The notes below the pieces were generated by a model, which saw only the letters and a list, made by a program, of their open reading frames with translations, was not told where the DNA came from and did not search any database. 64,000 nt of DNA from Methanosarcina barkeri MS (GTDB taxonomy: Archaea; Halobacteriota; Methanosarcinia; Methanosarcinales; Methanosarcinaceae). The DNA lies in NCBI RefSeq assembly GCF_000970025.1, contig NZ_CP009528.1, positions 3,335,168 through 3,399,167 of the forward strand. The letters are read 5' to 3'. The position numbers and the translations under genes are program-made. Positions 1-64,000 of this stretch are shown piece after piece; the first letter of the stretch is position 1, and every line of letters begins with the position of its first letter.

Positions 1-50
1 AACTGATATTTCAGGGATGAGCTTCCTGCGTTTATTACCAATACCTTCAT
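1..50 (-). CDS. ackA: Acetate kinase, N-terminal fragment cut by window edge
   Basis: Only the first 16 to 17 codons lie in the window. Read on the minus strand from an ATG at 50-48 they give MKVLVINAGSSSLKYQ, the invariant start of acetate kinases. This N-terminal strand belongs to the ASKHA-fold phosphate-binding region. A G-rich stretch about 6 nt upstream can serve as ribosome binding site. It follows pta by about 120 bp on the same strand, the known pta-ack order of Methanosarcina, where the two enzymes convert acetate to acetyl-CoA through acetyl phosphate. The rest lies beyond position 1. Confidence 0.9.
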   Translation of the reverse strand, partial: MKVLVINAGSSSLKYQ

Positions 51-171
51 ATTTAAACCCCAATTCATAGATTGCTTTTAATTTCCGTTTTATATATACA
101 ATAAGGTATTTTATATATGAAAGTCAATAAAAAGCTTTCTAAAATGTTTGTAAATATAGAAACGTTTGAGA

Positions 172-1173
<1,002 letters not shown>

Positions 1174-1424
1174 TCAACCAACCTCCTATATAATTAGAGT
1201 AGTCTAAGTTAGCTGGGTCTTAATATATAAACATACGTAAAATGAATAGAGATATATATAAAAATAATAAATATATAATTAAGACCGCCAACAAAAACTT
1301 ATATACGAACTTTTTTCCTTGAATTACATAACGATCTGTGATATTTGTGGCAGATGGTATACTTAAAACAATTATTACTGATTATACGTGATAAATAATA
1401 TAAAAGAATTTCGGAATGATCTAA
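1174..1424. promoter_or_regulatory. Divergent intergenic promoter region, pta / Isf-like gene
   Basis: This 251-bp AT-rich spacer separates two divergent genes. A TATA-like element, read on the minus strand, lies at about 1220-1232 and is well placed for pta. For the plus-strand flavoprotein, candidate TATA boxes are at about 1298-1305 and 1395-1404. The assignments rest on sequence resemblance and spacing only. Confidence 0.4.
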
Positions 1425-1997
1425 ATGAAGATACTGGGAATTTCAGGCAGTCCACGAAAGGGAAAGAATTGTGAAAAAATGATTTTAACTGCTCTCGAAA
1501 TAGCAAAAGAAAGAGGTTTTGAAACCGATACCGTTTTTATTTCAAACATGGAGATTGCACCCTGTAAAGTATGCGGAGCTTGTGTGGAGAATGACTCATG
1601 TGTAATTGAAGACGATATGGAAGAAGTTTATGAAAAAATGAGATCAGCAGACGGCATAATTGTTGCATCGCCGGTATATATGGGGAATTATCCTGCCCAA
1701 CTTAAAGCTCTTTTTGATAGAAGTGTCCTGCTTCGCCGCAATAACCTTGCACTTAAAAACAAAGTTGGAGCCGCTCTCTCAGTTGGAGGCTCAAGAAACG
1801 GAGGTCAGGAAAAAACCATTCAATCAATCCATGACTGGATGCATATTCACGGTATGATTGTAGTTGGCGATAATTCTCATTTCGGCGGAATAGCCTGGAA
1901 CCCGGTAGAAGAAGACTCCATCGGTATGCAGACCGTTTCCGAAACTGCAAAAAAACTCTATGAGGTTCTGGAACTTATTCAGAATAACAAAAGATAA
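1425..1997 (+). CDS. Iron-sulfur flavoprotein (Isf-like, NADPH-dependent FMN reductase family)
   Basis: A 190-residue flavodoxin-fold protein. The N-terminus MKILGISGSPRKGKN is the typical FMN phosphate-binding loop. Cysteines at 47, 50, 53 and 59 form the compact CX2CX2CX5C motif that holds a [4Fe-4S] cluster in Methanosarcina Isf proteins. The central SPVYMGNYPAQLKALFDR segment is the usual flavin-site signature. Isf family members carry electrons from ferredoxin or reduce O2 and peroxide; which applies here cannot be told. The ATG at 1425 has only a weak upstream GGAA. It is divergent from pta. Confidence 0.85.
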   Translation: MKILGISGSPRKGKNCEKMILTALEIAKERGFETDTVFISNMEIAPCKVCGACVENDSCVIEDDMEEVYEKMRSADGIIVASPVYMGNYPAQLKALFDRSVLLRRNNLALKNKVGAALSVGGSRNGGQEKTIQSIHDWMHIHGMIVVGDNSHFGGIAWNPVEEDSIGMQTVSETAKKLYEVLELIQNNKR

Positions 1998-2211
1998 GAA
2001 TCAAATGAAAAGCTGTAAATAGAGAAGGATGAAGATAACGAAGATAAAGAAGGATGAAGATAGCAAAAAAATCGAGGAAAAGAATCTTCGATTTTTGCAG
2101 GCTGTACTCTGGGCATACATTGTATAATATAATATTATGATACATTTAAATAAATGCTTGAAATCCTTCGAGTGAAAAATATTCAGGTAGAATAACCTGA
2201 AACTTACCTTT

Positions 2212-4041
2212 TTGTTCAAGAAAAAGGAAGAGATAAAAGGATTTAAGAGGTACGAGTTTTTGGAAGTTAGTCCAGAGCACATATCGGCATTTCACAATGT
2301 AAAAAAACATCCCAAGATCACCGAGTATATTACCCGGTTTGATACCGAAACTACCAAGGTCAATTCAATTGCTATTATAATCGGGCTCCTTACAGGGTTC
2401 GTGATAGGAGTTTATGACCAGACTCTCCAGTACAGCAATACTTTTCTGGGTATGCAGCAAGGGTCCCCGTTACACGAGTTCCCAAACTATTATGTGTTAT
2501 TCGTGCCAGCCCTTGGAGGGTTGCTGGTAGGAATAATCTCCCATTTTCTGATGAAAAAGAAGTACGGCGTTGACGGACTTATAGAAACCGTAACCCTCCG
2601 TGGAGCAAGGCTTAATCTCAAGGATGTTTTTCTGGAGATTTTTACTTCAATAATCACAATCAGTTCAGGAGGTGCGCTGGGAAAGGAAGCACCTGGAATC
2701 CTTGCAGGAGCCGGGACTGGGGCTTTTCTCGGGAAAATCCTGAAGAGCCCTGAAAGGCAGCTTCAGATACTTCTAGGTTGCGGAGCTGCTGGCGGAATTG
2801 CGGCTGCATTTAATGCCCCTCTTGCGGGAGTCGTCTTTGTAGTAGAAGTGATTTACGGGGAACTTGAAACCAGGACCTTTATTCCGATAGTTATCTCCTC
2901 GGTCTTTGCAACCCTTGTCTCAAGCACACTTTTCGGGGTTAAACCTATAGAAATCCCTTCCTACGAAATGGTAAGTCCCTACAAAGAACTCGGGCTCTAC
3001 CTTGTGCTCGGGCTTCTTGCAGGGTTTATCTCTACACTACTTATCAGGACGCTTTACCACACAAAAGATATTTTTTCGGAAATTCCTCTCCATCCTGTAT
3101 TCAAACCTGCCCTGGGAGGGCTCGCAGTAGGTGCAATAGGCCTTTTTTACCCCAGAGTTCTCGGAATGGGATATGATGTAATAACAGACGCACTCAACAA
3201 CCAGCTTACTTTCAAGCTCCTGCTAATCCTGCTCTTTTTAAAGATCCTCGCTTTTTCCCTGAGTCTAGGCTCTGGAGGCTCAGGAGGAACGATTGTTCCT
3301 TCCCTTTTTACAGGTGCAATGCTGGGAGGAGCTTTCTGGACAATCGCAAACTTGTTTTTCCCGGGGATTGTAGCCGAGCAAGGGGCATATGCTATGGTTG
3401 GGATGGGTGCGGTCTTTGCCGGAACTGCCAGGGCCCCCCTTACAGCCATCCTGATCCTATTTGAGATTACAAGGGATTATAATATGATTCTTCCTCTCAT
3501 GTTTGCCTGCGTCCTCAGCAATGTGATGTCAAATGCCCTTTATCCGGAGTCCATTTTCACGGAGGGCCTACGCAGGAGAGGGTTTAAAATCCGAAAAGGC
3601 AGAGAAGTGGACATTATGAGCTCCATGCTTGTAAAAGATGCCATGATCACGTATGTCCAGACAGTTTCTGAGGAGAAGAGTGTTGAGACACTGACGGCCC
3701 TAATGCAGGTAAGCCGCCACGTAGGCTTTCCAGTCCTTGATTCCAAAGGCAAACTTTCAGGTATAGTAACCCTTTCAGACCTACGGAGCAAAGTAAAGTC
3801 AGGAGACGTTGACAAAAAAGTGAAGGATATAGCCACCCGGCGTCTGGAAGTTGCCTACCCTGATGAAACCCTTGACGCGGTCCTCAAACGCTTCGCTTCA
3901 AAACAAATAGGCAGGCTTCCAGTTGTGGACAGAGAGGACAAGACCAAACTCCTAGGTCTTATTACCCGAAGCGACATCGTAAATGCATATAACAAGAAAG
4001 TCGTGGAAAAAGTTCGGGTACACACCGAAGATACATACTGA
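2212..4041 (+). CDS. CLC-family chloride channel/transporter with C-terminal CBS pair
   Basis: A 609-residue membrane protein. An N-terminal soluble stretch of about 50 residues precedes the CLC core. CLC selectivity signatures are present: SSGGALGKEAPG, with the gating glutamate of the GKEGP-type motif, and GSGGSGGTIVPSLF. After the membrane part (to about residue 450) two CBS domains follow, starting at MLVKDAMITYV and VKDIATRRLEV, which usually bind adenine nucleotides. The position matching the internal proton glutamate (E203 of E. coli ClcA) is valine, in VVFVVEVI. Transport of chloride or another anion is expected. The start is TTG at 2212 with no clear ribosome site; no upstream ATG exists in frame, so the start is uncertain. 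Confidence 0.88.
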   Translation: MFKKKEEIKGFKRYEFLEVSPEHISAFHNVKKHPKITEYITRFDTETTKVNSIAIIIGLLTGFVIGVYDQTLQYSNTFLGMQQGSPLHEFPNYYVLFVPALGGLLVGIISHFLMKKKYGVDGLIETVTLRGARLNLKDVFLEIFTSIITISSGGALGKEAPGILAGAGTGAFLGKILKSPERQLQILLGCGAAGGIAAAFNAPLAGVVFVVEVIYGELETRTFIPIVISSVFATLVSSTLFGVKPIEIPSYEMVSPYKELGLYLVLGLLAGFISTLLIRTLYHTKDIFSEIPLHPVFKPALGGLAVGAIGLFYPRVLGMGYDVITDALNNQLTFKLLLILLFLKILAFSLSLGSGGSGGTIVPSLFTGAMLGGAFWTIANLFFPGIVAEQGAYAMVGMGAVFAGTARAPLTAILILFEITRDYNMILPLMFACVLSNVMSNALYPESIFTEGLRRRGFKIRKGREVDIMSSMLVKDAMITYVQTVSEEKSVETLTALMQVSRHVGFPVLDSKGKLSGIVTLSDLRSKVKSGDVDKKVKDIATRRLEVAYPDETLDAVLKRFASKQIGRLPVVDREDKTKLLGLITRSDIVNAYNKKVVEKVRVHTEDTY

Positions 4042-4192
4042 AGATGCGTATTGAAGATACACTGAAGATGTGTATTGAAGATACATACTGAAGATGCGTA
4101 TTGAAGATACACTGAAGATGTGTATTGAAGATATATACTCAAGATGCGTATTGAAGATATATACTCAAGATGCGTATTGAAGATATATACTG
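4026..4192. repeat. Tandem array of 24-26 bp units across the clc stop codon
   Basis: Six to seven copies of a unit close to ACTGAAGATGCGTATTGAAG plus a short ATAC or ATATAT tail. The first copy lies in the last codons of clc, and later copies run into the spacer before the NACHT-HEAT gene. Because the unit contains ATG, the array produces a run of false start codons for the next gene. Confidence 0.9.
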
Positions 4193-4275
4193 AAAGCAGT
4201 AAACCTAAAAAAGGTCCCCTGACAAAAGGAATAGAATCTGGAAAGGAAACACCATTTATAGATTGTGGGGGACAC

Positions 4276-7200
4276 ATGCCTGAGTCCATAACTGAAAGCA
4301 GCTCAAAAGGGAACCTGGGAACATACCTGAAAAACGTAATACTGGAAGATAGGGATAAAGTCTGTAACTACGTAGAATTATCTGCCAGAGAAATACTACC
4401 AATCACGCGCAGGCTTTTCGAAGAAAAGGTTTCCCTTGCCTACGACTTCAAGATATCACAAATTGTGGAAAAAGAAAGGCACCTGATAATTTACGGGGAA
4501 GCAGGTTCGGGAAAGACAAGCACCCTTAAGTGGCTGAGTAATGTCTATGCTAGGGAACGCCTACTGAAAAAAGAGGGATCTGTTCCAATATATATAGCAC
4601 TTGATTCCTATGTTAAAGGCTCTTTTTATAATTATTTAAAAATACAGGTAACAAAAAAAGGTATTTCTGAGACGGATTTTAAGAAACTGCTAGAAGGAGA
4701 AGGAAAATTACTGCTGTTACTGGACGGGCTTGACCTGCTTATGCCTTCAGAGAATTTCTCTCCTTTTGATGAGATCTCCGACTTTATTTCCGAGTATGAA
4801 GCCTGTAGATATGTTATTGCCTCAAGACCCGAACCTTCTGATAGCTTAAAAAGCACATTTGCACTTTCCGAACTTGAAAAATTGACCGATGAAAATATCA
4901 GGCTGTTCATAGAAAAGAACGTCACAAATAAAAGACAGGCAAAGCTTTTAAAGGTCAGGAGCCTGGGTGAGACTCAGTCACAGTCGATTCTTCAGAATCC
5001 TCTGATGCTTTATCTCTGGCTCAAACTTTCAACTGCGCATATGGGGACAAGAGAAAAAACGGAAGACATCCAGCACTTTACTCTTTTTGACTCTATTCCC
5101 TCCAACAGGGCAGAAATCTATCAGGCACTCATTTTGGAACTTTTTAAAGATTACAGGATAAGAGAGGAGTTTTTTAGATCCCAGACCCAGCTGCCTCTAA
5201 GAGTAAGCTTTGAGAATACAAATTTGGAGAGAGAACCTGATGGAAAAACAGATTCTCAAGAACCCAGTGCCGAAAGAACAGGCTTTCAGGGGCTAAATAC
5301 TGGGAAAGTAGATTATCAGGAGCCGAATACCGAAAGAACAGATATTGAAAATGTCCTTATGAACCTGGCCTTCAAACTCCAGTGCAGGAATAAGATTTCA
5401 TGTAAGTATAGCTATGCCCTTGAAGTGGCAGAAGCATATATGGAATCCAGCAGGTCTGGAAGGATTGCAGAGTGCAGAAAATCTGGAAGGATTACAGAAT
5501 GCAGAAAATCTGGAAAGATTATAGAGCACAGCAAGTCTGGTAGAGTAAGGGCAGGGAAACTCCTTCAGACCTGCTTAGAGCTCGGACTCCTGATAAGAAA
5601 GAGGTCCGAAGTAAGGTTCGGAATAGATCGAACTTTTCAGGAATATTTTGCGGCTTTAAAGCTGAAAACTTACTTTGAAAACGGGATGGACATTTCAAAA
5701 TCATTAAGGAATCCGAGATGGGAGAATGTGATAATGCTCACCTCGGATTTGCTCGAATCAGAAGAAGAACTTGTAAATTCAATGAGCTCAAGCGGAAACT
5801 TATATCTGGCTTCAAAGTGCGCTGTGAGAGCCAGCCCGGAAACAAAAGAAAAACTATGTGCTTTGCTTGCCAGGAAACTTGACAGCAGGTATACTATAGA
5901 AAAAGTAAAGGCTGTTCAGAGCCTTGGAAGGCTAGGAACCTGTGGGATCAGGGCCAATACTGGAGCACTTAAGGATAAAGATATCAGGGTAAAAAGAGAA
6001 ACTGCGAAAGTGCTTGGGGAAACCAGGTCCGAGATGGCACTTATTCCGCTTGAGACTGCAGTTGGGGATGCAGATTATTCTGTGCGGATAGAAGCCGTAA
6101 AGTCTCTTGGCTTAATAGGGTCCGAAAGAGCAATAGAACTGCTCAGGGACACATTTAAAGATCATAATCGGGCTGTCCGGCTGGAAGCTGCAAATGCGCT
6201 AATGCAGATTGGATCTGAAAAAGCGCTGGAAGTCCTTATTTCCGCACTTGGGGCTAAAGACGATTTTGTCCGGATTGGAGCTGTAGGAGCTCTTGGAAGG
6301 ATAAACTCCAGACAAGCAGCAGAAGCTCTAATAAAAGCATTTCAGGAAGAAGACAAACTTGTCCGGCTGGGAGCTGCCGAAGCCCTGGGCCGGATGGGAT
6401 CGGAAAGGGCTGTTGAACCGTTTGTAGATGCCCTTGAAGATAATGATGAATTTGTGCGCTGGATCGCTACAAAAGCGCTTGGAGAAATCAAATCAGACAA
6501 AACTTCCGGCACATTCGTCAATATGCTTGGGGATAAAAGCCGTTTCGTCCGAAGAGAAGCTGCAAAAGCCCTCGGGGGAGTAGGGTCCGAAGAAACACTT
6601 GACCCCCTTGTTTTTGCACTCTCGGATGAGGACGAGTTTGTAAGAAAGACAGCCGTAGAATCCCTTGGAGAAATAAAGTCTGAGAAAGCTGCTAAAACCC
6701 TGATAAATAAACTCCAGGACAACAGCCATTTAGTCCGACTGGAAGCCGCAAAGGCTCTGGGAATGATGAAAGTCAGAAAAGCCATTGCTCCGCTGCTTTT
6801 TGCCCTCGGAGATGAAAACCGCTTTGTCAGGAAGGAAGCTGCAAATGCACTAGGACAACTGGAGTGCGAAAAAGTCCTTGACCCCCTTATCAGGATTTTT
6901 AAGTCTCAGGACCCTTTCACAAGACAGGGAGCAGTAAGAGCCCTTGGCCAGATAAATCCCTATGGGATTCCTGATTGCATATCAAACCAAATATTTGATT
7001 TCATTGATAACGCCCTGAAAGACGAAGATAAACTTGTGCGAAAAGAAACAGCAAAAGCCCTGCAAAGCCTATCTGAAAGCAGGAGCGAAAGAGCGTTTGA
7101 ATCCCTGATCAGTGCCCTTGATAACGAGGACGATGAAGTCAGGAGGCTTGCAGCCGGGTCCCTGAACCTTTTTGATTGTGAAAAAGCTATCCCTCCGCTG

Positions 7201-7782
7201 GTCAGTGCCCTCAAGTCCAGAGACGCAACCGTGCGCCGGTTTGCTGCCTACACCCTCGGCCAGATCAAATCAAAAGAAGTCCTCCAGCCCTTGATAGATG
7301 TTCTGGTTTTTGATACTGATGGCTTTGTAAAAGAAGAAGCTGCAAAAGCCCTTGGAAAAATAAAATCCAGCCAAGCTATAGAACCTCTTATTGATGCACT
7401 GATGGACCAGAAAAATAAAGGAAGATCAGGAGCAGCCGAAGCTCTCGGCCAGATTAAAGCCGAAAACGCAATTGATCACCTTATTGCCGCCCTTACGGAT
7501 ACGGATGATTTTACGCGGTTGGCTGCTGCAAAAGCCCTCGGCAGGATAAAACCTGAAAAGGCCGTCGGACCCCTTATCAACAGCCTTTATGATTGTAACC
7601 GCTTCGTAAAAGCCGAAGTAGCCGGAACCCTCAAAAAGATATGTACTGAAGAGGACAGGCCACGTTTGCAGGCTTTACTTGACTCGGAAGACGATTTTAC
7701 GGCAAATCTCGCTTTTGAGATCCTGGAAAGCATTGAAATGGAGGAAATCTTAAAAACTGAGCTGTTTTTAGATTGGGAATGA
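4276..7782 (+). CDS. NACHT-type NTPase with C-terminal HEAT (PBS-lyase-like) repeats
   Basis: A protein of 1168 residues from the ATG at 4276, which has a strong GGGGGA about 4 nt upstream; the same frame opens at 4144, inside a repeat array, and is less likely. Residues 74-81 are a Walker A (GEAGSGKT) and about 145-153 a Walker B (LLLLLDGLD), the NACHT/STAND layout. Residues about 310-360 and 405-445 carry low-complexity repeats, including a 9-residue unit like SGRITECRK. From about residue 540 to the end there are some 18 to 20 HEAT units of the form VRxEAAKALGxIGSExAxxPLIxAL. STAND ATPases sense a ligand with such repeats and act through an N-terminal effector; no effector domain is visible in the short N-terminus. 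Signalling or defence is an inference. Confidence 0.85.
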   Translation: MPESITESSSKGNLGTYLKNVILEDRDKVCNYVELSAREILPITRRLFEEKVSLAYDFKISQIVEKERHLIIYGEAGSGKTSTLKWLSNVYARERLLKKEGSVPIYIALDSYVKGSFYNYLKIQVTKKGISETDFKKLLEGEGKLLLLLDGLDLLMPSENFSPFDEISDFISEYEACRYVIASRPEPSDSLKSTFALSELEKLTDENIRLFIEKNVTNKRQAKLLKVRSLGETQSQSILQNPLMLYLWLKLSTAHMGTREKTEDIQHFTLFDSIPSNRAEIYQALILELFKDYRIREEFFRSQTQLPLRVSFENTNLEREPDGKTDSQEPSAERTGFQGLNTGKVDYQEPNTERTDIENVLMNLAFKLQCRNKISCKYSYALEVAEAYMESSRSGRIAECRKSGRITECRKSGKIIEHSKSGRVRAGKLLQTCLELGLLIRKRSEVRFGIDRTFQEYFAALKLKTYFENGMDISKSLRNPRWENVIMLTSDLLESEEELVNSMSSSGNLYLASKCAVRASPETKEKLCALLARKLDSRYTIEKVKAVQSLGRLGTCGIRANTGALKDKDIRVKRETAKVLGETRSEMALIPLETAVGDADYSVRIEAVKSLGLIGSERAIELLRDTFKDHNRAVRLEAANALMQIGSEKALEVLISALGAKDDFVRIGAVGALGRINSRQAAEALIKAFQEEDKLVRLGAAEALGRMGSERAVEPFVDALEDNDEFVRWIATKALGEIKSDKTSGTFVNMLGDKSRFVRREAAKALGGVGSEETLDPLVFALSDEDEFVRKTAVESLGEIKSEKAAKTLINKLQDNSHLVRLEAAKALGMMKVRKAIAPLLFALGDENRFVRKEAANALGQLECEKVLDPLIRIFKSQDPFTRQGAVRALGQINPYGIPDCISNQIFDFIDNALKDEDKLVRKETAKALQSLSESRSERAFESLISALDNEDDEVRRLAAGSLNLFDCEKAIPPLVSALKSRDATVRRFAAYTLGQIKSKEVLQPLIDVLVFDTDGFVKEEAAKALGKIKSSQAIEPLIDALMDQKNKGRSGAAEALGQIKAENAIDHLIAALTDTDDFTRLAAAKALGRIKPEKAVGPLINSLYDCNRFVKAEVAGTLKKICTEEDRPRLQALLDSEDDFTANLAFEILESIEMEEILKTELFLDWE

Positions 7783-8131
7783 ATCAGAAAGGCGTAGCAA
7801 AGCTGAATGAAGAAAATAAAGAATTTATTTGAACTAGAAAAACGGAAATAAGGAAGTAACAACGGAAAAAAGAAAAAGCAGAAAAAAAATCAAATTGGCG
7901 GGGAAAATCTTACTAAATATAACCTGTTGTAACAATATACAAAATTTCATTCATTAGTTTCCGTAACTCTTTACGAGGTTTTTCTGTATGTGATTTCTAT
8001 GAAGGAAAGGTGATGGTGATGCTCCATGATTTCAATAGAACATCATCGATTTTATGTATCTGTATATATATGCAGATATATATTGCTAAATTTATAATAT
8101 ATAGCGTATATCTATTTTGAGATCGGCTTTT
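7783..8131. other. Intergenic, convergent; no gene seen
   Basis: AT-rich spacer between the ends of two convergent genes. A run of alternating TA steps at about 8040-8120 can form hairpins. I see no coding potential, and no clear terminator was identified. Confidence 0.4.
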
Positions 8132-8737
8132 TCATTTTGACTTACTAAATCTACATCTAACTAACTCTTCCCAGCTTCTCCTTGCTCCCAAGCCTAAGTC
8201 GACTATTTTAGCTTTAATTTCTTCTGAAGGATTACCTACCAAATTTTTCATACGATGCTCTCCATCGAATGGAGAATAAAAATACTTGTAATCCTCTGCA
8301 AGGACTTCTTTGTCACAATGATACCAGTCTTTTGAATAATCTGGAGCAAAATTATCCAGATCTAGTCCTCTCATCCGGTAATAATCTAGTGGCATCCTTT
8401 CTTTCCATATATCCTGCTCAAAGTTTTCGATCATATAGCCCAAGGTCCAATGATGCCCAAACTCATGTGCTAACGTTTTCTTCATATCTTCTAGAGTCTT
8501 CAGATATGTGGCATTGAGAATTATCACTGCTTTTACATTTCTCTTGTCAAGCCCAACTTCGTCCCATTGAGCAGTCCAATAGCCCTTGTAGCCCGTATCT
8601 CCATCCGCCCTTATCTTGACGTATTCAAGCCACGGTGTTTCTACTTGAGTGCAAAGACACTCATCAACAACGAAATTCTTCAGTTCGTGGAACTCCTCTG
8701 TTGAAAGTGCACCCGCCTCGTCTACGAGATTGATCAT
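8132..8737 (-). CDS. Putative zinc-dependent peptidase (HEFGHH protein)
   Basis: A 201-residue soluble protein of unknown family. Residues 91-95 are HEFGH, an HExxH zinc motif in a helix after the hydrophobic strand VKAVIILNA, as in many metallopeptidases. Further acidic residues follow at about 140-146 (CDKEVLAEDY), one of which could be a third zinc ligand. No signal peptide or membrane segment is visible. Its ATG overlaps the last codons of the 83-residue gene upstream (8734-8737, ATGA), so the two are probably translationally coupled. Phage-related or toxin-linked peptidases often look like this, but that is only inference. Confidence 0.6.
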   Translation of the reverse strand: MINLVDEAGALSTEEFHELKNFVVDECLCTQVETPWLEYVKIRADGDTGYKGYWTAQWDEVGLDKRNVKAVIILNATYLKTLEDMKKTLAHEFGHHWTLGYMIENFEQDIWKERMPLDYYRMRGLDLDNFAPDYSKDWYHCDKEVLAEDYKYFYSPFDGEHRMKNLVGNPSEEIKAKIVDLGLGARRSWEELVRCRFSKSK

Positions 8738-8985
8738 TCAAAATCCTCCTCCCTGGCCGGGCCTGTTGACATAATCACACGTTTGCCCTTTACTTTAGTC
8801 TTCTCACTTTTTTCTTCCATTCTCATCCAGACATCTCGAGTGACGCCTGTTACTTTTACTTCTCCCATGGGAGGTTTTGGCATCTCTTTTTGCTCCAGGA
8901 GTTTCTCGATATCTGAGACATCTTTTCCGGCTGCTTTTGCATCCTTTTTTATTTTCTCTAGTTCTTCCCTAGTTATTGGTTCCAT
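8734..8985 (-). CDS. Small hypothetical protein, first gene of a two-gene unit
   Basis: An 83-residue charged protein. The first half (residues 5-32) is Lys/Glu-rich and predicted helical, possibly a short coiled coil; the second half contains VKVTGVTRDVWMRMEE. No known domain recognised. It ends in an ATGA overlap with the HEFGHH protein gene, which points to joint function, for example a regulator or inhibitor of the peptidase. The ATG at 8985 is preceded by a weak GGAG in the minus-strand reading (TTGGAGTTGGTGGT). Confidence 0.6.
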   Translation of the reverse strand: MEPITREELEKIKKDAKAAGKDVSDIEKLLEQKEMPKPPMGEVKVTGVTRDVWMRMEEKSEKTKVKGKRVIMSTGPAREEDFE

Positions 8986-10063
8986 ACCACCAACTCCAAT
9001 CTTTATATTTTTCTTTTAATTAAAATTCTAGTGTTTTTATACTCACGTTTAGTAGCAATTTGCTATCTTGTCAAAATATTAATATAATGTGATTAAATAA
9101 TAAAATAATTATATAAAAAGATTAAAGAAAATAAATTCAGAATAATAGGCTCTTTGTTATTTTGAGTGGGTATTTAATAACAACTCCTAATGCGGAAATC
9201 GTCTACTGATGCATGATTGGTGTTTTCAGGATAAAATGTCCAACCCGGCTTTTGATTGAGTTTTAATGCTTTTGCAATATTATGGCTCTCAAAACGCCAA
9301 AATAACCGGTAAAGAATGATGGCAGACGTTATTTCTATCACGTTGGAATAATAACAACTGAATACAAATGGGTGCTCAAAGGATTAACGAAGAGTATAAA
9401 ACAATTTCATTTGAACCAGAGAAATAAAAATAAGTACAAAATTAACCCGTGAAACCATATTCGCCATATTTGGTCGTCTTTGTCACGCTCGACGCAGGAG
9501 AGCGGCGTTTCCAAAGTAGAGAAATGAATAAAAAAACTATGTATCCCAAATTTAACAGAAGCGTATATTGTATAATGTCTGAACGGGCTTCATGCTTCTG
9601 CTTTCTTCATACTATTCAAAGTTTTATCCCGCATCTTATGATTTTTTGACATTTTTTATTTTACCAAAATGTACTGTGTCGATACAACGTGTTTTGTGTA
9701 ATAAAATACTGTATTGATAGCAGAATCTGTCAAATTAGGGATGTATAGAAGATGAAAATAATAAAAATAACTTTTAAGCACAAAAACGCTAATGATTTTT
9801 TTCAAAATAAACCAGTCACTCATATTCAGTTTTTTAAACAGACATTTTTTTTCTGTTCACCCCAGTTGGACTGATTATATTAATTCAAATTTTGATTTTT
9901 TACAAATCACTTGTAGATTAAAAAGGCTTATGCCAATTGCAGGTTCATTTCAATTTAATTCAAAAATTCTGCTTGAGAATTTCGTATAGATGTAGTCGAA
10001 AATATCATGTAAAAACATAAGCCTTTTTTGTGGTATAAGATATATATTCTAAAAAATAACAAT
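8986..10063. other. Long AT-rich intergenic region
   Basis: About 1.1 kb without a credible gene. Reading frames near 9449-9649 and 9792-9989 have poor codon usage and no ribosome sites. The stretch 9230-9520 is less AT-rich than its flanks and could be a decayed insertion element or gene, but I could not identify it. Confidence 0.35.
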
Positions 10064-11149
10064 ATGTTATATATGATAAACTTTGTGGACTTATCCATAC
10101 TTATAATACTACTAATTTCTACAACAACTTCAGTTTTTATATTTAAGGCTATACAATACAAAAAATCGTTTTTCCAAATAAATGAAGAACTTTCTAATTC
10201 AAAAGTAACAGAAACTTCCAAAATTAAAATGTTGGAGAATCTTCACGATGATTTAGGAAATAAAAATGACGAACAAATTATAATAAATAATTTTTATTTT
10301 AAAAATAAAAATGTGTGGTACTGGTATAATATTTTGTTAATAGTAGCCATACCAGCATTAATATACATAGCTGTAAAGTATGTATCGAAAGATATACAAG
10401 TTTATATAGTATTTTTCTCGTTAAGTATAATTATATCAGTCTTGTTGATCGGTTATTATTTTGCACGCAAATTATTAGGGAAAGTGTCTATAAAATTAAG
10501 GAATATAGTGCAAATAATATTTTCTATAACTATAGAAAATATATATATAACTTTCACCACATTGACAATATTTCTGATACTATTAAACTTGTATCTTTTA
10601 GTTTTAACAACCCTAGTAGATAAAAATATAACATTCCAATTATTCAATACGCTGAGTTCTTCCATTAATTCATATCAAATATTAGAATCAACTAGTGATA
10701 TACAGCTTTCACTTTCTACTCTATTCTTTTCTCTCGCAATAGGAGGTACAGTTATTTTTTCGACAACTCATTATTATTTAAACCAAAGACGTGAAATAGA
10801 AAATGAGCTGTCAACGCAAGTTAACAGATACTTAGAATGGCACAAAGAAAACGAATCATTACTATATTTAAACATAGCTGATTCTTTAAAAGGAGATAAA
10901 ATAAACAAATTTTATGATGCACTAATAGAACTTCGATCTAGTTTGAATGTTTACAATATTAAAGAACGTAAAATCCCTACTCAAAGATATGAGAGATTTA
11001 TCGGTTTAATTATTATCTCTTACTTTGGAGGTATTTTTGCGATTATTGTTCCTAGTGACTTAATGAACTTTACATTCTTGCTCTTTTGTGGAATAACTTG
11101 TGTATACATATGGCTTACATATTTAATTTTTAGGGATACAAGAGCTTAA
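10064..11149 (+). CDS. AT-rich multi-spanning membrane protein, unknown
   Basis: About 361 residues from the ATG at 10064 (an in-frame TTG at 10028 is less likely). Hydrophobic segments lie at about residues 5-27, 84-107, 110-133, 155-183 and 212-236, with two more near the C-terminus. A charged loop at 30-75 and a cytoplasmic-looking helical region at about 240-315 (NQRREIENELSTQVNRY) separate them. No family recognised. Base composition is much more AT-rich than in neighbouring core genes, with many ATA and AAA codons, which suggests recent acquisition. No clear Shine-Dalgarno sequence. It stands alone between non-coding regions. Confidence 0.65.
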   Translation: MLYMINFVDLSILIILLISTTTSVFIFKAIQYKKSFFQINEELSNSKVTETSKIKMLENLHDDLGNKNDEQIIINNFYFKNKNVWYWYNILLIVAIPALIYIAVKYVSKDIQVYIVFFSLSIIISVLLIGYYFARKLLGKVSIKLRNIVQIIFSITIENIYITFTTLTIFLILLNLYLLVLTTLVDKNITFQLFNTLSSSINSYQILESTSDIQLSLSTLFFSLAIGGTVIFSTTHYYLNQRREIENELSTQVNRYLEWHKENESLLYLNIADSLKGDKINKFYDALIELRSSLNVYNIKERKIPTQRYERFIGLIIISYFGGIFAIIVPSDLMNFTFLLFCGITCVYIWLTYLIFRDTRA

Positions 11150-11360
11150 ATTGACAAAAATAGTAGAAGCAGAATTATTTAGAAAAAATTAGATAAAAAA
11201 CATGAGTTTCATACATTGACTATAGATTTAGTGCCCGTAACGAAATCACCTATGCAACTTAGAATTTATTGTAACTTTGACTGGCTATCTTGATAGTGAA
11301 AATCAAAACATTCAATTGGAAATCTGCATAGTTTATTCCGGGACGGGACCTTAGATTTCA

Positions 11361-11729
11361 TTATTGTTCCACCAATTCCGTATCCTCATGAGAATAACTC
11401 GGCGCACAGCAGCAGAGAATTTTCAGCAGCGTATTTCCTGTGTTTTGAATTCTGTGCGGAGTACCGGGTGAAATGCAAACAGTATCTCCTTTTTTGACCT
11501 CGAATTCTTCAGATCCAAGAATCATTATCCCACTGCCTTCGGTAATGTGATATATTTCTTCGGTAAGGTGGTGTTTGTGAAGAAGAGTTTTTCCGCCAGC
11601 TGGCACGGTAGCTTCGGCAAGGCTCTGGTTTGAGTTTCCGTGGACAGAAGGATGCATGAGTTCGCGGATAATTGAACTGTCTTTTGTGATGTAAGGTTCT
11701 ATTTCTTCGTATCTGGTAAAGATCTGCAT
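11361..11729 (-). CDS. Cupin-domain protein
   Basis: A single-domain cupin of 122 residues. Cupin motif 1 is HKHHLTEEIYHITEG (residues about 51-65), with two histidines and a glutamate as metal ligands; motif 2 is PGTPHRIQN (about 87-95), with the last histidine. Such small cupins bind a metal and may act as sugar-phosphate isomerases, dioxygenases or sensors; nothing here shows which. The C-terminus contains a CCC run. About the first 57 codons and the upstream region are duplicated in a broken copy at 13164-13375. Confidence 0.8.
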   Translation of the reverse strand: MQIFTRYEEIEPYITKDSSIIRELMHPSVHGNSNQSLAEATVPAGGKTLLHKHHLTEEIYHITEGSGIMILGSEEFEVKKGDTVCISPGTPHRIQNTGNTLLKILCCCAPSYSHEDTELVEQ

Positions 11730-12782
11730 TGTGAATTACTGGAAACCGCAATTATAATTATCTTTTCGTTCACAAAAAAACTAGAAAAATTAAACAAAAG
11801 ACTGACTTTATATGGACACAGCACTAATAAGAAACCGAAATTAGATTTAAATTATTATATTGTAAGAACAAAAATAAGAGATCTTGGAAGATCTCTGAAT
11901 TATCGTTTCTCATGCAGTTTATAATGACATGATAGCATTACTAAGGCAAGTTCTAAACAAGTCTCAAGAAATGAGAGCATGTTAATATCGGAAAGTGTCA
12001 GGTTTTGGACACTTATATTTATAAGTAAGTTTATAATCATGTTTGCCTTTATTTAATGATTATTTCACATAAGTCGTCCAAACCTCATGAAGTGTTATCT
12101 GTACACTTGTACCTAAAAACTACCATTTGTCACCTAATATACGCCTTTAAGATGCCATTTAGATGCCTTTGTAGCAATCTTTAAGTAGTATTGTAGTACA
12201 ATATGAAATGTATACGTTGTATACGACGTAATCATTGTATACATAAACATAATGTGTACACAATAGACTTCATTTAATTTGTGCGTTGAGAGACCTTGTT
12301 TGAATCTTGTGGAAGGGGATCAACAAGGTTTCTGGCTAGCTTTTCGTTTAAGTTACTTTTTGGATTTTTATTATTTTATATTATAAAATATCATAACTGT
12401 ATTTAACTGTTTTTATAAATATAAAAAAGTCACCTGGGACTGTTCATAAAATGTTAGTTTGAGAAGGAAAAATAGTTGCCTTGTACTTAAAATATTTGAA
12501 GAAAAAGTACAATTTTGAGATAAATGCCATGAATTTATAATTTTTCAATAAGTTAGGCACAAGGATCTTGATTTTTATATTTTTATTTTGGGCGACAAAT
12601 TGGATTTTAGAAAATCTTAAAAGTCCATAGAAAGTAAAACATTACTATTTAATGAATTTTAAAGATAACATTGAAATCATTCTCTTAGTTAGTGCAATAT
12701 TGGTGATAGTGCAACCTTACTATTAACTCACAGACTCTATGATTTATAAATATCTCATTATGTGAATAATATCAGTACGCAG
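11730..12782. other. Long intergenic region with one stem-loop
   Basis: About 1 kb, AT-rich, no credible gene. A perfect inverted repeat, ACCTTGTT with AACAAGGT, spans about 12294-12331 with a loop of about 20 nt and is followed by a T-rich stretch; it could be a terminator or a small RNA hairpin. The segment 12200-12260 is rich in GTATAC and TGTATAC words. Confidence 0.4.
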
Positions 12783-13055
12783 TTCGGATAGTAAAAAGTC
12801 CTGCATGCCTTTCACGCACACCATAAAAAGCAGCACTTTATCTTTAAGAAGGAGTTCTGAATCGTGTCTGGCAGGAAAAGATCCCAAAAACCAGCTCAAA
12901 CTGCTCATAATTATGAGAAGTAAAATCGTTTATGACAAATGAGTGTGGTTCTTCGTTGTTTTGTGTTGATATTCTCATAATGTCCTCATAAAAACCAATG
13001 GGTCTTGAATTGAAAATAGTATTATCCATAGAGAATGATTAAGGGTATAAAGTAT
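12783..13055 (-). pseudogene. Decayed copy of the 218-aa hypothetical gene (middle part)
   Basis: The DNA from about 12783 to 12945 closely matches the intact gene at about 14395-14558: the same order of words such as TTTAAGAAGGAGTT, GTGTCTGGCAGGAAAAG and AACCAGCTCAAACTGCTCAT. The frame is broken by a lost base (GAGTTCTGAA versus GAGTTCCTGAA). From about 12946 the similarity stops for about 110 bp. A 61-codon frame at 12844-13029 is what remains open; it is not expected to be functional. Confidence 0.75.
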
Positions 13056-13059
13056 CATT

Positions 13060-13335
13060 CTAGATCAATAAGGAATAAGTTAGGCCCTGAAAATTGATCA
13101 TTGGAGATTTTCCAACCGACGTTTCTTCCCATAACTTGTCAAGAGCTTTGTTATATCCGGGATCTTCGGTCAGGTGGTGTTTGTGAAGAAGGGTTTTTCC
13201 GCCGGCTGGTACGGTAGCTTCGGCAAGGCTCTGGTTTGAATTGCCGTGGACTGAAGGATGCATAAGTTCGCGGATAATTGAACCGTCTTTTGTGATGTAA
13301 GGTTCTATTTCTTCGTATCTGGTAAAGGGCTGCAT
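13060..13335 (-). pseudogene. Chimeric remnant: cupin N-terminus joined to N-terminal part of the 218-aa protein
   Basis: This 91-codon frame starts exactly like the cupin at 11361-11729 (MQPFTRYEEIEPYITKD, to HKHHLTE), then switches at about 13163 to a segment matching the 218-aa protein (ALDKLWEETSVGKSP versus ALDEFWKEISAGKSP). Cupin motif 2 is lost. The 5' flank is also copied from the intact cupin gene. It looks like the product of a deletion between two duplicated neighbours. Whether it is translated is unknown. Confidence 0.75.
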
Positions 13336-13518
13336 TGTAAATTACTGGAAACCGCAATTATAACTATTTTTTCATTCAAGAGACTTTGCACCTAAACTCT
13401 CTTATCTGGAACTTTTCTTGAAAAAACCACCCCAGGCTCAAATTATTATATATGTTGTACATTATTAATTAATATTAAGAGAAAATTTGATGAATAATGA
13501 TACTCGGAGCATAAAAAT

Positions 13519-13875
13519 ATGAAAACAAATAAAAAACCAGATGCCAATAGCGAAAAGATAAAAACAAATAAAAAACCAGATGTCAATAGCGAAAAAATGA
13601 AAACAAATAAAAAACCAGAGATCAATAGCGAAAATACGAAAACAAATAAAAAACCAGAGATCAATAGCGAAAAGATGAGTAAGGATGCGTTCACATACAT
13701 TACATGGGTTATTTTAATTATAAGTCCATTATACGCGCTTTATTTTTTATATTCATTAGCTACAGGAGGTTCGATTATTTATAGCACAGTACCTTCAATA
13801 ATCTTCTTCGTGGCTGGAGTAATTACATTATTTGATATCCTTGCAGTTCAGCAAATAATGAATGTGAAAAATTGA
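13519..13875 (+). CDS. Small membrane protein with Lys-rich tandem repeat N-terminus
   Basis: 118 residues. The first 52 are four copies of a 13-residue unit (KTNKKPDxNSEKM type) encoded by exact-length 39-bp repeats at 13519-13674. Two hydrophobic segments follow, at about residues 60-83 (TYITWVILIISPLYALYFLY) and 88-110. A start at the Met of MSKDAF (13672) would give a repeat-free 67-residue protein; the ATG at 13519 has a GGAG 11 nt upstream and is preferred. No known family. The soluble arm is highly basic and could bind acidic surfaces or nucleic acid; that is inference. Confidence 0.6.
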   Translation: MKTNKKPDANSEKIKTNKKPDVNSEKMKTNKKPEINSENTKTNKKPEINSEKMSKDAFTYITWVILIISPLYALYFLYSLATGGSIIYSTVPSIIFFVAGVITLFDILAVQQIMNVKN

Positions 13876-14055
13876 GTTTCTTATCGGATATCATGGATAA
13901 TAGATTTTCATTTTAATTTTACTATTTTTGAACTCTTGGAATCTGAAAAACTATACTAATTATACTAATTACACTTGACCTAAAGTCCTCAATCTGCACC
14001 TGAAGTAGAGAGAAAATAGAGCTTTAGATGCAGAGCTCATTTAAGAGAGTAGATT

Positions 14056-14712
14056 TCAAAGAGGAGGTGTGGATTCATCTTCCTGCAAAAGTTCGGAAAA
14101 GAGCAAGGAACAGCCCGGGATCTGTTCAATGTTTACCATAATCATATTGATGTAGAAGGGTCCTCCGCGTTTAATATCTATAGGAGAAGGGTCTACGAAT
14201 TCCCAGATATCAACAGGGTGTTTGAGATAAAAGGTCTCAAGCTCCGGGCTGTTCAAATGCATTCTGGATGGAAAACCTATAGCGTGGACTGTAGAGTTTA
14301 AAAAGGATTCAGCGCCCGCGTCCAGAAGAAATACGAAAAAGAAGTATTCTCCACGTGGCAGGTCAAGCATGAACTTGACATCAGTGCGAAGTTTGGAGAG
14401 TAATAAGTCCTGCGTGCCTTTCCTGCACACCATAAGAAGCAATACTTTATCTTTAAGAAGGAGTTCCTGAACCGTGTCTGGCAGGAAAAGGTCCCCAAAA
14501 ACCAGCTCAAACTGCTCATAACTCGTAGCTGCAAAATCATTTCTGATAAATAAAATGCCATCCTCGCTCAACAAGGAATAACCCAGATTGCCCTGAGAAT
14601 CGACTATCGGAGATTTGCCTGCAGAGATTTCTTTCCAGAACTCGTCAAGAGCTTTGTCATCTATCCGGGATAACAGGTGTACACAGGTTCCAACAGCAAT
14701 ATCTTTCAGCAC
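14056..14712 (-). CDS. Hypothetical protein, 218 aa, with decayed paralogue nearby
   Basis: A soluble protein with no signal peptide or membrane helix and no family I recognise. Notable segments are SYEQFELVFGDLFLPDTVQELLL and DLPRGEYFFFVFLLDAG. The existence of partial copies at 12783-13163, next to copies of the cupin gene, suggests that the cupin and this gene were once neighbours and were duplicated together. The start ATG at 14712 is preceded by AAGGGGG in the minus-strand reading, a good ribosome site. Confidence 0.65.
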   Translation of the reverse strand: MLKDIAVGTCVHLLSRIDDKALDEFWKEISAGKSPIVDSQGNLGYSLLSEDGILFIRNDFAATSYEQFELVFGDLFLPDTVQELLLKDKVLLLMVCRKGTQDLLLSKLRTDVKFMLDLPRGEYFFFVFLLDAGAESFLNSTVHAIGFPSRMHLNSPELETFYLKHPVDIWEFVDPSPIDIKRGGPFYINMIMVNIEQIPGCSLLFSELLQEDESTPPL

Positions 14713-14902
14713 TAAACCCCCTTGTAATTAGAAATCGACTTCGATTAAAGAAGTACAGGTAAAAACCTGTGGTTATCAAAACTAAAGTTTGAGATTATTA
14801 GCCTTAAGATAATATAAATAGAATAGTATATAAAATGTATAGTTTATAAAAAAGAATATTGAGGTTCTAAAGTAAAAGTAGTAAAAAAAGGATTAGAGAG
14901 AG

Positions 14903-15040
14903 TTCAACTAAAAAAGTAAAAATCAATTGAAAAAGTAAATACCATGTTGAAAAAGTAAAGATCAATTGAAAAAGTAAAGATCAATTGAAAAAGTAAATAC
15001 CATGTTGAAAAGTAAAGATCTGTTGAAAAAGTAAAAAATG
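14903..15040. repeat. Degenerate tandem array, about 20-21 bp unit
   Basis: Six to seven copies of a unit like TTGAAAAAGTAAAGATCAA, some with AATACCATG in place of AGATCAA. It lies in the 424-bp spacer between two minus-strand genes, about 190 bp upstream of the 218-aa gene start and about 100 bp past the end of the ATPase gene. No coding role seen. Confidence 0.85.
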
Positions 15041-15136
15041 TGTACTTTTATTTGACAAGCATCTTCCATAAAATAGACAGGATTTGCCACAATTATTAAA
15101 GATTGTAATAATTAGAATTATAAAAAATTACAAAAA

Positions 15137-16069
15137 TTACAAATTCTTCATTTTGAGGGTTTTAATTCCTTTCTGTTTATCCTGAATGCCCATCAGTATA
15201 TTTTCTACTCGGGCCCAGATTTGGCAGACCTGATCCGCAAACTCATTTTCGTTTAAACAAGCGCTGCTTTTAGCATACTCTATTAAGGTTTGTTCCTGAA
15301 GCATTGCCTTCGTTACAATGTCATTATAAGGAAGCCTGCCTATTACCGGAATTTCCTGTTCGGCACAGAAATTTTCAATCATCTGGGTATTTTCTTCATT
15401 TATATCATACTTGTTTATGCAGATAACAGTGGGGATCATGAAGTGTGCAGTAAGCTCAAGAACTCTTTTAAGATCATGAATTCCGGAAACGGTTGGCTCA
15501 CTTACCACCAGAACCAGGTCCGTACCTGTAATAGCTGCAATTGTGGAACAGCCTGTTCCAGGAGGCCCGTCAATTATAATTAAATCTTTATGATATTGTT
15601 CTGCAAGCTTTTTCGCATTGGTCCGAACAGTGCTTACAAGTTTTCCACTCGTCTCTTCTCCGATGCCAAGCCGTGCATGAGCCATAGGCCCAAAACGGGT
15701 TTCGGAAGAAAAAGACTGGCCTGAAACCCTTTTTTCCATGGAAACTGCTCCGTTGGGACAAACAATGGTGCAGGCAGCACATCCCTCGCATTCATAAGGG
15801 TCAACTTCAAAACTTTCATTTACCGCCTCATACCTGCAAAATTCTCTGCATTTTCCGCATTTTATACAGAGTTCCGGGTCAATTCTGGCAACCTCAAGGC
15901 TGTAATAGTCTTCTTTTTCCAGAATATCGGGTTTCAAGATCAGATGCATATCAGCTGCATCCACATCGCAATCGGCAATGACAGCATTTTTTGCAAGCGA
16001 AGTAAAAGCTGCCGTAAGGGTTGTCTTTCCAGTCCCACCTTTTCCGCTGATTACAGTAAGCTGCTTCAT
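15137..16069 (-). CDS. MinD-family ATPase with inserted double [4Fe-4S] ferredoxin domain (second of pair)
   Basis: 310 residues. A deviant Walker A at residues 9-16 (GKGGTGKTT region) identifies the MinD/Mrp/NifH superfamily. A ferredoxin insert follows, with cysteines at 68, 71, 74, 78 and 94, 97, 100, 104, two CX2CX2CX3C motifs for [4Fe-4S] clusters. Switch region IDGPPGTGCS is also present. Such proteins (COG1149) are thought to use ATP to load or transfer Fe-S or other metal clusters; in Desulfovibrio pairs of them sit beside orange-protein genes. It overlaps its paralogue upstream by 4 bp (ATGA at 16066-16069), so the two are coupled. Confidence 0.88.
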   Translation of the reverse strand: MKQLTVISGKGGTGKTTLTAAFTSLAKNAVIADCDVDAADMHLILKPDILEKEDYYSLEVARIDPELCIKCGKCREFCRYEAVNESFEVDPYECEGCAACTIVCPNGAVSMEKRVSGQSFSSETRFGPMAHARLGIGEETSGKLVSTVRTNAKKLAEQYHKDLIIIDGPPGTGCSTIAAITGTDLVLVVSEPTVSGIHDLKRVLELTAHFMIPTVICINKYDINEENTQMIENFCAEQEIPVIGRLPYNDIVTKAMLQEQTLIEYAKSSACLNENEFADQVCQIWARVENILMGIQDKQKGIKTLKMKNL

Positions 16070-16923
16070 GTTCTCGCTTCCTCTACACCTGCAAGCTGGA
16101 GTTTTATTGCTTCAAACATACCAAGAAACTGTTCTTTCCATCCCGGCATTTCTTGAACAAAGGGAATGCCGCGAGAATAGAGTTCTGCAATTCTGAGATC
16201 GTTTGGGATCTTGAGAAGGACCGGAATTCCTTCGGCTTTACAGTATTCTTCAACCCTTGAGTCTCCTAACCCCCAGCGGTTAATGACAATTCCAAAGGGA
16301 ATTTTAAGCGCTCTTACAACACCTACGGCAAGCTTGAGGTCATGGAAACCAAAAGGTGTTGATTCAGTCACAAGCACACAATAATCCACATCACCAATAG
16401 AAGCAATAACAGGGCAGGAAGTTCCGGGCGGGGCATCTAGAATTGCAGTTTTCCGGTCATCGATATGTTTCTTGAGCGCTTTGATAACAGCCGATGTCAT
16501 CGTTTCCCCTATATTTAAAAGCCCCCTGTAAAACTCAGGTGAACTTCTTCCTTTTGCTTTTTCAATTAATCCAAGGGACCTCTGAGATTCCTGGATTGCT
16601 TTTTCCGGGCAAAGGACAGCACATCCCCCACATCCGTGGCAGAGAGAAGGGAAAAACAAAACTCTGGTAGAAATGGCTGCCAGGGCGTTATAACGGCAAA
16701 AGTCCGAACACTGCCTGCAAATATTGCACTTTTCCTGATCGATTACAGGCACCGGACAAATTACATCTTCTACTTTTTCAAGGTCAAAGCCAAGGAAAAG
16801 ATTACAGTTAGGTTCTTCTACATCGCAGTCAAAAAGCTGTACATCTGAAAGAGAAAGAGCAAGATTTAAAGAAACCGTGGTTTTCCCGGTCCCCCCTTTT
16901 CCACTTGCAATTGCAATTTTCAT
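16066..16923 (-). CDS. MinD-family ATPase with inserted double [4Fe-4S] ferredoxin domain (first of pair)
   Basis: 285 residues, paralogous to the next gene and placed just upstream of it. Deviant Walker A in SGKGGTGKTT (8-17); ferredoxin insert with cysteines at 66, 69, 72, 76 and 95, 98, 101, 105; switch segment LDAPPGTSCP. The two ATPases probably form a heterodimer. The neighbouring CDF transporter and NifX-like proteins suggest a role in building, storing or sensing a metal or Fe-S cluster. A 232-bp repeat array lies directly upstream of the start, which has an AGATC/GGAG-type ribosome site close to the ATG. Confidence 0.88.
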   Translation of the reverse strand: MKIAIASGKGGTGKTTVSLNLALSLSDVQLFDCDVEEPNCNLFLGFDLEKVEDVICPVPVIDQEKCNICRQCSDFCRYNALAAISTRVLFFPSLCHGCGGCAVLCPEKAIQESQRSLGLIEKAKGRSSPEFYRGLLNIGETMTSAVIKALKKHIDDRKTAILDAPPGTSCPVIASIGDVDYCVLVTESTPFGFHDLKLAVGVVRALKIPFGIVINRWGLGDSRVEEYCKAEGIPVLLKIPNDLRIAELYSRGIPFVQEMPGWKEQFLGMFEAIKLQLAGVEEART

Positions 16924-16934
16924 ATCCGATCTCC

Positions 16935-17166
16935 ATGTTATTTCGCAGGAACTGTGATTTTACATATTATTTTTCAGGAGCTGTGATTTTACATGTTATT
17001 TTTCAGGAGCTGTGATTTTACATGTTATTTTTCAGGAACTATGATTTTACATGTTATTTTTCAGGAACTATGATTTTACATGTTATTTTTCAGGAACTAT
17101 AATTTTACATGTTATTTTTCAGGAACTATGATTTTACATGTTATTTCGCAGGAACTGTGATTTCTT
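16935..17166. repeat. Eight 29-bp tandem repeats copying the 3' end of the CDF gene
   Basis: The unit is close to CATGTTATTTTTCAGGAACT followed by ATGATTTTA, exactly 29 bp, with copies starting at 16935 and every 29 bp to 17138. The last copy is the genuine 3' end of the CDF transporter gene, including its last codons (ITVPAK) and stop. The array fills the spacer to the next gene. Confidence 0.95.
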
Positions 17167-18373
17167 TGAGGTTCTGGAACCTGTCGATGACTTCTCTAGC
17201 AGTATTTACCCCGTCGGGAATTTGCAGAATTTTTATAAAATTATCTCGGAGCATATAATATGGACCCTCACCAACATTTCTTACCGCAAGGACGTTTGCT
17301 TTTTCCTGAATAATCAGGTCTACGGCTTTCATGCCTCCTTTTTTCTCAGAATTAAAAGATCGGTTTTCGATAATTTGATAATCTCCAACCTTGCCCTCTT
17401 TTATCTCTACAAAGAGAAAATAAGGAGCTTTCCCAAGGTGTTCTGACAGCTTTGCTTGAAACCCATTATTATCAAAAACGGGAAGAGCTAGCCTAAAATT
17501 TATCCTTTGTACAGGCTTTACATTAACAACAATATGCTCCAGATTTTCTACTTCTTTTTTAACAACCGTTTTGATTTCCTCTGAAAGCAGCTCCACCCTT
17601 TTTAAGTCGGTTTCACCCTCAACTTCAACCGTAACTTCCCCGAAAACCACAAGTCCGGATTTTCGGAGTTTCAGGTCCTCAAGTTCTATCAAGCCCGGGA
17701 TATTGAGTATGTCTTTTTTAATTCTCTCACTTTCATCCTCATCAAGCCAGGCATCCATCAGGGTAAGCACTGCATCCCTGGCACTTTCGATTCCCATTTT
17801 GAAGATCAAAAGAGAAATTACAATAGTACCTAAACTGTCAAGTTTCGAGACCCCCAGCATAGAGCCAAGAACAGCCACAACCACTATCATCGAAGAAAAG
17901 ACGTCCGTATAAGAATGCACCGCGTCAGCTATCAAGGACTGAGAGTTGATCTTTGTCCCTACATTTCGCTTGTATACAGAAAGGCCATAGATTGTAAGTA
18001 CTGAAAAAACAGCCGTTGCAAGGGCAAGTCCCTGAAATTCAATATGGGAAGTGGTATTTGAGCCTGTAAAACCTTCCCTTAACAGTTCAACGCCAGAAAG
18101 CAGGATTAATAGAGAAACAAAGAGAGCTATGATATTCTCTGCTTTGTAGTACCCATAAGGAAAATGCTTACTGCTTTTAAGGCTTATCTTGAGCCCAATC
18201 CAGACTGCTAGAGAGGCAAAAATATCCAGACCAGTGTGGACAGCATCCGCAAACAAGACTGTGCTTCCGGAATAAATACCCACAGCTCCTTTAAGGAAAG
18301 CAAGGAATGCAAGCGCCAGGGTTGCGTTCCTTGATGTTTTAACCCCTAGTTCCAAGTTTTCTTGTGCATTCAT
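17141..18373 (-). CDS. Cation diffusion facilitator fused to a C-terminal NifX-like domain
   Basis: 410 residues. Residues 1-200 are a CDF metal exporter with about six membrane helices; the metal-site motifs are ADAVHTGLD (H46, D50) and ADAVHSYTD. Residues about 205-290 form the cytoplasmic CDF domain. From about 292 (FRLALPVFDNNG) to the end a DiNase_FeMo-co (NifX/NifB C-terminal) domain is attached, with FGKAPYFLFVE-type sequence. Efflux of Fe2+, Zn2+ or similar is expected, with the NifX-like part sensing or binding a metal cluster. Same strand as the MinD pair downstream and the NifX-like genes upstream. The last codons are the source of the array at 16935-17166. Confidence 0.88.
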   Translation of the reverse strand: MNAQENLELGVKTSRNATLALAFLAFLKGAVGIYSGSTVLFADAVHTGLDIFASLAVWIGLKISLKSSKHFPYGYYKAENIIALFVSLLILLSGVELLREGFTGSNTTSHIEFQGLALATAVFSVLTIYGLSVYKRNVGTKINSQSLIADAVHSYTDVFSSMIVVVAVLGSMLGVSKLDSLGTIVISLLIFKMGIESARDAVLTLMDAWLDEDESERIKKDILNIPGLIELEDLKLRKSGLVVFGEVTVEVEGETDLKRVELLSEEIKTVVKKEVENLEHIVVNVKPVQRINFRLALPVFDNNGFQAKLSEHLGKAPYFLFVEIKEGKVGDYQIIENRSFNSEKKGGMKAVDLIIQEKANVLAVRNVGEGPYYMLRDNFIKILQIPDGVNTAREVIDRFQNLKEITVPAK

Positions 18374-18463
18374 TTGAAGATCCGTTTTAAATGAGTCATT
18401 GATTCATATCACAACTTAGAAAATTGAATTTTTAGAAAATTGAAACCTTTCTGACACTCTCTG

Positions 18464-18540
18464 GCAGTACTATTATTCTAGCAGTACTATTATTCTAGCA
18501 GTACTATTATTCTAGCAGTACTATTATTCTAGCAGTACTG
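18464..18540. repeat. 17-bp tandem repeats downstream of the NifX-like gene
   Basis: Four full copies and one partial copy of GCAGTACTATTATTCTA, ending 9 bp before the stop codon of the 125-residue NifX-like gene. The GCAGTACT core is self-complementary apart from its ends. Confidence 0.9.
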
Positions 18541-18549
18541 CTCGTGATT

Positions 18550-18927
18550 TCAGCACTGGTGATGATCGTCGTGTCCATGTTCTGAGCAGGAATTCTCAGC
18601 AGTTGCGTTCTGGAGCTTTCCTGCTTTCCAGGCCTCAAACGTATCCCTTACAGTGCCGCCAGCCCCCACAAAAACCTTTATTCCATAGGATTCGAACATG
18701 TTGACAGCTTTGAACCCGAGTCCACCACAGAGCATTATATCCACTCCATTTTCATGAAGGTACTCTGGAGGTAGTCCGGTGCCTCCCATATGCTCACTGG
18801 TGTTAGGAATTACAGTGACTTGATTGGTCTCTGTGTCTATTATAGTGTAGGTTGGAGCTTTTCCGAAGTGTGGTTCAACAACACCTTCCATACCATTTTC
18901 ATCTTTTGTAGGAATACTTACTTTCAT
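18550..18927 (-). CDS. NifX/NifB-like dinitrogenase Fe-Mo cofactor family protein, His-rich tail
   Basis: 125 residues from the ATG at 18927, which has GGTGA about 6 nt upstream; an in-frame ATG at 18951 is less likely. The fold signature MKVSIPTKDENG, then PHFGKAPTYTIID and LCGGLGFKAVNMFE, is that of the DiNase_FeMo-co family (NifX, NafY, orange protein). The tail SCSEHGHDDHHQC is rich in His and Cys and probably binds metal. No nitrogenase genes are nearby, so a role in nitrogen fixation is unlikely; the context is metal or Fe-S cluster handling with the MinD pair and CDF exporter. Confidence 0.85.
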   Translation of the reverse strand: MKVSIPTKDENGMEGVVEPHFGKAPTYTIIDTETNQVTVIPNTSEHMGGTGLPPEYLHENGVDIMLCGGLGFKAVNMFESYGIKVFVGAGGTVRDTFEAWKAGKLQNATAENSCSEHGHDDHHQC

Positions 18928-19018
18928 ATAATCACCTTCACTTTCTATCATTTTATCAAATAGTAATGTTTTTTTGATTGCATTGACATATATTCTTGAG
19001 ATTACACAATATTTAAGT

Positions 19019-19285
19019 TTTCACAAATTAAGGGAAATAATACCGTTTTTCACAAATTAAGGGAAATAATACCGTTTTTCATAAATTAAGAGGAGTAATA
19101 TCGTTTTTCACAAATTAAGGGGAATAATACCGTTTTTCACAAATTAATAAGAATAATACCGTTTTTCACAAATTAAGGGGAATAATACCGTTTTTAGCAA
19201 ACAAAGAAGAATAATACCGTTTTTGATAAATTAAGGGGGATAACGACGTTTTTCGCAAACAAAGGAGAATAATGCCGTTTTTCAC
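19019..19285. repeat. About nine 29-bp tandem repeats upstream of a NifX-like gene
   Basis: The unit is close to TTTTTCACAAATTAAGGGGA followed by ATAATACCG. Copies vary by a few bases, the outer ones most. It occupies most of the 400 bp between the two NifX-like genes, close to the stop of one and the promoter side of the other. Confidence 0.9.
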
Positions 19286-19345
19286 ACATGGAGGAATGTG
19301 TCTTTCTCAGAAAGTTTGTTTTACTAATTTTATCAAGACTCAGGA

Positions 19346-19777
19346 TTACTTGCCTCTACCAATTCCCCTTCCCATACCACTTCCTTTCATTCCGTTTCCC
19401 ATTCCATTTCCTTTTCTCATGCCAGAACCAGGAGTGGTATTGGGACTGCGGATTGACTGAAGTTCTCCAGCCTCATACTGCCTGATAGCTTCCCGCACTG
19501 TACCCTTTATTCCGACTTGAACATCGATACCAAGCTCTGAGAAAATGGAAAAAGCATTGGGTCCCATAGTTCCTGTTAAGAGGGCATCGACTCCTGCATT
19601 TGCAACAATTTCCGCTGCCTTTATACCGGTACCTCCAGAAGTAAACGCAGCTGCATTTGATATAGATTCCACATTTCTGGTATCAGGGTCATAAATTACA
19701 AAGTAGCTGCATCTCCCAAACCTGGGGTCCACTTCGGAGTCGAGACCTTCACCACTGGCTGTTACGCAAATATTCAT
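19346..19777 (-). CDS. NifX-like (orange-protein family) protein with Gly/Met-rich tail
   Basis: 143 residues from the ATG at 19777, which follows GGTGGAG by 9 nt; the frame also opens at 19810. The core MNICVTASGEGLDSEVDPRFGRCSYFVIYD and GGTGIKAAE segments are typical of the DiNase_FeMo-co/orange-protein family that binds Mo-Fe-S or similar clusters. The last 30 residues are a Gly, Met and Lys-rich repeat (GNGMGNGMKGSGMGRG), possibly a soft metal site or flexible tail. Same strand as the rest of the metal cluster, but separated by repeat-filled spacers, so one transcript is possible but not shown. Confidence 0.85.
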   Translation of the reverse strand: MNICVTASGEGLDSEVDPRFGRCSYFVIYDPDTRNVESISNAAAFTSGGTGIKAAEIVANAGVDALLTGTMGPNAFSIFSELGIDVQVGIKGTVREAIRQYEAGELQSIRSPNTTPGSGMRKGNGMGNGMKGSGMGRGIGRGK

Positions 19778-20409
19778 TCTTTTTACTCCACCTGTTTCCA
19801 TTGTGACCATTTATACTCAAAAGTCCTGGAATCCTATTTTCACACATATGAGTAGAAGTATTTATACATTTCGATGTATAAAGGGAATTGTTAGATTTAC
19901 CGCACATTAGATAAAGAATGTGTCAAAAATAGATCCAGAGGAAATATAAAATATTCAAATTTTAGAAAATATCTCAAGGTCAGGAGTTAAACAACCAGAG
20001 GTTCTGTTATTAGGACCCGAATTCAATTAGAAACTGGGTTTAAATCAGAAACTGAATTTAATTAGAAACTGAGTTTAATTAGAAACTGAGTTTAATTAGA
20101 AACTGAGTTTAACTAGAAACTGAGTTTAATTAGGTTGTTTCGTCCAAATTAGTTCGCTTTTTAAATTTATTTCAGTATCGGTATATATTGTATACAGGTG
20201 ATCCGCTATTATATTCCAACTTTGAATTTGTTCCATTTTACGTAATCATTCCACGATACAAAAATGGAATTGGAATTCACCGAAGATTTAACCTTTTGCG
20301 TCACCTGCTGTTGGATTATGAATTGGAATTCTAAAGAATTTTGAGTTTGTGGAACTTATCTCAGGATACAACAGAAATACACCTGTACCTGGCATTCCCT
20401 ATTAAATTC
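19778..20409. other. Intergenic region with 17-bp array and a hairpin
   Basis: About 630 bp without a gene. It holds the repeat at 20023-20133 and an inverted repeat, TTCCATTTT near 20231 with AAAATGGAA near 20260, that could form a 9-bp stem. The latter lies downstream of the tRNA methylthiotransferase gene. Confidence 0.5.
20023..20133. repeat. 17-bp tandem repeats
   Basis: Six copies of a unit like AATTAGAAACTGAGTTT, the first two diverged (GGGTTT, GAATTT). Non-coding. Confidence 0.88.
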
Positions 20410-21738
20410 TCATGTCTCAGAAACTTGTCGACCTTCAGCCAATTTTCCAAGGAAATATCCAGGTTTTGCAGCAACGATCTCCACATTTGCGTACTGGCCA
20501 GGTTTTAGATTCGAGCCGCTTATAACAACCGGACGATAAGCATCCGTGCGGGTGAGAACATCACCGATTTCCGTATATTTTGAGACAAAAACCCGGCCTT
20601 TCCAGCCGATCATTGCCTGCTTGGACCCGAGCTTAATTTGTTCACAGACCTTATGCAATTCATGAGAACGCTGAACTAAAATTCTTGAGTCGAGGTTTCG
20701 GAAGGAAAAAGCTTTCGTATGCGGGCGGGGAGAATATCTTGAGATATTGACCTTTTCAGGGCGGTATTTCTGTACCCATTCAACAGTTTCTTTGAACTCA
20801 TCGTCGGTTTCATCGCAGAAGCCTACAATTATGTCGGTGAAAAGGGATAAATCTTCAAAACGGTCACGGAATTTCTTAATTATTGTGTCCACTACGTCCA
20901 TTTTGTGCAGACGGTTCATTCTCTTCAGGACCGAGTGAGAAGCAGACTGAATAGGGATGTGGAGTAGTTTGAAGACCTTGTCGGAATCAAAAGCTTCTAC
21001 CAGATCATCGAGTATGGGGAGGACAGAGAAAGGATTCATCATTCCTACCCTTACTTTGAAGTCGCCTGGAATTTCCGAGATCATACGCAGGAGTTCCGGA
21101 AGTCTGAGACCCGTATCCATTCCGTACTGGCTGTCGTCCTGGGATGTGAGCCAAATTTCCCTGCATCCCTCGGCAACAGCTGAACGGATATCTTCAACTA
21201 TCTCATCCGGTGGAAAAGAGTGCAGCTTGCCTCTTGCATATTTTACAATACAGTAGGAACAGGCAAAATTGCAGCCCTGCGAGATCTGGCATATGTGAAT
21301 ATTAGGGTTAGAACGCTCACGCGGGACATTGAGAAAGCCCACAGGTTCAGAAGCTCGGAATTCCAGATGTTCTCCTCCGCGCAGACCTTTCTTTTTTCTC
21401 TGCTCGATTAATGAAAGAAGCTCTCCAAGCCGGGAAATAGCATTTACCCCCAGGATATGAGCTTCGGGATTTGCATGCAGGATGTCCTCAAGCTGGACTT
21501 CAGGCATACAGCCGGAAACGATAACTTTAATATTCTTCTCGCCCATGCTGCGGATTTTATACAAGATCTTCTGTTCTGTAGTGTATTTTACCGTACAGGA
21601 ATTGCAAATATAGACCTCTGCCTGATCGGCAGCCTCTGGGCCCAGCAGTTCATGTCCTAGTCTTTCGACACTTGCCTTCATTATCTCGGCTGAGGCCTGG
21701 CTCGCCGAACAGCCAAAACTTTCAAGATAGACTTTCAT
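20410..21738 (-). CDS. tRNA t6A37 methylthiotransferase (Cdkal1/e-MtaB type, radical SAM)
   Basis: 442 residues. UPF0004 domain at the N-terminus with cysteines 10, 48 and 77 for the auxiliary [4Fe-4S] cluster; radical SAM motif CNFACSYC (C156, C160, C163); C-terminal TRAM domain from about 375. The SQDDSQYGMD segment and the overall sequence fit the archaeal/eukaryal Cdkal1 branch, which adds a methylthio group to N6-threonylcarbamoyladenosine at position 37 of ANN-decoding tRNAs, giving ms2t6A. The KEOPS subunit Cgi121, needed to make t6A, is encoded 3 kb away. ATG at 21738. Confidence 0.9.
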   Translation of the reverse strand: MKVYLESFGCSASQASAEIMKASVERLGHELLGPEAADQAEVYICNSCTVKYTTEQKILYKIRSMGEKNIKVIVSGCMPEVQLEDILHANPEAHILGVNAISRLGELLSLIEQRKKKGLRGGEHLEFRASEPVGFLNVPRERSNPNIHICQISQGCNFACSYCIVKYARGKLHSFPPDEIVEDIRSAVAEGCREIWLTSQDDSQYGMDTGLRLPELLRMISEIPGDFKVRVGMMNPFSVLPILDDLVEAFDSDKVFKLLHIPIQSASHSVLKRMNRLHKMDVVDTIIKKFRDRFEDLSLFTDIIVGFCDETDDEFKETVEWVQKYRPEKVNISRYSPRPHTKAFSFRNLDSRILVQRSHELHKVCEQIKLGSKQAMIGWKGRVFVSKYTEIGDVLTRTDAYRPVVISGSNLKPGQYANVEIVAAKPGYFLGKLAEGRQVSET

Positions 21739-21775
21739 GATTTAACTCTAAATTCTATGTTTTTTAATTCCGTAA

Positions 21776-21965
21776 TTTTGAATTCTGAAATTTTGAATTC
21801 TGAAATTTTGAATTCTGAAATTTTGAATTATGTATCTCTTAGTTTTGTATTATTCTTTAGTTCTGTGTTTGAGAATTCTATAATCAAATTCTGTATTTGA
21901 TAACTCTGTAATCAAGTTCTGTGATCAAATTTTGTAGCCAAGTTGTGTAATCAAATTCTGTATTT
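21776..21965. repeat. 15-bp tandem repeats and degenerate extension
   Basis: Three to four copies of TTTTGAATTCTGAAA at 21776-21831, then a degenerate stretch of TCTGTAATCAAATT-like words to about 21965. It fills the spacer between the FBPase gene and the methylthiotransferase start, so it may separate or carry the promoter of the latter. Confidence 0.8.
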
Positions 21966-22013
21966 TCGCAAAGTCCGTGTTTTAAAAAAGATGAAAAAAG
22001 AGAATAAAAGGAT

Positions 22014-23111
22014 TTACAGGTAGAGAGGAGTCTCACGCTTATCCTTTATATAAATACTGTCCGTAAACCTGACAGATCCAGATGCACCCATTGAGATTGT
22101 GTGTACCCTGGCATCCCCACTGCCGAACAGGTTGACTTCTCGTAGAAAATGGCCGGGAGTTACAGCTGATGCTGAAAAGATCACGTCGTTCCCTGGCACA
22201 AGCTTGTCGGTATCAAGGACATCATTGATGTTTTGAAGAGTGATTCCCATTTTTTCGAGCCTTGGCATTTTTTCTTCAATTTCTTTGTCGATCATGTCCT
22301 GGCTCTTTCCGTTTGCAACCGTGGGAAGCGCAAGCCTTGCAAGGATTTTTCCGCCGAGGATTTTGATTGCAGCCGCTGTGAGTACTGCTTCACCCGAACC
22401 GCCTGAGCCCATTACCATATGAACGCCCGACCCACGAATTGCAGTTGAAACTCCGGGCATAAGGTCTCCGTCACTGATTAGCTTTACGCGAGCGCCTGCT
22501 TCCCGAATTTCGGTTATTTTCTGGGCATGCCTTGGCCGGTCAAGCACAACGACTACAAGCTCGTCAACACTTCTGTCGAGAGCCTTTGCGACGATCTCAA
22601 GATTGTGCTTGACAGGAGCATCCAGGTCAATCTTTTCATCAGGGTGTTCCTCTTCGTAGCGCACTACATCTGGCCCGACAACAATCTTGTCCATATAGAT
22701 ATCAGGACCGTGGAAAATTCCGCCCCTTTCAGCCATTGCCATAACTGCAACCGAGCCAGACCCGCCGTCTGCGGTAAGGTTTGTTCCTTCAAGCGGGTCG
22801 ACTGCAATATCGACTTCAAGGTCTCCTTTTCCTGTTCCTACGTGCTCCCCGATATAAAGCATGGGAGCCTCATCCCTTTCTCCTTCCCCAATCTGGATTA
22901 TGCCTTTCATGTCAAGTTTATTCAGCATCCTTCGCATGGCGGCAACTGCTACCTGGTCGGCAAAACTTTTGTTCCCACGCCCCATCTGATACGCTGCGGC
23001 AATGGCTGCAGCTTCAGTCACATGAATAAGTCTGGGCAATAAATCACATTCTATAGGCCCTGAACAATCAATCATTTCTTCTACGGTTTTTGGATGAGAT
23101 ATAAGAATCAA
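22014..23111 (-). CDS. glpX: Fructose-1,6-bisphosphatase, class II (GlpX)
   Basis: Up to 365 residues. Recognisable by IGEGERDEAPML, DPLEGTNLTADGG and GSGGSGEAVLTAAA, the Li+-sensitive phosphatase-fold signatures of GlpX proteins that bind Mg2+ and the sugar phosphate. It hydrolyses fructose 1,6-bisphosphate to fructose 6-phosphate in gluconeogenesis. Many archaea use the bifunctional aldolase/phosphatase instead, so a GlpX enzyme in a methanogen probably reflects bacterial ancestry. The start is unclear: a TTG at 23111 directly follows GGGAG, too close for normal spacing, and an ATG at 23075 would shorten the protein by 12 residues. Confidence 0.9.
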   Translation of the reverse strand: MILISHPKTVEEMIDCSGPIECDLLPRLIHVTEAAAIAAAYQMGRGNKSFADQVAVAAMRRMLNKLDMKGIIQIGEGERDEAPMLYIGEHVGTGKGDLEVDIAVDPLEGTNLTADGGSGSVAVMAMAERGGIFHGPDIYMDKIVVGPDVVRYEEEHPDEKIDLDAPVKHNLEIVAKALDRSVDELVVVVLDRPRHAQKITEIREAGARVKLISDGDLMPGVSTAIRGSGVHMVMGSGGSGEAVLTAAAIKILGGKILARLALPTVANGKSQDMIDKEIEEKMPRLEKMGITLQNINDVLDTDKLVPGNDVIFSASAVTPGHFLREVNLFGSGDARVHTISMGASGSVRFTDSIYIKDKRETPLYL

Positions 23112-23547
23112 CTCCCAATTTTCTGCTTGCGAATAATCTGCTTCCTGATATGAAGTCTTTTTTCTGCAATTTACTCTTTATATTAAATTGATCTCATAAC
23201 ACAATAGTATATTAATGAATCTATTGGCCAAATGGAGTCATATATGGAGCCATATTGGAGTCATATATTTATTTATGAAGCGTTCATCACAGAAAGTCCT
23301 GTAAATAGAGGGCCTTCAGGAAGACTTCAGAATAAAGCATAGAGATAAGAAGTATAAAAAAATGGCTAAAAAAACTGGCTTAAAACTGCCAAAAGGCCAG
23401 GCTCTAAAGCTTGCCTAAAACTCAGTTAAAAATACTTCATAAAACAACAACTGCTAAAAAACTGAATTTAAACCTGGACTGAAGCATAAATAGAATTTAA
23501 TTCAAAAAGAGCAGTTTCTGCTCTATTCACTTTAAGGGGAAACACCC
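23112..23547. other. Divergent intergenic region
   Basis: 436 bp between glpX (minus) and the amidotransferase gene (plus). AT-rich, with short repeats of AAAAACTG and TTAAAACTG words at about 23360-23470. Promoters for both genes should lie here; no single TATA box stands out. Confidence 0.4.
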
Positions 23548-24279
23548 GTGAAAATTCACTGTTTACAACACCTAAAAAATGATACCCTGGGAAACATAGG
23601 GACCTGGATAGACAAAAAAGGATATAAACTTACGAAAACCCTGCTCTACGAAAACTCTTTTTTTCCTGACCCTGAAGAATTCGATATGCTCCTGATAATG
23701 GGCGGCACTATGAGCGTTTATCAGGAAGAGGAATATTCCTGGTTAAAACCTGAAAAAGAATTTGTAAAAAAAGTAATAGAAGCCGGCAAACCCGTGCTTG
23801 GAAGCTGTTTTGGAGCTCAGATAATTTCCGAAGTGCTTGGAGGAAAAGTTACGAAGAATCTGTATAAGGAAATCGGCTGGCATACTATACGAGCTGTGGA
23901 AGGAAAAAGTCCGGGCGAGATAGAGAGTTCGAAACTTCCACCCTGCATGTTTCCGGAATTTACCGGTTTTATGTGGCATGGAGACACTTTTGAAATTCCA
24001 GTCGGCGCAGTGAAACTTTTTGAAAGTGAAGCCTGCCCAAATCAAGGATTTCTCTACAATGCAAAGGTCCTCGGCCTGCAGTTCCATCCTGAGGCCGACA
24101 GGCAGTGGGTAAGAAACCTGATAAGGGATTCAGGGCACGAGCTCGTGCAAGGAAAATACATCCAGTCTGAAAAGGAGATATATGTATATGAAAGCTTTTT
24201 TGAAAGTTCCAGGAATCTGGCTTTTTCCCTCATGGACTGGTTTGAAGAAAAATATAAGCCAGAAAAAACAAAGATGTGA
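23548..24279 (+). CDS. Class I glutamine amidotransferase-like protein (GMP synthase glutaminase-related)
   Basis: 243 residues from a GTG at 23548 with AAGGGGAA about 8 nt upstream. The nucleophile elbow is GSCFGAQ (Cys87), and the other catalytic residues are in QFHPEAD (His180, Glu182), so the triad is intact. MGGTMSVYQE forms the oxyanion region. This stand-alone type resembles YfeJ/GuaA-like amidotransferases; the partner synthetase and the acceptor of the ammonia are unknown. It is transcribed alone, with a repeat array behind it. Confidence 0.82.
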   Translation: MKIHCLQHLKNDTLGNIGTWIDKKGYKLTKTLLYENSFFPDPEEFDMLLIMGGTMSVYQEEEYSWLKPEKEFVKKVIEAGKPVLGSCFGAQIISEVLGGKVTKNLYKEIGWHTIRAVEGKSPGEIESSKLPPCMFPEFTGFMWHGDTFEIPVGAVKLFESEACPNQGFLYNAKVLGLQFHPEADRQWVRNLIRDSGHELVQGKYIQSEKEIYVYESFFESSRNLAFSLMDWFEEKYKPEKTKM

Positions 24280-24345
24280 AAAGGAATTAACTTGGGAGCG
24301 ATAAAAGAGAGTGTAAAAAAGAAAGCATGGTGTAAAAGAGAATAA

Positions 24346-24570
24346 AACGTAAAAAAAGTGTGAAATGTAAAAAAGAGTAAAACGTAAAAAGAGTAAAACG
24401 TAAAAAGAGTAAAACGTAAAAAGAGTAAAACGTAAAAAGAGTAAAACGTAAAAAGAGTAAAACGTAAAAAGAGTAAAACGTAAAAAGAGTAAAACGTAAA
24501 AAGAGTAAAACGTAAAAAGAGTAAAACGTAAAAAGAGTAAAACGTAAAAAGAGTAAAACGTAAAAAAGAG
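24346..24570. repeat. 16-bp tandem array, about 13 copies
   Basis: The unit AGTAAAACGTAAAAAG repeats almost perfectly from about 24374 to 24555, with diverged copies (GTGAAATGTAAAAAAG) at both ends. The reverse strand yields artefact reading frames repeating Phe/Tyr/Leu-rich words. It lies between the convergent ends of the amidotransferase and Cgi121 genes. Confidence 0.95.
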
Positions 24571-24625
24571 TGAAATGTGAAAGAGAAGCTGAAGAAAAAC
24601 TCTGGATACAAACTCAGATCGCATT

Positions 24626-25156
24626 TTACTTTGCAAAATCTGCCAGCGCCACCCTCTCAATCACAAGTTCGGGAATGTGCTCTTCCCCTGAAGCCTCAAT
24701 TTCAGCATCCGTGATTCCGAACACGGAAAGGATTCCCTGTCTTTTGGAATCAGAATAAGCAAGCAACTCGGAACAGGGCTTTTCAGTAATGAGTTCTTTT
24801 AATGCAGAAAGAGCCAGAACCAGATTATCCATTTTCCCAAGCAGCACGAATACGGCATTGTTTTCCCCTTTACACAACCCTATCGAGAAACTCCTTTCAA
24901 TCTGCCTCTCTCCAGATGCATATCGCATAATCTCGATACCGGGATCGTTTGCTATGTTCCTGCCTGCAGCAATTGCCCGAAGAGCTTTTCCCACTGCAAA
25001 ATGAAGATGCATTTCTCCTGCGATCAGGTCTGCGTTCAAACCCTGGATAATAATATCATTTTCAGAAGCTATCGAATTTATTGATTTTAGAAAGCCGGAA
25101 AGATTAGGGATATTTACGTTCCCGCAGATTACCTGGATTTCCCTTTGCATTGTCAT
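24626..25156 (-). CDS. cgi121: KEOPS complex subunit Cgi121
   Basis: 176 residues. The sequence fits Cgi121/TPRKB: IIIQGLNADLIAGEMHLHFAVGKALRA in the middle, a segment rich in ASGERQIERSF, and a C-terminal IPELVIERVALADF. In archaea Cgi121 binds Bud32 and recruits tRNA to the KEOPS complex, which transfers threonylcarbamoyl to A37. The start could be ATG at 25156 or at 25150. It is the first gene on its strand, convergent with the amidotransferase gene. Note the nearby tRNA methylthiotransferase acting on the same base. Confidence 0.85.
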   Translation of the reverse strand: MTMQREIQVICGNVNIPNLSGFLKSINSIASENDIIIQGLNADLIAGEMHLHFAVGKALRAIAAGRNIANDPGIEIMRYASGERQIERSFSIGLCKGENNAVFVLLGKMDNLVLALSALKELITEKPCSELLAYSDSKRQGILSVFGITDAEIEASGEEHIPELVIERVALADFAK

Positions 25157-25909
25157 AGTCCTGCCATAGCGCGAGCTTTACAATAAGGATTTCGGTTGTA
25201 GAAAAAGAAACAAAAATGGAAAGAAATTGGACTTACGCAGTTGAACTGAAAAATCAACAGTATCAGATCATTAACTGTCTAAAATAGGACGTAAATCCAC
25301 AGTCTTTGCCATAATTGACTTTATTCCTCAAGTGCATCAGTCCTAAGCAAGAAGAAAGAACGAAGTAAAATTATCAAAAAGAGTATAAAATTATCAAAAA
25401 GATTAAAATAAAAATGAAATAAAAGAAAAGCTGAGAATTCTTAATATTGCGAATATTATCAGAATTGCCTAATCAATTTTTATTAAACCGCATTAATCAG
25501 TAAAATCCTTTTATCTATATCGATTTGAAATTCATTAGATTGGAATGGTAAATGCCAAGATGAAAAACAAAGTGATGTAAACTTTAATCTATTGTTCTAT
25601 TGAGTAAGTTGTGACTTTTTTTACGAATTTTAGATTTATATAAAATACTTAATTATATTTCCTTTAATATTAAGTCATATAGATAATAATAGCCTAACAA
25701 TATGGTTTGAAATCACTCTCCTTTGGTATAGATCATAACGCATAAAGCAAGGATTGAAAAGTTTACACCAATAATATATTTATTGATAGATAAATTGGAG
25801 GGATTAATTGGTAAGATAATACTTACGCAACACATATGCCAAAGGAAGGAGAATTAAAAAACTAAATAAGAGCTGTATCAAGTTGAACAAGAACTTTGGA
25901 GTGTAGTAA
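25157..25909. other. Intergenic region, 753 bp
   Basis: No gene seen. At 25228 there is the word GGACTTACGCAGTTGAACTG; similar words occur at about 26505 and 35998. AT-rich TATA-like stretches at 25630-25690 could serve the secreted-protein gene, although a leader of over 200 nt would result. Confidence 0.4.
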
Positions 25910-26254
25910 ATGGGGGAACAAATATTCGACAAAACAAAAAAGATATTGTGTATTTTCACGGTAATCTTTTTTGTAGCTTCAATTACAGCTGCAGCAGTAA
26001 GTGCAGCTCCTGCTGATAACGGAAGAAAAGATAGAGACGGCTGGAAAGACGGAAAAAATAGGGACGGTTGGAAAGACGGAAAAAATAGGGACGGTTGGAA
26101 AGACGGAAAAAATAGGGACGGCTGGAAAGACGGAAAAGGTAGAGACGGTTGGAAAGACCACCGTGGGCACCACTACTGGCATTGTTATCGCGGACACTGG
26201 GAGTGGCGACACGGGCACCGCTACTGGCGCTGTGATTACGGGCGCTGGGAGTAA
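25910..26254 (+). CDS. Small secreted repeat protein, Trp/His-rich C-terminus
   Basis: 114 residues. An N-terminal signal peptide (KKILCIFTVIFFVASITAAA, then AVSAAPADN) suggests export. Residues about 39-84 consist of five copies of a 9-residue unit, DGWKDGKNR, encoded by nearly identical 27-bp repeats at 26035-26160. The last 30 residues are packed with Trp, His, Tyr and Arg (HHYWHCYRGHWEWRHGHRYW), with two Cys. No family recognised; a cell-surface role is likely, and metal binding is possible through the histidines. ATG at 25910 with TTGGAG 9 nt upstream. Confidence 0.75.
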   Translation: MGEQIFDKTKKILCIFTVIFFVASITAAAVSAAPADNGRKDRDGWKDGKNRDGWKDGKNRDGWKDGKNRDGWKDGKGRDGWKDHRGHHYWHCYRGHWEWRHGHRYWRCDYGRWE

Positions 26255-26736
26255 CACAGGGGCCGCTATTAATGATGAAGCTGTCTATGATAAATAACAA
26301 CGACTCGTTTATACAGTCCTTAATGAGATCATAGAAACAGTAGGATTCTCAATTTCATCAAAACCTGAAGTGTATTGAGAGTATTTTCTGGGATTTATAC
26401 ACTTAAAGAGCAAAATAAAGCATGGGCAGTTTCTGATTCATTGTTATTGTTTTCTCAGTTGAATAGAGTAATCCCAGAAATTTTTTTTGAAAATAACCAT
26501 ATAGGACTTATGCACCTGAAGTACAAAACCAAGCACAACAGGCGTTGCTAGTAAGTTGTATTAAACAATAGAAGGCTTAAAGCTATTGGTTTTTCATTTC
26601 AACCACATAAAGTTCTACCATATAAGTACTATCAAAAATAATTATTTAAAACACAATTTAATATACTTTGTTTTATCCTGAAATTATTTCTGTTATGTCC
26701 TGAAATAATTCATTTGTGTTCAGTTAAGATACAATC
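26255..26736. other. Intergenic region left of the MITE-like element
   Basis: AT-rich, no gene. It holds two related words, GGGATTTATACACTTAAAGAG near 26390 and GGACTTATGCACCTGAAGTA near 26505, and at about 26684-26736 the left half of a repeat shared with 54525-54620. Confidence 0.45.
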
Positions 26737-27136
26737 TATCCTGAGTTTGACAGTTTGATTTTTATGTGAGAAGATTGTTTTCATATCCGTTGGAATAATA
26801 ATAATATTATTTCAACAAATTTTTGCCAATTTTTTACGATTCTATTTGACAGATGATTCTCTTTCTCTTGATGGCCATTTTTATGATTTTTGACCAAATT
26901 TTTGGTATAGAATTTGACAGATAGCATGAATCTCAGATAAAATATAGATACTATCCAAAAAGTCAGGTCCAAAAGTGCTAAAATGGGACAAAAATTCTAC
27001 TAATTTACCGTATAGTGATTGTGAAACTGGAAAATCAGAGGCAATTTGACGAAATTTATGAATACTGTCAATTGATTTTTGACAAAAAATTGAAGCATCT
27101 CACTAGATTTAATTTTGTAATGTCAAACTCAGGATA
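26737..27136. mobile_element. MITE-like element with 16-bp terminal inverted repeats
   Basis: About 400 bp of non-coding AT-rich DNA bounded by TATCCTGAGTTTGACA at 26737-26752 and its exact reverse complement, TGTCAAACTCAGGATA, at 27121-27136. The flanks carry a near-duplicated stretch, AAGATACAATCTAT on the left and AAGATACGATCTAT on the right, as a target duplication would. The uninterrupted target (GTTAAGATACGATCTATAAG) exists on the other strand at about 54545-54575. No transposase frame is inside, so it would depend on a transposase elsewhere. Confidence 0.75.
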
Positions 27137-27383
27137 TATAAGATACGATCTATAAGATACGTGTTATTTTCATTTCCGTTTCTGTAAACCTATAAATATG
27201 AATCAAGACGAATCCTGAGTTCCAGTAAGCTCTTTTAGTTGAAAATTTAAACTTTTAAAAAATACATATGAAATTAACACTAATTTTTAAAATTCGTTAC
27301 TGAAGCCCTCAAACCAGAATATTTAATTGGGTTTATATACAGTTGGATGTATAAATATTATAAATATGTTAGTGGTACCTCCA

Positions 27384-28712
27384 ATGAAAAAAACAAAAAT
27401 GTCGGCAGATTCTGGCAAGGCCGGGATTTTGAGTTTTGTCCATGCTGCGGATTTACACCTTGACAGTCCATTTACAGAAATTTCGGGAATTGATCCTGAA
27501 CTTGGGGAAAGGCTTGCAAAAGCTACCTTTCAGTCTTATGAGGCAATTATAGAGCTCTGTATCGAAGAAAAAGTCGATTTTTTGCTTATTGCGGGGGATG
27601 TGTATGACAGCGCCGACAAGAGTCTTTATGCTCAGGTCAGGTTTATAGAGGGGCTCAGAAAGCTCGAAATCGCCGGGATTCAGGTTTTTATCTGCCACGG
27701 GAACCACGATCCTCTTGAAGGCTGGTCTGCAAGCCTGACATGGCCCGAAAACGTACATATCATGAGTGGGGACAGGGCTGAAGTTGTGAAATTCAAAAAA
27801 GACAGAGAAAACGCCGCTGTTATAGTGGGGATGAGCTATCCAACACGGCACATAATGAAAAATCTTGTGAAAAACTTTCCAAAAAAAGAAGGTAACTGGC
27901 CGTTTACTATAGGGCTGCTGCATTGCAGCGTGGGAAGCAACCCGGAACATGACCCTTATGCACCATGTACTCTGCAGGACCTCAGGGAGCTAAATTATGA
28001 CTACTGGGCGCTTGGCCATATCCATACTCCCTCTATAGTGTGCAAAGAGGCTCCGATTGTGATATATCCTGGAAACCCACAGGGCAGGCATTTCAGTGAA
28101 AACGGTGCCAGAGGGTGCTTTGTTGTGGATGTTTCTTTAGGAAGAGATTCTTCAGGAAGAGATATTTCTACCAGGTTCATAGAGACCGACTCTGTCCGCT
28201 GGTATATCAGGGAAATTTCCATAGAAGGCCTGGAAAAAGAAGGAGAGCTAATAGAAAGCCTTCAAAGCCAGCTTGATGAAATGAGGGAAAACTCCGTAGG
28301 AAGGTCTGTGATTTGCAGGTTTGTCCTTAAAGGGAGGGGACCGCTGCATCACATTCTCAGGCAAGAAGGATTTATCGAAGACCTCCTGCGTTTGCTCAGG
28401 GAAGGCGAAACCTGGGGCCGGCAGTTCATCTGGGTAGAGCGCATTGAGGATGATACACTCTTTCCCATAGAAAGGGAAATTCTTCTGAAAAGGGAAGATT
28501 TTGTGGGAGACCTGGTAAAAATTGTGGAGGGCTTGAAGACTGATGAAAACTCCCGGAATGAGTTCCATGAAGTCCTTTCCCCTCTTTTTGGTTCAAGGAA
28601 TGGGAGAAAACATATTTCCAAAATTGATGATGACGAGATGAATTCTCTGCTTCAGCGCGCTGAAAATATCCTGCTTGATGCTTTACTCACGGAGAAAGAT
28701 AATGAAAATTAA
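27384..28712 (+). CDS. SbcD/Mre11-like (YhaO-type) metallophosphoesterase
   Basis: About 442 residues from the ATG at 27384; the frame opens at a TTG at 27327 and has other Met codons at 27366 and 27399, so the start is uncertain. All calcineurin-type nuclease motifs are present: DLHLDSPF, AGDVYDSADK, CHGNHDPLEG, LLHCSVG and GHIHTP, which bind two Mn2+ ions. Such proteins cut DNA ends together with an SMC-like ATPase. It overlaps the ATPase gene by 11 bp. The DLHLDSPF form and this pairing point to the YhaO/YhaN branch rather than canonical Mre11-Rad50. Confidence 0.88.
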   Translation: MKKTKMSADSGKAGILSFVHAADLHLDSPFTEISGIDPELGERLAKATFQSYEAIIELCIEEKVDFLLIAGDVYDSADKSLYAQVRFIEGLRKLEIAGIQVFICHGNHDPLEGWSASLTWPENVHIMSGDRAEVVKFKKDRENAAVIVGMSYPTRHIMKNLVKNFPKKEGNWPFTIGLLHCSVGSNPEHDPYAPCTLQDLRELNYDYWALGHIHTPSIVCKEAPIVIYPGNPQGRHFSENGARGCFVVDVSLGRDSSGRDISTRFIETDSVRWYIREISIEGLEKEGELIESLQSQLDEMRENSVGRSVICRFVLKGRGPLHHILRQEGFIEDLLRLLREGETWGRQFIWVERIEDDTLFPIEREILLKREDFVGDLVKIVEGLKTDENSRNEFHEVLSPLFGSRNGRKHISKIDDDEMNSLLQRAENILLDALLTEKDNEN

Positions 28713-31700
28713 TGCCATCCAGATTGATGGTTTTGGCAAGTTTTCCAGCTTGTCGATGGAAGACCTACCCTCCGGCCTGGTCATTTTTACAGGGGCAAAC
28801 GAAGCAGGAAAATCGACATTATTTACTTTTATCCGGAGGATGTTTTTCGGTATTCCTAACACGAGGCTCTGCAACCTTTATCCTCCGCTTGAAGGGGGAA
28901 AGCATGGGGGAAGACTTTCAGTCATCGATTCTGCCGGAGACAGATGGGTCATAGAAAGAAGTGCAGGTCGAAAAGAAGATGTAAAGGTTTTGCTTCCAGA
29001 TGGGAATATGGGAGGTAAAGCTGAACTTATTAAACTGCTGGGCCATGCAGACAGAAACGTCTTTGAAAATATCTATGCTTTTGGCCTTGAAGAATTGCAG
29101 AGTTTTGAGACCCTGAACGACCAGAGCATCAACAGTAAACTCTACAGTGCAGGCACAGGAGTTGGAGTTTCGATTTCAGGACTGATGAAATCGATCAGCG
29201 GCATTGAAAACAACCTGTATAGGCCTAGAGGTAGTAAACCCCTTATAAATGAGCTATTCAGAAAGATAAGAAAAACTGAAGTAAAAATTGCCGAACTTGA
29301 GGGGGCCCAGAAAAAATATGATTCGCTTCATTTCGAACTGGAACAGAAAACCATGGAGATTGACCAACTAAAAGAAAAGTCTCTGAACATAAGGAAGAAA
29401 TTAAACCACATTCAAAACCTACTTTCCATTTGGGAAGACTGGGAGGTCCTCTATGAGTCAAAAACTTCCCTTGAAAGCTTACCTGAACTTGAGAGTTTCC
29501 CTGAAAAAGGGGACGAGAAGCTTACGAGGCTCCAGGAAAGAATTGAAGAAATAAGGGAGGTTATTTCAAGGCTGCAGCAGGACATGGGTAAAAAGGCCAT
29601 TAAAGAAAAAAGCCTTTCCTCGGACGAAAGCCTTCTAAAGCAAAAAGATTCGGTGCTGGAACTGGAAAGCGGAATTGAAAAATACAGGTCTGAAGAAAAA
29701 CTGCTCCCTTCTCTGGAAATGAACCTCAGGCAGGAAAACGCCGGGCTTTCTGAGCTTCTTCTGGAGCTTGGTCCATCCTGGGATGAGAAAGCTTTGGAGC
29801 GTTTTGACCGCTCTATCCCTGCAAAGGAATCCGTCATTCAGATGCGAAGGTCAGTAGACGAAATTGAGGATAAAATAAAAGAGACCAGAAACGAACTCCA
29901 GCAGATCCTTAACAGCATTGAAAGAGTCCTTCAGGAAAATGATCTTTTTGAAGAAAGTCTTCTCGTACACAGAGACCAGGTTATCGAACTTGGAAACGGA
30001 ATTGAAAAATACCAGGCCGATAAGGACTTTCTTCTTTCCGGAACTCAGGAACTTCAGGATAGAAAGGCAGAACTCAGGGAAACTCTGTCAGGGCTTGGGG
30101 AAGGATGGGATGAAACTGCCCTTGATCTTTTCGAGCACTCAATCCCTTCAAAAGAAACTGTACTCAGAAAGCGAAGGGAAATGGATGAGGCAGAAAAAAC
30201 AATTGAAAGATACCGCGACAGGCTCGAATTTGCCCTTGGAGAAATTAAAGAAGTCTGTGAGGAAATCGAAGCCCTCAAAGATAAAATTGAGGTATACTCT
30301 ACCCTTCCCAGGCCTGAAGAGCTGAAGCAGGAGCTTGAAGCTGTAAGTTATCTCAGGGTAACCTACCATCTCCTGAAGGAAAAAGAAGGTGAACTCAAAA
30401 GCCTGGAAAAAGAAGAGATGCTTTTTGCAGCTTTAAGACCTCAGGAAACCGAAAATGAGGATGGTCTCCCCCTCTGGCCTGCAGGAATGGTTCTGCTTGC
30501 AGGCTGCACTGGCCTGGTGTACGAAAGCATTAGCGGCGCTCTGTTTTCCGGACTTGTCATATTTTTACTCCTTTTCGCTACTTCTGCGGTATACTTCTTG
30601 AAAACTACTAATAAGTCCTCAGTCCGCCCTGCCGGAGAAGAGCGCCTGGAGGACGCTGAGTCCCGGAAACAGAAAACACAGGACTCAAAGGAAAAGCTGT
30701 TCAGAGAGATTAATGCACTGAAAGCATCCATGAAAGCCCGTGCAAAAAAATGTGGTTTTGAAAACATTCCTGATCCCTCGGTACGGGAGCAGAAAGCCGA
30801 TGAGCTGCAGAGGGCCATGGTTAAGTTGAAGACTGCCTGGGAGCTGCGCCAGAGGGAGGAAAAGCTCCAGAAGAAGCTGGATAAGTTAAATGCAAGTTAC
30901 ATAGAACTTAAAGATACTATCCGGGCACAAGAGGCAAAGCAGGGAGAAGTCCTCCAGGAATGGAAAGGGTGGCTTATTTCTTCAGGGCTTAGCCCGGAGC
31001 TCTCTCCCGAGCATGTGCTTGAGATCCTTTCAGCAATCAGGGCTTGCCTGGAAAAACAAAAGAATATAAAAGAACTGGAAAAACAGGTAACGCTCAAAGA
31101 AGCTACTGTTAAAGAGTATGAAGAAAAAGCCTGTAGTATTCTGGAGGCTTGCAGAAGGCCTATTTCGGGAATTGCACTTGAAAGTGAAATCGCAAAACTC
31201 AGGGAGGACGTGAGTTTTGCATTTAACCAGGCTGAAAGAGTAAGAAAACTTGAGGTTGAGTCCGAAGGCCTTAACCGTAAAAAAGAAGAGCTGGAAGCCC
31301 GGCTACTTGAGGAGAAAAAGACACGTAATACCCTGGCAGAAAAGTGGACTGGTTGGCTTGGGACTTACGGGCTTGACCCTTCGCTTTCAGTAGAAAGTGT
31401 GCTTGAAATCTTTTCGGTAATCCGGACGTGCTTTGATAGGCAGCGTGCAATCCGGAAACTTGAAGAACAGATAGCTTCCAGCAGAAAGTCGATAGAAGCC
31501 TATGAAACAAAGGTAGACGGAGTACTGCAGGTATGTGGACGTCCGCTTTCCGGACTCTCTTTTGAAGCCCAGGTTGAAAAACTTCGTTCAGATCTGGAAA
31601 AGGCATCCGATGAGGCCAGAAGCCTTCAACAGCTGAAAACGAAATCTGAAGAACTCAAGATTGAACTTGAGGCATCACGGGATAAATACAAAGAAGCTGC

Positions 31701-32556
31701 TGAAGAGCTTGCAGTTCTTCTTGGTTCCGGTTCTGCAGAGACGGAAGAAGAATTCTATGAAAACTCCCGGCTCTGGGCTCAACGAACCGAGCTAGAAAAC
31801 AGGAAAAGAGAAGCTGAACAGCAGATATGGAGGATTTCCGGAAGTGACGAAGAGTACAGGCTTTTCGTAGAAGAACTGCAAACTTCTGATCCTTCAGGCC
31901 TGAAAGAAGAAAATCGCAGGCTGGAGGAATGCCTGAAAACACTGGAACAGAAGATTTCAGATACTATAGATAGTCGCGGAGCGATACGAAACCAGATTGA
32001 ACAGCTCGAACGCGGAAGTGAAGGTTCTCTGGCAAGGGTAATGCAGGAAAGCCTGCTGGAAGAACTTCACGAAAAGTCAAGGGAGTGGGCTTCTCTGGTT
32101 TTAGCCCGTGAGATCCTTGCTAAAGCAGTCAAAGTCTATGAAAAGGAAAGACAGCCTGCAGTTATCGTGGAAGCCCAGGCTTTTTTCTCAAAAATTACCG
32201 GAGGCAGGTACACGAGAATTTATTCCCCACTCAACTCTACCGAAATATATGTTGAAGACCGGAACGGACGTCAGAAGAGCATTCAGGAACTCAGTCGGGG
32301 AACGGCCGAACAGCTTTATCTCTCTCTGCGCTTCGGTTTCATCAGGGAATTCGGCAGGCATTCGGAATCTCTTCCGATTGTTTTTGATGACGTACTGGTG
32401 AATTTTGACCCTGAACGCTGCAAAAGCACCTGTGAAGCCATAAAGGACCTTGCATCAGACAACCAGATCTTTTATTTCACTTGCCATCCTGAAACCGTAC
32501 AGATGCTTGTAGAAAGTTTCCCTGAAACCAGGGCTGTAGACCTTGACGCAGTATAA
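28702..32556 (+). CDS. SMC/Rad50-like (YhaN-type) AAA ATPase with central membrane segments
   Basis: About 1284 residues from the ATG at 28702 (GGAGAAAG 5 nt upstream, overlapping the nuclease gene). Walker A GANEAGKSTL is at 31-40; the ABC signature ELSRGTAEQLYLSLR and Walker B LPIVFDDVLVNFD are near the C-terminus. Long Glu/Lys-rich coiled coils fill the middle. Near residue 590-630 there are two hydrophobic segments (WPAGMVLLAGCTGLVYESI and ALFSGLVIFLLLFATSAVYF), as in Bacillus YhaN, and no Rad50 zinc hook was seen. With the upstream nuclease it likely processes DNA ends, perhaps at the membrane. Internal similarity between stretches around 960-1040 and 1080-1160 suggests duplication of a coiled-coil module. 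Confidence 0.88.
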   Translation: MKINAIQIDGFGKFSSLSMEDLPSGLVIFTGANEAGKSTLFTFIRRMFFGIPNTRLCNLYPPLEGGKHGGRLSVIDSAGDRWVIERSAGRKEDVKVLLPDGNMGGKAELIKLLGHADRNVFENIYAFGLEELQSFETLNDQSINSKLYSAGTGVGVSISGLMKSISGIENNLYRPRGSKPLINELFRKIRKTEVKIAELEGAQKKYDSLHFELEQKTMEIDQLKEKSLNIRKKLNHIQNLLSIWEDWEVLYESKTSLESLPELESFPEKGDEKLTRLQERIEEIREVISRLQQDMGKKAIKEKSLSSDESLLKQKDSVLELESGIEKYRSEEKLLPSLEMNLRQENAGLSELLLELGPSWDEKALERFDRSIPAKESVIQMRRSVDEIEDKIKETRNELQQILNSIERVLQENDLFEESLLVHRDQVIELGNGIEKYQADKDFLLSGTQELQDRKAELRETLSGLGEGWDETALDLFEHSIPSKETVLRKRREMDEAEKTIERYRDRLEFALGEIKEVCEEIEALKDKIEVYSTLPRPEELKQELEAVSYLRVTYHLLKEKEGELKSLEKEEMLFAALRPQETENEDGLPLWPAGMVLLAGCTGLVYESISGALFSGLVIFLLLFATSAVYFLKTTNKSSVRPAGEERLEDAESRKQKTQDSKEKLFREINALKASMKARAKKCGFENIPDPSVREQKADELQRAMVKLKTAWELRQREEKLQKKLDKLNASYIELKDTIRAQEAKQGEVLQEWKGWLISSGLSPELSPEHVLEILSAIRACLEKQKNIKELEKQVTLKEATVKEYEEKACSILEACRRPISGIALESEIAKLREDVSFAFNQAERVRKLEVESEGLNRKKEELEARLLEEKKTRNTLAEKWTGWLGTYGLDPSLSVESVLEIFSVIRTCFDRQRAIRKLEEQIASSRKSIEAYETKVDGVLQVCGRPLSGLSFEAQVEKLRSDLEKASDEARSLQQLKTKSEELKIELEASRDKYKEAAEELAVLLGSGSAETEEEFYENSRLWAQRTELENRKREAEQQIWRISGSDEEYRLFVEELQTSDPSGLKEENRRLEECLKTLEQKISDTIDSRGAIRNQIEQLERGSEGSLARVMQESLLEELHEKSREWASLVLAREILAKAVKVYEKERQPAVIVEAQAFFSKITGGRYTRIYSPLNSTEIYVEDRNGRQKSIQELSRGTAEQLYLSLRFGFIREFGRHSESLPIVFDDVLVNFDPERCKSTCEAIKDLASDNQIFYFTCHPETVQMLVESFPETRAVDLDAV

Positions 32557-32828
32557 AAAAGTAGATATAGTATAAAAAAGAGCTATAAAGAGCAAAAGCA
32601 TAAAAAGGCAGATAATAGAAAAAGAAATTCAAGCCTTTTCTAAATAAAGAAGGTAAGAGGAAGCTAATATAATAAGAACTCAAACCAAGCTTTTGTTATA
32701 AGAGAGTTTTTCAAGCTAGCAAGTCGTCATTTTTTGATTGAAACTGTAATAATAACAATCCTGATGTGCGAAGTTATTTAACTTTTAATATAATATTGCT
32801 ATAAAGGAAAAATTATAGAGAGGGGAAT

Positions 32829-33049
32829 ATGGTAGACACTTCTTTTCTTTCGTTTCAAACAAATCCGCAATATAGTCCCTTATCTTCATTCTGGTACTTT
32901 GGGAGCTTGTCTGGAAAGGTGTAGCTTTATGGAAGGCAGCAAGGGAATCTCAGAAATACTGGTTTATCGCTATACTCGTTTTGAATACTGTAGGCATTTT
33001 ACCTATCCTTTATATTTTCTTGTTTAAGAAAGGTAGAAAGGGAATATAA
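32829..33049 (+). pseudogene. DUF5652-like small membrane protein gene with a frameshift
   Basis: An ATG at 32829 with GAGGGG just upstream starts MVDTSFLSFQTNPQYSP, then hits a stop. Moving to the next frame at the CCC of 32877-32879 gives LIFILVLWELVWKGVALW and on to NTVGILPILYIFLFKK, ending at 33049. The second half is typical of small two-helix DUF5652 proteins (ELVWKGxALWKxAR). One missing base, probably a C, would restore a 73-residue protein. It could be a real mutation or a sequencing error. Confidence 0.75.
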
Positions 33050-33064
33050 AACTAAAAAGTTCAA

Positions 33065-33132
33065 ACTGATATTGAGATCACTGATATTGAGATCACTGAT
33101 ATTGAAATAATTGATATTGAAATAATTGATAT
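33065..33132. repeat. 15-bp tandem repeats
   Basis: Four to five copies of a unit ACTGATATTGAGATC, drifting to AATTGATATTGAAAT at the right end. It separates the frameshifted small gene from the convergent HD-domain gene. Confidence 0.88.
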
Positions 33133-33162
33133 GGCGATTTATATCAAAAAGATAAATATTTT

Positions 33163-33723
33163 TTATCTTTGCCAGTGGGTTTCTTCCATATCAATGGCCG
33201 CAAAAATCTGTACAAGAGGGTGTCTTTTTATAGCTCTCATCAAATCCTCTGGGGTATATTCCATACCATATTCATAGCATGAAAACAGCCCCATATGATA
33301 CAGAATTATGTCCCTCTCAATGCGTGTCAGTTTTATGTGTTTCTTAATTTTTTCAATAGAAAGAACTGAATGTTTATTATTTGCGGGATGGCCTTGTAAA
33401 GTCCGATAATTTTCATAATCTCCAACATATAATCCTTCCTTACAGACGTCGTGACACAGAGCAATAATTGTTAGAGAATCCTCAGGAAGTTGTTCTTTTT
33501 TCTTAAGGCGAGAATTCGATAACTTCAGTGGCTCTAATAAATTAAGGCTATGTTCCGCAAGTCCTCCAGGATAATCTCTATGATATTTTGTACTTGCGGG
33601 TGCCGAAAAGAAATCGGAATTCTCAAGGTACTGGATGTAATCTTTGATTCCTTCTCTCATAACTTCATTTAAGAGATTCAGAATATAATTCTCGTTGGCA
33701 AAGATTTCGTCCTCAGTCAGCAT
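33163..33723 (-). CDS. HD-domain hydrolase
   Basis: 186 residues. Metal-binding motifs of the HD superfamily are visible: H in GGLAEHSLNLL, then ALCHDVCKEG (the HD doublet), and later H residues in KHSVLSIEKIKKH and the final D in FAAIDMEE. It probably hydrolyses a phosphate ester of a nucleotide or cyclic nucleotide; the substrate cannot be told. The region between the HD and the third motif is typical of helical HD proteins used in nucleotide clean-up. Transcribed alone on the minus strand. Confidence 0.82.
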   Translation of the reverse strand: MLTEDEIFANENYILNLLNEVMREGIKDYIQYLENSDFFSAPASTKYHRDYPGGLAEHSLNLLEPLKLSNSRLKKKEQLPEDSLTIIALCHDVCKEGLYVGDYENYRTLQGHPANNKHSVLSIEKIKKHIKLTRIERDIILYHMGLFSCYEYGMEYTPEDLMRAIKRHPLVQIFAAIDMEETHWQR

Positions 33724-33800
33724 TTCAGTTCCTTCAAATTACCAAGACTTATTAAAATATTATATATGAATTGACTTCAACAGATATTGTTTTATGATAA

Positions 33801-33884
33801 AAACAAATTTTACTAAACAAATTTTACTAAACAAATTTTACTAAACAAATTTTACTAAACAAATTTTACTAAACAAATTTTACT
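33801..33884. repeat. Six perfect 14-bp tandem repeats
   Basis: Unit AAACAAATTTTACT, six copies, 84 bp, no variation seen. It lies about 80 bp upstream of the HD-domain gene, in the 385-bp spacer before the convergent end of the GyrI-like gene; no gene is present in that spacer. Confidence 0.95.
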
Positions 33885-34108
33885 CCTATCTAAGTATTTA
33901 CTAGATATTTGGAAACTAAATAAGTATAATAGAATAAATTTTCCTTAAGTTTAATAATTATTGAAAAATAAGGAAAACATAAACCTGAAAAGCCCGAACA
34001 AAAAAGTATCTTAAGCAGTTCTCGACGAGTTTCGAGTCTCTGTTCATTATTTTGTTATCTGTTCATTATTTTGATATCCCTTCGTTATTCTGCTATCTAT
34101 TCGTGATT

Positions 34109-34741
34109 TTAATTTCTTCTTTTCATGGGTTGCCTTATGATAGTTTTAAGTTTTCCCGGCTTTGTTCTTCGCATATCACTTATGTATATCTCATGGTGTT
34201 TCTCACCAGGCAGACTGCCATTAAACTCATATCCTTTTTCTTCAATGAAATTATGTAATTTCTCTACCGCCGGGCCTTCCTGAGAATATGGACCAATGTA
34301 CATTATCTGAGCTGCTAAGCCTTCATGCAGGCTTTGGAATTTTATTCTGGGAAGTACAGGTAGTTTTTTCTTTTTTTCGACTTCCTGTATGGTCTTTTTT
34401 ATCATGTATTTAGTGATGAAGTCAGGCTGTCTTATCATTGCAGTCCATTTCCAGCCACTTTTATCTTGAATATTGAAATCTGCCAGATTTTCAACCCACC
34501 AGAGTCCTTCAAGAGGCATTACCACATAATCCTGCGAGTTCTCTTTTTTAGTGATAAATTTAACTTTATAAGATACTGAAAACAACGCTTCTATGGAATC
34601 ATGATATTCCTGTGATGTATTAGGGTCGCCTTCACCGTCTATCATTAGAAAATTCATTTCAGGAACGTCTACGATTGATACTTCTTTTGCGGATGGATTG
34701 TACATTTCTTTATTCTCTTTTTTAAAATATATTTTCGGCAT
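34109..34741 (-). CDS. GyrI-like small-molecule-binding domain protein
   Basis: 210 residues matching the GyrI-like/AraC effector-binding domain family in its stand-alone form (COG4832 type). Characteristic segments are VDVPEMNFLMIDGEGDPNT near residue 24, MPLEGLWWVEN near 78 and KHHEIYISDMRRTKPGKLKTI at the C-terminus. These domains bind amphipathic or hydrophobic small molecules; the role in archaea is not known. No DNA-binding domain is attached. The start is ATG at 34741; GGAG lies close upstream on the minus strand (CTGGAGTGATCTAAA). Confidence 0.82.
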   Translation of the reverse strand: MPKIYFKKENKEMYNPSAKEVSIVDVPEMNFLMIDGEGDPNTSQEYHDSIEALFSVSYKVKFITKKENSQDYVVMPLEGLWWVENLADFNIQDKSGWKWTAMIRQPDFITKYMIKKTIQEVEKKKKLPVLPRIKFQSLHEGLAAQIMYIGPYSQEGPAVEKLHNFIEEKGYEFNGSLPGEKHHEIYISDMRRTKPGKLKTIIRQPMKRRN

Positions 34742-35360
34742 TTTAGATCACTCCAGATTTTTAACTGCGCTATATTCAAATTAGTCAAAAACAGGCAGTT
34801 ATTATTGGTTTTTCTTTCTGTGTTTTTCTTAATAAGCAGTTGATATGTCTAGAGATTTGTAGAGACTTGCGGTTTAATATTTCTTTAACACTAATACTCA
34901 AGCAAGTCAAATTTTCATCCATGCCAGATATTTGAATATCCTGGAAAATAAGATGGAGATAAAATGGAAATTTATGCTAAAAAGAAGATTCAAAGTCTCA
35001 CATATAAATTTATTTCATAACTGCAGTAGTAGAAAGAAGTAGAAAGAAGTAGAAAGAAGTAGAAAGAAGTAGAAAGAAGTAGAAAAGACACTTTACGCTA
35101 AATTAGAAACTTTCAGCTAGTGTTAAAATGTACATAATTTCTCTCAAATACGATTATTTAGAAAGCTTTAAGCTTCGAAAATACATATTTTTAATTGCTG
35201 TTTGAGGTACTGTCCCTGGAAAATCAGGATTGAGGTATCCTGAGTTGAATCCAGGAAGATATGTCTGCATTTTTATTCATGCTATTATTGTTTTTATCAA
35301 ATCTAAAGCTCAGTGTGACGAGGTGAATTGCCACACTTATTGTACAAAGGAGTTACAATT
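34742..35360. other. Divergent intergenic region with a 10-bp array
   Basis: 619 bp with no gene. It holds the array of 35026-35084. A sequence ACTGTCCCTGGAAAATCAGGATTGAGGTATCCTGA at about 35210-35245 contains the imperfect inverted pair TCAGGAT / ATCCTGA, a possible operator or leader hairpin for the 97-aa gene. TATA boxes not assigned. Confidence 0.4.
35026..35084. repeat. 10-bp tandem repeats
   Basis: Six copies of GTAGAAAGAA, the last one altered to GTAGAAAAGA. Non-coding, purine-rich on the plus strand. Confidence 0.9.
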
Positions 35361-35654
35361 ATGCGTGACACGAAACTGATCCGAGTACTTGCAGAATATC
35401 TTGCAAAATGCACAGAAATCCATGCAAGGAACGAATCGATACCGCCAGAGAGCCTGGAAAAGTTTATGATCAACATCGTAAGCTGCCTGGAAGTCGGAGG
35501 AGTTGGCGATGTCGGAAAAGAGCTGGTTCCACTCAAAAAAGCACGTGCAACCATCAGACTTGCAAGACGTGAATTTGAATGGCAGTGCGATAATATGGAT
35601 AACCCTGAAGACTGGGAAACCTGCCTGCGGAATGCAGTCTCAGGAAATGTATAA
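35361..35654 (+). CDS. Small soluble hypothetical protein
   Basis: 97 residues from the ATG at 35361, which has AGGAG 8 nt upstream; a longer frame from 35328 is unlikely. The protein looks all-helical, with segments LIRVLAEYLAKCTEIH and ARATIRLARREFEWQCD, and three Cys that are not arranged as a metal site. No family recognised. Codon usage is that of the core genes, so it is probably a real conserved gene. Confidence 0.7.
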   Translation: MRDTKLIRVLAEYLAKCTEIHARNESIPPESLEKFMINIVSCLEVGGVGDVGKELVPLKKARATIRLARREFEWQCDNMDNPEDWETCLRNAVSGNV

Positions 35655-36261
35655 TTTTTTAAAATTTTCCAGGCAACCCGTGAAATTGCTGGTAATATTT
35701 TAGGCATTGTCCCCCGCAAAATGAGAATTTGAATACCTTTGCATTTCTCCGGAAGCTGGTGAAGCTTAAACGCTGGTGAAGCTTAAACTATGCAGTCACG
35801 CTTTGCAGGCATACGTGTGTCCAAGGCTGTAAATCAAGAGGAAACCTCTCAAATCCGATCAAACAAGTAAGTGCGCGCATTTTTAAGATTTGGCTAAAGA
35901 CCCCCACTAATTTTTAGCCTTGACATTTTTAGCTTTGACATTTTCATTAGTACTAATTTCTTCATTTAAGATACTTATTGCTTCAGAAGACTATCAGACT
36001 TATGCAACTGAATTGAAAAACAGTAGTATGAAACTCAAGCAGTTTCAATCATAAGCAGTTTCAATTATCATGTTTACTCTTCTATATTGAAATCCTTAGA
36101 GGGATTTCACTCAATTATTATAAACAGCTTCAAGCTTATTTTTCAGGTAGACGGTAAGCCACTGATATCACAGGTCAGGCAATTCTACCTGTAAATATGG
36201 TTGCTTCGTTTTCATATTTTTGTTTCTGATATTTTCCTGCAGTAAGAAAGATCAGGGGAGA
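35655..36261. other. Intergenic region
   Basis: About 600 bp without a gene. It holds a 17-bp direct repeat (GCTGGTGAAGCTTAAAC at about 35755 and 35772), two TAGCTTTGACATTTT-like words at about 35915-35945, and GACTTATGCAACTGAATTG at about 35998, similar to words at 25228 and 26505. Confidence 0.4.
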
Positions 36262-36416
36262 TCATTTCCCTCTAAGCTCATTTACTCTTTTTTCTGCTTT
36301 TTCTTTTGTCTGGAAGATTTCGTTGATGCAGTTACATTTTCGCATGTTATGGTCGCAGTGATAGATAATATATAGAATATCAGACAGGCTGGCAGTGGGA
36401 ACATAACTTAACTCGT

Positions 36417-36668
36417 TTAACCCCTACCTATACGGGTATAACTTTGTCCATCGATCTCGAGCTCTCCTGCATCTTTCAATGGATCATATCCAAAACATAT
36501 TTCGCTATCCAGTTCTATCTGCCACTTTTTTACAAAATAGTCAGGCTGGCCTTCAATGTAATCTTTCTCGCAATCCGAAGTACCGGAACTTTTTATGTAT
36601 TCAAACATGCTTTCGTATATATCTGCCGTCTTTACTTTTCCATAGTACAGGATGTTTATGTTCCTCAT
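36417..36668 (-). CDS. Small hypothetical protein, probably truncated by a frameshift
   Basis: 83 residues beginning MRNINILYYGKVKTADIYES; no known family. The frame stops at SYTRIGRG in a GGGG run (36421-36424). In the neighbouring frame the reading continues as LNELSYVPTASLSDILYII, then CDHNMRKCNCINEIF and a charged helical end, to a stop at 36262. One extra G would join the two into a protein of about 134 residues with a Cys/His cluster (HCDHNMRKCNC). I list the open part as the gene and regard the downstream part (36262-36416) as its lost C-terminus. Confidence 0.55.
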   Translation of the reverse strand: MRNINILYYGKVKTADIYESMFEYIKSSGTSDCEKDYIEGQPDYFVKKWQIELDSEICFGYDPLKDAGELEIDGQSYTRIGRG

Positions 36669-36820
36669 TTCCGTTTGTCTCCATGACGAGTTCGTATATT
36701 CTGATAAATGTTAAACTATTAAAAGAGAAATGGTTTTTCTTTTAGTTTAATAGAGTATCTGCAAAGATCTGGGTAGCAAAAAATGTGAATATTCAAATAA
36801 TATATATTTTTATTCCTACG

Positions 36821-36932
36821 TTTTTACTTCTTTTGTATATTTTTTACTTCTTTTGTATATTTTTTACTTCTTTTGTATATTTTTTACTTCTTTTGTATAT
36901 TTTTTACTTCTTTTGTATATTTTTTACTTCTT
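36821..36932. repeat. 20-bp tandem repeats copying the 3' end of the carbonic anhydrase-like gene
   Basis: Five perfect copies of TTTTTACTTCTTTTGTATAT (36821-36920) and a partial sixth. On the minus strand the unit encodes the last codons of the gene (EVKNIQKK then TAA); the stop codon at 36904-36906 sits inside the array, so the downstream copies are duplicated 3' ends. Confidence 0.95.
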
Positions 36933-37431
36933 CCCTGTACTCTCTAACAAATTCCACATATTCTGCAGCGTTTTCTGCTATAGCTTCAATCTCGGATTCC
37001 TCAATTTCCCTCTTTACCTTCCCTGGAACTCCAATTATCAAGCTGTTTTCTGGAAATTTCTTCCCTTCAGAAATCAGTGCATTTGCACCTACTATAGAAT
37101 TTCTTCCTATTTCAGCACCGTTCAATATTGTAGAGTTCATCCCTATAAGCACATTGTTTTCTATTCTGCACCCGTGAAGCACAGCTCCGTGTCCCACAGT
37201 TACATCATTTCCGACCTGAACCCCATTCGCAGGGTCAGCATGAATTACCACATTATCCTGAATACTTGTCCGACTCCCGATTTTTATCTTATTCCTGTCT
37301 CCGCGAAGCACGGCATTAAACCATACACTTGAAAAATCCCCAATTTCAATATCCCCTATAACATCCGCAGAATCCGCAATAAAAACCGTCTCCGAGATTT
37401 TCGGGCTTTTGCCTTTAAAATCCATTATCAT
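36904..37431 (-). CDS. Gamma-class carbonic anhydrase family protein (CamH-like)
   Basis: 175 residues of left-handed beta-helix hexapeptide repeats (IGDIEIGDFSSVW, VIGDxxIG type) with a C-terminal helix. The three metal-binding histidines of gamma carbonic anhydrases match His64 (VVIHADP), His81 and His86 (VGHGAVLHG). The acidic loop of M. thermophila Cam is absent and there is no signal peptide, so it fits the shorter CamH/YrdA branch, which may be a carbonic anhydrase or a related acyltransferase. ATG at 37431, with GGAG 8 nt upstream. CO2 hydration would be useful to a methanogen growing on acetate. Confidence 0.85.
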   Translation of the reverse strand: MIMDFKGKSPKISETVFIADSADVIGDIEIGDFSSVWFNAVLRGDRNKIKIGSRTSIQDNVVIHADPANGVQVGNDVTVGHGAVLHGCRIENNVLIGMNSTILNGAEIGRNSIVGANALISEGKKFPENSLIIGVPGKVKREIEESEIEAIAENAAEYVEFVREYREEVKNIQKK

Positions 37432-37751
37432 AATTATGTCTCCGTCTTTTCAAACATTATTATTCTTATTATCCGGAAATTGATTAGATCATTTTTCAGT
37501 TTTAATTCCTTTTATACAGGAAACTTCGCTCTTCACAAACCTCAAAAGTTTCATTCAGGCTTATAAAGAAAATTACTGTTGATAACAATCATATCTTCGC
37601 CTTATATTTTTATAAAAATCAAAAAACAGAACGATTAAGTGGAAATTACTTTGTTTCAGAATAGGATCTCCTCTTTTTCTCAGTAATTACACTTTTTTAA
37701 GGCCTCTTGCTTTTTGGATCGTCTCAAAAGTGAATATTACTAAATTCTTAA
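37432..37751. other. Intergenic region
   Basis: 320 bp between two minus-strand genes, AT-rich. I see no gene, repeat or clear promoter element. Confidence 0.4.
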
Positions 37752-38099
37752 TTAAACTGCATAACGGTAAATAAGGTATGCAATCACCAGGATTGTCAAA
37801 ACAGAAAGGAAATTATTCCCGGATTTTGGGTGCATACTGTTTCTACTTTCAGGATTTTTTAGTTGAAGCAAGTGATCTATTATTGAAGAAATTGAAGGAT
37901 CTGTTAACTGTTCTTTCCTCCTGTATCTGACCATGAGTGCAAAATGAATTAATGTTATAATGAAGGCCAGGATAAAAATTGCAACACCTTCTACTGATAT
38001 GTATCCCACAATATTCAGGGCTCCCACGACCAAAAAAGATGCAAAATATACTGCAACTGAACGCCATAGTTCCTGTTCCACAATTGGGTCTCGGTTCAT
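37752..38099 (-). CDS. Small membrane protein, three predicted helices
   Basis: 115 residues. Hydrophobic segments lie at about 15-34 (VAVYFASFLVVGALNIVGYI), 37-56 (GVAIFILAFIITLIHFALMV) and 98-114 (FLSVLTILVIAYLIYRY), with a polar loop of about 40 residues between the second and third. No family recognised. The start ATG at 38099 lacks an obvious strong ribosome site. Transcribed on the minus strand, no operon partner. Confidence 0.65.
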   Translation of the reverse strand: MNRDPIVEQELWRSVAVYFASFLVVGALNIVGYISVEGVAIFILAFIITLIHFALMVRYRRKEQLTDPSISSIIDHLLQLKNPESRNSMHPKSGNNFLSVLTILVIAYLIYRYAV

Positions 38100-38626
38100 A
38101 TTTCGGCTTCCTTTCTATTTTCAGTAACTTTCCTGCTCAATAGACTTATCTGGGATACTTCTATAAATTGTTGTTTTTTATCTGACTGCCTTATTCTTAA
38201 AACCTTCTCAACTTACTTTAGCATTATACTACAAATTTCTATAAGGTAATTTACTTTTAAACATTATTTGATACTCGTGGCTGAGATATATCTGAAAATG
38301 TAAACTGAAAATATAGATTGAAAAGAGACTGAAAACGAGATAATGATAGAGACTGCGAACGAGATAATGATAAATAGAGACTGCGAACGAGATAATGATA
38401 AATAGAGACTGTGAACGAGATAATTAAAAATAGAGAATGAAAATGAAATAATGAAAAATAGAGAACTAAAAGATAAAGTGAAGTAAAAAATGATATAAAA
38501 ATATAACACAAAATGAAAAGGAAAAATAGAAAGTAAATCAGATTAAACGAGAGGAAACAACTCTACGTTAAAACTCAATTCCAATAGTATTATCTTAAAT
38601 CAATCTCAGCTAGTGCCTGATGATCT
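38100..38626. other. Intergenic region holding a 28-bp repeat
   Basis: 527 bp at the 3' side of hypE. The only structure is the array at 38325-38465; reverse-strand reading frames there are repeat artefacts. Confidence 0.5.
38325..38465. repeat. Degenerate tandem array, about 28-bp unit
   Basis: About four to five copies of GAGACTGCGAACGAGATAAT plus GATAAATA, progressively diverged on both sides. Confidence 0.85.
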
Positions 38627-39670
38627 TTAGCATACTCTGGGAATCGGGTCTCCGGCAGGTACATCTACAAAACGCATGCCACCAAACCGGTTTCTTAGGA
38701 CTACTTCTTTCTTATCTGGAGTAACTTCTCCTATAACAGCTGCGTCCCTGCCGTAAGGGTGTTGCCTCAGGATTGAAAGCACTTCGTCTTCAAAGCCGGG
38801 TTTGACTCCGATAACTGCTTTTCCTTCATTTGCAACCTCAAGGGGATCGAGGCCCAGCATCTCACAGGCTGCGGAAACAGCTGGTTTGAAAGGAATCCAG
38901 TCTTCTTCGATAAGAATGCCTGCTCCGGATTTTTCTGCCATCTCGTTCAGGGCATTTGCAAGACCTCCACGGGTCGGGTCTTTCATTGCCGTAATTACGG
39001 GTTCGCCCTCTGGAGTTCTGAGTTTCAGGAGGGGTTCTATGAGTTTCCAGAGGGGGGCTGAATCTGAGGCAAGGTCGGTATCAAAGTCAAAACCTTCCCT
39101 GTGAGCCATAAGCGAGATTCCGTGGTCGCCAATAGTGCCTGTGACCAGAATTTTGTCTCCCGGCTGAAGCCCTGAGTCTCTTACAGGGCTATCCGTAATT
39201 CCCAGGCCTGCAGTGTTCAGGATAATCGAATCAAGCGCAGTTTTCTCCATGGTTTTAGTATCGCCCGTTATTATGGGTACACCAACCTCTGCAGCTGTTT
39301 TGTCCATTGTTTTAATAATTTCCTCAAATTCCTTGAGTGGAAAACCTTCAGGAACGATGACTGCACAGGTAAGGGCAAGGGGCTTTGCTCCCATAACCGT
39401 AAGGTCATTGACAGTGCCTGAAACTGCAAGTCTTCCTATATTGGTATTTGGGAAAAAGGCAGGTGTAATCACGTGACTGTCAGTAGTCATTACGAGTTCG
39501 CATCCCTTATTGAAGCCTTCAAGTCTGACCGTAGACCCATCATCAAGACATTCGAGTCCAATCGAACCTGCACTTTTATTGTGAAAGTTTTTAAGAATTA
39601 TTTCTCCTATAAGTGCCTGCATAACCTCTCCGCCTGCACCATGCTCAAGAGAAATGGTATTTGATTTCAT
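38627..39670 (-). CDS. hypE: Hydrogenase maturation protein HypE
   Basis: 347 residues of the PurM-like ATP-binding fold. N-terminal LEHGAGGEVMQALI and ELVMTTDSHVITP, central ITGDTKTMEK and DPTRGGLANALNEMA are standard HypE sequence. The C-terminus is PIPRVC; this last Cys is the residue that receives a carbamoyl group from HypF and is dehydrated to thiocyanate, the source of the CN ligands of the NiFe centre. ATG at 39670 follows AAGGAG. Last gene of the hypC-D-A-B-E series on the minus strand, 230 bp behind hypB with a repeat-rich spacer between. Confidence 0.96.
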   Translation of the reverse strand: MKSNTISLEHGAGGEVMQALIGEIILKNFHNKSAGSIGLECLDDGSTVRLEGFNKGCELVMTTDSHVITPAFFPNTNIGRLAVSGTVNDLTVMGAKPLALTCAVIVPEGFPLKEFEEIIKTMDKTAAEVGVPIITGDTKTMEKTALDSIILNTAGLGITDSPVRDSGLQPGDKILVTGTIGDHGISLMAHREGFDFDTDLASDSAPLWKLIEPLLKLRTPEGEPVITAMKDPTRGGLANALNEMAEKSGAGILIEEDWIPFKPAVSAACEMLGLDPLEVANEGKAVIGVKPGFEDEVLSILRQHPYGRDAAVIGEVTPDKKEVVLRNRFGGMRFVDVPAGDPIPRVC

Positions 39671-39709
39671 ATAAGTCTCCTTTTTTCCGCCTTTTAAACC
39701 CTTCTGGAT

Positions 39710-39898
39710 CTTCTCAATCTACTTTAAATCTTCTTAATCCGAGCTTCGAGTTAATTCTTATAATCTAATTTCTAACTTGATCTTCACTAACCCTGGCTCG
39801 AGCTAATTCTCTTTAATCTAATTTATAATTTGATTCTCATTAACCCTATCTCGAGTTAATTCTCTTTAACCTGGTTTCTTTATTCTCTTTAATCTCGC
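39710..39898. repeat. Degenerate repeats between hypB and hypE
   Basis: Words like TAATCTAATTTCTAACTTGA, TTCTCATTAACCCTATCTCG and AGTTAATTCTCTTTAA recur with a spacing of about 50-60 bp in the hypB-hypE spacer. The hypB stop codon lies right next to it. Confidence 0.6.
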
Positions 39899-39899
39899 C

Positions 39900-40574
39900 T
39901 CATCTATTCTGAGCTTCTTTAACTCCAAGCTCGATAAAGCTAATCCAGGTTTCCAGGCTTTCCCAGTCATGCTTTGAAGTCAGGATAACCGGCACATTCG
40001 GTTTTAAGGAAAGAATGTCGTCTCGCATTTTTTCGGCATCGACATCAACCGCATGTGCAATGTCAACTTTATTTATTACTGCAAGATCTGAAGTCTTGAA
40101 TATCATGGGGTGCTTGAGAATAATGTCGTCTCCCTCGGTAACACTCACGATTACGACCCTCAGGTGTTCCCCCAGTTTGAAGTCCACAGGACAGATAAGG
40201 TTGCCTACGTTCTCAATAAAAAGGAGATCCGTGTTACTGAGATCGATTTCATCCAGGGCTTTTTCCACCAGTTTTGCATCAAGATGGCACTCTTTTCCAG
40301 TGTTTACGGGAATAGTAGGTACATCAAGTTTTTTGAAACGAGAAGAATCCATTTCTGCGACTACATCCCCTGCGATCACAGCTATATTATACTTATCCTT
40401 AAGTTGCCTGATAGCTTCTTCAATCAGAGTGGTCTTTCCTGATCCGATTGCACCCATAACATTTACCGAGAAAACCTGATACTTGTCAAGTTTCTTTTTG
40501 TTTTTTTCAGCAACTTTATCATTTGCTTTGTAGACATCATGTCCCATATCGATTACATGCATTAACATAAACAT
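39900..40574 (-). CDS. hypB: Hydrogenase/urease nickel incorporation GTPase HypB
   Basis: About 224 residues. P-loop GAIGSGKTTL (G1), the metal-binding segment NTGKECHLDAKLV, FIENVGNLICPVDF and NKVDIA (G4) identify the SIMIBI GTPase HypB, which delivers nickel to the hydrogenase large subunit with HypA. No His-rich nickel store is present at the N-terminus, unlike some bacterial forms. Several in-frame start codons lie close together: GTG at 40577, ATG at 40574, 40568 and 40562; the true one is not certain. 40 bp behind hypA. Confidence 0.94.
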   Translation of the reverse strand: MFMLMHVIDMGHDVYKANDKVAEKNKKKLDKYQVFSVNVMGAIGSGKTTLIEEAIRQLKDKYNIAVIAGDVVAEMDSSRFKKLDVPTIPVNTGKECHLDAKLVEKALDEIDLSNTDLLFIENVGNLICPVDFKLGEHLRVVIVSVTEGDDIILKHPMIFKTSDLAVINKVDIAHAVDVDAEKMRDDILSLKPNVPVILTSKHDWESLETWISFIELGVKEAQNR

Positions 40575-40614
40575 CACTTGGGGAATTATTTTTTATTTTT
40601 TACCTTTTTGAGGT

Positions 40615-41016
40615 TCAATCCTGGTTTTCAGTTTCGATTTCGATACTTTTAATTATCAGTTCTCTTCCACCTGTAAGCTGAGCAGGCTTTCCGCAGACCG
40701 GGCATTCCATAACTGCCGCATAAGCCAAAAGTTCGCTTTCAAATTTACAGTTCTCTCGTATCTTTTTTTCATCTACTGCCCCAGTGTATCCACACTCACA
40801 TTCAAGAGAGGGCGGTATCATTTCTACAATAAGATCTGCATCTTTGGCAATACTTTCATTTGCAAGGACGTTAAAACAGAAACTAAGTTGTTCCGGATTA
40901 GTATGGGATAGTCTTCCCATCTGAAGGGTTACGTGCTTAACTTCCGTGGCTCCATGCTCTTTGGCAGTAGCCATTACCTGCTCGAAAATTTCACATGCAA
41001 TGGACAATTCATGCAA
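40615..41016 (-). CDS. hypA: Hydrogenase nickel metallochaperone HypA
   Basis: 133 residues starting MHELSIA; the amino-terminal MHE motif binds nickel. The zinc domain has CECGYTG and MECPVCGKP cysteine pairs. HypA passes nickel to the HypC/D/E-matured large subunit in concert with HypB. The start codon overlaps the end of hypD by 8 bp, so translation is coupled. Confidence 0.95.
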   Translation of the reverse strand: MHELSIACEIFEQVMATAKEHGATEVKHVTLQMGRLSHTNPEQLSFCFNVLANESIAKDADLIVEMIPPSLECECGYTGAVDEKKIRENCKFESELLAYAAVMECPVCGKPAQLTGGRELIIKSIEIETENQD

Positions 41017-42127
41017 CTCTGTTGCCTCCTTCTCTTGAGTACCTGAACCAGTTATAACACATACCTTCCTGGCTTACCATACAGGGACCTGCAGGATTTT
41101 TCGGGGTACATTCCTTACCGAAGTTCGGGCACTGGGAAGGCTTTGCTTTTCCTGTAAGGATAGCGGCGCAGATACAACGCTTTTTGTCTTTTCCTCCTGT
41201 TTTCTTTCGGACATCTTCAAGAGCAGAAGCATACAAGTCTTCGTACTTCTTTGCAGCATCCTTTTCCTCAAACTCTTTCCTGAGCACAAGCCCTGAATTC
41301 TCTATCTTTCCTATACCTCGCCACTCAGAATCTGAGGTTTCAAATACTTCATTCATTATTTTAAGGGCAATCTGGTTCCCTTCAGGTTTTACAGCTCTCG
41401 GGTAACCGTTATCTACCCTTGAGATTCCTTCCTCGGCTTGCATTTGTAACAGGTTTATTCCAAGGAGAATATCTCCTGGTTCAAACCCACTTACGGCAAT
41501 AGGAAAGCCTTTTTCTGCAAGAGACTCAAAAGGTTTTGTGCCTATTATGGTTGCCACATGCCCAGGAGCTATAAAGGCATCAACGTCTGCATCCCTGGCA
41601 AGGAATTCGACTGCAGGAGGAGTTTGCTTCTGTGAGGTAAGAAGGCTGAAGTTTTCGGGGGTCTTTCTTAAAAGAGCAGCAGCATTTGCGGGAACTGTCG
41701 TCTCAAAGCCTATTCCAAAAAAGACTACTTCAAGTTCTGGCTTTTTTTCTGCAAGGGCAATTGCATCGTCAATACTATAGACCATCTTTACATTTGCCCC
41801 TTCAGACTTCGCATCCAGCAAACTTTCTGCCGAACCCGGAACCCGCATCATATCTCCAAAAGTGACAACAGTTGCCCCGCTTTTTGCAAGGGCAATTGCA
41901 ATATTAATATCTTCTTCAGGAGTCACGCAAACAGGGCATCCAGGGCCGCTAATTACCTCGATATTTTTCGGAAGGATACTCCTTAACCCATATTTTGCTA
42001 TCGTTCGCTCGTGTGTTCCGCAGACATGCATTATGCGAAGCGGTTTCTTCGAGCCTTTGATTCTTCCCAGTAGCTTTTTTTCAAGTTCAGGAACCGCTGG
42101 CTTTGAAGGTAAATTCCCGTTTTCCAT
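41009..42127 (-). CDS. hypD: Hydrogenase formation protein HypD
   Basis: 372 residues. Conserved motifs are MHVCGTHERTI, ISGPGCPVCVTP and GFETT, plus a C-terminal cysteine-rich part (RCICAAILTGKAKPSQCPNF, CTPKNP, GPCMVS) that holds the [4Fe-4S] cluster. With HypC it forms the scaffold on which Fe(CN)2CO is built. Nineteen bp behind hypC on the same strand. Confidence 0.96.
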   Translation of the reverse strand: MENGNLPSKPAVPELEKKLLGRIKGSKKPLRIMHVCGTHERTIAKYGLRSILPKNIEVISGPGCPVCVTPEEDINIAIALAKSGATVVTFGDMMRVPGSAESLLDAKSEGANVKMVYSIDDAIALAEKKPELEVVFFGIGFETTVPANAAALLRKTPENFSLLTSQKQTPPAVEFLARDADVDAFIAPGHVATIIGTKPFESLAEKGFPIAVSGFEPGDILLGINLLQMQAEEGISRVDNGYPRAVKPEGNQIALKIMNEVFETSDSEWRGIGKIENSGLVLRKEFEEKDAAKKYEDLYASALEDVRKKTGGKDKKRCICAAILTGKAKPSQCPNFGKECTPKNPAGPCMVSQEGMCYNWFRYSREGGNRVA

Positions 42128-42146
42128 TTTTCATCAGCGTCCGTTT

Positions 42147-42407
42147 TCAGATAGATTCGCTTTCTGGTGTATCTATCTCTTCAAGTCCCGCAATCTGTCT
42201 GAGAAGGTGCATTGTTTCTTCACTTTCTTCTTCCGAGATTTCGGCTATTGCATATCCAACATGGACAAGAAAATGTCTCCCTATCTGGGATTCATTTGCG
42301 CCTCCCATAAGGTCCATATTCACATCTCTGCAGATTCCGCCCATGTCAATCGTTGCAGTATTCTCATTTACAATGGATTTTACTTTTCCAGGAATAGCTA
42401 TACACAT
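42147..42407 (-). CDS. hypC: Hydrogenase assembly chaperone HypC
   Basis: 86 residues, beginning MCIAIPGKV; Cys2 is the iron ligand used to carry Fe(CN)2CO from HypD to the large subunit. MGGICRDVNMDLMGG and FLVHVGYAIAEI are the standard HypC segments. GAGG lies 5 nt upstream of the ATG. First gene of the hyp operon. Confidence 0.95.
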   Translation of the reverse strand: MCIAIPGKVKSIVNENTATIDMGGICRDVNMDLMGGANESQIGRHFLVHVGYAIAEISEEESEETMHLLRQIAGLEEIDTPESESI

Positions 42408-42442
42408 GTTTCCTCGAACTCTTTTCTTTTAAAATCCTATTA

Positions 42443-42452
42443 ATTTATATAA
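42443..42452 (-). promoter_or_regulatory. Candidate TATA box of the hyp operon
   Basis: The minus-strand reading gives AAATTATATAAATT about 35-45 bp upstream of the hypC ATG. A transcript starting about 25 bp further would have a leader of 10-15 nt including GAGG. Resemblance only. Confidence 0.45.
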
Positions 42453-42459
42453 TTTCATT

Positions 42460-43600
42460 TTTTATGAGGTAAATTCCTGTATTAAGAGTTTTGCAAAACT
42501 TGTATTAAGGGTTTTACAAGAATTATTTTGTAAGAATTATATATTTGTGGGGTATATATAATTACAGGTCTCAACTGAGCAAAAACCCCTCCCAGTTTTA
42601 CTTCCTTAACCGGCTAAATAGTTTATATCCCCTTACTTGTTTTTATTTTTCTACTGCTGCTCTTAAATGAGCGCTTTTCCTTTTTCCACTTGCCGCAGAT
42701 AGAAAAATGGAGATACCATCAACAAGACCCTGATTCTACGTTTTAAACAAATCTGTTGTCGAAAATTATTTTTTAAAACTTTCTGGTCCTATGTTATATT
42801 CTTTTTGTTTTTTCATTTCACTTACATAATTTAAAAATGTTATTTTTCCCTGATATTTAACTTGCTTTAGAAAGGGTTTAGAAAGAGTTCTAAAATCACT
42901 CTATTTATCGGGACCTATTTGTCGGGATACTCTATATTTAAAAGACATAGATAATTACTTGAGTAGTATTATATAGTAGTATTATATTCTGCAGCTTCAC
43001 ATAATAAGATTAGCTTCTTTAGCACTTCTTTTCCGTATTAAGTTTCTATTAAATTTATTTTTCAGAACATTGAAGATCAGAGTTAATAGATAAAACCCGG
43101 GATAAAAGTTTTCAGCTTTTAGTAGGAGCGAAATTCTCCGTGGAATTTGAGAGTTAAACATGATCAGTTGCCATAATAGAGTTCCTTCTCATGAAATATT
43201 AGTTCTAGTTGAAATATCTCAATATACTAAAATATCCTTTAGAAATAAGTAATTCTTTCTTTGCTTTTCAAAACTTTTTTGCATTTTATTTTAATTTCAT
43301 GCATTTTGTCATAATACAGATAAATTTTTAAATATGAATTAAGACTTCATTAGTAACTTTTAACTTTTGAAATTAAATTAATTTTTTTGATCCTCTTTTC
43401 TCTTTCAAGAGGCTTCAATTCTACATATATGTACTACAATACCCAACAATAGACATTGAGTTGAATTATTTATATTTGGGACATATTATATATATTCCCA
43501 AATCATATGTCTCCAATCCAGCCAATTAATATATTTATTGGAGCGTGTAAAAAACCTTAAATACTATTCCCTCATTGAAAACATTAGTGGTAAATTTATG
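42460..43600. other. Long divergent intergenic region between hyp and vht operons
   Basis: About 1.2 kb of AT-rich DNA with no reading frame I believe in. It holds a short direct repeat near 42485-42525 (GTATTAAGRGTTTTRCAARA) and possible TATA boxes near 42550 (GTATATATAATT) and 43490. Such a long space between maturation and structural hydrogenase genes could host regulator sites or an untranslated RNA; I see no convincing RNA fold by eye. Confidence 0.4.
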
Positions 43601-43605
43601 TATGC

Positions 43606-43615
43606 ATTTATATAA
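43606..43615 (+). promoter_or_regulatory. Candidate TATA box for vhtGACD
   Basis: ATTTATATAA lies about 75 bp upstream of the vhtG ATG. Initiation about 25 bp downstream would give a leader of about 45 nt. A second candidate, CCTTAAATAC, is at about 43553-43565. Confidence 0.45.
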
Positions 43616-43684
43616 TTACTGTGGACAATTATTCAAAATTTTCTTTTGAATGTATAATTTGGGTAAAATCAAGATGTGGTAGAG

Positions 43685-44839
43685 ATGAGTACTGGAATAA
43701 AAAATCTTGTCCGTACACTGGACAGTGTGGACTTCTTAAAAATGGATCGACGCACTTTCATGAAAGCGTTAGGTGCAATGGGTGCAGCTGCATTTCTGAA
43801 TACCTACCAAGCTGACATGGTAAAGGCCCTTGAAGAATTCCCAGAGACAAAGCTTCTTTGGATCCACGGCTCCGAATGTACCGGCTGTTCTGAATCAGTG
43901 TTAAACGCAGGCAATCCTGACCTTGTACAAGCACTACAAAAGCTCAATATCAATCTTGCTTTCCATGAGACTCTTTGTGCACAGCAGGGAATCTGGAATG
44001 ATGGCAAGCTTGTGAACAACGCCGAGCTTAACTCCGAAATTCTCCAAGAAGAAATATATAAAGAAGGTAAATATATCCTGGTAGTTGAAGGCTCAATTCC
44101 AAACGGTCCAGATGGTTCGGGACGCTACCTGGTTATTGGGAACAAACCTTTCAAACAAACTCTTGGAGAAGCTGCAAAGAACGCAGTTGCTGTCGTTGCA
44201 GTAGGTTCCTGTGCTGCATACGGAGGAATTACCTCTGCGGACAGCGATGTTGCCAAGGATACGGATTACAGGGGAGTAGCTTTTGCAAAAGATGACTCTT
44301 CAAAGGGCATGCTTAAGGAACTTGGCATCGATAAGCCGGTAATCAACATTCCTGGTTGCCCTGCTCACCCTGACTGGGTTCTTCTTACTGTGGGCGCGGT
44401 AATTCTTGGAAAGATCAAGATCCCTGATGATCTCGATACTCTTCTGGACGAGTACGGCAGGCCAAAGGTCTTCTTCCCCCCAGACCATGTTGTCCATGAT
44501 AACTGCCCACGCCGCGGATACTATGACCGTGGAGAATTCGATGAAGAGATCGGCGGGCCAGGATGCCTGTGGAAATTAGGCTGTAAAGCTCCCTATGCTC
44601 ACGCAGACTGTGCAATTCGTAAATGGAATGGTTCAGTAAGCATGTGTACTCAGGCAGGCGGCCCCTGTATTGCCTGTGTCGAGCCGGGCTTCCCAGACAC
44701 TTCAAGACCTCTGTTTGTTGAACGTGAAGATATCGGAGTTGCCGGGACAAACATTGACACAATAGCCAAAGTTGCAGTTGGAGCAGCTGCAGTTGCAGCA
44801 GGCGTACATGCTGTTAGGAGAATGGGAAAAGGAGAGTGA
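43685..44839 (+). CDS. vhtG: Methanophenazine-reducing [NiFe] hydrogenase, small subunit
   Basis: 384 residues from the ATG at 43685 (a GTG at 43676 adds three). A Tat signal follows: MDRRTFMKALGAMGAAAF, for export of the folded dimer to the outer face of the membrane. The proximal cluster motif ECTGCSE is intact (Cys65, Cys68), with further ligands in GSCAAYGG and NIPGCPAHP; the medial and distal cluster cysteines are in [18 protein letters not shown] and CTQAGGPCIACVEPG. A C-terminal hydrophobic helix anchors it. Together with VhtA and VhtC it takes electrons from H2 to methanophenazine. Confidence 0.95.
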   Translation: MSTGIKNLVRTLDSVDFLKMDRRTFMKALGAMGAAAFLNTYQADMVKALEEFPETKLLWIHGSECTGCSESVLNAGNPDLVQALQKLNINLAFHETLCAQQGIWNDGKLVNNAELNSEILQEEIYKEGKYILVVEGSIPNGPDGSGRYLVIGNKPFKQTLGEAAKNAVAVVAVGSCAAYGGITSADSDVAKDTDYRGVAFAKDDSSKGMLKELGIDKPVINIPGCPAHPDWVLLTVGAVILGKIKIPDDLDTLLDEYGRPKVFFPPDHVVHDNCPRRGYYDRGEFDEEIGGPGCLWKLGCKAPYAHADCAIRKWNGSVSMCTQAGGPCIACVEPGFPDTSRPLFVEREDIGVAGTNIDTIAKVAVGAAAVAAGVHAVRRMGKGE

Positions 44840-44846
44840 GTGAAAA

Positions 44847-46622
44847 ATGGTAAATGTTACAGTTGATCCCTTAACCAGAATTGAAGGTCACCAGCGAATA
44901 TCCACTGAAGTAGGTGCTGACGGTGTTATTACCGATGCCCAGTCATCTTCCCTTATATTCAGGGGTTTTGAACGAATTTTGCAACATCAGGACCCAAGAG
45001 ATGCAGCTTTTCTTACCCAGAGAATTTGCGGTGTCTGTCCTCTGTCTCATGGATTGACAGCCACAAATGCTCTTGATGATCTTTATGGCGTAGCTGAGAG
45101 TGTTCCAAAAGACGCTCTTATGATGAGGAATATTTTCCAGGGCCTGAACATGGTTGCAAGCCATGCAACTCATATATACGTCCTCTTTGGTCCTGACCTT
45201 GCAAACCCAGCGTACAAGAATGTCCTCACAACACTGGGAGACACCGGAAACGCAGTCTGGAAAGAGATGGTTGGAAGGTTTGCCCCAATCAGCTACAAGA
45301 TGGATGGCGTGGCTGTACCTGCGGGAAGTTCCTATCTTGCAGCAATTCCTGAAAAGAAACGCCTTGCGGAGATGATCGCACTTATTGCCGGTAGAATGCC
45401 AGGTCCTTCAGCCCTTTATCCAGGTGGATATACCTACCCGGCTACTGTCGCAGATGTAACCAAACTTGCCTCTTACTATCTGCAGATCATGGACTTCGTA
45501 TCCAAACATACTCTAAGAGTTGATTTTGATACCTGGATCAAAAACACCTATAAGGCAAGCTCTCCTCAAAAAGCAGTAAGCTTTGTTACTGAACACCTCC
45601 AGGGTCTTGTTGACAAATCAACTGCTTCCAATGACTTCTCCAAAGACGCAGGTTGGGGAGATGTGGAGTTCTATGCAGCTTTTGGTTCAGAACTTGTAGG
45701 AGAACAAATTCTTGGTCTTCCAGCAAGCCTTAAACATGATACAATCGGTGGGTACAAGGACCCCTCAAAGATCTGCTTCGTTGCATATGGTGGATACTAC
45801 AAGTACAAAGACGGATACGATCCGAGAAGCCCGGCAGGAGACCGTATTTTCACCTCAGGTGTAGTATCAGGAAATCTCGAATATCAGAAATTTGATCCGG
45901 ACAAGATTACGGAGAGCACTGCTCACTCCTTCTACCAGAACAGTTCCAACGACCTCGCACCAACAAAAGGTGAAACCGTTCCGTTTACGGATCCAAACAA
46001 AATCGTCTACACCGGAGGTTCGGACAGCCAGTACAGCTGGGATAAGGCTCCGAGATATGACGGAATTGCAGGTGAAGTCGGGCCTCTTGCACGCATGCTA
46101 AATATAAAAGAGCCACTCGTAACCGGTTTGGCTCAGGCCCTTAATGAGAAAGGCTACTCTGCAGCTAATGTTTACACCAGAATGCTGGCTCGTATGCAGG
46201 AAACTGCAATTCTCGCGTATGAACTTCTCAATTGGGTAACAGTCGATTACAACCCCAACGGCAAGATTTCCGTGCCTATAGACCTTAATGCAGCTAAAAA
46301 TAATTCGGGAATGGGCATATGGGAAGCTCCTCGTGGAGCTCTTGGTCACTGGATCTCTGCTGGCAGCGATGGAAAGGTTACCAACTATCAGTGTATAGTT
46401 CCGGGTAGCTGGTTGATGTCCCCAAGAGACAGCAAAGGCATTCCTGGTCCTCTCGAACAGTCTCTCATTGGTTCAAAAATCAACCCAGTTGGAGATGTCG
46501 ATTATACCAATCCAGTTGGCATTTTCCATATGGGTAGATCCTATGATCCTTGCATTTCATGTGCAGTCCACACCATTGACCTGACTGGGAAAAACGCTCC
46601 AAAGACTCTAAGAATACTCTAA
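44847..46622 (+). CDS. vhtA: Methanophenazine-reducing [NiFe] hydrogenase, large subunit
   Basis: 591 residues. The NiFe ligands are in RICGVC (Cys61, Cys64) and DPCISC (Cys569, Cys572). The tail after His575 is 16 residues and would be cut off by the protease VhtD after nickel insertion. [14 protein letters not shown] and [10 protein letters not shown] are the usual active-site neighbours. Seven bp behind vhtG, with a GGAG ribosome site inside the end of vhtG. It is exported with VhtG through its Tat signal. Confidence 0.96.
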
Positions 46623-46649
46623 GTATAGTACAGAGGGAGATGACCCATA

Positions 46650-47423
46650 ATGAAATCAAAAGACAACCGGTCAATGGTTGTTGAGCGCTATACCGCAACT
46701 GACAGGATAGCTCATACTGTCCACGCTATTGCAATGTTAGTGCTCATCATCACCGGGTTAAAGATCTATACTGGATGGGACTTTATGAGTTTCCATACCG
46801 CCCGCGGTCTTCACATGATAATGGTTCCGTTCCTGCTTGCAGTGAACTGGATCCTTATCCCTTACAACATCTTCTCCGAAGGCCATGGGTTTATGGGAAA
46901 GATTTCACACTTTAAGGACCATTATATTTTCGGTCCTAAAGATGCAGCTCGTATGGGCGGTATAATTGGCAACTTCTTCAGGAAAGGCAGATATCCGGCA
47001 TTCAGCATCTATGATGAGACTACTGGCCACTACAGGACCAAACTTCATCCCTTAATGAAAATCCTGATCGTGCTTGAAGGTACAGCTCTGTTCTTAATTG
47101 CAGTCTCAGGCGTTGTGCTTTACAAGCTTGACTGGTCGCTTTTTGGCCTTCCTATAGCTTCATGGATACTGACTATAACAGGCTTTATTTCACCTGTGTT
47201 CAATCTGTCTCCCCTGGAGTTCCTCAGGATACTTCACCTGCTGATGACCTACTGGTTTGTTTTTGAACTGGTAGTCCATGTGGGTATTCTGGAGCTTGAT
47301 CCTCATGTCTTGAAGTACTACAAAGCTATCTTCCTGACCGGAAAAGAAGATCTCGCAGATACTCATTACTCTGAGGTTATCACAGCTAAAACAAAGTATT
47401 GCCCTACAAAGGAAAGGCCCTGA
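46650..47423 (+). CDS. vhtC: Hydrogenase cytochrome b subunit
   Basis: 257 residues with about four to five membrane helices. Histidines placed for two b hemes lie in [32 protein letters not shown] and ELVVHVGI. It receives electrons from VhtG and reduces methanophenazine in the membrane. The ATG at 46650 has GGGAGATGA upstream. The C-terminal end [15 protein letters not shown] is almost identical in the vhx copy. Confidence 0.94.
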
Positions 47424-47453
47424 AAATATCTTACAGAGAATAAACTTAAGGTA

Positions 47454-47480
47454 GTACAGGTATGTTTGAAAAGCCTGTAC
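47454..47480 (+). terminator. Hairpin with T-rich tail between vhtC and vhtD
   Basis: GTACAGG (47454-47460) pairs perfectly with CCTGTAC (47474-47480) around a 13-nt loop, and is followed by CTTTTT and CTTTTTT tracts. The same position behind vhxC has GTATAGG with CCTGTAC, which still pairs through one G-U. It could weaken transcription into vhtD or stabilise the GAC message. Confidence 0.6.
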
Positions 47481-47510
47481 ACCTTTTTAACTGCTTTTTT
47501 GAGTGAAAAT

Positions 47511-47996
47511 ATGTCTATACTAAATGCTTCTATACGCATTCTTGGTTGCGGAAGCCCATTAATGGGAAACGATGGTGTTGGCCTCAAAGTCATTGAGGCC
47601 CTTCAAGAATCCGAACTTAAAAACCTCAAAGATGTCAATATCGTGGATGCAGGGGTATGTGGGCTTGACCTTCTAAATCTTCTTGATGGCGCCAGGAAAG
47701 TCATAATAGTTGATGCAATTCTGGCTAACAGCCTTCCAGGTTCAGTACACCGTATAGAAGGGAAGGACTTACTGGATGGTGTCGAATTTCATCCCCTGGT
47801 TTCAGTACATGATCTGACAATTACAGATGTATTGAAAATAGGAGAACAGGTTCAAGAACTTCCTGAAATTGTGGTCATCGGAATTGAAATAGGGTCGATT
47901 GTCACGGAAGCTACGCAGGAAATCAGTCCAGATGTTCTTAAAGGTGTGGATAAAGCCATAAAGCTCATCAGAGAAGAGGTCTTTTCCTCACTTTAA
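47511..47996 (+). CDS. vhtD: Hydrogenase maturation protease
   Basis: 161 residues from the ATG at 47511 (GAGTG 7 nt upstream). RILGCGSPLMGNDGVGLKVI is the N-terminal signature of HyaD/HybD-type endopeptidases; the nickel-sensing acidic residues are in NDGVG and IVDAG, and a His in PLVSVHDLTI. It cuts the C-terminus of VhtA after nickel insertion. It could also act on VhxA, whose own protease gene is a remnant. The last codons are inside a 25-bp repeat array. Confidence 0.93.
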   Translation: MSILNASIRILGCGSPLMGNDGVGLKVIEALQESELKNLKDVNIVDAGVCGLDLLNLLDGARKVIIVDAILANSLPGSVHRIEGKDLLDGVEFHPLVSVHDLTITDVLKIGEQVQELPEIVVIGIEIGSIVTEATQEISPDVLKGVDKAIKLIREEVFSSL

Positions 47997-48114
47997 TTTC
48001 ATTTTTGCTAATCAACTTTAATTTCATTTTTGCTAATCAACTTTAATTTCATTTTTGCTAATCAACTTTAATTTCATTTTTGCTAATCTACTTTAATTTC
48101 ATTTTTGCTAATCT
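47990..48114. repeat. Five 25-bp tandem repeats starting at the vhtD stop codon
   Basis: Unit ACTTTAATTTCATTTTTGCT followed by AATCA; copies at 47990, 48015, 48040, 48065 and 48090, and a partial sixth. The first copy covers the last Leu codon and the TAA of vhtD. Confidence 0.95.
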
Positions 48115-48273
48115 ACTTTAATTTTTGTTTTGTTCAATTTCTGCTTTGCCTCTGTTTTCAGTATACATTTTGCTCCATATTTACTATTTTATTGATTTGA
48201 TCCTTTCCTTCTACAGTAATTTATATCTGATAAAAGATCTATTTGAGTATAATATATTAAAAATGATTTATAA

Positions 48274-48816
48274 TTTCGGGGTGGAAATATATCACAATTT
48301 CTTGGTCAAGTAGTACTTAATATACTTTCTTTAGGAGCAATTTTCTATGCCGCGACGCTTGTTGCTGCAAATACCTCTATTACTCAGAAGAATCTCGAGA
48401 CCGAAGTTATCATCAACTCCCCGGCTGCCAGGGTCTGGCAAACTCTTACTGATTTTGGAGCATACCCGCAATGGAATCCATTTATCCGTGAGGTGAACGG
48501 AGTTTCCAATTCAGGTGAGAAATTAAAGGTTCAAATGCATCTAGGCAACCGTGTTATGACAATTCGACCAACTATTCTTGTCATTCGGACAGAAAGAGAG
48601 CTGCGCTGGATCGGCCATCTGGTAATTCCTGGGATATTCGATGGTGAGCACGGTTTTGTAATAGAACCAGCTGGTGAGAACAGGGTGCGCCTGATTCAAC
48701 GAGAGACATTCAAAGGGCTTTTGGTGCCGTTTTCGGGTTCCCTGCTTGGCAATACAAAACGGAGTTTTAGTAAGATGAATCTGGCACTTAAGGAGCGCGT
48801 TGAGCAGGCAAACTAA
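48274..48816 (+). pseudogene. SRPBCC (polyketide cyclase-like) protein lacking a normal start codon
   Basis: The frame is open from 48274 to 48816 and codes for ILSLGAIFYAATLVAANTS (a membrane anchor), then ETEVIINSPAARVWQTLTDF and YPQWNPFIREVNG, typical of SRPBCC/START-type ligand-binding domains. No ATG, GTG or TTG occurs in the frame before the GTG at 48493, which would cut the domain in half. Thus the 5' end seems lost or frameshifted. A shorter protein from 48493 (107 residues) is conceivable but would lack a third of the fold. It may also use a rare start. Confidence 0.6.
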
Positions 48817-49041
48817 TCTAAGCACAAGGTCCTGCCGGACAAATAAGTTAAATTTCAAGCCCCTGCCGGATGAAATTCTAGAAAAGAACCGGATATAATT
48901 ACGGAAAAAGAAACGTGAGGTTTCTGTATCTCAGTGCAGAGCCCTGTATAAATATTTTTTAAGGTTTCTACACCTGTCTATTTCATTTAAACCTTCATTT
49001 GAAGCTCTTTTGCTATTAATACGGCTTTTTTCTCTTAATAG

Positions 49042-49962
49042 TTACCTGGATTTTCCCGGCACCCAATTGCTATAGAGTTTCCACTCGATTAAAGAGTCTT
49101 CACTGTCGGTTTCTATGTAAAATCTCCATATAAAAGGCTCTTCCATTGCAGAGAATTCAAAATTTACAAGGATATCAGGTAAAAGCACAGATTCTTTTGC
49201 TTCCCCTGTATTTGTCTTTATCGTGATACTTGACTCTTTGACATTCAGATTACTTACTTCGAGACGTACCGATTTTCCAGCTTCAGCTTCAAAAGAAGAA
49301 CTACTTCCACTCCAGGTTCCTGCAGTATGGAATTTACGTCCCTGACTATCAATCGTAGGGGGTAGTCTGGTCAAAGGTGGAGTTATAGGTCTGGCCACAT
49401 GAACCGGTTTTTGTTCAAGCGGAACTGCCTGGGTTTTCAGGATTGGAGGTTCCGCTACAGGTGCTTCAGGAGGTTGAGGTATTTTAACTGCGGGTACTCC
49501 TACCCTCGGAGCCCGGGGTATCTCTAGTGGTGGGACTTCAGGTGCTCTTACCGGCCCTACCGGAGATGCTCTTGGTGATCGAACCGGAGATTCCGGGAAT
49601 AATGGAGTTGGGACCTCCGATAACTGCGGTTCGGTTACTGGTGAAATAGAAAGTTCCGGTGGACCTGTGAAAAATTCCTCATCGAGACTTCCTATAGTCT
49701 CTGACCCTATTATTCCATCAACCTTCAGGCCCCGTGACTCCTGGTAACTTTTGACCGCCAGTTCGGTTTCCCCACCAAAAATGCCATTGGCTCCAACCTC
49801 AGGTACGGGAAAGTCCAAAAATATTAAAGCCTGTTGAACTTTTCTTACCGCAGAGCCACGGTCCCCTCTTTGAAGAGATATTTCGTTGTCATAGCAAGCC
49901 TCCAGAACCTCATCGCCTTCAAATCTCGACGACCTTAAATCGTGACCATCCCCAATAGTCAT
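49042..49962 (-). CDS. Peptidoglycan-binding-domain-like protein with Pro-rich linker
   Basis: 306 residues, no signal peptide. Residues about 28-95 (ISLQRGDRGSAVRKVQQAL to GIIGSETIGSLDE) form a PG_binding_1 three-helix domain. Residues about 100-205 are a Pro/Val/Glu linker. The C-terminal 100 residues form a probable beta-sandwich (KSVRLEVSNLNVKESSITIK). Methanosarcina has no peptidoglycan, so the domain must have another ligand, or be a structural or phage-tail-like part. It lies alone on the minus strand between the vht and vhx operons. Confidence 0.75.
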   Translation of the reverse strand: MTIGDGHDLRSSRFEGDEVLEACYDNEISLQRGDRGSAVRKVQQALIFLDFPVPEVGANGIFGGETELAVKSYQESRGLKVDGIIGSETIGSLDEEFFTGPPELSISPVTEPQLSEVPTPLFPESPVRSPRASPVGPVRAPEVPPLEIPRAPRVGVPAVKIPQPPEAPVAEPPILKTQAVPLEQKPVHVARPITPPLTRLPPTIDSQGRKFHTAGTWSGSSSSFEAEAGKSVRLEVSNLNVKESSITIKTNTGEAKESVLLPDILVNFEFSAMEEPFIWRFYIETDSEDSLIEWKLYSNWVPGKSR

Positions 49963-50252
49963 ATTCTATCCCCCATATTTGCCGCATAACTTTTCCCTTA
50001 AATATACAACATTATCACTAAATATTACTAGCCTTAAAATTTCAATAAATAAACTAGTGATATTAAAATATATAAGTTTTTAGAAAAATTATATTTATTA
50101 AATGACTTAAATTTAAATAATACACTCTTCTGCTGTTGCAAAATAAAGGGGTTACTTGTAAAGCGGGTATTGAAGAGTTGATAGTCTTTGATATAGATGT
50201 GATATTCTTTAAGATATTGGATCCATTTTTTATATATCGTTATTTATATATC
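49963..50252. other. Divergent intergenic region upstream of vhxG
   Basis: About 310 bp to the vhxG start, AT-rich. No repeats shared with the vht upstream region were seen, so the two hydrogenase operons have different promoters. Confidence 0.45.
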
Positions 50253-50262
50253 TTTATATAAA
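50253..50262 (+). promoter_or_regulatory. Candidate TATA box of vhxGAC, suggesting a leaderless message
   Basis: TTTATATAAA lies 13-22 bp upstream of the vhxG ATG, with a second ATTTATATA at 50242-50250. With the usual archaeal spacing transcription would begin at or just before the ATG. No Shine-Dalgarno sequence precedes this ATG. Confidence 0.5.
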
Positions 50263-50274
50263 ATTATTCGTAAC

Positions 50275-51642
50275 ATGGGGGGAAGTAGAACGGATAATGA
50301 CGACTTACTTGAAAAGTTTAAAAATCTTGATTTCATGAAAATGGATCGGCGGACCTTTATAAAGGCTGTCGGGGCATTAGGGGCTTCACTGTTTTTACAA
50401 ACGTATAAAAACGATATAGCAAAAGCTCTTGAGTTTTCGGAAACTAAGGTTGTATGGCTTCACGGAGTAATGGATAGTGGCTGTACCATATCAATGCTGG
50501 ACGGAGGATCTCCCGATATCGTAGAATTCCTTCAGGAATACAATCTCAAGCTTCTCTATCATGAAGTTTTAATGATGCAGCAGGGAATTTTCGTAGATGG
50601 AAAGCTCGCAAATACCAGTGATCTTAATTCTGAGATTGTGCTGGATGATATATTGGAAAAGGAAAAAGGTTACGTTCTAGTTTCTGAAGGGGCAATTTCG
50701 AACGGACCTGAAGGTTCCGGGAAATATCTCATGCTTGGAGGAAGAACCTATAAGGAGATTTACGCGAAAGCTGCTAAAAACGCTTTAGCAATTGTTGCAA
50801 TTGGGAATTGTGCGACTAATGGTGGGGTGAACTCTGCTAAGAGTGATATAGTTGAACTTATGGACCCCCGTGGAGTTGCTTTTACTATGGAAGATGCTTC
50901 AAAGGGGATTTTAGATCTTCTTGGCATTGAAAAGCCTGTAATTAATCTTACTGGTTGCCCTACTCATCCAGATTGGGTTTTTTTGACAATAGGCGCAGTT
51001 GTTTTGGGAAAGATCAAGATACCTGATGATTTGCCTTATGTGCTGGATCACTGGAAACGTCCAAAGGTTTTCTTCCCGCCTGACCATGTTATTCACGACA
51101 ACTGTTCTCGTCGCGGATACTATGACCGTGGAGAGTTTGAGCTGACAGTAGGTGGACCCAAGTGTCTCTGGAAACTGGGATGCAAAGGGCCTTATACCCA
51201 CGCAGACTGCGCTACTCGCCACTGGAACGGCCATCTTAATTTCTGCCCTCAGGCAGGCTCTCCCTGTATTGGTTGTGTTCAGCCAGGCTTTCCGGATAGT
51301 ACCAGGCCTTTTTTCGTGGAAATTGAGAAGACAGGAATTGTAGGTACGAATATCAATACTGTAGCGGGCGTGGCAATAGGAGGCGCACTACTTGCTGCAG
51401 GGGCTCATGCTGTCAGGAGAACTGCCATGAAAAGACCTGAGGACGAGGAAGGCTTTGCCGAAGAAACCACTCATGAAGAAACCACTCATGAAGAAACCAC
51501 TCATGAAGAAACCACTCATGAAGAAACCACTCATGAAGAAACCACTCATGAAGAAACCACTCATGAAGAAACCACTCATGAAGAAACCACTCATGAAGAA
51601 ACCGGAGAGAAAACCATAGAGGAAGCCGGAGGTGAAAAATAA
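50275..51642 (+). CDS. vhxG: Second hydrogenase small subunit, missing a proximal-cluster ligand
   Basis: 455 residues, closely related to VhtG. The Tat signal [18 protein letters not shown] is kept. Where VhtG has ECTGCSE, this protein has MDSGCTI: the first cysteine of the proximal [4Fe-4S] site is Asp67 and the glutamate two residues after the second cysteine is Ile. The other cluster cysteines ([43 protein letters not shown]) are present. Behind the membrane anchor there is an extra tail of about 65 residues with nine EETTH repeats. A partly disabled or altered electron pathway is inferred. The stop codon overlaps the vhxA ATG (TAATG). Confidence 0.92.
51460..51594 (+). repeat. Nine in-frame 15-bp repeats in vhxG (EETTH)
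   Basis: Unit GAAGAAACCACTCAT, nine perfect copies, encoding the acidic and histidine-bearing tail of the small subunit. VhtG ends shortly before this point. Confidence 0.97.
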
Positions 51643-53447
51643 TGGTACAGGTTACTGTTGATCCAGTTTCGAGAATAGAAGGGCACTACAGGATCAATAC
51701 TGAAGTCAATGGGGAAGGCGTGATTACTGATGCCCAGAGTAATGGATTACAGTTAAGGGGTTTTGAACGTCTCCTACAGCACCAGGACCCCAGGGATGCG
51801 GCACTTCTGTCCCAGAGGATATGTGGGGTTTGTCCGGTTAGCCATGGCATAGCTGCAGCAAATGCTCTCGATGAACTTTTTGGAGTGGCAGGTGAGGTTC
51901 CCAAAGACGGGCTTTTAATGCGAAACATCCATCAGGCTCTGAATTTCATAGCCAGCCATGCAGCACATATCTATGTGCTCTGGGGCCCTGATCTTGCAAA
52001 CCCGGCTTACCGTGACATCCTGGCAAAATACGGGGATGTTGGAAATGCAGTATGGAAAGAGCTCCAGGGACGTTTTGCGCCTTTGATTTATCAGATTGAC
52101 GGTGCCAGTTATCCGGCAGGCTCGTCCTATCTGGGCGCTATAGTGGAATTTCGCCGCTTGCACGAAGCCATTTCTTTGATAGCCAGCAAGATGCCTCATC
52201 CGGTTCTTCAGCATGTTGGGGGTGTAGTTTATTCTCCGACGGTTGCTGATATCGGGCAAATTTTAAGCTATGTCACGAAAACGATGGAGTTTGTTAAAAC
52301 ATTTACTCTTGGGGTCTCTCCCGATACCTGGATTGAAAATACTTACAGGGCTTCTTCTCCTCAAAAGGCTGCTAATTTCGTTCTGAATCACCTGCAAGAA
52401 CTTCTGAATAAATCCCTTGACAGCAAGGACTTCTCACACTCGGCTGGCTGGGGAGACGTCCCACTCTTTGCGGCTTTCGGCTCGGAGCTTATAGGGGAAA
52501 AACTTCTCGGCCTGCCTATCAGTATGAAAATGGACCTTGCAGGGACTTACAAAGATCCCGATAAGATCGGTTTTCTTTCTTACGGAGTTTTCTTTAAGCC
52601 CGAGAAAGGAAATGGATATGACCCCACAAGTCCTGCGGACAGCAGAGTTATTCCTTCCGGCTATATGAATGGATATTTCAAGCTTGAGAAATTCGATTAC
52701 AAAAAGATCTCAGAAAGTATTAGCCACTCCTTTTACATTGACGATGTAAACGATCGTTCTCCCTGGAATGGGATTACGGTTCCTGAAGGAAATCCCGAAA
52801 ATATCGATTATACAAAAGGATCGAAGAGCCGTTACTCGTGGGCAAAAGCCCCTCATTACAATGGAATTCCGTGTGAAGTCGGTCCTCTTGCCCGTATGAT
52901 GGTTATGGGAGAACCTCTTGTTACGGGATTAGTAAAAACTTTTCAGGATAATGGCTACTATCCTGTCAACAACTACACCCGTATGATTGCAAGGATGCAG
53001 GAAATTCTTGTAGTGGTTCCAGAAATGATAGAGTGGCTCACACAGGACCTTCAAGCAGGCGGAAAGGTTGCTGTGCATACTGATCTTTCCATGGCAAAGA
53101 GTTCCACAGGAATGGGCTTATGGGAAGCTCCGCGAGGGGCACTGGGGCACTGGATTGCTACAGGTTCGGATTCTATGGTAACCCTTTACCAGGCTGTGGT
53201 TCCGAGTACCTGGAACCTTGCTCCAAGGAATTCGCAAGGGACCCCAAGCCCTGTTGAGCAAGCTCTGATAGGCACCAAAATTTCGGCTGCTGAAAATGCA
53301 CTTGGAGTGGATTATTCAAATCCTCTTGGAATTCTGCATACAGCCCGATCTTACGATCCCTGCCTGGCATGTGCAGTTCATACAATTGATAAAACTACAA
53401 TTGATAAAACCGGAAAGCACCCGGATTATACAATCAAGGTACTTTGA
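51642..53447 (+). CDS. vhxA: Second hydrogenase large subunit
   Basis: 601 residues. All four nickel cysteines are present in RICGVC (61, 64) and DPCLAC (574, 577), with [14 protein letters not shown] and [10 protein letters not shown] intact, so the active site itself looks complete. The tail behind His580 is 21 residues, lengthened by a small duplication ([12 protein letters not shown]). It would still need a protease, and only a stub of its own D gene remains. Start overlaps vhxG by one base. Confidence 0.94.
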
Positions 53448-53462
53448 AGGAGGTTAGAAGTT

Positions 53463-54257
53463 ATGGTACGATCTGCTCAAAGATCCGCTTCTACAAGAAT
53501 GGTTGTTGAACGTTATACCTGGCTTGAGCGGGTTACTCATCTGGTTCATCTTATTACCATGTTTGTCCTGCTTATCACGGGATTCAAAATCTACTATGGT
53601 TGGGAGTTCCTGGATTTTCAAACAGCCCGATCCTGGCATGTGATTGCTGTACCTTTTTTCCTGGTTGCAAACTGGATTCTGGTCCCATACAACCTTTTTT
53701 CCTGTAAAGAAGAAAGATGCAGTGTCAGAGACAGAATAGTGCATTTTAAGGACTCTTACATTTTCGGAAAAGATGATGCAGAACGGCTCATTGATATAAT
53801 AAAGAATTTTTTTGGAAAAGGCAGGTATCCGGCTTTTACTATCTATGATGAAAGTAAAGGACACTATGTAACCAAGCTTCATCCTGTACTTAAAATTCTG
53901 ATTGTTATTGAGAGCATAGCAATTGTCATTGTAGCAATTACAGGAGTGGTGCTTTACAACCTTGAATGGTCTCCTTTCGGAATTCCTATTGCGTCATGGA
54001 TACTTTCCGTAGCCTGGTATTTTGCGTCCTTTTTCAATATCAATGCCTTAGGGTTGCTTCGCTTATTACATCTGCTTGCAGCCTACTGGTTTGTCTTTGA
54101 GCTTGTGATCCATGTAGGAATTATTGAATTTGATCCATACGTATGGAAATATCATAAAGCAATCTTCTGGTCCGGAAAAGAAGACCTTTCAGATACTCAT
54201 TATTCCGAGGTTATCACAGCTAAAACAAAGTATTTACCTACAAAGGAAAGGCCTTGA
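53463..54257 (+). CDS. vhxC: Second hydrogenase cytochrome b subunit
   Basis: 264 residues, similar to VhtC throughout. Heme histidines in [23 protein letters not shown] and ELVIHVGI are kept, but Vht[10 protein letters not shown] reads FQTARSWHV here. An inserted CKEERC pair sits in a loop. Ribosome site GGAGG lies 7 nt before the ATG at 53463. The C-terminus [15 protein letters not shown] matches VhtC except for one residue. Confidence 0.92.
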
Positions 54258-54284
54258 AAATCTCTTAAAGAAAATTATTAAATT

Positions 54285-54393
54285 TAAGGTAGTATAGGAA
54301 TTTTTGAAAAGCCTGTACACCTTTTTAACTCTTTTTTGTATGAGTAAAACATGTCATACTAAATGCTCCGATACGTGTCCTTGGCTGCGAAGG
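54285..54393 (+). pseudogene. Remnant of a vhxD hydrogenase protease gene
   Basis: The region behind vhxC matches the vhtC-vhtD spacer and the first codons of vhtD: AAAAGCCTGTACACC and TTTTTAACT, then ATGTCATACTAAATGCTCCG against ATGTCTATACTAAATGCTTC. One base is missing after ATGTC, putting a stop in frame, and similarity ends at about 54393. So vhxGAC descends from a four-gene operon. Confidence 0.8.
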
Positions 54394-54524
54394 AAAATTA
54401 TTGTATTCTGGAATAATTTCGTAGATCCAAAACCATTTGAAAGTTCAATACACGATACAACAACAAACGGCGCAAAAAGTTAAACGTTAAGTAAGTTTCA
54501 ATTTCATTTTGGTATTGTGAAATA

Positions 54525-54620
54525 ATTATGTAAAATAACACGTATCTTATAGATCGTATCTTAACTGAATACAAATGAATCATTTCAGGACACAACAGAA
54601 ATAATTCTGGATTAAACCCA
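54525..54620. repeat. Uninterrupted copy of the sequence split by the MITE-like element
   Basis: On the minus strand this reads ATTATTTCTGTTGTGTCCTG then TTCAGTTAAGATACGATCTA and AGATACGTGTTATTTT. The two halves occur at about 26684-26736 and 27137-27175, on either side of the MITE-like insertion. It is a dispersed repeat of about 90 bp, function unknown. Confidence 0.75.
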
Positions 54621-54644
54621 GATTTATGCAGATCTGGTAAGACA

Positions 54645-56726
54645 TTAAATCAGTGACATTGACTTATAAACCGCATCAATAGGGTCTTCATAAAACGAGA
54701 TCTGGAACTTACTGAACAAGTCTGGAGGTACTGCTGCAATCTTGCTTGCAGAAGCAATTGGAATCAGGACTCTCTTCGCCCCAGCATCAAGGCAGACCTG
54801 TAAAAGACCAGCAAGATTTTCCAGTACCTCTACAGAGCCTCCGATTGTCATGCTTCCAAGGATCGCAGTTTGTTCCTGCAGGGATCTTTCTATTGCTCCA
54901 GAACAGAGGCTTATGAATGCCGCAAGAGCAAGTTCATCAGACATACCAATTCCATAGAGGTCCTGGACATGTAAAAAGTAGTCTTTTTCTTTTACAGAAA
55001 TGCCCTGACTTATGGACTTTGCATTGGCCCGGAAGTAATTAAAAGCTGTCTTTATTGCTTCTTTTGCCTGAGAATTTAAACCAGTGCCCGATTTTTCGTA
55101 TTTTCCAGATCCAGACACTATCTGGACTTCAAACTTGTATATTCCGATCTTTCCGGACTCGGTAGCTGCAACAGCGTATGCTTCACCTGGTTTTGTAATT
55201 CCTGCTGGAATGATTTTGCTTCCACCGCTTTCAGGTACAGGCACGAAGGTTTCTTTTAGGTTCTCGTTATCAATGTACGAGAAATTTACATCAAAGAACT
55301 CAATTCCTCCAATCTTTTTGAGCTGTTCTTTTACCCGCCTTCGACCTACAAGGGCATATTCGAGAATCTCCTGAGCTTCTTCTTTCGTAATATTCTCATC
55401 AGGGTAGAGGAGCTTCATAAGTCCAGAGAATGTCTTATTAACAGCAATTACATCACGCTGGTTCAGGTTATTTCCAAGCCTGAAGAATTGGGTTATGTGA
55501 TCAGAATAGGAACGTTTTCTCATTTCTCGGAAAAATTCGGCAATATAGTCAACTATGAACCCATATCTGTCAGTAAAGTGTTCAGGTCGGAACTTAGGGA
55601 CTTCCCAGCCAGGGAGATAGTAGTGCATCCTGTCAAAAAAAGCGGTATCGCTGTTCATCGCATCCGGAAAGGGAGAGAAAAGGTGAGAGGTCTTAAGGAG
55701 AGAATCAATACTCTGGTTAATGTTTCCAACGAAGACAATTGATGAGTTTGCATTTTTCTGCTCCTTTCCTCTTGCAAAAGAGCCTGAAGCCATGTAGTCT
55801 TTGAGGATCTGAATTCCGTCTTTGTCCTTGAAATGAATTCCTGCAACTTCATCAAATGCCACAACATCCCAGAGCCCAACAAGTCCTATTTGCCGTGTAG
55901 ACATGTTGTAGAAGAGGTTTGCAACTGTGGTCTGTCCACCTGAGATCAAGATAGAGTTCGGGGAAATTTCTTTGTAAACATGGGATTTTCCTGTACTACG
56001 TGGGCCCAACTCGCAGAGGTTGTAGTTGTTTTCAACAAGAGGAACAAGCCTTTCCAGCATGTGCCACTTGACAGGATTCGGAAGCTGAGTTGGCTCCATT
56101 CCTATGCTTCTCAAAAGAACGTCTATCCATTCTTCTTTTGTAAAATATTTCCTTGCCTCAAGGATTTCCTGGATATTCATGTTTGGAATCTGGATAGGTT
56201 TTAAGCTGGAGATAATAAAAGGAGATGCTGCAGATTCAATGGAGTACTCCATCTTGAGCATGCACCAGATCCCGCCTCCGAGCAATTTATCATATTTTAT
56301 GATATAATCCGAGTCAATTTCGATGTTAATAAGCCCGAGGTTGGAAAACGATGCCTCGTAAATATCCCTTTTTTCGTTCAGCCTGACAGTAATCTTATCA
56401 ATAACCGTGTAATAGCCAGTTTCCCTGATTCTCGACTTGATTTTTTCGGCTTCATCAGGCCTTACATAATTTTTGGACAGGATATTTTTTACTTTCTGGA
56501 CACCTTCATTAATCACATCTTCATCATCATCTGCACAATAGGAGCCGAGAAGGTATTCAAGTACATAGACAGGGACATTATGCCCTACTTTCAACAGCTT
56601 TGTAAGGTCTTTTCGCACAACCCTACCAGGAAAATATTTGATTAATTTTCTATCGGTTTCAAGGACTGCTGTCTCAAGAGCTTCTTCAGTCATTTTATCC
56701 TGTCCATATTTCATATTACTGTCCAT
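54645..56726 (-). CDS. brxL: BREX system Lon-like AAA+ protein BrxL
   Basis: 693 residues. N-terminal BrxL domain; Walker A GPRSTGKS at 241-248; Walker B DVVAFDE at 287-293; then FVGNINQS (sensor region) and a C-terminal Lon-protease-like fold from about 530. In type 1 BREX it is the last gene and forms a DNA-binding ring needed for phage restriction. In the Lon-like part a serine is present in YGIGMSDELAL, but the residue matching the catalytic Lys appears to be Ala (ENLAGLLQV). Eighty-six bp behind pglZ. The start is uncertain because the first codons lie in a 19-bp repeat with several ATGs; the Met of MTEEALET (56693) is an alternative. Confidence 0.93.
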   Translation of the reverse strand: MDSNMKYGQDKMTEEALETAVLETDRKLIKYFPGRVVRKDLTKLLKVGHNVPVYVLEYLLGSYCADDDEDVINEGVQKVKNILSKNYVRPDEAEKIKSRIRETGYYTVIDKITVRLNEKRDIYEASFSNLGLINIEIDSDYIIKYDKLLGGGIWCMLKMEYSIESAASPFIISSLKPIQIPNMNIQEILEARKYFTKEEWIDVLLRSIGMEPTQLPNPVKWHMLERLVPLVENNYNLCELGPRSTGKSHVYKEISPNSILISGGQTTVANLFYNMSTRQIGLVGLWDVVAFDEVAGIHFKDKDGIQILKDYMASGSFARGKEQKNANSSIVFVGNINQSIDSLLKTSHLFSPFPDAMNSDTAFFDRMHYYLPGWEVPKFRPEHFTDRYGFIVDYIAEFFREMRKRSYSDHITQFFRLGNNLNQRDVIAVNKTFSGLMKLLYPDENITKEEAQEILEYALVGRRRVKEQLKKIGGIEFFDVNFSYIDNENLKETFVPVPESGGSKIIPAGITKPGEAYAVAATESGKIGIYKFEVQIVSGSGKYEKSGTGLNSQAKEAIKTAFNYFRANAKSISQGISVKEKDYFLHVQDLYGIGMSDELALAAFISLCSGAIERSLQEQTAILGSMTIGGSVEVLENLAGLLQVCLDAGAKRVLIPIASASKIAAVPPDLFSKFQISFYEDPIDAVYKSMSLI

Positions 56727-56770
56727 ATTTCATATTACTGTCCATGTTCCATATTACTGTTCATATTATT
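56701..56770. repeat. 19-bp repeats over the brxL start
   Basis: Three to four copies of TGTCCATATTTCATATTAC. On the minus strand each copy offers the ATGs of AATATGAAATATGGACAG, so several in-frame or out-of-frame starts exist in front of brxL. Confidence 0.88.
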
Positions 56771-56812
56771 CTCTTTTTTTACGAGAGAATCTTTACACAA
56801 TTCGTTTTTTAA

Positions 56813-59518
56813 TTAAAAGTCATCAAAATCCCCGATCAGAAGGTCCAGTTCAAATGGAATCCGTACAATATTTTTGATTTCCGTTGGATCAGTGTCAATT
56901 AATTTAAGATAATATGTCTTATTCTCAAGGTTGTTCCCGAGAGTAAGCATTACAGTATACTGCCTTTCTTCAGGGTCATCGGATTCGCTACTGGCAATAA
57001 CGGTTTTTTCATCACTGACCATTTTTTCCTGCTCGCCGTCAATATCCCATAGAGAAACTCTGAAAGTTCGGGGTTTCATTTTATCGGTGACTTTTTCAGT
57101 CTGGAAAATTTTGACTTTAAACTTGCTGTTTGTGATCTTTTTTCGGTCGTTTATTACCGAGACGTTGACTTTAACATGCTTTATGTCCTTCCCCTCAAGG
57201 GTTTTATCCTTCCGCTTATGGGTATATGTCAGGACCGGAATGACAATCTCCTGAGGAGAGGCTCCTCCATGCACAAAATTGAGCCCACCTCCCTGGAGTT
57301 TGAATCTGAGGTCTGCTTTTGGGACATAGACAAAAAGTGGAAGATCCTGATGTTCCTGGCTGAGAACATGGTGCATATCAAACTTGTGTATGTTCTCCAG
57401 TAAGTCAGCCTGTGCAAATTCCTGGTCACTCAGGATAAAGCGCTTTGTGGCATCAAGTATACGAGATTTGTCAAATAATGCGGTGTCTACCTTATCTGCA
57501 TTTTCCAGATCGTCTCTCCGGTAAAGGAAACCGTGATCGGATGTAATAATTACATTTGTGGTGTTTAGAGTATCACTCAAATGCTTGACAAGTTTCTTTA
57601 GTTCAAGAATTGTTTCCTCTACGGCATTAAACACGCTGTTTTCTGAGGACTGCTTATCACCAGTTGAGTCGATCTTGTTGTGATAGATGTAAAGGACTCT
57701 TTTTCCTTTGATAAGTTCCCGTGCCTCTTCCCGGCTGAGTTTAATAATGTCTTCATAATTTAACGCAAGTGAGTCTTCACATTTACTTTGCAAGATTTTG
57801 TTCCTTTTTTCAAGCCCTTCGGAACTTATGCCATCAACAAGGACTTCTTTTCCTCTGTATTCCAGAGCATTATGAGGAAGTAAACTTGCCATTCCAAGTT
57901 TCGTGTATGAGGGCAAAACTCCTGCCATAGAAGTGAGTTCGGCAATCCCCCAGGTATCTTTATTGAGAGTTTCGAATAGTTCGAAAGCTGCTTCATAGCG
58001 CAAGGCATCGGAAATGATAACTGCAACCCTAATTCTGTCGTCTTTTTGTAAGATCCTGCTTACGTACAGTTTATAGAAATCCTTCTGGCTGTCTGCAAGC
58101 TCAATTTTCCACTGGCTTTTAAGATCGGATTCAATAAGGCTGCTCCATTTTAATAACAGTTTTCCGAGCAGATTGTTAGCATAGAGATCTTCAACCTGAG
58201 GCCTCAGGTTTTTCTTCAGGATGTCCTTTTCCTGCTCTTTATCATAATAGTAGTAGAATTTTCTGTAGAAGTAATCCATCTGATAGTGGGTCTCAGCATA
58301 TGCTTTGAATAATTCGTATAAACTGCATGTGTTTTCAAGTGTATCAATTGCTTCTGGATTTTCATAGTGCTCTCTGGCAAAACGGAAGATCTTGACTGCA
58401 TATTCAAGCGCACTGTAAATGTTTTCATATTCGGAAAACCAGTGCTTTGTCCTGCGGACATCGATCCAGGCAAGATAGTTTTTAAAATCATCTTCTGTTG
58501 AATCTACAGGACTACTCAGAGATTCGATTATACGGAGAATTATAGCTTTGTCAAAGGTCTCAACTGCTTCTGCTTCAAGATATGTCTGCACATCCCGCTT
58601 ATTAAGCGTTGCTTGCAAGCTCTTTTCAAGATCCCGATTGTTCTCTTCAAGTATGTCACGAGTGTATTTCTCAAAGGTTTTGGAGTTTTGGGAACTGTCC
58701 ATCCAGTGCTTGAGGAAGATCTGGCACTCATTTTCCTTCCGGTTCACATACTGGTCATAGCCTTGCATGGAAATTCCAGAACACTGCTTTATGTGCGTGA
58801 CCAGAAAACTCAGGAAAAGCTTCTTCAGGGTAGGGTTCTTTGCCAAAAAGCCAAAATCATCTTCTGCCAGCTCCCAGAAGTTTTCCTCCAGCCCGAACTT
58901 CGATATATGCTCCCATGTCGGGTTTTCGGCTTCTTCCAGGGATTTCAACATGGTGTCACGAACGATAAGTTTGAAATCAAGAACCTGAGTTTTTGAAAAA
59001 ACAGCCAGCATGCCCAGAATAAACTCTTTTTCCCGCCAGTCCTTCTGGTAGAGCTTTTTTAGAGGCTGAACCCTTTCTTTCTGATTGCCAAAGAATTTTT
59101 CGTATTTTGTGAAGAAGTCGTCCAGTTCATGCCCCTCGATCTCAAATTCACTTTTGAGGTCCGAAATCCGGCTGTTTTCAAATCTGGATGAATAAAGCTG
59201 GATATCAAAAAGCCAGTTTTCTTCGTGCGTTCTTTCTTTGTCGGGGCAGTAAATCAGATAGTTTGATTCAGGGTCCTCTATTTCAAGGAGTTTTTTGGTT
59301 TCAAAATAGTTGTTACTCAGGATATGGAATTTAATGGAATGCCCTGCCAGTATTTGTATTATCTCGTTCAGCTCTGAGCTGGGAGCCAATTTTTCATCAT
59401 CCCAGGCAGTCCTGTCCTTATCATACCAGAAAACGATTTTTCTCTTCTCATAATCTGCCAGTTCCGAAGGGTCAAATTTTCTGAGTATACTCTGGCTTGT
59501 TTTTTCAACGTTAACCAT
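56813..59518 (-). CDS. pglZ: BREX type 1 phosphatase-like protein PglZ
   Basis: 901 residues. The alkaline-phosphatase-like core shows VAVIISDALRYEAA near residue 500, SMAGVLPSYTKLGMASLLP, and ITSDHGFLYRR near 660. The N-terminal half (KIVFWYDKDRTAWDD onward) is the typical type 1 PglZ region. PglZ is a core BREX protein that binds BrxB and is needed for both methylation and exclusion. ATG at 59518. Lies between the small accessory genes and brxL on the same strand. Confidence 0.94.
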   Translation of the reverse strand: MVNVEKTSQSILRKFDPSELADYEKRKIVFWYDKDRTAWDDEKLAPSSELNEIIQILAGHSIKFHILSNNYFETKKLLEIEDPESNYLIYCPDKERTHEENWLFDIQLYSSRFENSRISDLKSEFEIEGHELDDFFTKYEKFFGNQKERVQPLKKLYQKDWREKEFILGMLAVFSKTQVLDFKLIVRDTMLKSLEEAENPTWEHISKFGLEENFWELAEDDFGFLAKNPTLKKLFLSFLVTHIKQCSGISMQGYDQYVNRKENECQIFLKHWMDSSQNSKTFEKYTRDILEENNRDLEKSLQATLNKRDVQTYLEAEAVETFDKAIILRIIESLSSPVDSTEDDFKNYLAWIDVRRTKHWFSEYENIYSALEYAVKIFRFAREHYENPEAIDTLENTCSLYELFKAYAETHYQMDYFYRKFYYYYDKEQEKDILKKNLRPQVEDLYANNLLGKLLLKWSSLIESDLKSQWKIELADSQKDFYKLYVSRILQKDDRIRVAVIISDALRYEAAFELFETLNKDTWGIAELTSMAGVLPSYTKLGMASLLPHNALEYRGKEVLVDGISSEGLEKRNKILQSKCEDSLALNYEDIIKLSREEARELIKGKRVLYIYHNKIDSTGDKQSSENSVFNAVEETILELKKLVKHLSDTLNTTNVIITSDHGFLYRRDDLENADKVDTALFDKSRILDATKRFILSDQEFAQADLLENIHKFDMHHVLSQEHQDLPLFVYVPKADLRFKLQGGGLNFVHGGASPQEIVIPVLTYTHKRKDKTLEGKDIKHVKVNVSVINDRKKITNSKFKVKIFQTEKVTDKMKPRTFRVSLWDIDGEQEKMVSDEKTVIASSESDDPEERQYTVMLTLGNNLENKTYYLKLIDTDPTEIKNIVRIPFELDLLIGDFDDF

Positions 59519-59898
59519 GAAAATCCATATCCTGCGATTAATCGGGAAAAGATAAAATTATATATAGAAATTTAGACACTTTATCTATGAAGTATTCTTC
59601 CATTTATAGGCTTTACTAATTTGTAGTGATGTTTTACATATTAATACATCATCTGAAGCATTAATACATACTTTGAAGCCGAAAATAGAGTGCTTACCAA
59701 AGCAATAATAAACCAAAATTTTAAAATGACCGCCATAATCATATTGAAGACTGGATAAAAATCCAAAAATCTAAAAAAGAAGGTGGAAACAGGATGGAAA
59801 CAGAATAAAAAAACATGAAAACAAGATGAAAAATTGAGGTTTTTAACCTCTATATTGAAAAATAAAATTTAAGTCTCAAGTAAAAATGTACAGATCCA
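59519..59898. other. Spacer inside the BREX operon
   Basis: 380 bp, AT-rich, no gene seen. Short repeats such as AAACAGGATGGAAACAG and AACATGAAAACAAGATGAAAA at about 59785-59830. A promoter for pglZ-brxL could be here (TATATATAGAAA region near 59560, read on the minus strand). Confidence 0.4.
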
Positions 59899-60057
59899 TT
59901 ACCTTTTTAAGAATTCAATAACCTCTTTCTCAGACTTTGCATATCGAGATACAGGAGGTTTGAATTTTTCATTATTCTCAAATAGAGAATGTAACTTATT
60001 AATGGCAACAGGGTCTGATATGTACAAAGTGTTTTGTTCCAGATATCTCGAAGCCAT
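59899..60057 (-). CDS. 52-residue hypothetical protein inside the BREX operon
   Basis: An ATG at 60057 with AAGGGGTG about 6 nt upstream opens 52 codons: MASRYLEQNTLYISDPVAI near the start, then KLHSLFENNEKFKPP and a charged end (SEKEVIEFLKR). Codon usage and the good ribosome site argue for a real small gene. No family recognised; it resembles the start of an antitoxin or a small regulator only in size and charge. Confidence 0.55.
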   Translation of the reverse strand: MASRYLEQNTLYISDPVAINKLHSLFENNEKFKPPVSRYAKSEKEVIEFLKR

Positions 60058-60247
60058 TTCTACACCCCTTATCGCTTAATCCTGCCTTTTAACAACTATA
60101 TGCGTTCTTATTTGATATATGTTCTTTTCCTTAATCATTCCCGATTTTTTCTTTGAATCTACAAGGAAACAAGTCCCAGATTAATGAGTATTGGGTTCTT
60201 TTTTCATAATGATTGCGGCTATGTGACTTTAGTGCGGTTTTGCGGTA

Positions 60248-60382
60248 TTAATGAGGTTTAAGGATCATGCCGCCTTTTGCGTTGGCAAAAGCTACAGCGG
60301 ATTCTACGGTTCTGTCATCGAATTTCTCTTTGAATTCGAGGGTTTCGGACTCGCCGGATTTGAGAAGACTTTTGATATCCAT
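60248..60382 (-). pseudogene. Fragment of an AlbA_2 / Schlafen-AAA-type DNA-binding gene
   Basis: The 44 codons from the ATG at 60382 read MDIKSLLKSGESETLEFKEK, then AFANAKGGMI, the N-terminus of AlbA_2-domain (formerly AAA_4) regulators, followed by LKPH and a stop where a GVxD-type turn is expected. The remaining several hundred codons are absent. It starts 10 bp behind the TIR-like gene. Confidence 0.78.
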
Positions 60383-60391
60383 ATTATCAGT

Positions 60392-61192
60392 TTATAATTT
60401 CCCAAAATCTATATCGTACCCTGCTGCTTTTATCTCTTTAGCAAGAGCAAGTTTCCATCCGTTATATGGGTCAAAAGGTATATACACAATTCCTAAAATG
60501 TCTGATGGAACTTCAAAGTTTATTCCACCTTTATTTAATGCAACTACATTTTTTCTACCAAGTTTCCCCATAAAATAACCAAGTTCTAAAATCACATTCT
60601 GGCGAGCTCTTGGTATAGCAGATTCAGGAAGCTGATCTTTTTTGTATCCAAAATCATCAGGTGAAAGTAGTACTACAGCAAAAGAGACATTTTGCGAACA
60701 AGACTCAAACTTCTCAATAATCGTTTTTCCAATATTATCTTGTTCGTGTAAGATAATGGGCTCAAGACCTACATTTTTTAATACCCGAGCAACAGTTTCT
60801 TTCATCTCATTGTCATGACCGTGAACAACAAAAACTTGATTACTTTGAGGTTTTAAGCTTGCTGTTTGTTTATTAGAGTCATCTTTTTTATATCCTGGCC
60901 CCCATTGAATAAAATCATCAGTAACATCTTCTATTTCTCCATTAATTCCTAAATAACCAATGGAATTTATATTTGGAACTTCATACTCACGTTTATTAGA
61001 TTCAGTCCTAAGAATTTTGATCCTTTCTATATTATCTACCTTGATTATATTTCCATCTATAATTAAAGAAGCACCTTTTTCATAAGGTTCTAAAAACCGA
61101 CTGCGAAGTACTTCTTCACTTAAATTAAGTTGTTTTTCCTCATTATTAATAGTAGAGCCTGAGTAAGTTTTAATTATAATATGATAAACCAT
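60392..61192 (-). CDS. TIR-like nucleotide-binding protein (Cap12/Pycsar-effector TIR family) in BREX operon
   Basis: 266 residues. An N-terminal domain of about 105 residues (NLSEEVLRSRFLEPYEKG) is followed by a TIR-like domain from about 118: VFVVHGHDNEMKETVARVL, LEPIILHEQDNIGKTIIEKF, VVLLSPDDFG, then RARQNVILELGYFMGKLGR near 197-215. This is the pattern of the PF10137 family, whose members include NAD-cleaving effectors of anti-phage systems; the Glu of LELG is the probable catalytic residue. It lies 17 bp behind pglX on the same strand, so it should be co-transcribed with BREX. An abortive-infection backup is inferred. Confidence 0.85.
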   Translation of the reverse strand: MVYHIIIKTYSGSTINNEEKQLNLSEEVLRSRFLEPYEKGASLIIDGNIIKVDNIERIKILRTESNKREYEVPNINSIGYLGINGEIEDVTDDFIQWGPGYKKDDSNKQTASLKPQSNQVFVVHGHDNEMKETVARVLKNVGLEPIILHEQDNIGKTIIEKFESCSQNVSFAVVLLSPDDFGYKKDQLPESAIPRARQNVILELGYFMGKLGRKNVVALNKGGINFEVPSDILGIVYIPFDPYNGWKLALAKEIKAAGYDIDFGKL

Positions 61193-61209
61193 CTTACCAC
61201 CAAGAACCC

Positions 61210-64000
61210 TTATATCTTCCCCACCAACCCTTTAAACTTCTCATAATTCACTTTGACCCCATCATCCAGATCAATCTCAATCATCTGATCCGCTTTATTC
61301 TTAAGAAGTTCATCATACTTCACGAGCTCTTCAATATTCTTTTTGAGCTTCGCAAGTTCAGTTTCTGCCTTCCCTCGATTTTTGGAATTCTCAGAAATAT
61401 CTTTTTCAAGAAGCGGCCTTTTAGCATCCAGCTTTGACTCAAAATCCAGCAAATAATCGATCCTCATCTTCGCCAGGGTAGTTTTATCGTACCTGTGCAT
61501 GTAAACGAGCGCATTGAACACTTTATCTTTCCCTGAAGTAAAGAGCCAGTAAATCGGTCTCTTCTTATACATTTTAACGTGATCTTTGTAGAAATCCTTC
61601 AGGAAATAATCCCTTATGACTTTCTCAGAAGCTTCGCCTTTTTTCGAAAGCGCCCCTGCAATAAAGTCCAGGTTTTCAGAAAGCGTCTCTGCCCCAAAAG
61701 TAAATTTCAAAAACTCCTTGAACCGGCCTACAATGTCGTCCGTGTAATATTCATCATCAAGAATCGGGATTATATTATCTTCATCCGGCAGGAAAGAAGC
61801 TTCAGGAACCTTTTCTTTAAAATCAGCCAGCTTTTCTCCCTGATTTGCAAGAATCAGCCCTTCTTTTTCCGGGGAGTATCTTCCGAACATGCAGCCGACA
61901 GCATAGGAAATTAGTTCTTTTATGGTATCGGTCAGCAAAAGAGTTTCCAGTTCTTCTTCGGTTTTGTTGTTGCCGTAGCGATAGTATGGGTTACAGGTCA
62001 ATGTGATTTCAGAAAGGGAAACATCTGGCGTTAGTTCATCCTGCAGACCGTAGGCTTCGATGAAAATGCGGTTATTCTCTTCCTCAAGCCGCTGCGTTTC
62101 AAGAGTCATTTCTTTCCAGTGGTAGCGGAGTTTAGTGTAAGTTTCAGCAAGTTTGGGGTGATGGAATTCTGGTTTCAATAATGGAAGAGTAATAAAATCC
62201 CAAGAAGTTTCATATAAATCCCAGTCGGATTTCACCAATGAAATTGTTTTTTTTGAGATACTCTCAACATTTTTTTTATCGATACTATTGGTTATAAAAG
62301 GGATTTTGCTAACTGTACCCGGCTGAAAATTTAATGTTGGGTTGATAATCTTAAGAAAATCAAAAGATAACTTTGAACATAATAATCCTATCACATAATA
62401 CAAATCTTCATACTTATCTGGAAATAGTGAGCATCCGGCATAATCAAATAGACAGCCTTTTTCAGTGTATCTTACACCAAAATAAGAACTACTTATAAAA
62501 GACCACGTCACGCCTTCTTTAAGCATGTATTCTAAATTCTGAATATACCGTGACCAGTGCTTCCCCTTATTTCTTTTAACGGCATATGTTTTTATTTCTT
62601 CTCCATCATTTTGCCAATTAATAACACACTCTTTATTTCCATACCATTTCCTAAAATTTCCTCCCTTATTGTAAGGATACCATTTATGTGAACTGTTAAA
62701 TGTATCACTCAATTTTTCATATCCGTAGCCAATTTTCTGTTGCGAAACCTCAAACCATTGGCGAATGAATCTTTCATTATCTCCTGTATTTTGACCCGAT
62801 TTAGCTTTTGCATGCATATCCAAAGAGTCAGATTTTTCAAATATTTCCCTCACTCTCTCACTTACCCAATACGCAATCGGACTCCCAGGAATTTTCTTGA
62901 AGTCGGCGGCGGAGGCGCGAGCAAGTCTATCATTCTGCATCGGGAATTGTTTCGGTTCATTCTCTTCTGTCAAATCCTCATAGTAAACATAAGAAAAGTG
63001 GCCTTTGAAGTCAGCTTTCTTTGTTTTGTTCCAGACAGTTGCTGCCGTTCCAAAAGCAATGCCCATTACCATATTTGCCATGTGAACCATACAATCAATC
63101 GTTACTTCATCCAGCAGGCGTTCTCTTAGTTTTTCGTAAGATGAAAGGAACATCCAGCTTTGCATTGTAACCATTGCATTGTATCCGTGTTCAACAATTA
63201 AATCAAATCCACGCTCGATAAACATGGCAAAAAGATCAGATTTACTATCAGGATATTTTTCCTGAGCAAAAATTCTTAGCTCATTGTTCATGCCTTTACT
63301 ACCCATATACGGTGGGTTAGTGACTATTACGTGATACTTAGAGCTAAGATATTTGGCATTTTGTAGGGCTTGCATAACCTTCTGATGAGTAGAGTAAAGA
63401 ACTATATTTTCGGGGAGACTTTTGGATTCAAGCAGATGCAGTATTTTCAATATATTTGATGAAGCCGGATTAATTAGAGAACCAAAATTGTCGGCTTCGA
63501 CAAACTGGAGCAGAGTATCTTTCTGGGCATCGGTGAAAAGGTCACTTCCGACTGCATCTATGTAAGCATTGAGCTCTCCTTCTTCAAAAGTAACGCTTTC
63601 CAACACGCAGATATTGGGCTGGACCTTCTTTTTGAAAAAATGGCGGTCCTTGCTTCTTGCCTTCATGGTCAACGCAAAGCCTGCAAGTTCTCCTGCACGC
63701 TTATCGATCTCAATCCCGAAGAGATTATGGGTCAGGATCAGTTCTGGAATTTCTGAGGTACTGTAACCTTCTTCTTCATAAATCGCATACAACAGATCAA
63801 AAGCATAAACCAACATGTGCCCCGAACCACAGGCTGGATCACATATTTTAAGTTCTTCAGGAGAACTGATTTTCAGAAAATCGATTTCCTGTTGTTCAGG
63901 TTTTATATAATACTCCATCCGGTCAACAATGCTTGATTTCGGACGGTTAAGCATCCACAGGCGACCCATGGAGTTTTCCACAAGGTAACGGACAATCCAG
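61210..64000 (-). CDS. pglX: BREX type 1 adenine-specific methyltransferase PglX (5' end outside window)
   Basis: 930 residues are visible; the frame remains open to position 64000 ([17 protein letters not shown]), so the start lies beyond the edge. SAM-binding motif I is in [17 protein letters not shown] and the catalytic motif is NPPYMG in [13 protein letters not shown], typical of N6-adenine methylases. The C-terminal part carries the target-recognition region and a Lys/Glu coiled coil near the end. PglX marks host DNA at a non-palindromic site in BREX. The missing upstream genes brxA, brxB and brxC should lie to the right of the window. Confidence 0.94.

Follow-up and report, generated by a model that had tools for sequence, protein, structure and literature searches.

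The proximal cluster of a [NiFe] hydrogenase influences both the onward transfer of electrons and the direction in which the enzyme runs, and several described enzymes provide a frame for the proximal site of VhxG, a small subunit encoded in Methanosarcina barkeri MS. VhtG/VhoG, from the methanophenazine-reducing [NiFe] hydrogenase, resembles VhxG in gene order, twin-arginine (Tat) motif, medial and distal cluster ligands, cytochrome b partner and sequence (about 60% identity), but has four proximal cysteines (ECTGC) and a vhtD protease gene, whereas VhxG reads DSGC and its operon lacks a vhxD. Asp or Asn at a proximal ligand is also seen in solved enzymes. HofK of C. necator (5aa5; group 1h, actinobacterial-type; GCDGDS) has a proximal CxxC pair reduced, as in VhxG, to one Cys and an Asp, and a 2016 study by Schafer is said to have found its cluster ligated by three Cys and one Asp; unlike VhxG, it is a bacterial, O2-insensitive enzyme with the Asp at the second Cys (CDGD). 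The FrhG chain of the F420-reducing hydrogenase (3zfs/4ci0; GCTGDAM) comes, like VhxG, from a [NiFe] hydrogenase of methanogens and likewise has one proximal Cys exchanged for Asp; in M. marburgensis this residue, Asp60, was modelled as a [4Fe-4S] ligand (PMC3591093). Here too the Asp takes the place of the second Cys in CxxC (CTGD), and this group 3 enzyme has neither Tat export nor cytochrome b. Finally, HucS of M. smegmatis (7utd; group 2a; ACSGNT) shares a non-Cys residue at a proximal ligand, although this is Asn, again at the second Cys (CSGN), and all three Huc clusters are [3Fe-4S], with a raised onset potential (PMC10017518) that favours H2 uptake.

Published work on Vhx itself has mostly pointed toward an inactive enzyme. 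The M. barkeri vhx genes were reported to be unable to make an active hydrogenase (PMC6030560), hydrogenase activity was not detectable in a strain carrying only fre plus vhx (PMC13224831), and the M. barkeri vhxG promoter-RBS region gave no reporter signal and had no discernible RBS (PMC11409679). Conserved Vhx active-site residues have been stated for M. acetivorans (PMC13224831), and one transcriptome study found vhx to be regulated under acetate stress (PMC6913021).

The window, i.e., the whole stretch of 64,000 nucleotides that was analysed, contains hyp genes together with vhtGACD (43685-47996) and vhxGAC (50275-54257), with the vht and vhx genes all on the forward strand and separated by a 2.2-kb gap. 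The paralogous set consists of vhtG (43685-44839, with ECTGC at 43874-43888), vhtA (44847-46622), the cytochrome b gene vhtC (46650-47423) and the maturation protease gene vhtD (47466-47996), which is the sole protease gene in the cluster and lies upstream of vhxGAC. As annotated, vhxG (50275-51642) encodes a [NiFe] hydrogenase small subunit of 455 aa; it is followed by the large-subunit gene vhxA (51642-53447) and by vhxC (53463-54257), a cytochrome b gene with conserved histidines. Both PF01058 and PF14720 score above the Pfam cut-off in VhxG. Against TIGR00391 (NCBIfam hydA), VhxG scores 169.5, below the cut-off of 179.5, while VhtG passes with 200.6. An AF2 model of VhxG (pLDDT 81, without cofactors) adopts the group 1 small subunit fold, with a Foldseek E of 7e-22 to 4kl8 and with Huc among its top matches.

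The locus also carries several features outside the proximal site of VhxG. A perfect 15-bp tandem repeat at 51460-51603 (9.6 copies) encodes an (EETTH)n stretch in the C-terminal tail of VhxG, and relatives have a far shorter repeat or none. In the VhxA tail, a 15-bp duplication at 53381-53410 (TIDKT) lies past the expected cleavage site and was seen in none of the other genomes compared. The vhtA product of the active paralogue reads RMPGP at 45393-45407, with Gly at a conserved His beside the proximal cluster; this Gly is found in 23 of 37 VhtA and is explained by one change on the tree, and the His is kept in all VhxA. A link between Asp-type VhxG and Gly-type VhtA was considered and set aside, as there is just one independent pair.

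At the proximal site, VhxG reads VMDSGCTI where VhtG reads SECTGCSE. The codons at 50470-50484 (ATG GAT AGT GGC TGT) encode M66-D67-S68-G69-C70, which places Asp67 (50473-50475) where the proximal CxxC pair has its first Cys, aligned with WIHGS-ECTGCSES in VhtG; FrhG and HofK carry their Asp at the second Cys, so VhxG is not of their type. The remaining ligands, namely proximal Cys70, Cys179 (50809-50811) and Cys228 (50956-50958), Cys277, Cys297, Cys303, His274, Cys312, Cys324, Cys331 and Cys334 (His274 and Cys277 to Cys334 together spanning 51094-51276), are invariant across 32 VhxG, except that Cys179 is deleted in one incomplete metagenome-assembled genome (MAG). The medial (three Cys) and distal (one His, three Cys) ligand sets are thus complete, and the proximal set of three Cys plus Asp67 departs from the four-Cys pattern of group 1 small subunits. 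Codons and ligand alignment together confirm the original prediction, made from this DNA alone, that one proximal Cys of VhtG is lost in VhxG (ECTGCSE to MDSGCTI) with the other cysteines kept. The same prediction also listed loss of the adjacent Glu, which is indeed Met in VhxG, but this Glu is not universal in Cys-type archaeal group 1 small subunits, where Ser, Ala, Gln, Asp or Thr is found instead. No replacement Cys for the lost ligand was found among the Asp-specific sites of VhxG. The change from Glu-Cys to Met-Asp could, speculatively, have arisen through compensating indels that moved GA by 3 nt (GAATGT to ATGGAT), a simpler route than five substitutions. Separately, vhtG in two incomplete MAGs with no Vhx found (L037 and L039, genomes G016 and G019) reads ESTGC, with Ser at the first proximal Cys.

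We next consider how widely the Asp type is spread. VhxG-type genes are present in 27 of 31 genomes of the genus and also in two neighbouring genera. Within the crown Vhx clade (n=23), 18 sequences carry MDSGC[TS]I, four ECTGC and one GCTGC, while basal Vhx are ECTGC throughout; one of the five Cys-type crown sequences is presumably that of M. acetivorans. A universal Asp, which had been suggested as a sign of selection, therefore holds for 18 of 23 crown VhxG and fails for five crown and all basal sequences. Codons of the Asp-type motif vary synonymously (Asp GAT/GAC; Ser AGT/AGC/TCG/TCA; Cys TGT/TGC; and the Gly codon as well), and the presence of the motif in 18 independently assembled species with such variation rules out sequencing error, a strain-only substitution or chance, the first two of which (the second in company with other disabling mutations) had been named as outcomes that would overturn the prediction. 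Besides VhxG 66-68, the few sites that split Asp-type from Cys-type crown Vhx are Phe85 and Ala140 in VhxG, Gly35 and Phe170 in VhxA, and Ala207 in VhxC. A tree built without the motif requires two state changes in crown Vhx, yet the AU test fails to reject one origin of Asp (p-AU 0.082 for VhxG and 0.093 for VhxA), so conservation is counted here as one gain that was kept, and many origins inside Vhx are unnecessary. As a separate observation, EchE is present in 16 of 17 Asp-type species and 2 of 8 Cys-type species (Fisher p 0.001 with kinship ignored; counts omit G021 and G027, the genomes of lowest completeness).

By pairwise Nei-Gojobori comparison of the 18 Asp-type species (mean dS about 1.0), Asp-type VhxG has a dN/dS of 0.100, or 0.081 within the barkeri-like group, and VhtG from these species has 0.131. 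For the large subunits the values are 0.106 (VhxA) and 0.150 (VhtA). In Asp-type VhxG, 228 columns are invariant in amino acid, and in 199 of these the codon varies. Asp-type VhxG is under strong purifying selection, no weaker than that on VhtG.

The same exchange is found elsewhere. A small subunit of the Asp type but distant from VhxG, used as query against the phylum, led to two further clades in which Asp occupies the position of the first proximal Cys (S-D-[ST]-[GA]-C). One comprises six genomes of a family (f5) of the same order as Methanosarcina, and the other 5 genomes of a second family (f9), whose sister enzymes read SC[ST]AC. We take the latter family to be Archaeoglobales and two of its members to be Ferroglobus placidus and Geoglobus ahangari. 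Joint monophyly of the two Asp clades is rejected (p-AU 0.0029) and Vhx itself branches within its Cys-type Vht relatives, so the sequences place the number of Cys/Asp exchanges in these archaea at three at least. In the operons read from both families the large-subunit Cys ligands are intact (DPCxxC or DLCxxC), and the first clade also has cytochrome b and protease genes. The Archaeoglobales enzymes (L174-L177, L185) resemble VhxG in that Asp replaces the very same Cys, the first proximal one (S-D-[ST]-A-C), but differ in gene order (small subunit, cytochrome b, large subunit, with NiFe ligands kept), in having reached Asp independently and in sequence (about 40% identity). Growth on H2 with Fe(III) is described for G. 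ahangari, whose genome annotation lists GAH_00910-00912 as Ni-Fe hydrogenase I (PMC4600277); judged by chromosome position, this is probably the Asp-type copy L185, alongside which a Cys-type enzyme (L178) is present.

Within Vhx, the partner subunits are well preserved. Both CxxC NiFe ligand pairs (RICGVC, 51816-51833; DPCLAC, 53355-53372), the active-site Arg and the C-terminal His are invariant in 31 VhxA, Arg498, Pro497, Asp572 and Glu13 are invariant or nearly so, and the same is true of 8 of the 10 histidines in VhxC. An exception near the C-terminal NiFe ligands is the APRN motif of all VhxA (53220-53231 here) against SPRD in all VhtA, so that Asn530 stands in every VhxA where every VhtA has Asp. 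The large-subunit active site, originally described as intact, is so in its Cys ligands, Arg498, Pro497, Asp572, Glu13 and C-terminal His, but not at this position. The vhx operon lacks a maturation protease gene (vhxD) of its own, with vhtD lying upstream instead. In the 29 loci examined, vhtD immediately precedes vhxG; it is upstream in nearly all loci, and in basal species the two are within about 0.2-0.4 kb. In one genome (L033, G007), vhtC is broken, an intact vhtD-vhxGAC block lies downstream, and a separate vhtGAC is found elsewhere in the genome. Its position upstream of vhxG in nearly all loci and its retention beside vhxGAC in G007 suggest that VhtD probably matures VhxA.

The start of vhxG probably also differs from its annotation. 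Basal vhxG mostly begin with ATG 18 codons before the DRR of the twin-arginine export motif (DRRTF, 50344-50358 here), behind GGAGG or a similar run. Among 21 crown species, the codon at this position is ACG in 16, ATG in 4 and GTG in 1, with a conserved GGGGGA ahead of the ACG. Codons -13 to -4 before DRR are translated, with a pN/pS of 0.02-0.05 in frame against 1.2-2.5 in shifted frames, and in six of the ACG species the reading frame contains no ATG, GTG or TTG from a stop up to codon -3. On these grounds the ACG at 50290-50292, which occupies the ancestral ATG position, is likely the real start codon, and not the annotated ATG at 50275. The latter is present in few species and overlaps a G-rich, Shine-Dalgarno-like run (50277-50283) conserved in crown vhxG, so a fusion at this ATG deletes the probable ribosome-binding site; the published reporter fusion appears to have used it. 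ACG starts occur in both Asp- and Cys-type vhxG, which makes the start change and the Asp change separable. Codons -13 to -10 before DRR (TTA CTT GAA AAG) show almost no variation, even synonymous, across the 21 crown species, with synonymous divergence high elsewhere, and a constraint at the RNA level near the vhxG start is possible.

Taken together, these results establish VhxG as a genuine variant of a known enzyme, maintained by selection and not a product of decay. The reading we favour, with somewhat more confidence than doubt, is that Vhx is a selected, functional paralogue of Vht in which Cys67-to-Asp is a stable evolutionary state that alters the proximal cluster and biases the enzyme toward H2 oxidation. 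By sequence, the exported small subunit retains the medial and distal clusters and has as partners cytochrome b and an intact NiFe large subunit, the latter probably matured by the VhtD encoded upstream. The Asp-type proximal cluster would be held by Cys70, Cys179 and Cys228, with Asp67 either supplying the fourth ligand to a [4Fe-4S] cluster or standing beside an open corner or a [3Fe-4S] cluster. Asp-ligated clusters generally have a raised potential. A raised potential is also described for [3Fe-4S] clusters (PMC10017518), and either form would thus be expected to raise the proximal potential and to favour oxidation of H2, with methanophenazine as acceptor, over its production. Translation from ACG would limit how much of the enzyme is made.

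Altered potential, a 3Cys/1Asp cluster and decay were the options originally put forward for this site. Decay of VhxG is contradicted by dN/dS of 0.08-0.10 and by the intact state of all other ligands in VhxG, VhxA and VhxC; an altered cluster appears favoured by fixation in 18 species, by the two other archaeal clades and by solved enzymes whose neighbouring ligand is Asp or Asn. That the substitution is neutral or slightly harmful and tolerated in a scarcely expressed Vhx, with the operon in slow decay, would fit the reports of weak expression (PMC11409679), the non-ATG start and the VhxG deletion and split VhxA of one incomplete MAG (G027), but we consider it very improbable, as it is already contradicted by the dN/dS over 18 species at such divergence and by the invariant columns with varied codons, and the G027 lesions belong to a Cys-type gene. 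Tolerance of several residues, as the Ser in two VhtG suggests, would also suit an ordinary [4Fe-4S] cluster whose fourth ligand is water or a different residue, with Asp67 in the second sphere and without notable redox effect; the separate fixation of Asp, and not of a mix of residues, in other archaeal clades suggests a specific carboxylate role and makes this improbable.

A more serious alternative, though one we hold to be unlikely, is that Vhx, although conserved, has ceased to be a hydrogenase, lacking a working proximal cluster and serving instead as another point of electron entry, as a scaffold or partner for Vht subunits, or as a regulatory H2-binding protein. The published genetics and reporter results, the missing vhxD and Asn530 count against an active Vhx; the absence of activity in the strain with only vhx and fre, the missing protease gene, the Asp530Asn change in all VhxA and the joint loss of Glu and Cys speak for this alternative, and strong purifying selection is compatible with any function. 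Set against this, Vhx keeps the NiFe ligands, Arg498, Glu13, the C-terminal His cleavage signal, the other two clusters and the conserved VhxC histidines, and the Asp-type enzymes of Archaeoglobales likewise retain their NiFe ligands within operons that include cytochrome b.

Extending the favoured reading of a functional, H2-oxidizing paralogue, we tentatively suggest that Asp-type Vhx may be an active but scarce hydrogenase whose raised-potential DxxC cluster is tuned for taking up trace H2 or for sensing H2 in those Methanosarcina that contain Ech, that it may belong to a convergent archaeal class with Asp at the first ligand, and that it may have been dismissed as inactive partly because the ACG start and ribosome-binding site were misplaced. 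The Asp and Cys types of Vhx provide natural pairs of one enzyme for probing how cluster potential relates to catalytic bias, and these findings reopen the role of Vhx in H2-cycling methanogens, where it had been set aside as inactive.
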